A stretch of DNA of 20,210 nt from a virus: positions 921 to 21,130 of the IMG/VR virus record IMGVR_UViG_3300030103_000739; one strand, 5' to 3'. The position numbers and the translations under genes were made by a program. Positions 1 to 20,210 of this stretch are shown one piece after another; within the stretch, counting starts at the first letter, position 1, and each line of letters starts with the position of its first letter. A model generated the notes under the pieces. That model ran no database searches. It had not been told where the DNA came from and saw nothing but the letters and a program-made list of their open reading frames with translations.

Positions 1-113
1 CACTGGCTAACGATCTTAACTTAACGTTGGGGATGATAGCCGCACAGAACTTATCAAAGCTACAGAAGCGTAAGGATAAGGGAACAATAGGTGGAAGTGG
101 AGACACTAGATAA
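1..113 (+). CDS. MazG-like NTP pyrophosphohydrolase, C-terminal fragment (5' end outside window)
   Basis: An open frame enters from the left edge (first full codon at 3) and stops at TAA 111-113, leaving the last 36 residues. The fragment has an amphipathic helix containing NLSKLQKRKDKG and ends in GTIGGSGDTR. This matches the usual C-terminus of phage and bacterial MazG-like all-alpha pyrophosphatases, which end with an N-x-x-KL-x-x-R helix, a G-x-I loop and a GSGDNR-type tail. These enzymes hydrolyse (d)NTPs or alarmone-type nucleotides to monophosphates. The metal-binding EExxE motifs lie outside the window, so catalytic competence cannot be judged. This is the only gene on the plus strand here. 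It converges on the late structural operon across a shared terminator, which suggests it belongs to the early or nucleotide-metabolism arm. Confidence 0.62.
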   Translation, partial: LANDLNLTLGMIAAQNLSKLQKRKDKGTIGGSGDTR

Positions 114-120
114 AAAAAAT

Positions 121-139
121 GGGGAGCTAAATGCTCCCC
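121..139. terminator. Bidirectional rho-independent terminator between convergent transcription units
   Basis: A perfect 7-bp GC-rich stem (GGGGAGC 121-127 paired with GCTCCCC 133-139) closes a 5-nt loop TAAAT. On the plus strand it is followed by a T-rich run (140-150). On the minus strand the A-run at 112-119 reads as a U-tract. It lies between the plus-strand stop (111-113) and the minus-strand stop (150-152), so it can end both units. Confidence 0.92.
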
Positions 140-149
140 TTTGTTTTTG

Positions 150-3100
150 TTAGTACGTTTCTCTAAACGCTTGTCCTATTTGTGTGAGTGTTTCTAAGAC
201 CATTGTCGATTCATCCTCGTCCTCTCCTGTTATTTCAGGATATTCCCCAAACCTAGCTATGTATTCTTGCACTGCTATCTTTTGAAAACCAGAGGGTAAC
301 TGCCGAAAATCCATTACAGCTTTTACATATGGCGTTGTCTTAGCATAACCAGTATCTTTTAATAATCTTTTTACTTCACCCACCTGTGCTTTTACAAATT
401 CTTTAACGTAGTTGTTTGAAAATTTATCTTCAGATACTTTACGTCTATATACTTCTACATTCTCTATAGGCGTTCCATCAGGAAGAAGACCCTCTTGATA
501 GTTTATCCTAATGCTTCTTTCATATTCTTTTGCTGCTTGAACAATCATAGGTAACTGTTCTAATAGTATTTCATTTTCAAAATTTTCTACAGATGGCACT
601 TTACTTTTACTAGCTAGATCATAACTATCAAATCCCATCTCTTTTAAATACTCTGCGTACTCAGCGTCTGCTGTTCTCTGACCTAGACCAAATAACAATC
701 TTTGCATAGGTCTTACACGCTGTGACTCTGGATCAAATATATCTACTCTACTAGGAGAGTCAGATTCTTTTTCACTTGAGTACGTAAAATAGTCTGGGGC
801 TTTATTTAAACCTCTATTATCTATAGCATATCTTTTGGTAGTTTTTAAGAATGTCTCGAACCCACCAAGACTAGGATCTGGTCTATGATCTAAGTAATCT
901 AAAGAACGAGAACCGTATGCTCTCTGTGACTCTATAGCCTGTCCAAACGGAACCATCCATGTGCCAAGATATTCTCCTAATGCTCTTCCTGCTACTCTAC
1001 CTAGATTCTCACCTGCCATAACATCGGAACTTCCATCTATTATATTTGCAACCTCATCTAATATAACATGTCCTGATCCTCTTCTGAAGTTCGACCCAGT
1101 AAAAGTTTCTATAAACTCACGTGCATCAAAGAAATCTCCAAACGTACCCTTTTCTATTTGTCTAGTTGCCTCTCCTAAATACATATATTGAGACAAAGGA
1201 AACTGAGGCTTAATATCTAATACAACCCTGTTACCTTTCTCATCTGTGCCTGTATATATCTCATTGAAACTAGCAGGTACATCACCTGCAAAACCTGATC
1301 TATACTGATATGCTGCACCTACGGTAGCCATAGACATAAGGGCATCTGACATTGTTTGTTGTATTGAATCGGGATCTTCCTCATCCTCTGTTAACGCACC
1401 AAGGACAGCAAGTCCTGTACCACCACCGCCTAGAACACCTACAGCATTACGGCTAATTCTTTGTCTATCTTTTGTTGTAAGTGGACCTCTATACTTTTGA
1501 TCTACTAGACTCATTACCTTTCTGGTAATCACTGGTATACTACCACCTGCATATTGACCCATGAGTTCCATAGAGTTAAACATAAATCTAGGAAAAGGTA
1601 TAGCTACCGTTAAACCATTACGTGTTATAAAACTAGATATGTTTCTAAACAAAGGAACGTCTGGTGTCTTTGCATATGTAACGTCTAATGACTTTGTTAC
1701 AGACTCATCAATTAAATCAATAAAACTTCTAGCGTTCTCAGGCTTTACATCAGATGCATCATTCATTAATGATCTTAATTTACCCTGCTGTAAAGCATCA
1801 AATAAATCTAAATCATATTCACGTCTTACTAATCTTTCTAACTCACCTAAAAATGTAGCACGTCTTACCAAAAACTCCTGCCAACGGTTAGGTATATTTA
1901 AAGCTTGAGTCACATCCTCTGCTTCACTCAAAAGCTTATCAGTTATAGTACCAGTTCCTCTACCTTGAGCCGTTTGAATCTCGTTAAGATTATCAAACAT
2001 CCTGCTAAATTGTTGATCAAACTCTGGTCTATCCAGTATTAAATCTACAAAACCTTTAACTTGGTCTGGTCTACCGTTAAACATATATTTGTGTACATTA
2101 AAACTGTCCTTCCAGTTTTGTGGACTTATTAAAGATAATGCACCTGCACCATATCCTTTATTTGACACATTCCATAATGCTGTATCAAACACATTTGCTA
2201 AAGATTCTAGAGGACTACGGACAACAGCAGACTCTAGGTTACGTGCAGCAGTTGCTATTTGTGATACAAGTAATCCTCTTCTTATTCCCTCTAGCCTTAC
2301 AACGAATTTACGGAAGTCTCCTTGTGCCTCTGCCATAGCTTTTACTATAGCATCATCTTTCTCAGACATAGGGCGTACACGTTTAATACGTGACAATCTT
2401 TCTAGAACTCTACCTGCATCAGAACCAGATCCAACTACAGATAACACATAGTCCTCAAAAGATAATCCATATTTATCTAAGTCATCTATTAGATCTTGTC
2501 CATCTATTTCACCTGCAACTGTCAACCTAAACAGATTGTCTATTACTGTATCATTTTCATCCCAATCATTTTTAAATTTTCTTTTGTAGTCACTTGCTAT
2601 AGCTACTATACCATCTAGTTTTTCTGGATTTAATATTGGTATTGTTATCTCATCACCACCAGTGGCGAGATCAGCAAATTCACTTAGTGTTACGTCTGCT
2701 GAACCTGTAATCTTTTGACCTCTAGTTGTTCTTTCTGCGTCTGCTATTTTTTGATTAGTTTTTCTACCTACCTCTCTTGCTTTTTTAGGATCTATTACAA
2801 GCACACCGTCCACTACTTTAGATACACTTACCTCTTCTCCTGCCCTGTCACTTAATTTTCTTTCTGTTTGTAATATTAAGTTTTCCATCATGTCAGCATT
2901 TTCTGCTGCTATCTGTGCCGCTAAGTTTTTCTTGTCTGCTGTAGCCTCTCGTGTTGCCATCCCTGCTCTATCAGGACTCATAAGCTCTGCTTTTTTTAAT
3001 TTTTTCTGTTCTTTCTTATATTTTTTAGAAAGACTTGCCGCCACACGTTTTGGTTTCATATAACTTGAAACTCGTACAGCAGACACCACTCTACCTAATG

Positions 3101-3983
3101 CAGGAATTGTTTCAGCAAACTCAAAAAACGCCCCCATATTACCTGCTATTATGTCAGCTAATTCTTCTTCGTTTCTAGCTGTACCTTTACGCATATCAGA
3201 CATAGCAAGATTTATGCCTTTATAAATAAACCTTCCTAGTTTTGGCATCGCACCATCACCCTGATCATTTAATTTTTTAAGACCTTCTTCAATACCATCT
3301 ACTGTACCACTAGTTGCATAACCAAACAATTGTCCTACAGACATTAAAAATCTAGTTGCATCTGCGTCACCATCTACTTTATTTGCTATCCATATATCTA
3401 AAGCACCATATGCCTGATATCCACTATTAAAACCTTTACGCATCTCTGTTGCTATCTCTGTACCTAAACCTGCTAAGACTTCATCGTATTCTTTTTTTAC
3501 ATTTGCTTTAGTGTCATTATATTCTTTTTTAAACTCTTCATCAGACATATTTTCTATATCGTTGTCTGTTTCAAAAATCTGATCAAATAATTGAGTATGT
3601 TTTTCAACACGTGTTAACTCACTTTCTTTAGGAGGTGGGGCAGGAGTATCATCTGCACTGGGTATTAGACCTAGATCTATCTGTTCTTCAATAGTTAGTT
3701 CAGCTTGCCTCTCTTCTGTCGGAACAAGTTGCATAGCTAAAGCTTCATCATCTGTGGCATTTTTAGGGATAACCATAGGTTCTAAAACTCTTTTACTTAC
3801 AGGTTGACTCTCTACAATAGGCTCTGGATTTACATATTCTACTTCTTTAGATTGTAATATCTCTAATATATTAGTCTCATCTGGCTGAGTTGTAGTCTCA
3901 TCAATATTAATGGGGGGAACATACGATCCTGAACCCCCCTCTTTTGATTTTAATAAGTCTAATATATCAACTTGTTCTGTCAT
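150..3983 (-). CDS. Very large internal virion (ejection-type) protein, 1277 aa
   Basis: This is the last gene of the late operon and the largest in the window. I recognise no enzyme motif in it. The N-terminal ~130 residues are acidic, proline-rich and probably disordered; they contain a duplicated short motif, ILDLLKSKE (7-15) and ILEILQSKE (39-47), each followed by a Y-V-x-P. A highly charged Lys/Glu helical stretch follows at about 310-375. Around residue 795 lies a hydrophobic, aromatic PFPRFMFN segment. At about 845-865 a Gly-rich hydrophobic stretch (GVLGGGGTGLAVLG) could insert in a membrane. Size, helical content and last position among virion genes fit an internal core protein ejected with the DNA, like T7 gp16 in role but without visible sequence similarity. 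Start: ATG at 3981-3983, one base after the upstream stop, with only a weak SD, so translation is probably coupled. Confidence 0.55.
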   Translation of the reverse strand: MTEQVDILDLLKSKEGGSGSYVPPINIDETTTQPDETNILEILQSKEVEYVNPEPIVESQPVSKRVLEPMVIPKNATDDEALAMQLVPTEERQAELTIEEQIDLGLIPSADDTPAPPPKESELTRVEKHTQLFDQIFETDNDIENMSDEEFKKEYNDTKANVKKEYDEVLAGLGTEIATEMRKGFNSGYQAYGALDIWIANKVDGDADATRFLMSVGQLFGYATSGTVDGIEEGLKKLNDQGDGAMPKLGRFIYKGINLAMSDMRKGTARNEEELADIIAGNMGAFFEFAETIPALGRVVSAVRVSSYMKPKRVAASLSKKYKKEQKKLKKAELMSPDRAGMATREATADKKNLAAQIAAENADMMENLILQTERKLSDRAGEEVSVSKVVDGVLVIDPKKAREVGRKTNQKIADAERTTRGQKITGSADVTLSEFADLATGGDEITIPILNPEKLDGIVAIASDYKRKFKNDWDENDTVIDNLFRLTVAGEIDGQDLIDDLDKYGLSFEDYVLSVVGSGSDAGRVLERLSRIKRVRPMSEKDDAIVKAMAEAQGDFRKFVVRLEGIRRGLLVSQIATAARNLESAVVRSPLESLANVFDTALWNVSNKGYGAGALSLISPQNWKDSFNVHKYMFNGRPDQVKGFVDLILDRPEFDQQFSRMFDNLNEIQTAQGRGTGTITDKLLSEAEDVTQALNIPNRWQEFLVRRATFLGELERLVRREYDLDLFDALQQGKLRSLMNDASDVKPENARSFIDLIDESVTKSLDVTYAKTPDVPLFRNISSFITRNGLTVAIPFPRFMFNSMELMGQYAGGSIPVITRKVMSLVDQKYRGPLTTKDRQRISRNAVGVLGGGGTGLAVLGALTEDEEDPDSIQQTMSDALMSMATVGAAYQYRSGFAGDVPASFNEIYTGTDEKGNRVVLDIKPQFPLSQYMYLGEATRQIEKGTFGDFFDAREFIETFTGSNFRRGSGHVILDEVANIIDGSSDVMAGENLGRVAGRALGEYLGTWMVPFGQAIESQRAYGSRSLDYLDHRPDPSLGGFETFLKTTKRYAIDNRGLNKAPDYFTYSSEKESDSPSRVDIFDPESQRVRPMQRLLFGLGQRTADAEYAEYLKEMGFDSYDLASKSKVPSVENFENEILLEQLPMIVQAAKEYERSIRINYQEGLLPDGTPIENVEVYRRKVSEDKFSNNYVKEFVKAQVGEVKRLLKDTGYAKTTPYVKAVMDFRQLPSGFQKIAVQEYIARFGEYPEITGEDEDESTMVLETLTQIGQAFRETY

Positions 3984-3984
3984 A

Positions 3985-5085
3985 TTAATTTATACCTACA
4001 ATTTTATCTGTACCTTGTATACCTGTATATACCACTATTTGCAGATTACCATTATCATCTGTGTAGTGTATTACGTCACCTGCTTTGTATACACCTTCTT
4101 CAATATTATCTCCTACTGTTTTTCTATCAGCCGCAACCTTAACAGCAGTTATATTCTTTGGATTTTTTTTGTATATATTAGTTTGATTTAAAGCATACTG
4201 CTTTAACTCTTCTCTAGCTTCTTGCATCTTATAGGTAATTTTATCTTTCATTAACGCATCTTGTAGACCACCATAACTACCTTCTAATTCATACGCAGTT
4301 GCTAAAAGAGCTACGCCATATCTACCCTCATCTCCAGACATTCTTTTTACAAGCTTTGTTTGAAAATCTACAGCTATTTTTAGTTTACCCATATTTCTAC
4401 GTTGGACAGAGTTGACTACAGGTTCTATTGTATTAACATCAAAGGTTGGTGTAATTTTTCCATCTTTTCTTAACTCAGCTTGTTTAAAATCTGTTAAGTC
4501 ATTTAAATACTGTTTTCTTTTTTCTTCTAAAGTTGCCCATTCACTAGAGTTAGGATCAAGGTCTGCTTGTTCTTGGCTTATTCTAGATATAGCTGCTCCA
4601 TAAGATCCATCTATTTTAGTAGGTTGTGCATAAATTTCTCCCATCAATGCATTGTCCATACCACCCATTACACCTGTGCTTATTGTTTTAGATTGATCTG
4701 CTGTATTTTTTACCTCAGTTTCTAATGCATCCATGTTTTCTGTTGAGTTATCTGCTATTTTATACAAAGTGTTAACATCATACTTATCACCATAATTTTC
4801 AGCTATATATTCTGATACATTTAATGATCTTTGAATTGCATAATCACCAGACATGGCTATAGATGCAGCACGTTGATCATCAAAACCTGCAAACTTTAAA
4901 GCCTTTATATTACTCTCTAACTCTAATTCTTTTAGCTTTCTGTTCTTTTCTATTTCTTTACTGCTAAGAATATCTTGCTTCTCTTTAAAAAACCCTAGCT
5001 GTTGTTCATATGCCTCATCAGCTTCTATGTCCTCAACTACCTGACGTGATAAACCACCTACAAATGCACCAAAATTAAAAGCCAT
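3985..5085 (-). CDS. Probable internal virion protein, 366 aa
   Basis: I do not recognise this family by name. The N-terminus (MAFNFGAFVGGLSRQ) is short and Gly/Phe-rich, and is followed at about 20-65 by a strongly charged coiled-coil-like helix with many K/E residues. The middle is mixed helical (an EWATLEEKRKQYLNDL helix near 185-200). The C-terminal ~45 residues look like a small beta-barrel: GVYKAGDVIHYTDDNGN, then IVVYTGIQGTDKIVGIN, reminiscent of SH3-like or DUF-type C-termini of phage internal proteins. The start ATG overlaps the preceding stop as TAATG (5085), with a good AGGAGA SD upstream. It sits between the 166-aa and 1277-aa genes in the internal-protein block, so a structural or ejected role is inferred from context. 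Confidence 0.5.
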   Translation of the reverse strand: MAFNFGAFVGGLSRQVVEDIEADEAYEQQLGFFKEKQDILSSKEIEKNRKLKELELESNIKALKFAGFDDQRAASIAMSGDYAIQRSLNVSEYIAENYGDKYDVNTLYKIADNSTENMDALETEVKNTADQSKTISTGVMGGMDNALMGEIYAQPTKIDGSYGAAISRISQEQADLDPNSSEWATLEEKRKQYLNDLTDFKQAELRKDGKITPTFDVNTIEPVVNSVQRRNMGKLKIAVDFQTKLVKRMSGDEGRYGVALLATAYELEGSYGGLQDALMKDKITYKMQEAREELKQYALNQTNIYKKNPKNITAVKVAADRKTVGDNIEEGVYKAGDVIHYTDDNGNLQIVVYTGIQGTDKIVGIN

Positions 5086-5585
5086 TATACCATTCTCCTA
5101 GACATTAAACCACCTAGAGGTTCTTCTGTTTCTTCCACCTCTTCTGCTTCAGGCTTTTCTTCAGGTTGACCCTCTTTAGCCTTTAGTTTTTTAAGAGCCA
5201 GTTTAACTGCAACACCAGAAGGATTATCATCTACCTCTACATTAGTTCCCATGTTAAACTCTATGTCTCTTTGTTCTGCAAGGTATGCAAGCATTTCCAT
5301 AATTACAGGCATAACCAATATACCTACATCTAAAGTGTGTTTACCTTGCATGACCGCACCTTGTTGTAGCGCATTAGCAATCGTAGTTAAAGGAAGCCCC
5401 ATCTCTATAACGTCCATCAAATCATTCTGTAATGTAGGCTCAGTTAATCTAGGTAGATAAAACTCTAACGCTTCCTCTACAGTAGAGTACTGAGGTGGTT
5501 GCTCCCAAGGCCATCCACCTACCTCTGAAGTAAGAGACTGACCTGCAATTGGTGCGTCTATTAATGCCTCTGGTAAATCAGCCAT
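5085..5585 (-). CDS. Conserved phage hypothetical protein with acidic tail, 166 aa
   Basis: Function is not recognised. The first ~35 residues are Pro/Trp-rich (GGWPWEQPPQY). Residues ~37-115 form a helical domain with alternating hydrophobic residues (VEEALEFYLPRLTEPTLQND, then MDVIEMGLPLTTIANAL and VGILVMPVIMEMLAYLAEQ). This looks like a compact bundle rather than a transmembrane protein. The C-terminus (about 135-158) is Glu/Pro-rich and ends in GGLMSRRMV. Proteins of this layout recur in marine phage late clusters next to internal-protein genes, which is recalled family knowledge, not a search result. The start overlaps the previous gene by 8 nt and is preceded by AAGGA. A scaffold, chaperone or assembly-factor role is possible from the acidic tail, but unproven. 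Confidence 0.5.
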   Translation of the reverse strand: MADLPEALIDAPIAGQSLTSEVGGWPWEQPPQYSTVEEALEFYLPRLTEPTLQNDLMDVIEMGLPLTTIANALQQGAVMQGKHTLDVGILVMPVIMEMLAYLAEQRDIEFNMGTNVEVDDNPSGVAVKLALKKLKAKEGQPEEKPEAEEVEETEEPLGGLMSRRMV

Positions 5586-5766
5586 CTTTTAATCCTTGTC
5601 TTGCTTTGCGTAATTCTGCAACATACATAGCCACTCTTTTATTAGGCTCTAAATTTTTTGTGTCAGTTTCCTCTGAAACATTTCTAGCTAACAAACCACC
5701 GCCTTTTGTTTTAGGTTTTGGTTTAGTCATTTGTAAATTTTTATATGCTAATTTTGCTACGTTCAT
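5578..5766 (-). CDS. Small basic phage protein, 62 aa
   Basis: A short Lys/Arg-rich protein (KPKPKTKGGGLLARN in the middle, a helix VAMYVAELRKARQGLKDG at the end). No family is recognised. It is supported as a real gene by its packing: start ATG 5764-5766 lies 12 nt after the stop of the 657-aa gene, AAGGAA precedes it, and its stop overlaps the next start by 8 nt. The GGLLAR stretch resembles the GGLMSR at the end of the next gene. Its role is unknown. Confidence 0.55.
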   Translation of the reverse strand: MNVAKLAYKNLQMTKPKPKTKGGGLLARNVSEETDTKNLEPNKRVAMYVAELRKARQGLKDG

Positions 5767-5778
5767 TTTATTTCCTTA

Positions 5779-7752
5779 TTATCCTAAACCAAGCACACTA
5801 CCTATGGCTGTTTTAGTTAAATCTGTAGTTAATATTTTACCAATTAAACCACCAAAGCCACTAGAAAATTCTGCATCTGCCTTAAACTGTTCAGCTTGCA
5901 TAGTACTGTCTGCTTGTATTTGAGCTATACCAATTCTTGCGTATCTATCACGTTCATTGTCTGCAGATGTCCATGCCCAATGCATGTTGTCTTTATAGAA
6001 CTGCCATAAGTTATTGTACGCAGTTTGTGAGTACCCTAACAAGCTTTGTGCATTTATTTCATTAGCACGATTAACTGCTGCTGTATCTGATGTTGCTATC
6101 TGTCTACGCCACTGAGCATTACCCTGATCAATGACTAAACGGTTCTGTGCATTAAACTGATCACGTTGATTATTTATTTCAGCATTAAATCTTTCAACAA
6201 CATTTACCTGACCTGCATTAAACTGTGCCTGTGCATTAGCTTGTGCCGCATTAAACTGTGCAGTTTGATTTTGCATGTTAGCAAAGAACTGATCCGTTTG
6301 ATTTTGTGATGTAGCATTAAATTGTTCTGCAGCATTGAGTGCAGCCTGATCTGTAAACAAAGACTGTATACGTTGTTGAGCCTTAAACAATTCTGTAGAC
6401 TGTTTGTTATTTAGGTTAGTCAGATCAGCCTGTAAAAAGTTTTGTGCATTTTGTACAGCAGCTTGTTGTCTATTACTTAAATTAGCCATATCCATATTAG
6501 CTAAAGCTGCAGCCTCTGCCATTACTCTAGCCTGTGAGTTAGATAGATTAGTAAGGTTCATAGTATTTGCAATACGTGAGTTCTCTAATGCTACCTGTTG
6601 TTCAGCAGTAAAGTTTTGATTTGCAATGTCACCAATACGTGCAGAGTTAGCTACACGTGCCTGAAACTCTTGATTGAACTCTTGACCTAAAAATTGTGCT
6701 CTCTGTTGTGCAGCAAGAACAGAACGTTGTTGTCTATTAGATAGGTTTTGTATCTCAAATTGTGCAATTACTCTAGAGTCCATCTGTGCAATAGGTAGTG
6801 CAGACTCCATAGCTGCCTGTACAATAGCCTGACCTGCTATAGATGAAGCACCTAAACCTCTAGAAATCATGGCATTAGTGGCTGCTCTCATTGCTCCTGA
6901 AGCCCATGTAGGTGTGGCATCACCTTCAAACTGAGCTAGTAAGCCCTCTAACTGTCCTTGCACTGTAGCTTGTTTAGATGGTGTTGCAGTTGCGGCTTCT
7001 ATTTCTTCTGTAAATTTAGCTGCAGTTTCTGCGTTAGCCACACTTGATACTAATTCGCCATCTTGTATCTGTCTTTGTACAGGGTTGTTCATTAATATTC
7101 CTGTGCCTTGTGCTGCCTCTACGTTAGCTACAGATGTTCCTACATTCTGTGCTGCAGCTATCTGTGATACCTGTCCAAGTTGTTGAGCTTGTGTTTGATC
7201 AGCTACTGTACCAATAGCACCAGACGATTGAAAGGGAGACATTAAAGATGTTTGTGTTTGAGCAGTTGGTGTTGCTTGTTGTGTAGCACCTAATGCTGTT
7301 GGCAATGCATACGTACCTGCTACCTGTCCAGAATAAGGTGACGTAAGCTGACCTGCTGTTAATTGAGTACCAACTGGAACAACAGTTGCACCTAGCGGTA
7401 GTTTAGGTGTCTTGGCTAATGATGCCTGTACCTGTGTTATATCCTGTCCTGCAAAACTAGGTTGTTGTGGAATAAACTGTTGACTAAGAACACGAGGATC
7501 AGCTTGTTGTACAGCCCCACCCTCTGCCATCTTTATAGCGGTGCTAGTATACTTATCCATCTGTTCTTTTTTATCTGGGTTTTCTTCTAAGAATTGATTA
7601 AAGTTAGCCATATTACCCATATAACCAAGGCTTTGAGCAATACGTTTTTCTGCTTCTGGTTTAAATCCACCAAACTTTGTACCTGAAGGTTTGGGTATCT
7701 CAGGTACGGCACTGCCTTGAATTATATTATTCTTCATATTTTGTTCTAACAT
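5779..7752 (-). CDS. Internal virion protein with long hendecad alpha-helix, 657 aa
   Basis: A Gln/Asn/Ala-rich protein of a type seen in marine phage virions. The N-terminal ~75 residues are mixed and end in KMAEGGAVQQ. Residues ~80-260 are Gln/Thr/Pro-rich and probably extended. From residue 336 to at least 577 the chain is an unbroken 11-residue repeat with Asn favoured at position 1 (clearest units QFNAAQANAQA, QFNAGQVNVVE, RFNAEINNQRD). Such a 3/11 periodicity gives nearly straight or slightly right-handed helices. The C-terminal region has a Trp-rich patch (NMHWAW, near 591-596) and a Gly-rich end (SGFGGLIGKIL). There is no enzymatic motif. It lies directly after the adhesin and small-membrane-protein genes and leads the internal-protein block, so an ejected or core-tube role is inferred. 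Start ATG 7750-7752 has AAGGAA upstream; an in-frame Met at residue 6 is a possible alternative start. Confidence 0.6.
   Translation of the reverse strand: MLEQNMKNNIIQGSAVPEIPKPSGTKFGGFKPEAEKRIAQSLGYMGNMANFNQFLEENPDKKEQMDKYTSTAIKMAEGGAVQQADPRVLSQQFIPQQPSFAGQDITQVQASLAKTPKLPLGATVVPVGTQLTAGQLTSPYSGQVAGTYALPTALGATQQATPTAQTQTSLMSPFQSSGAIGTVADQTQAQQLGQVSQIAAAQNVGTSVANVEAAQGTGILMNNPVQRQIQDGELVSSVANAETAAKFTEEIEAATATPSKQATVQGQLEGLLAQFEGDATPTWASGAMRAATNAMISRGLGASSIAGQAIVQAAMESALPIAQMDSRVIAQFEIQNLSNRQQRSVLAAQQRAQFLGQEFNQEFQARVANSARIGDIANQNFTAEQQVALENSRIANTMNLTNLSNSQARVMAEAAALANMDMANLSNRQQAAVQNAQNFLQADLTNLNNKQSTELFKAQQRIQSLFTDQAALNAAEQFNATSQNQTDQFFANMQNQTAQFNAAQANAQAQFNAGQVNVVERFNAEINNQRDQFNAQNRLVIDQGNAQWRRQIATSDTAAVNRANEINAQSLLGYSQTAYNNLWQFYKDNMHWAWTSADNERDRYARIGIAQIQADSTMQAEQFKADAEFSSGFGGLIGKILTTDLTKTAIGSVLGLG
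6022..6747 (-). repeat. 22 contiguous 11-residue (33-bp) repeats in the 657-aa protein
   Basis: Read from residue 336, the sequence divides into 22 consecutive 11-mers without a single insertion or deletion. Asn occupies position 1 in 15 of the 22. Examples are NLSNSQARVMA, NLSNRQQAAVQ, NAQNFLQADLT, NAAQANAQAQF and NAEINNQRDQF. In DNA this appears as GCATTAAA(C/T)-type words recurring at 33-bp spacing around 6140-6340. The same phase can be followed weakly on both sides. Confidence 0.88.
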
Positions 7753-7762
7753 ATCTTATTCC

Positions 7763-8017
7763 TTACTTACCCATTGTCATCCACACTGCACCTGCAATAA
7801 ACGTCAGCAGTGCGACAGTGGTTACTTTTACTACAGTTGACCAGATAGACCTACGTGTATCTCTCCACGCCTCTATTAAGTTACGCATCTCTAGTATATC
7901 TTTTTGTGCATCATCATCAAGTAACCCAATAGAACGCAGTGCCTCTTTAGCACCACGCCTAGCTGCGTTGTCTAGCATTTCTTCTAGATCGTCAGGGGTA
8001 AGTTTGATGTCACTCAT
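7763..8017 (-). CDS. Small protein with C-terminal membrane helix, DUF6127-like, 84 aa
   Basis: The N-terminal ~50 residues are amphipathic and charged (LEEMLDNAARRGAKEALRSI, then DILEMRNLIEAW). A basic turn RDTRR leads into a hydrophobic segment at about 60-81 (VVKVTTVALLTFIAGAVWM), ending in MTMGK. This layout matches the small phage/prophage family I know as DUF6127. It has one predicted membrane helix with positive residues before it, so the N-terminus should face the cytoplasm. The start ATG overlaps the preceding stop by 8 nt. Position right after the fibre and adhesin genes recalls T7, where the holin gp17.5 follows fibre gp17, so a holin-like lysis role is possible. No endolysin lies nearby, and the family name is from memory. 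Confidence 0.55.
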   Translation of the reverse strand: MSDIKLTPDDLEEMLDNAARRGAKEALRSIGLLDDDAQKDILEMRNLIEAWRDTRRSIWSTVVKVTTVALLTFIAGAVWMTMGK

Positions 8018-8219
8018 TTACATTCTCTAGTGAATTAGATAGCATACTTATAAATGCCTCTCGTCCTACGTTAAGTTGATCAACATTAAACTTAGCACTT
8101 TTTAATTTACGATCTAAGTCTTGTATGTGGTTTAACATACTCTTCTGTTGATCTGTTAAGTCTTCTGCAAAATATTCTTTATTGTTAATAATAACTGGGG
8201 TTTTTTTATCTTTTCCCAT
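8010..8219 (-). CDS. Small conserved phage protein, DUF6447-like, 69 aa
   Basis: A short protein with an N-terminal beta hairpin (VIINNKEYFAEDL) followed by a helix (DQQKSMLNHIQDLDRKLKSA) and a second helical part (FNVDQLNVGREAFISML). The pattern I-x-x-K-E-Y-x-x-x-D-L-T-D-x-Q-K and the LDRKL helix match a small family common in marine and cyanobacterial phages (DUF6447 from memory). Its function is unknown. It has one of the best SD sequences in the window (AAGGAG, 7 nt before ATG 8217-8219). Its stop overlaps the next gene's start by 8 nt, suggesting coupled expression with the membrane protein. Confidence 0.6.
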   Translation of the reverse strand: MGKDKKTPVIINNKEYFAEDLTDQQKSMLNHIQDLDRKLKSAKFNVDQLNVGREAFISMLSNSLENVNE

Positions 8220-8231
8220 TTTATTTCTCCT

Positions 8232-10820
8232 TTATGTTTTTACTAATAATTCTGTTGTTGAGATAGCAGTTCCTGCCAATACACTTGGGCTATCCGCTGT
8301 TTCACTTATTGTTCCGTCATTCTGTACAAAGTATTGCTGCGCTGTGGTAAGACCGATTTGGTTATCTGACACAGAGCCTATAACATCTACTGATGCGTTG
8401 CCGCCATCTGCCACCTCGCCTCTTGTGGTTGCTATGGTGCTAAGGCTAGTTACAATAGCCTCGCCCCTGTCATCTGAATGTGTGTCATTTGCGTAAGCAA
8501 TAACTACCTTATTAGCATTACTGTCAAATGCTGCTCCTGTTTGAAATACAGCATTAGACCCACTAAAAGCAGTTTCAGTATCAAAACTTATTGAAGTGCC
8601 AGAAACAGTCCCAACAATAAATTTACCTATATCTGAGTCTCCTCTGTCCTCATAGGAAATGACAACTTTGTTTACATTGGTATCAAAAACTGCACTTGTT
8701 CCCTGCGTGTTCCCTGTATTAAAAATAACCTCACTTCCAAAACTTATAGAAGTGCCCGATACCGTACCTACAATTGCTGTGCCTTGATCAGAATTGCCAT
8801 TGTCTCTAAAGGCCAAAACTACCTTATTGTTACTGCTGTCAAAAGCACCTACTATTTGTGATGTTTCTCCTGCATTAAATACAACGGCACTACCGTAAGA
8901 TATGCTTGTTCCACTAACCGTACCTACAATTGCCGTGCCGTGGTCACTATTACCTGCGTCTTTATAAGCAATTACCACTTTGTTATTAGAGCTATCAAAG
9001 ACTACTGCATTTTGTTGTGAACTAGCACTTTCATATACAACAGGTGTTCCAAACGATATGCTTGTTCCACTGACCGTACCCACAGCAGCGGTTCCATAAC
9101 TACTATTTCCACTATCTCTATAAGCAACAACCACTTTATTGTTACTACTGTCGAAAGCGGCTGCAACATCATATGCATAGTTTGCCCCACTATTAAATTG
9201 TGTAGGTGAACCAAAGCTAATCGATGTTCCACTTACCGTTCCAACAATACCTTTACCTCGTCCTGAGTCTCCTGCGTCATTATAAACAATAACTACTTTA
9301 TTACTATCGCTATCAAAAACACAATCCACATTAGAAGTCCCGCCCCCTTCAAAAACTACAATACTACCAAAACTAATTGAAGTTCCAGACACAGTGCCTA
9401 CAATTGCTTTTCCTTTATCTGAGTCACCTCCATCAACATACGCAATTACAACTTTGTTATTGCTACTGTCAAAAGCAACATGAGAAAGATTAGTTGTCCC
9501 AGATTCAAACGATACTGCTGTGCCAGTAGAACCTGCCTCGCCTGTCTGAAAAGCCACGCCCCTCGACATACCAATGTAGTTTTCTGAGGTGAGGTTTTTT
9601 ACATCTCCTGCACCAGTATATACTACAGCTTTACCTTTGCTTGAATCACCTGCATCTGTAAAAGCCAAAACAGTTTTATTTGCTGTTGCAGCATGGGCGT
9701 GATTAACATTACCAGTAGTAATACTAGCATCAATTGCAAAGGCTGATCCATGTGTAAATGCTGAAGTTGTTGCAGAACTCGTGAACATATTCAAAGCACC
9801 ACCATTATCTCTAGTGGCAATAGTAATTTTATTTATACTACTATTAAAAGAAACACCTATATTTGTTACTTGTGCAGCAGTATAAAAGTTAGAAGGTGAT
9901 GTAAAAGAAATACCTGTTCCTGAAACCGAACCTATAACAGCTTTACCTTTGTCGTTATCACCCCCATCAGCATAAAATATGTGAACCCTATTGATATTAG
10001 GATCGTTGACTACTTTAGTGAGTATTGTAGCTCCACTTTCAAACTCTACTGCTGAACCAAAACTTATATCAGTTCCCGAAACAGTTGCAACTTTTGCATT
10101 TCCTGCACCAATAACATATCCTATTACGTGCTTATTATTTGCAACATCATATGCTACGGAGACGTAGGTAGTGGTTGCACTACTAAATGTAGCAACAGAA
10201 CCAAAACTTATACTTGTTCCCGATACAGTTCCAACTATAGCCTTACCATAATTGCTGTCACCATTATCTCTAAAAGCAATAACAACTTTATTAGCAGAGG
10301 TGTCAAAAGATATGCCTATACTATTATTAGTGTTCCCACTCTCAAAAGCAGTAGCAGACCCAAAACTTATAGAATTATCTGAGGGGTCTACAGTCCCTAC
10401 AATAGCAGTTCCTGCTCCACTATTTCCTTGGTCTTGATAAGCTACAACAATTTTGTTGTTTGAACTATCAAATACTGGAGTAGTATGACTTACTTGAGCA
10501 CTTTCAAATACAACAGCCGTGCCAAAAGAAATTGAATCACCACTAACAGTTCCTACAATAGCCGTACCGTAGTTTGAGTTGTTTTCATCTTTATATGTAA
10601 TAACTACTCTGTCACTATTACTGTCGTATGCTACTCCTTGGTTATTAGCTACTCCTGATTCAAATTCAACATTACTACCTTTAGCTTCAGTCAATGTAGT
10701 CGTACTTACAACACTCACAGTTCCATCAGAGTTGACAACAACTGGCTTACCACTGGACAACGTGCCACTAGCTACCGCTTTAAATTCACCACTCTCTTCA
10801 GCACCTATACGTTTTAGCAT
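8232..10820 (-). CDS. Double seven-bladed beta-propeller adhesin-like virion protein, 862 aa
   Basis: This is the largest of three paralogues. Residues 1-38 form the conserved head (AVASGTLSSGKPVV, then NSDGTVS). Two arrays of a repeat of about 48 residues follow: seven units at about 50-405 and seven at about 435-795. The consensus is F-D-S-S-N-N-K-V-V-I-A-Y-x-D-x-G-(D/N)-S-x-x-G-x-A-I-V-G-T-V-S-G-T-S-I-S-F-G. Between the arrays lies the tail motif LTSENYIGMSRG, which ends the single-propeller paralogues. The true C-terminus is the conserved tail (QQYFVQNDGTISE to LLVKT). Units in array 2 are far more alike than those in array 1. Seven four-stranded units per array fit seven-bladed propellers. 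Position after the tail fibre suggests a receptor-binding or virion-surface protein. The start is 2 nt after the upstream stop, with AAAGGG as SD. Confidence 0.7.
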   Translation of the reverse strand: MLKRIGAEESGEFKAVASGTLSSGKPVVVNSDGTVSVVSTTTLTEAKGSNVEFESGVANNQGVAYDSNSDRVVITYKDENNSNYGTAIVGTVSGDSISFGTAVVFESAQVSHTTPVFDSSNNKIVVAYQDQGNSGAGTAIVGTVDPSDNSISFGSATAFESGNTNNSIGISFDTSANKVVIAFRDNGDSNYGKAIVGTVSGTSISFGSVATFSSATTTYVSVAYDVANNKHVIGYVIGAGNAKVATVSGTDISFGSAVEFESGATILTKVVNDPNINRVHIFYADGGDNDKGKAVIGSVSGTGISFTSPSNFYTAAQVTNIGVSFNSSINKITIATRDNGGALNMFTSSATTSAFTHGSAFAIDASITTGNVNHAHAATANKTVLAFTDAGDSSKGKAVVYTGAGDVKNLTSENYIGMSRGVAFQTGEAGSTGTAVSFESGTTNLSHVAFDSSNNKVVIAYVDGGDSDKGKAIVGTVSGTSISFGSIVVFEGGGTSNVDCVFDSDSNKVVIVYNDAGDSGRGKGIVGTVSGTSISFGSPTQFNSGANYAYDVAAAFDSSNNKVVVAYRDSGNSSYGTAAVGTVSGTSISFGTPVVYESASSQQNAVVFDSSNNKVVIAYKDAGNSDHGTAIVGTVSGTSISYGSAVVFNAGETSQIVGAFDSSNNKVVLAFRDNGNSDQGTAIVGTVSGTSISFGSEVIFNTGNTQGTSAVFDTNVNKVVISYEDRGDSDIGKFIVGTVSGTSISFDTETAFSGSNAVFQTGAAFDSNANKVVIAYANDTHSDDRGEAIVTSLSTIATTRGEVADGGNASVDVIGSVSDNQIGLTTAQQYFVQNDGTISETADSPSVLAGTAISTTELLVKT
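8440..9487 (-). repeat. Propeller array 2 of the 862-aa protein (blades 8-14)
   Basis: Seven repeats of about 48 residues, beginning HVAFDSSNNKVVIAY and ending EAIVTSLS. Blades 8-12 are the most uniform in the window: nearly every one has DSSNNKVV and GTVSGTSIS. Codons differ between blades, so the similarity is stronger in protein than in DNA. Boundaries are approximate. Confidence 0.8.
9600..10640 (-). repeat. Propeller array 1 of the 862-aa protein (blades 1-7)
   Basis: Seven repeats, beginning GVAYDSNSDRVVITY and ending KAVVYTGAG before LTSENYIG. Blades 4, 6 and 7 are clearly diverged: blade 6 lacks the GTVSG part and blade 4 has a short D-loop. The hydrophobic strand pattern is kept. 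The strand VEFESG before blade 1 is a good candidate for the 'velcro' strand closing the ring. Boundaries are approximate. Confidence 0.75.
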
Positions 10821-10822
10821 AG

Positions 10823-12262
10823 TTACCCTTTCACTATTAATTTAGTTGCTGACACAGCCGTACCTGCAAAGACGCTAGGATCATCAGCCGTTGTACCTAG
10901 TGTGCCGTCATTTTGAACAAAGTAACTTTGCCCTGCCGTCAGCCCAGACAGGTTGTCAGCTATTGCACCTTGCGTGTCTACAATAGCCCCTGCACCAGAA
11001 GCTGCACCGCTACGAGTTATGCCAATATAGTTTTCTGAAGTAAAGTTACTTGTTGCAAGACTTGTGTCTAAAGCTTGAAGTGTCCCATAATTTGAGTTTC
11101 CAACGTCTTTATAAACAAGAAGAACTTTTCCTGCGCTGCTATCAAATGCAGAATCAGTATGGACTATATTACTACTACTTATTCCTACTTCTGTCCCAAC
11201 ACTAATAGATGTACCACTTACAGTTCCAATTATTCCTGTCATAGCACCATTTGCCTTATCAAAGAAGATAAAAGTTTTATTATTTGTGCTGTCATACTGA
11301 GCACTAATTGAATCAGTGGCTGAAGTACCAGAAAAATTAATCTCTGATCCAAATGACATTGTATTATCTGAATTATCTATTGTTCCAACAATTGCAGAAC
11401 CATAGCTACTATTACCTACATCTGTAAATGCAATAACTATTTTTTGTGCAGTGCTATCATACGTGGCTGATATACCATGTGTATCAGCAGCAGCAAAGGT
11501 AGCTCTAGATCCACCACTTATAGATGTGCCGCTAACAGCGCAAACAATATAGTATCCATCGTTATTTGAATAATCCCTATAAAAAACAGCACTTCTATTT
11601 GCGTTGCTATCGTATACTACACTCATACTGTTTCCAGGCCTATTATCCTCAAGTATAGCTGTAGTACCCCAACTTATATCAGTTCCACTAACCGTACCAA
11701 CGGCTGCTGCTACTTTATAACTAGAGTGACCCCCACTCCAAATACATACAACTTTGTTTGCACTAGTATCATAAACAGCAGTGCTCTGATCTATTGCCCG
11801 ACTTTCTATTACTACCTCTGTTCCAAGACTAACTGACGTTCCGCTAACTGTTACAACTCTAGACGCTAGGTAATTACCAAGACCACCATTAGAATAAACA
11901 AGTATAAACTTGTCACTATCAGGATCATATACAACTGATTGCCCTTGAGTAGGTATATTAGATTCTGATGCATAAGTTCCTGCAGTTCCAAGAGTTACAG
12001 TACCTCCAGAAATTGTTCCTGCAATAACCGTACCAGTATATGAATTTGCAGGACCTGCATACATAAGAACAAAAGTCCCAGAACCATCTGTAGCTATAGC
12101 GTTACTTTGAGCATTTTCTTCAGCAAATATAGTTGTAGCACTAAAAGGTGCGCTTACAGTTCCATCAGTATTGACAACTACAGCCTTACCATTAGTCAAC
12201 GCACCACTAGCTACAGCGTGTTCCTGCCTTGGTAAATTCTGATCGTTGCCTATGACACGCAT
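10823..12262 (-). CDS. Single seven-bladed beta-propeller adhesin-like virion protein, 479 aa
   Basis: Paralogue of the 481-aa and 862-aa proteins. The head is AVASGALTNGKAVVVNTDG (about 17-35). Seven repeats follow at about 53-405; the most typical is blade 5 (TYDSTAQKIVIAFTDVGNSS). Then comes the tail: FTSENYIGITRSG, LTAGQSYFVQNDGTLG and SATKLIVKG. It has the most diverged blades of the family; several lack the D-x-G-N-S loop (blades 1, 3, 4 and 6). It is therefore probably an old duplicate with a different ligand surface. It follows the 81-aa gene with its own AGGA SD (7-nt spacing). Its terminal codons GTG-AAA-GGG-TAA contain the SD of the next gene. A surface-exposed receptor-binding or decoration role is inferred from repeats and position. 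Confidence 0.68.
   Translation of the reverse strand: MRVIGNDQNLPRQEHAVASGALTNGKAVVVNTDGTVSAPFSATTIFAEENAQSNAIATDGSGTFVLMYAGPANSYTGTVIAGTISGGTVTLGTAGTYASESNIPTQGQSVVYDPDSDKFILVYSNGGLGNYLASRVVTVSGTSVSLGTEVVIESRAIDQSTAVYDTSANKVVCIWSGGHSSYKVAAAVGTVSGTDISWGTTAILEDNRPGNSMSVVYDSNANRSAVFYRDYSNNDGYYIVCAVSGTSISGGSRATFAAADTHGISATYDSTAQKIVIAFTDVGNSSYGSAIVGTIDNSDNTMSFGSEINFSGTSATDSISAQYDSTNNKTFIFFDKANGAMTGIIGTVSGTSISVGTEVGISSSNIVHTDSAFDSSAGKVLLVYKDVGNSNYGTLQALDTSLATSNFTSENYIGITRSGAASGAGAIVDTQGAIADNLSGLTAGQSYFVQNDGTLGTTADDPSVFAGTAVSATKLIVKG
10826..10831 (-). promoter_or_regulatory. Shine-Dalgarno inside the Lys-Gly codons of the upstream gene
   Basis: AAAGGG is the SD for the 862-aa gene (5 nt before its ATG). 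It is also the Lys-Gly codon pair just before the stop of the 479-aa gene. Confidence 0.7.
11050..12105 (-). repeat. Propeller array of the 479-aa protein (7 blades)
   Basis: Seven units can be lined up on the recurring Y-D-S/T-x-x-x-K core strand and the V-S-G-T-x-I/V-S strand. Unit 1 (AIATDGSGTFVLMY) and unit 7 (SAFDSSAGKVLLVY) mark the ends. Boundaries are approximate, as the units are degenerate. Confidence 0.7.
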
Positions 12263-12284
12263 TATTGAGTCCTACTCTTCTTCT

Positions 12285-12530
12285 TCAGGCTTCTACCCAA
12301 TCAGGGTTAGCTGACCAAGTTGAGCCATCTAACTTATACTTATTGCCCACCCAATCGCTTGGTGCGTTGGTTACGTTCTCTGTAATAGTAGTATTGCCAC
12401 TGTTGAGATCAGCGATAATAAACTGAGCAGGATCACCTACTGTGATATTATCTGACGTTGCTGTGATTTTTACGTCATCTGCAAGTAGATACTTGCTTAA
12501 CTTAGTTGATGTTTCTACGATAGTTTTCAT
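12285..12530 (-). CDS. Small conserved marine-phage protein, 81 aa
   Basis: A compact beta-rich protein beginning MKTIVETSTKLSKYLL and ending in a WSANPDWVEA-type tail. The order is: short helix, strand KITATSDNITV, GDPAQFIIADLN, then NAPSDWVGNKYKLDGSTW. I recall near-identical layouts as uncharacterised small proteins in cyanophages and other marine phages, often beside fibre genes. Its function is unknown; a fibre accessory or chaperone role is only a guess. It interrupts two of the propeller paralogues. Its SD (GAAAGG, 12538-12543) lies inside the last codons of the 481-aa gene. Confidence 0.65.
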   Translation of the reverse strand: MKTIVETSTKLSKYLLADDVKITATSDNITVGDPAQFIIADLNSGNTTITENVTNAPSDWVGNKYKLDGSTWSANPDWVEA

Positions 12531-12533
12531 TCT

Positions 12534-13979
12534 TTAACCTTTCACTATTAGTTCCGTAGCTGATATAGCAGTTCCTGCTGTTATTGAGGGACTTCCTGCT
12601 GATGTTCCAAGTGTACCATCAGCTTGCACAAAATATGTTTGCCCTGCTGTGAGGCCACTTTGGTTTCTGTCTATTGTGTTAGCTGTGTTTATTGATGCAC
12701 TCTGAGTGGTTGCAAACGCACCATCTGAAAAACCTATAAAGTTTTCTGAGGTGATGTTGCCCGAAAGAGGAGAAAAAGAAACTGCTGTTGCGTATTCACT
12801 GTTACCTGCATCACCAAAAGCTATGAGACTTTTGTTTACATTGCTGTCAAACGATATGGCAGGATAGACCGCTGTTGCTCCTGCAAAATCTGTTCCTGTA
12901 TCAGCAGCAATCGTTGTACCAGAAACACTTAATGAGAACACAAAACCACGATTTGAATAACTTCCACTTACGGTGTATGGAAAGACAACAATAACTTTGT
13001 TAGCGTTGCTATCAAACACAACATTGTCGGGTGAGGCTTCTCCATAAGTTCCTGCACTCGCAAAGACTAAAGCAGAACCAAAAGAAATAGATGTGCCAGA
13101 AACAGTCCCCACTTTTGCTGTCCCTTTCTGACTATTATCTTTATCCCCATAAGCAAAAACTACTTTGCCATTTGAGCTATCAAATGTACCTCCCAAACGA
13201 TTCATTTCACCACTATGAAATGTTACTGCTGATCCAAAAGAAATAGATGTACCGCTTACTGTTCCAACAACAGCTTTACCATATTCTCCATCATCCTGAT
13301 CCATAAACCCAATAACTGTTTTGTTGTTAGTGCTATCGTAGACGACTCTATTCAACTGAGAACGAGCACTTTCATAGACGACAGGTGAACCAAATGAAAT
13401 AGATGTACCAGAAACCGTTCCAACGATTGCCGTTCCATACTCAGATGTTCCTGCATAAGCAATGACAACTTTTCCTGCTGTACTGTCGAAATCAAGATCC
13501 ATTTGTTTTGCTGCGCTTTGAAATTCTGTAGGACTTCCCCAAGTTACTGTCGTTCCTGATAAAGAACCAACCAATGCATGACCATGATCGCTATCATCAC
13601 CACGCCTATAGATAACAACAATCCTATTGTTTGTGCTATCAAAACACGCACTAATTTGTTGATTATCACTTGCCTCTGCTACGGCATCAGTACCAAAAGT
13701 AACACCACCATCAGACGCCACAGTTGCAACTACATATCTCATGTTACTGCTAGTGCGATAAACAATTATGTGTTTATTGTTAGAGCTATCAAAAACAGAA
13801 GCAAAAAAACCAGAAGTTATTGAATTATGAGCACCTTCTGTTCCCAAGCTTGCAGCCGTTTGAGTAATTTCACTAACAGTTCCATCTGTATTTATACAGA
13901 CAGGTTTACCATTAGTCAAAGCACCAGAAGCTACTGCCCTGACCTGACCATCCTTCGCAATATTACCAAAAGCTTTCAT
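12534..13979 (-). CDS. Single seven-bladed beta-propeller adhesin-like virion protein, 481 aa
   Basis: First of the three paralogues in transcription order. The head (VRAVASGALTNGKPVCINTD, about 13-32) is followed by a linker, then seven repeats at about 55-405. Blades 3-5 are the most regular: SEYGTAIVGTVSGTSISFGS, and VYDSTNNKTVIGF in blade 4. The tail begins ITSENFIGF, runs through LTAGQTYFVQADGTLG and ends SATELIVKG. The start ATG 13977-13979 follows the 120-aa gene by 14 nt with a GAAAG SD. Seven four-stranded repeats suggest a closed propeller displayed on the virion, by context as a receptor-binding or decoration protein near the tail. No enzymatic residues can be picked out. These repeats are not the Asp-box type (S-x-D-x-G-x-T-W) of sialidases. 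Confidence 0.7.
   Translation of the reverse strand: MKAFGNIAKDGQVRAVASGALTNGKPVCINTDGTVSEITQTAASLGTEGAHNSITSGFFASVFDSSNNKHIIVYRTSSNMRYVVATVASDGGVTFGTDAVAEASDNQQISACFDSTNNRIVVIYRRGDDSDHGHALVGSLSGTTVTWGSPTEFQSAAKQMDLDFDSTAGKVVIAYAGTSEYGTAIVGTVSGTSISFGSPVVYESARSQLNRVVYDSTNNKTVIGFMDQDDGEYGKAVVGTVSGTSISFGSAVTFHSGEMNRLGGTFDSSNGKVVFAYGDKDNSQKGTAKVGTVSGTSISFGSALVFASAGTYGEASPDNVVFDSNANKVIVVFPYTVSGSYSNRGFVFSLSVSGTTIAADTGTDFAGATAVYPAISFDSNVNKSLIAFGDAGNSEYATAVSFSPLSGNITSENFIGFSDGAFATTQSASINTANTIDRNQSGLTAGQTYFVQADGTLGTSAGSPSITAGTAISATELIVKG
12538..12543 (-). promoter_or_regulatory. Shine-Dalgarno inside the last codons of the upstream gene
   Basis: GAAAGG, 7 nt before the ATG of the 81-aa gene, overlaps the terminal Val-Lys-Gly codons (GTG-AAA-GGT) of the 481-aa gene, directly before its TAA (12534-12536). 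Confidence 0.7.
12755..13815 (-). repeat. Propeller array of the 481-aa protein (7 blades)
   Basis: Seven units beginning SVFDSSNNKHIIVY, CFDSTNNRIVVIY, DFDSTAGKVVIAY, VYDSTNNKTVIGF, TFDSSNGKVVFAY, VFDSNANKVIVVF and SFDSNVNKSLIAF. Spacing is about 45-55 residues. Boundaries are approximate. Confidence 0.82.
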
Positions 13980-13993
13980 TAAGCTACTTTCTA

Positions 13994-14356
13994 TTAGTCT
14001 ACTAGAAGTTCGTAACTAACTAAATATGTTAGATCACTGTTTGCAGAGGCTGTGACTGCAAGAAGATCTGTTTCGTCTAAATAAAATCCGTTGTCTTTAC
14101 TTACAACTACTAAGGATGAGTCAGCAGCTACAGTTACTGTTTTAGCTATAGCTACATAGTTTGATCCGTTGTCTACACTAACTTCAACAGTAACGTCAGC
14201 AGAGTTAGTGCCATCTATGTTTGCAATAATAAGTGAGTTTATTTTTGCACAGTTTTCTGCAGGTACATCAACGATGTCTGCTCTACTTGTTGTCACTGCA
14301 CCAACTGCTACCTTTGGAGTAATAGTCGCTACATTAATTATATTTGGGGTTGCCAT
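13994..14356 (-). CDS. Small beta-sandwich virion protein, 120 aa
   Basis: A Val/Thr/Ala/Asp-rich, all-beta protein with alternating strands (INSLIIANIDGTNSADVTVE, then SNYVAIAKTVTV, DSSLVVVSKDNGFYL and LTYLVSYELLVD). The layout resembles the short Ig-like virion proteins found beside fibre genes in marine phages. It has no cysteines apart from one (near residue 36) and no signal peptide. The start ATG 14354-14356 has AAAGGT upstream and lies 14 nt after the stop of the 886-aa fibre. Role is inferred as virion decoration or fibre accessory. Confidence 0.55.
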   Translation of the reverse strand: MATPNIINVATITPKVAVGAVTTSRADIVDVPAENCAKINSLIIANIDGTNSADVTVEVSVDNGSNYVAIAKTVTVAADSSLVVVSKDNGFYLDETDLLAVTASANSDLTYLVSYELLVD

Positions 14357-14370
14357 TTACTTTTACCTTT

Positions 14371-17031
14371 CTATCCAAATACTATTGCCATAGCAATGGC
14401 AAATCCTTTAGTGGCAGCACTACCTGCAGCGTAAGTTTTTACATCTGATGCAGGAATAGTTTTCATTGTGCCGTTATCATTTACTATAAAACCGTCAGCA
14501 TCTGCCAATGTTATTGAACCACCAACAGAAGTATCACCATCTAATAAATTTATCTCTGATGCAGTTGCCGTAGCACCGTCAAGTATGTTTAACTCTGCAG
14601 CCGTAGAAGTTACAGCAGTTCCGTTTATTGCTAGTTTATCTGTGACAACGTTAAACGTACCATTGTCTTCTATCCTAGCTACCTCTGTACCATCTCTTTG
14701 TTGAAAGATAAGATCTTTAGCATCTACAACAGGTCTGATAATTACATCACTAGAAGAGTTAGTGATTCTAAGTATCTCAGTTCCACCGTCTTGAAACTTA
14801 AAGTCACCACCGTCTGCATCTAGGATAATATCTCCTGCGACATCTACTGTCAAGTCTCCAGAGCTAAGATCAATCTCTGTTCCATCAATAGTAATGTTAT
14901 CGACAACTACACCTGCGTTGGCTGTAACCACACCACCAACAGCTAGAGTAGATGCCATATCAACAGCACCGTCAATATCAACAACATCTAGGTTAGCTGT
15001 TCCATCTACATCAATGTCACCACTAATATCTAGAGAAGCAGCAATAAGTTGATCTACCTGTAAATCCTCATGATTAGACCCTAGCTTTAACTCAAACTTT
15101 GGTCCTGAAGTATTATAGGTAAACGTAGCATCATCACCACTACCACCCTCTATTGTAATACCTGCACCATTAACTACAGCAGATGTACTGTTACCACTGT
15201 CAAGAACAATGTTATGATCGTTAAGATTTACAGTGGTAGAGTTTACTGTTACAGTTGTACCCGATACAGTTAAGTCACCTGTAACTGTAAGGTTGTCTGC
15301 TACTGTTACCTCTGAGGTGCTGTGACCTAATGTGATAGCTGTACCAGATATACCAGTACCAATAGATACAGACTCACTGCTGTTAGCCGTATCAATTATA
15401 AGATAAGCATCTGATCCTTGTTTAATTGTAAATGCAGTGGCTGAGTTATCAGTAACAGCAACGTTAATATCTGTAGCGTCAGCACTAATAGAGTCTAGTG
15501 CAATGTCACCAACGTTAGTAATATTGTTGTCACCAAAGCTAGTAGCACCCATTGTTTTGTTTGTAAGTGTTTGTGTTGCTGTCGTACCAACTATCTCTTG
15601 ATCACCACCAGGAGGCAAAGTTAGAACGTTGGTAACAGAGGCTGAGTGTGGTTGTGACTTAACTGTTTGACCATGAGAGTTAGATTCACAGTTAAACACC
15701 ACAGTACCAGGGTTGTTGTTGCCTTTTACAACTACTTTGCCTGTACCGTTAGGTGCGAGATCAATATCAGCATTTGATGTAGTAACAATATCGTTACCGT
15801 TCATATCAAGGTTACCACCTAACTGTGGAGTACTATCCTCTACTACGTTAGATAGAGCAACACCACCAACAGCAAGACCTGATACTATCGTACTACGTGT
15901 AATCTTTTTAAGACCACCACCAGATGTATCTACAGCAAGAAACACGTCATCGTTAGCAACTGTACTAATTTCAGATAAATCGCCCACAGCAGTAGGGTTA
16001 AAGTTTGTACCGTCTGCTACAAGTATGTGTCCTGAAGTATTTGTACCCATAGTGAGGTCATCACCACCAATAGTGAGATCTCCAGTCAATGTAAGATTTC
16101 TTATACCAGTGTAATCTTTGTTAGCATCTAATATAACTGCTTTAGAGTTAATAGCTGTGCCTGTACCTGTAGATCCTAGATCAAGAGCGTTAAGTTCTCC
16201 TACCACTGCTGTAATACCATCTAAAGTATTTATTTCTGAAGTGGTAGCAGTAACACCATCCATAATGTTAAGTTCAGCAGCAGTTGCACTTATGGCTGTA
16301 CCGTTAAAGTTTATTGCATCTGCGTGAAGTGTACCGTCAAAAAAGCCATCTTTGAACTCAAAGGAACTAGAACCTAAGTCTACGTCATCATCTGTTGTAG
16401 GAAGTATTGATCCATTATTAAAAGTAACCTGTGTTTCACCACCTGCAGTAACTGTAATTACGTCAGATCCACTGAAAGCTATGCTTGTGTTAGAGTCAGC
16501 ATCACCTGAAATACTATCTAGCTGTACTGCACCTACATTTGATAAAGCAGCATCACCAAAGTCTACAGCACCTGCAACGGTAAGTGTTCCTGATACATCT
16601 ACATTACCGTTTATATCGACAGTGGTAGCAGCAATCTGTATCTCTGTATCTGCAACAAGGTCAAGCTGACCATCAGCACTGGAGTTTATAAATATAGCTG
16701 TGTCACGAAACTGTATCTTTTCGTCAGAAGCTATAAGAATGTCATCAGAAAACTCAAAGTAATCTTCGTCTTCCATCCATTTAAGTTCACCGTCATTAGT
16801 CTCACCATCAAAGGTTACAGTAATATCTGTACCTGCTGTGGCATCACCGATAGTAATGTTAGTTCCTAACAGTTTAGTGATAGGTCCACCCTCTGCAGCC
16901 GTACCATCGTGAGTGTGTCCTGTGCTTGCTGCAAACGCAGCTAAGAGTTGATCATATTCATTGTTGAACAGATCAGCAGTAATAACATCACCGTCTGTAA
17001 AACTAGATTGTCTCGTGTATGTATTACCCAT
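14371..17031 (-). CDS. Long mosaic tail fibre protein, 886 aa
   Basis: The N-terminus (residues ~1-55) is the typical virion-attachment part of marine phage fibres, with FTDGDVITADLFNNEYDQL and GHTHDGTAAEGGPI. The rest is repetitive beta structure poor in Cys. Recognisable fibre modules are: T-A-A-E-L-N / S-E-I-N / G-E-L-N repeats at about 244-284; a VGDLSEISTVANDDVFLAVD module near 345-370; a TQTLTNKT motif near 480; and TVNSTTVNLNDHNIVLDSGN near 590-610, a module common in cyanophage fibres. A second TAAELNILDG/SEINLLDG pair lies at about 804-830. The C-terminus is AATKGFAIAMAIVFG. No chaperone or peptidase domain is seen. It should attach to the tail and contact the host surface. The start follows the nozzle gene's stop with no gap (TAG then ATG), with TAGGAGC as SD. 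Confidence 0.8.
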   Translation of the reverse strand: MGNTYTRQSSFTDGDVITADLFNNEYDQLLAAFAASTGHTHDGTAAEGGPITKLLGTNITIGDATAGTDITVTFDGETNDGELKWMEDEDYFEFSDDILIASDEKIQFRDTAIFINSSADGQLDLVADTEIQIAATTVDINGNVDVSGTLTVAGAVDFGDAALSNVGAVQLDSISGDADSNTSIAFSGSDVITVTAGGETQVTFNNGSILPTTDDDVDLGSSSFEFKDGFFDGTLHADAINFNGTAISATAAELNIMDGVTATTSEINTLDGITAVVGELNALDLGSTGTGTAINSKAVILDANKDYTGIRNLTLTGDLTIGGDDLTMGTNTSGHILVADGTNFNPTAVGDLSEISTVANDDVFLAVDTSGGGLKKITRSTIVSGLAVGGVALSNVVEDSTPQLGGNLDMNGNDIVTTSNADIDLAPNGTGKVVVKGNNNPGTVVFNCESNSHGQTVKSQPHSASVTNVLTLPPGGDQEIVGTTATQTLTNKTMGATSFGDNNITNVGDIALDSISADATDINVAVTDNSATAFTIKQGSDAYLIIDTANSSESVSIGTGISGTAITLGHSTSEVTVADNLTVTGDLTVSGTTVTVNSTTVNLNDHNIVLDSGNSTSAVVNGAGITIEGGSGDDATFTYNTSGPKFELKLGSNHEDLQVDQLIAASLDISGDIDVDGTANLDVVDIDGAVDMASTLAVGGVVTANAGVVVDNITIDGTEIDLSSGDLTVDVAGDIILDADGGDFKFQDGGTEILRITNSSSDVIIRPVVDAKDLIFQQRDGTEVARIEDNGTFNVVTDKLAINGTAVTSTAAELNILDGATATASEINLLDGDTSVGGSITLADADGFIVNDNGTMKTIPASDVKTYAAGSAATKGFAIAMAIVFG
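14540..14625 (-). repeat. C-terminal AELN/SEIN repeat pair of the fibre
   Basis: Encodes TAAELNILDGATATASEINL plus LDG, a second copy of the ~17-residue repeats found 1.6 kb upstream in the same gene. It is preceded by the same I/F-N-G-T-A-(I/V) lead-in. Confidence 0.8.
16170..16300 (-). repeat. N-terminal AELN/SEIN/GELN repeat triplet of the fibre
   Basis: Three tandem ~17-residue units (TAAELNIMDG, TSEINTLDG, VGELNALD), preceded by FNGTAISA. This repeat type is widespread in marine phage fibres. Confidence 0.82.
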
Positions 17032-18771
17032 CTAACGTCTTGCTCCTACTTGATATTCTAATTGAAACCCTTTTAGGGAATATGGTGCTGTCTCCCCACC
17101 ATCTTTAATTCTTAACGCTACAGAAAAACCTGATCCTTCTACTGACTGTCTTACGAGTGGCTGTGAAGGACCACCGAAAACAAACTGTGCAGCACTACTA
17201 GTTGTACTAAAAGTTGCAGAACCAAACTGTGCTGCAACTTGAGAACTGTCTAAAGCATATGCTGCAGGTCTTGCAGAGTCAGAAGCTTCGTTGTCGTAAC
17301 GGACAAATAAATCTGCATCTATTGCTGACTCAGGTTTAAAGTTAAGGATAACTCTTTGCATGTGTTTTCTAACACCAGTGTCTCCAAAACTTAAATCAGG
17401 ACTTCTGTATCTTGCTAGTATTGCTGTGCCATCAAAGGTGTTACCTGCTTCTTGTCTGTGAACAAATCCTGAGAAGTCACCATGTATTACTCTTACATCT
17501 CCATCAACAACTAAAGCATCTGTAGCAGATGGTTTTACTCCACGTATTTCTGAAAACTCAAACTTGTCTGCTCTCCTAACGCAGATAATACCTCTTGTTA
17601 AATTTTCACCCTGTCCTGCTTTTGAAAAGAATATTCTATACTGTGTTTTGTCTGGAATAACTACACTGTCAAAAACTGTAGAGTCTTTAATGTTAGCATC
17701 AAAAATAGACTGCACGTTTTGTGTAATAGCACCAAGAGCCGTATCACCAATCCTTGCAGTAGCAGCAACAGTTCTGAGTCCATCAGGACCAAGGAATAAT
17801 AAGTCACCTGCAAATTCTTGGATAGTGTCTTTGTTTACACATCCAATATCTCTAGTGACTGGTTGTATAGCAAAGTCACTGAGAGTAGATCCTGTCATTT
17901 TAAATATTCTGTTTTCACAAAATATAAATAAAGAATCCCTAAATACTTTTAGTCCGACAATGTTATCATCTACTTTGATAGTTCCTGCACCGTCAGCAGA
18001 CTGAAAACCATCTTCGTCAAAAGGTTCGCTGAATACTAAAGTCTGTGGTGTGCTAGACTTACCTGCGTAAAACATGTGATTTTTAAAAGCTACAACTATT
18101 GTAGAACCTGCTACAGAACTTTCACTGACATCTGTTGCCGATAAAGAAGAGTTAAATATAGTTGGAGCATTTGCACCGTCAACAACTATAATCTTTTCGT
18201 TACCGTCAAAGTTATATCTTTCAAAACTGTATTTATCTGCACTTGTTCTACCAGTATCTCTTTCAGTCCAGGACTCTGACACTACATCATTAATAGCGTG
18301 ATTGGCAGCAGTTGTGCTTGTAGCAGCACGAGTTACACCTGTAAAACTAGTAGAGGTAACACCAGTGTACGTAAACAACTCATCGTTAATCTGTAGTGTT
18401 CCACTAGAAGAAAAGCCTGTTGTAGAATCTACAGTTATAGTTCCAGAACCTGTCATACCTGTAGTGGAAACAATTTTAGTTGCAAGCTCAGTAGATGCAG
18501 AACTAAATATCTTCTCGCCTCTAGCTGCTAACACTTTGTCTGCAAAGTTAGCAACCATCAGTATCTTTTCACCAGAGCTAGATGTTTGAGGCACTTGTTG
18601 ATTTACGTATTTACGAAAACCGTTTATTCTCCTGTAACCACCCTCAATGTCAGGCTCAAAGTTCTCTAACTCTAACGCTTCACCTGGTTGCATTAAGAAT
18701 GTAGAACGATTTAAAACTAAGCCACCCTCACAGTTAAATGCTGCAGGTTGTGCTTGGGATAGATCTGGCAT
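17032..18771 (-). CDS. Tail nozzle / tail tubular protein B-like protein, 579 aa
   Basis: The N-terminus has the hallmark seen in nozzle or 'stabilisation' proteins of short-tailed phages: a G-G-L near residue 17, F-L-M-Q-P-G-E-A-L-E-L-E-N-F-E-P and G-G-Y-R-R-I-N-G-F. A beta-rich body with propeller-like strands follows (KIIVVDGANAPTIF near 195, then LVFSEPFDEDGF, DSLFIFCENRIFKMTG and GDLLFLGPDGLRTV). The end is FQLEYQVGARR, also typical. Family members (P22 gp10, T7 gp12) form the hexameric distal tail through which DNA passes. An extra domain of about 70 residues sits at ~94-168 and is shared with the preceding adaptor gene. The start overlaps the adaptor's stop (TAATG at 18771). Assignment rests on motifs and gene order; P22-like and T7-like versions cannot be separated by eye. 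Confidence 0.68.
   Translation of the reverse strand: MPDLSQAQPAAFNCEGGLVLNRSTFLMQPGEALELENFEPDIEGGYRRINGFRKYVNQQVPQTSSSGEKILMVANFADKVLAARGEKIFSSASTELATKIVSTTGMTGSGTITVDSTTGFSSSGTLQINDELFTYTGVTSTSFTGVTRAATSTTAANHAINDVVSESWTERDTGRTSADKYSFERYNFDGNEKIIVVDGANAPTIFNSSLSATDVSESSVAGSTIVVAFKNHMFYAGKSSTPQTLVFSEPFDEDGFQSADGAGTIKVDDNIVGLKVFRDSLFIFCENRIFKMTGSTLSDFAIQPVTRDIGCVNKDTIQEFAGDLLFLGPDGLRTVAATARIGDTALGAITQNVQSIFDANIKDSTVFDSVVIPDKTQYRIFFSKAGQGENLTRGIICVRRADKFEFSEIRGVKPSATDALVVDGDVRVIHGDFSGFVHRQEAGNTFDGTAILARYRSPDLSFGDTGVRKHMQRVILNFKPESAIDADLFVRYDNEASDSARPAAYALDSSQVAAQFGSATFSTTSSAAQFVFGGPSQPLVRQSVEGSGFSVALRIKDGGETAPYSLKGFQLEYQVGARR
18268..18490 (-). repeat. Inserted small beta-domain in the nozzle-like protein
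   Basis: Contains GTITVDSTTGFSSSGTLQIN, FTYTGVTSTSFTGVTR and STTAANHA. The same pattern occurs in the adjacent adaptor gene at 19135-19350. Boundaries are approximate. Confidence 0.82.
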
Positions 18772-19715
18772 TAGGAAATTACTCCACCTGCAAAGTTAGC
18801 AGAACCTCTTGGTGCAAGGATGACTGTAGATCGTACATACTCATACTTGTTAATAAGTAGACTCTGCATATTTTTAATACCCTGTTCAAACCTAGCAAAG
18901 TTTAACTGGTATTGTTGTATCTCACCCCTGTATTGATAAACAAAGGCAGCAGCACCATCTACAATTACAGGTGCAAATCTGTCTGGAATACTTGTAGTAT
19001 CTCCATGTGCCGATAGGTCAGATGGAAATGTAAAGTAGTCAAAGATAAGTGTGTATTGTTTGTCTGGGTAAGGGTACAGCAAGTAATTGTTGTCAGGAGT
19101 TCTGACTATGTTTCTAGGAACACCACCACCGTCAAACTGTGTTACTGTAGTGCTGTTTGCTATTGCTGCTGCTGTGGTGCTGTTTGCACCTCTGGTACAT
19201 CCTGTAAAATCGTTACCCGATATACCTGTGTAAGTTATTTGTTCTCCACCTATGTACAGAGTTCCTGTTGAACTAAAGTCTGTTGTGGATGCAACAGTTA
19301 TCGTTGTTACGGATGCAGACAAACCGTCTGTTGCGTTGACGGTTGTTGTTTTAACCTGATCCTCTTCGTTAGGATAACCTTTTTCTATATACTCGTTATA
19401 GTTAAGAAGTACTAAATTATTTCCTGCAGCGTTGACATCATCATCTTTTTTAATTCTGGCAGTAGCGTAGTCTATTGATTTAGTATCTGTTGGTGCAGTG
19501 TATCTACACACACCTGGAGTTAGAGTAGAAGTATTCTGTGCATGGTTAAAAGAATACCCAAACTCTCTTTGATTTATATATCTGATAGCTTCATTGACAG
19601 CGTTTTGGCACTGTACTTGAACACCCCTAGCGTTAGCAAAAGTAGTAGAAGTAAGCGTTACTTCATTCATTCTTGTAATTACATCGTTAGTTAACGAGAG
19701 AAATGTCAAAGCCAT
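18771..19715 (-). CDS. Tail tubular protein A-like head-tail adaptor, 314 aa
   Basis: The start (LTFLSLTNDVITRMNEV) and the following AVNEAIRYINQREFGYSF helix plus TLTPGVCRYTAPTDTKSIDY match the usual opening of podovirus adaptor proteins (T7 gp11 / P22 gp4 type). These form a dodecameric ring between portal and nozzle. Near the C-terminus are the expected Y-x-L-x-x-Y-P-Y-P-D-K-Q-Y and IPDRFAPVIVDGAAAFVY segments, followed by a helix ending in a kinked tail. At 314 aa it is longer than the ~170-200 aa typical of the family. The excess is largely an inserted beta-domain at about 122-194. It is followed by the nozzle-like gene with a one-base TAATG overlap, the classic adaptor-nozzle order. The start has AAAGGA about 7 nt upstream. 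Confidence 0.75.
   Translation of the reverse strand: MALTFLSLTNDVITRMNEVTLTSTTFANARGVQVQCQNAVNEAIRYINQREFGYSFNHAQNTSTLTPGVCRYTAPTDTKSIDYATARIKKDDDVNAAGNNLVLLNYNEYIEKGYPNEEDQVKTTTVNATDGLSASVTTITVASTTDFSSTGTLYIGGEQITYTGISGNDFTGCTRGANSTTAAAIANSTTVTQFDGGGVPRNIVRTPDNNYLLYPYPDKQYTLIFDYFTFPSDLSAHGDTTSIPDRFAPVIVDGAAAFVYQYRGEIQQYQLNFARFEQGIKNMQSLLINKYEYVRSTVILAPRGSANFAGGVIS
19135..19350 (-). repeat. Inserted small beta-domain in the adaptor protein
   Basis: Contains TITVASTTDFSSTGTLYIGG, QITYTGISGNDFTGCTRG and NSTTAAA. It corresponds motif by motif to 18268-18490 in the next gene. Boundaries are approximate. Confidence 0.82.
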
Positions 19716-19738
19716 ACTTTTTCCTTTAAATAAGCTAA

Positions 19739-19762
19739 AGGGGCCAACCTAAGTCAGCCCCT
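19739..19762 (-). terminator. Hairpin after the upstream virion gene, possible attenuating terminator
   Basis: The 6-bp stem AGGGGC/GCCCCT (19739-19744 with 19757-19762) encloses a 12-nt loop. It lies just past the stop at 19772-19774 on the minus strand. The downstream T-tract is poor (TTTAGCTTATTT), so it may only attenuate, or may protect the 3' end of the upstream message. It sits at the boundary between head-type and tail-type genes. Confidence 0.5.
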
Positions 19763-19771
19763 AAAGTTGCT

Positions 19772-20210
19772 TTACGCTAGCAGATCACGATCTACTTCAT
19801 TAGCAGATGTGGTCTGTGTTACGTCATCCATCATTACACAGACAGCGTACACACGTATAATACCACCAGTGATAGTTCCACCTGACGCATGAATCTCTAC
19901 GTCAATAGTGTCTGCTGATGCAGTAAACACTGGTAAGTTAGAACATACACCTGAAGATGTAATAGCAGGAGTGTGATCTCCTACTGATGCACCATCTAGA
20001 TCAAATGCCGTAGCAAAAATGTCTACGTCTGTTCCTGTGATACCCACATGAATCGAGGAGTCTGTAGTAGTACCTGCCATTGCAGTTACAACTTCAAAAC
20101 CTGCGTGTAGGATCAAAGTGTTGGCAGGAACAGCAATAGCCTCAATGATATCATTGGCTGCTAGTGCAGTACCACCGTTTTGTAATATAGCATCTGCAAG
20201 ATCTATATCG
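19772..20210 (-). CDS. Beta-rich virion protein, partial (5' end beyond window)
   Basis: The frame is open to the right edge with no in-frame stop, so this is the C-terminal 145 residues of a longer gene (the TTG inside it need not be a start). The visible N-part reads DIDLADAILQNGGTALAAND and IIEAIAVPANTLILHAGFEV. The rest is all-beta, with DSSIHVGITGTDVDIF, AFDLDGASVGDH and GTITGGIIRVYAVCVMMDD. This type of small beta-sandwich protein, placed between head genes and the tail adaptor in marine phages, is usually annotated only as a structural protein. A capsid-decoration role is plausible from position but unproven. It is followed by a hairpin at 19739-19762. Confidence 0.55.
   Translation of the reverse strand, partial: DIDLADAILQNGGTALAANDIIEAIAVPANTLILHAGFEVVTAMAGTTTDSSIHVGITGTDVDIFATAFDLDGASVGDHTPAITSSGVCSNLPVFTASADTIDVEIHASGGTITGGIIRVYAVCVMMDDVTQTTSANEVDRDLLA

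Follow-up and report, generated by a model that had tools for sequence, protein, structure and literature searches.

The window analysed here, a stretch of 20,210 nucleotides that forms part of a 21-kb IMG/VR virus record, exhibits three ORFs of 481, 479 and 862 amino acids on its - strand, each made of repeated units of about 52 residues (Table 1). All three are found in the ORF list at the positions given by the initial annotation. Its description of three tandem genes holds as to place; the genes are not strictly adjacent, however, as a conserved 81-aa gene, g81, separates those of the 481-aa and 479-aa proteins.

The gene order along the - strand is adaptor, 579-aa probable nozzle, 886-aa fibre, a 120-aa protein (g120), the cassette (481 aa, g81, 479 aa, 862 aa) and further proteins up to one of 1277 aa. 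The adaptor, the nozzle, part of the fibre and several downstream proteins are collinear and homologous with Puniceispirillum phage HMO-2011, with identities, in the same order, of 55% for the adaptor, 53% for the nozzle and 58% (best segment) for a 657-aa protein. By this conserved structural gene order and these homologues, the window phage appears to be an HMO-2011-type podovirus. The PHROG matches of the 579-aa protein include head closure and internal virion proteins, and HMO-2011 gp44 is annotated as 'amidase'. An insert rich in Thr and Ser, about 65-75 aa long, seems to be present in similar form in the nozzle and the adaptor (its ends read ..TLYIGGEQITYTG.. and ..TLQINDELFTYTG..); it gives PHROG matches to baseplate wedge proteins, and the HMO-2011 nozzle and adaptor seem to lack it.

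The cassette is located between the 886-aa fibre and genes further along that are common to HMO-2011. The corresponding site is occupied in HMO-2011 by consecutive small tail fibre genes, and in CRP-1 by genes for tail fibre and tail structural proteins. By synteny with both phages, the propeller genes are encoded in the tail fibre region, the context of a receptor-binding protein. The 84-aa protein directly after the cassette is unusually conserved (58-92% identity across relatives); its end resembles a membrane segment, and it is possibly a holin.

Table 1. Features of the cassette and its surroundings, in window positions
Feature	Position	Strand	Evidence
SU10-type adaptor, 314 aa	18771-19715	-	Pfam PF24175, E=1.3e-14
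Tail protein, 579 aa, HMO-2011 gp44 homologue, probably nozzle	17032-18771	-	53% identity to HMO-2011
Fibre protein, 886 aa, upstream neighbour of cassette	14371-17031	-	partial match to HMO-2011 tail fibre region
Slot-1 propeller protein, 481 aa	12534-13979	-	ORF, blades, AF2, fold matches (seven-bladed lectins, sialidase propellers)
Slot 1, N-cap	about 13830-13979	-	
Slot 1, seven blades	about 12732-13829	-	
Slot 1, C-cap	about 12537-12731	-	
g81, 81 aa, between slots 1 and 2	12285-12530	-	g81-only search of IMG/VR
Slot-2 propeller protein, 479 aa	10823-12262	-	ORF, blades, census
Slot 2, N-cap	about 12119-12262	-	
Slot 2, seven blades	about 11027-12118	-	
Slot 2, C-cap	about 10826-11026	-	
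Slot-3 double propeller protein, 862 aa	8232-10820	-	ORF, blades, AF2, double-propeller matches
Slot 3, N-cap	about 10665-10820	-	
Slot 3, propeller 1	about 9576-10664	-	
Slot 3, linker	about 9510-9575	-	
Slot 3, propeller 2	about 8409-9509	-	
Slot 3, C-cap	about 8235-8408	-	
DNA-conserved island: slot-1 C-cap, g81, slot-2 start	12153-12759	-	blastn, mostly 82-88% DNA identity
DNA-conserved island: slot-2 C-cap, slot-3 start	10704-11048	-	blastn
DNA-conserved cap island	8232-8411		blastn
84-aa protein, possibly holin	7763-8017		

The blade unit follows the pattern F-D-S-x-x-N-K-V-V-I-A-Y, D-x-G-N-S-x-x-G, T-A-I-V-G-T-V-S-G-T-S-I-S-F-G. Units cut at the core-strand motif and then aligned number seven in the 481-aa protein, seven in the 479-aa protein and 7+7 in the 862-aa protein, that is 28 blades, and a profile derived from the units, with their number left free, gives identical counts. 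The count proposed in the initial annotation is thus borne out. It is far from chance, since 211 of 237 non-redundant complete relatives also hold 7 or 14 blades by the same kind of profile. Outside the blades, each protein has a short N-terminal cap and a C-terminal cap, features absent from that annotation.

Predicted fold and blade number

Structures were predicted with AF2 from alignments of 36 relatives (481-aa protein) and 26 relatives (862-aa protein). Both models are all-beta. The 481-aa protein exhibits a mean pLDDT of 86.8 and a pTM of 0.80; for the 862-aa protein, a two-domain chain, the values are 83.1 and 0.51, the latter being expected because the two domains are loosely linked. 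The four-stranded blade, with the strand pattern A-B-C-D, is seen by DSSP in both models. In the strand list of the 481-aa model only six D strands come after a C strand, which suggests that the N-terminus may supply the seventh.

In a Foldseek search against the PDB, sialidases obtain the lowest E-values, and the best whole-domain scores are those of seven-bladed Photorhabdus lectins. The top whole-domain match, PLL2 (6rgg_B; TM 0.77, rmsd 3.9 A), spans the whole ring. The 862-aa model matches known double-propeller proteins, such as 1nr0 with its two seven-bladed propellers. The top relatives in a viral library are unnamed viral proteins and one protein of Lentibacter phage vB_LenP_ICBM2 (hereafter ICBM2). 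At the sequence level, a profile search of the PDB with the propeller proteins yields no real match, and none to PLL; PHROGs contains no family matching them, and their Pfam matches (Cyclophil_like2, Agenet, BNR_2) were set aside as weak or spurious.

If the fold-search E-values were taken as the guide, the proteins would be sialidase- or BNR-class enzymes with surface polysaccharides as substrates, and the weak BNR_2 match of the 481-aa protein, which at E=0.0086 does not reach the curated cut-off, points the same way. The best whole-domain TM-scores are nevertheless those of lectins, and the three propeller proteins contain neither Asp boxes (S-x-D-x-G-x-T/S-W) nor a motif of the R-I-P type. 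A sialidase identity was rejected for want of Asp boxes, and we regard an enzymatic role as very improbable.

The number of blades is maintained among relatives. Nearly all complete ORFs of 54 first-round loci hold 7 or 14 blades. In a census of 237 complete representatives below 70% identity, drawn from 305 distinct proteins collected by three IMG/VR searches, 133 proteins hold 7 blades, 78 hold 14 and 26 another number (4 to 15). The odd counts look mostly like blades missed by the profile or split in two: counts of 13 reflect a gap of one weak blade or the absence of the last weak blade, counts of 8 and 15 arise from split matches lying 16-36 residues apart, and the short counts (4-6) come mostly from divergent proteins, which partly reach 6-7 with a profile rebuilt on them. 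Among the 237 representatives there is no clear departure from seven, with a few divergent proteins still at 4-6; the drift away from multiples of seven that would have spoken against closed propellers was looked for and is not seen. Blades of propeller 2 in the 862-aa protein exhibit a mean identity of 57%, and adjacent blades appear similar enough for the gain or loss of a unit to be easy. That seven is held constant all the same points to closed rings. Structure prediction, fold search and blade census thus support the proposal of the initial annotation, and closed seven-bladed beta-propellers, not open solenoids, are strongly predicted.

Some relatives carry the propeller in other arrangements. 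A 2350-aa protein (L067:5469-12521, on a contig labelled Euryarchaeota MAG) holds 28 blades (4 x 7) in four cap-propeller-cap modules, with a g81 relative after it and a 1010-aa tail-tip- or host-specificity-like protein upstream. A 1908-aa protein (L038:439-6162) joins Mtd_N, the N-terminus of the major tropism determinant, to one propeller of the same family and seven FG-GAP_2 repeats; by its sequence, this fusion would connect the propeller family with phage tropism proteins of a known class. One propeller is fused to several hundred other residues in the proteins L021:7281-9248 (656 aa) and L016:2400-4991 (864 aa), which suggests additional mounts for the same propeller head.

Slot-specific caps and exchanged propellers

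Using g81 alone as a blade-free query, we retrieved 80 IMG/VR contigs. Away from contig ends, a propeller gene lies immediately upstream of g81 in 77 of 77 cases and downstream in 68 of 72. The layout is fixed (slot 1, g81, slot 2, slot 3), every slot being single or double. Exactly three propeller genes are present in 43 of the 47 complete cassettes; singles and doubles add up to three to six propellers per complete cassette, and the single-single-double form of the window is the commonest (16 of 47). The identity of g81 across the 79 other contigs is 74-96% (median 86%), against medians of 44% for g120 and 31% for the nozzle, a conservation that is partly a selection effect, the loci having been picked by g81 similarity. 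The g81 relative in ICBM2 is annotated as a tail fibre or tail assembly chaperone protein.

We compared caps and propellers by a slot test on the 55 contigs kept after collapsing near-duplicates, with labels permuted within contigs (2000 permutations). The nearest relative lies in the same slot for 97% of C-caps and 78% of N-caps, versus 34-35% after permutation (reached in 0 of 2000 for both). For propellers the figure is 42% versus 35% (reached in 145 of 2000). Caps are slot-specific; propellers hardly are.

Different slots of different phages share propellers that are 90-98% identical, in many independent contigs. Where this sharing across slots is clearest, identity is mostly 0.9-1.0 over all seven blades and drops at the blade/cap junction, the C-cap being down at the level of paralogues, 0.57-0.69. 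A cluster analysis indicates that the same propeller types occur alone or as the first or second half of doubles, depending on the locus: the type in slot 1 of the window is the first half of doubles in loci L002 and L010, and that of the second slot-3 propeller occupies the second position of a double in L010. This first analysis used single linkage at 60%, and the permutation test is the one to rely on. At the DNA level, the cap islands (Table 1) remain conserved in many loci in which the blades of these genes are diverged. Synonymous divergence in slot 2 is 0.32-0.37 in C-caps versus 1.2-1.5 in the blade core; the lower cap value does not occur in every pair, being reversed in slot 1 of L009. 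The cassette also crosses phage backbones. The slot-1 proteins of the window and of L003 are 73% identical, while the L003 nozzle is 77% identical to that of CRP-1, the window nozzle 53% identical to that of HMO-2011, and the two nozzles only about 30% identical to each other.

These patterns might be attributed to descent and artefact, the constant seven being merely inherited and the apparent swapping reflecting ancient paralogy or mis-assembled metagenome contigs. All relatives do have one common ancestor, and common descent is part of the reason for the constant seven; it is insufficient alone because whole rings are being exchanged. The relatives are nearly all metagenome contigs (the exceptions are ICBM2 and one single-cell virus contig), in which repeats can be mis-joined, and mis-assembly could imitate some of the swaps but can hardly explain so many independent ones. 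The near-identical propellers combined with paralogue-level caps, and the similar slot-1 proteins on HMO-2011-like and CRP-1-like backbones, make this explanation very unlikely.

Proposed function and known systems

Across 735 blades, variation is greatest in the D-A loop columns, where the commonest residue has a mean frequency of about 26%; the corresponding values are 45% for the B-C loop, 59% for the A-B hairpin and 81% for the C-D hairpin. Propeller topology places the two loops together on one face, the most variable one, and the two hairpins on the opposite face. Close slot-1 relatives exhibit a pN of 0.31-0.39 in variable columns versus 0.10-0.13 in others, and a dN/dS of 0.45-0.54 versus 0.21-0.32; for close pairs overall, dN/dS is 0.45-0.63 in the B-C and D-A loops versus 0.20-0.32 in strands and conserved hairpins. 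It is below 1 everywhere. The loop variation fits a binding face and falls short of proving positive selection.

The initial annotation suggested a multi-receptor or glycan-binding surface, or a decoration system. We infer that the former is the best reading, because of the tail-fibre gene position, the lectin-like fold, the single most variable face and the exchange of whole propellers. With a probability of about 70%, the cassette encodes propellers that bind receptors, probably glycans, and that can be exchanged on mounts specific to each slot, the phage being HMO-2011-like. The three propeller genes and g81 would constitute the host-recognition cassette of this short-tailed marine phage, each protein presenting a closed seven-bladed head, or two in a row, between its caps. 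The slot-specific caps probably serve to attach each protein to a site of its own, on the tail or on the fibre assembly, and the B-C/D-A face probably binds cell-surface glycans, at several equivalent sites at a time. Phages would switch specificity through recombination that moves entire seven-blade propellers from slot to slot and from phage to phage; with breakpoints where the blades meet the cap, the head would be replaced while the mount is left intact and the ring unbroken. The modular exchange, the blade number, the cassette layout and the slot specificity of the caps are supported by the comparisons above; the virion or tail location, the ligand and the docking role of the caps are suggested by gene context, fold and analogy with known phage propellers (phi11, PhiKZ gp131C, PRD1 P2). 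Trp makes up 0.2% of blade residues and Trp-based sugar sites of the PLL type are absent; a sugar site, if there is one, must therefore be of a different kind. Counting against the receptor-binding reading, receptor binding could fall mainly to the 886-aa fibre next to the cassette.

Alternatively, the propellers may decorate the capsid or tail and help virions to stick to particles or mucus-like material, without specific receptor binding. Several paralogues per phage, and blades rich in Ser/Thr/Gly/Asn and devoid of a catalytic motif, would suit such a role. Yet the cassette sits where HMO-2011 and CRP-1 have tail fibre genes, and the exchange of whole propellers with slot-fixed caps is expected of specificity determinants. 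Gene position and variability pattern favour adhesins, and we consider decoration unlikely. Least probable of all is a structural part of the tail. Seven-bladed propellers do form the core of T7 gp12 and of the SU10 nozzle proteins (PMC6702177, PMC9509320), but the window phage has a separate probable nozzle, and a channel-lining protein is not expected to swap among three slots or to vary so much.

Extending the receptor-binding reading, we tentatively suggest, at slightly less than even odds, that ocean phages of several backbones take their seven-blade adhesin heads, which would be interchangeable, from one shared pool. Each phage would display three to six of them at three addressed tail sites, its specificity being a combination from a common library, re-drawn by recombination at conserved cap sequences. 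If so, recognition here has a defined and countable make-up: three slots, heads that are single or double, and a propeller library whose members can be catalogued and tested individually on glycan arrays. It would also be a testable example of repeat proteins that keep to exactly seven units during whole-ring exchange, because only a closed ring works.

The closest relatives in a phage record collection are few: the only ones with the propeller are ICBM2 (gp49 and gp48) and Marine virus AG-345-O18, at 26-33% identity. As in the window, the g81 relative of ICBM2 adjoins a propeller gene. Each of the two viruses has one divergent propeller protein: that of ICBM2 shows 4 recognisable blades and that of AG-345-O18 shows 7, of which several are weak. 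No three-slot cassette is seen in the stretches read. We found no paper on propellers in HMO-2011, pelagiphages or marine phages.

The PLL/PHL lectins of Photorhabdus (PDB 6rgg, 8q81, 5c9o) exhibit the same closed seven-bladed ring of four-stranded blades as predicted here, with whole-domain TM-scores of 0.67-0.77 (normalised by the lectin). Their repeated blades give repeated sugar sites, which use Trp (PMC5584973). Unlike them, the window propellers, at 10-13% sequence identity and lacking Trp-based sugar sites, are phage-encoded, capped on both sides, partly double and subject to cassette exchange. Membership in the PLL family was rejected, there being no sequence homology and no Trp-based fucose sites.

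Among phage adsorption proteins, propeller domains occur in PhiKZ gp131C, phi11 Gp45 and PRD1 P2, three proteins with a proven or putative role in receptor binding; gp131C, located at the periphery of the baseplate, has seven blades, and those of phi11 and PRD1 have five (PMC4901313). The role proposed for the window propellers is similar. A PDB profile search finds no sequence relation to these three proteins, none of which is described in PMC4901313 as a three-slot exchangeable set. The propellers of T7 gp12 and the SU10 nozzle likewise are seven-bladed and belong to short-tailed phages; they form one hexamer lining the DNA channel and are interrupted by inserted domains (PMC6702177, PMC9509320). 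Finally, domain shuffling in phage receptor-binding proteins is seen as ongoing diversification (PMC10684548). In the cassette described here, by comparison, the unit exchanged is a complete seven-blade ring, which moves among three gene slots and between single and double positions.
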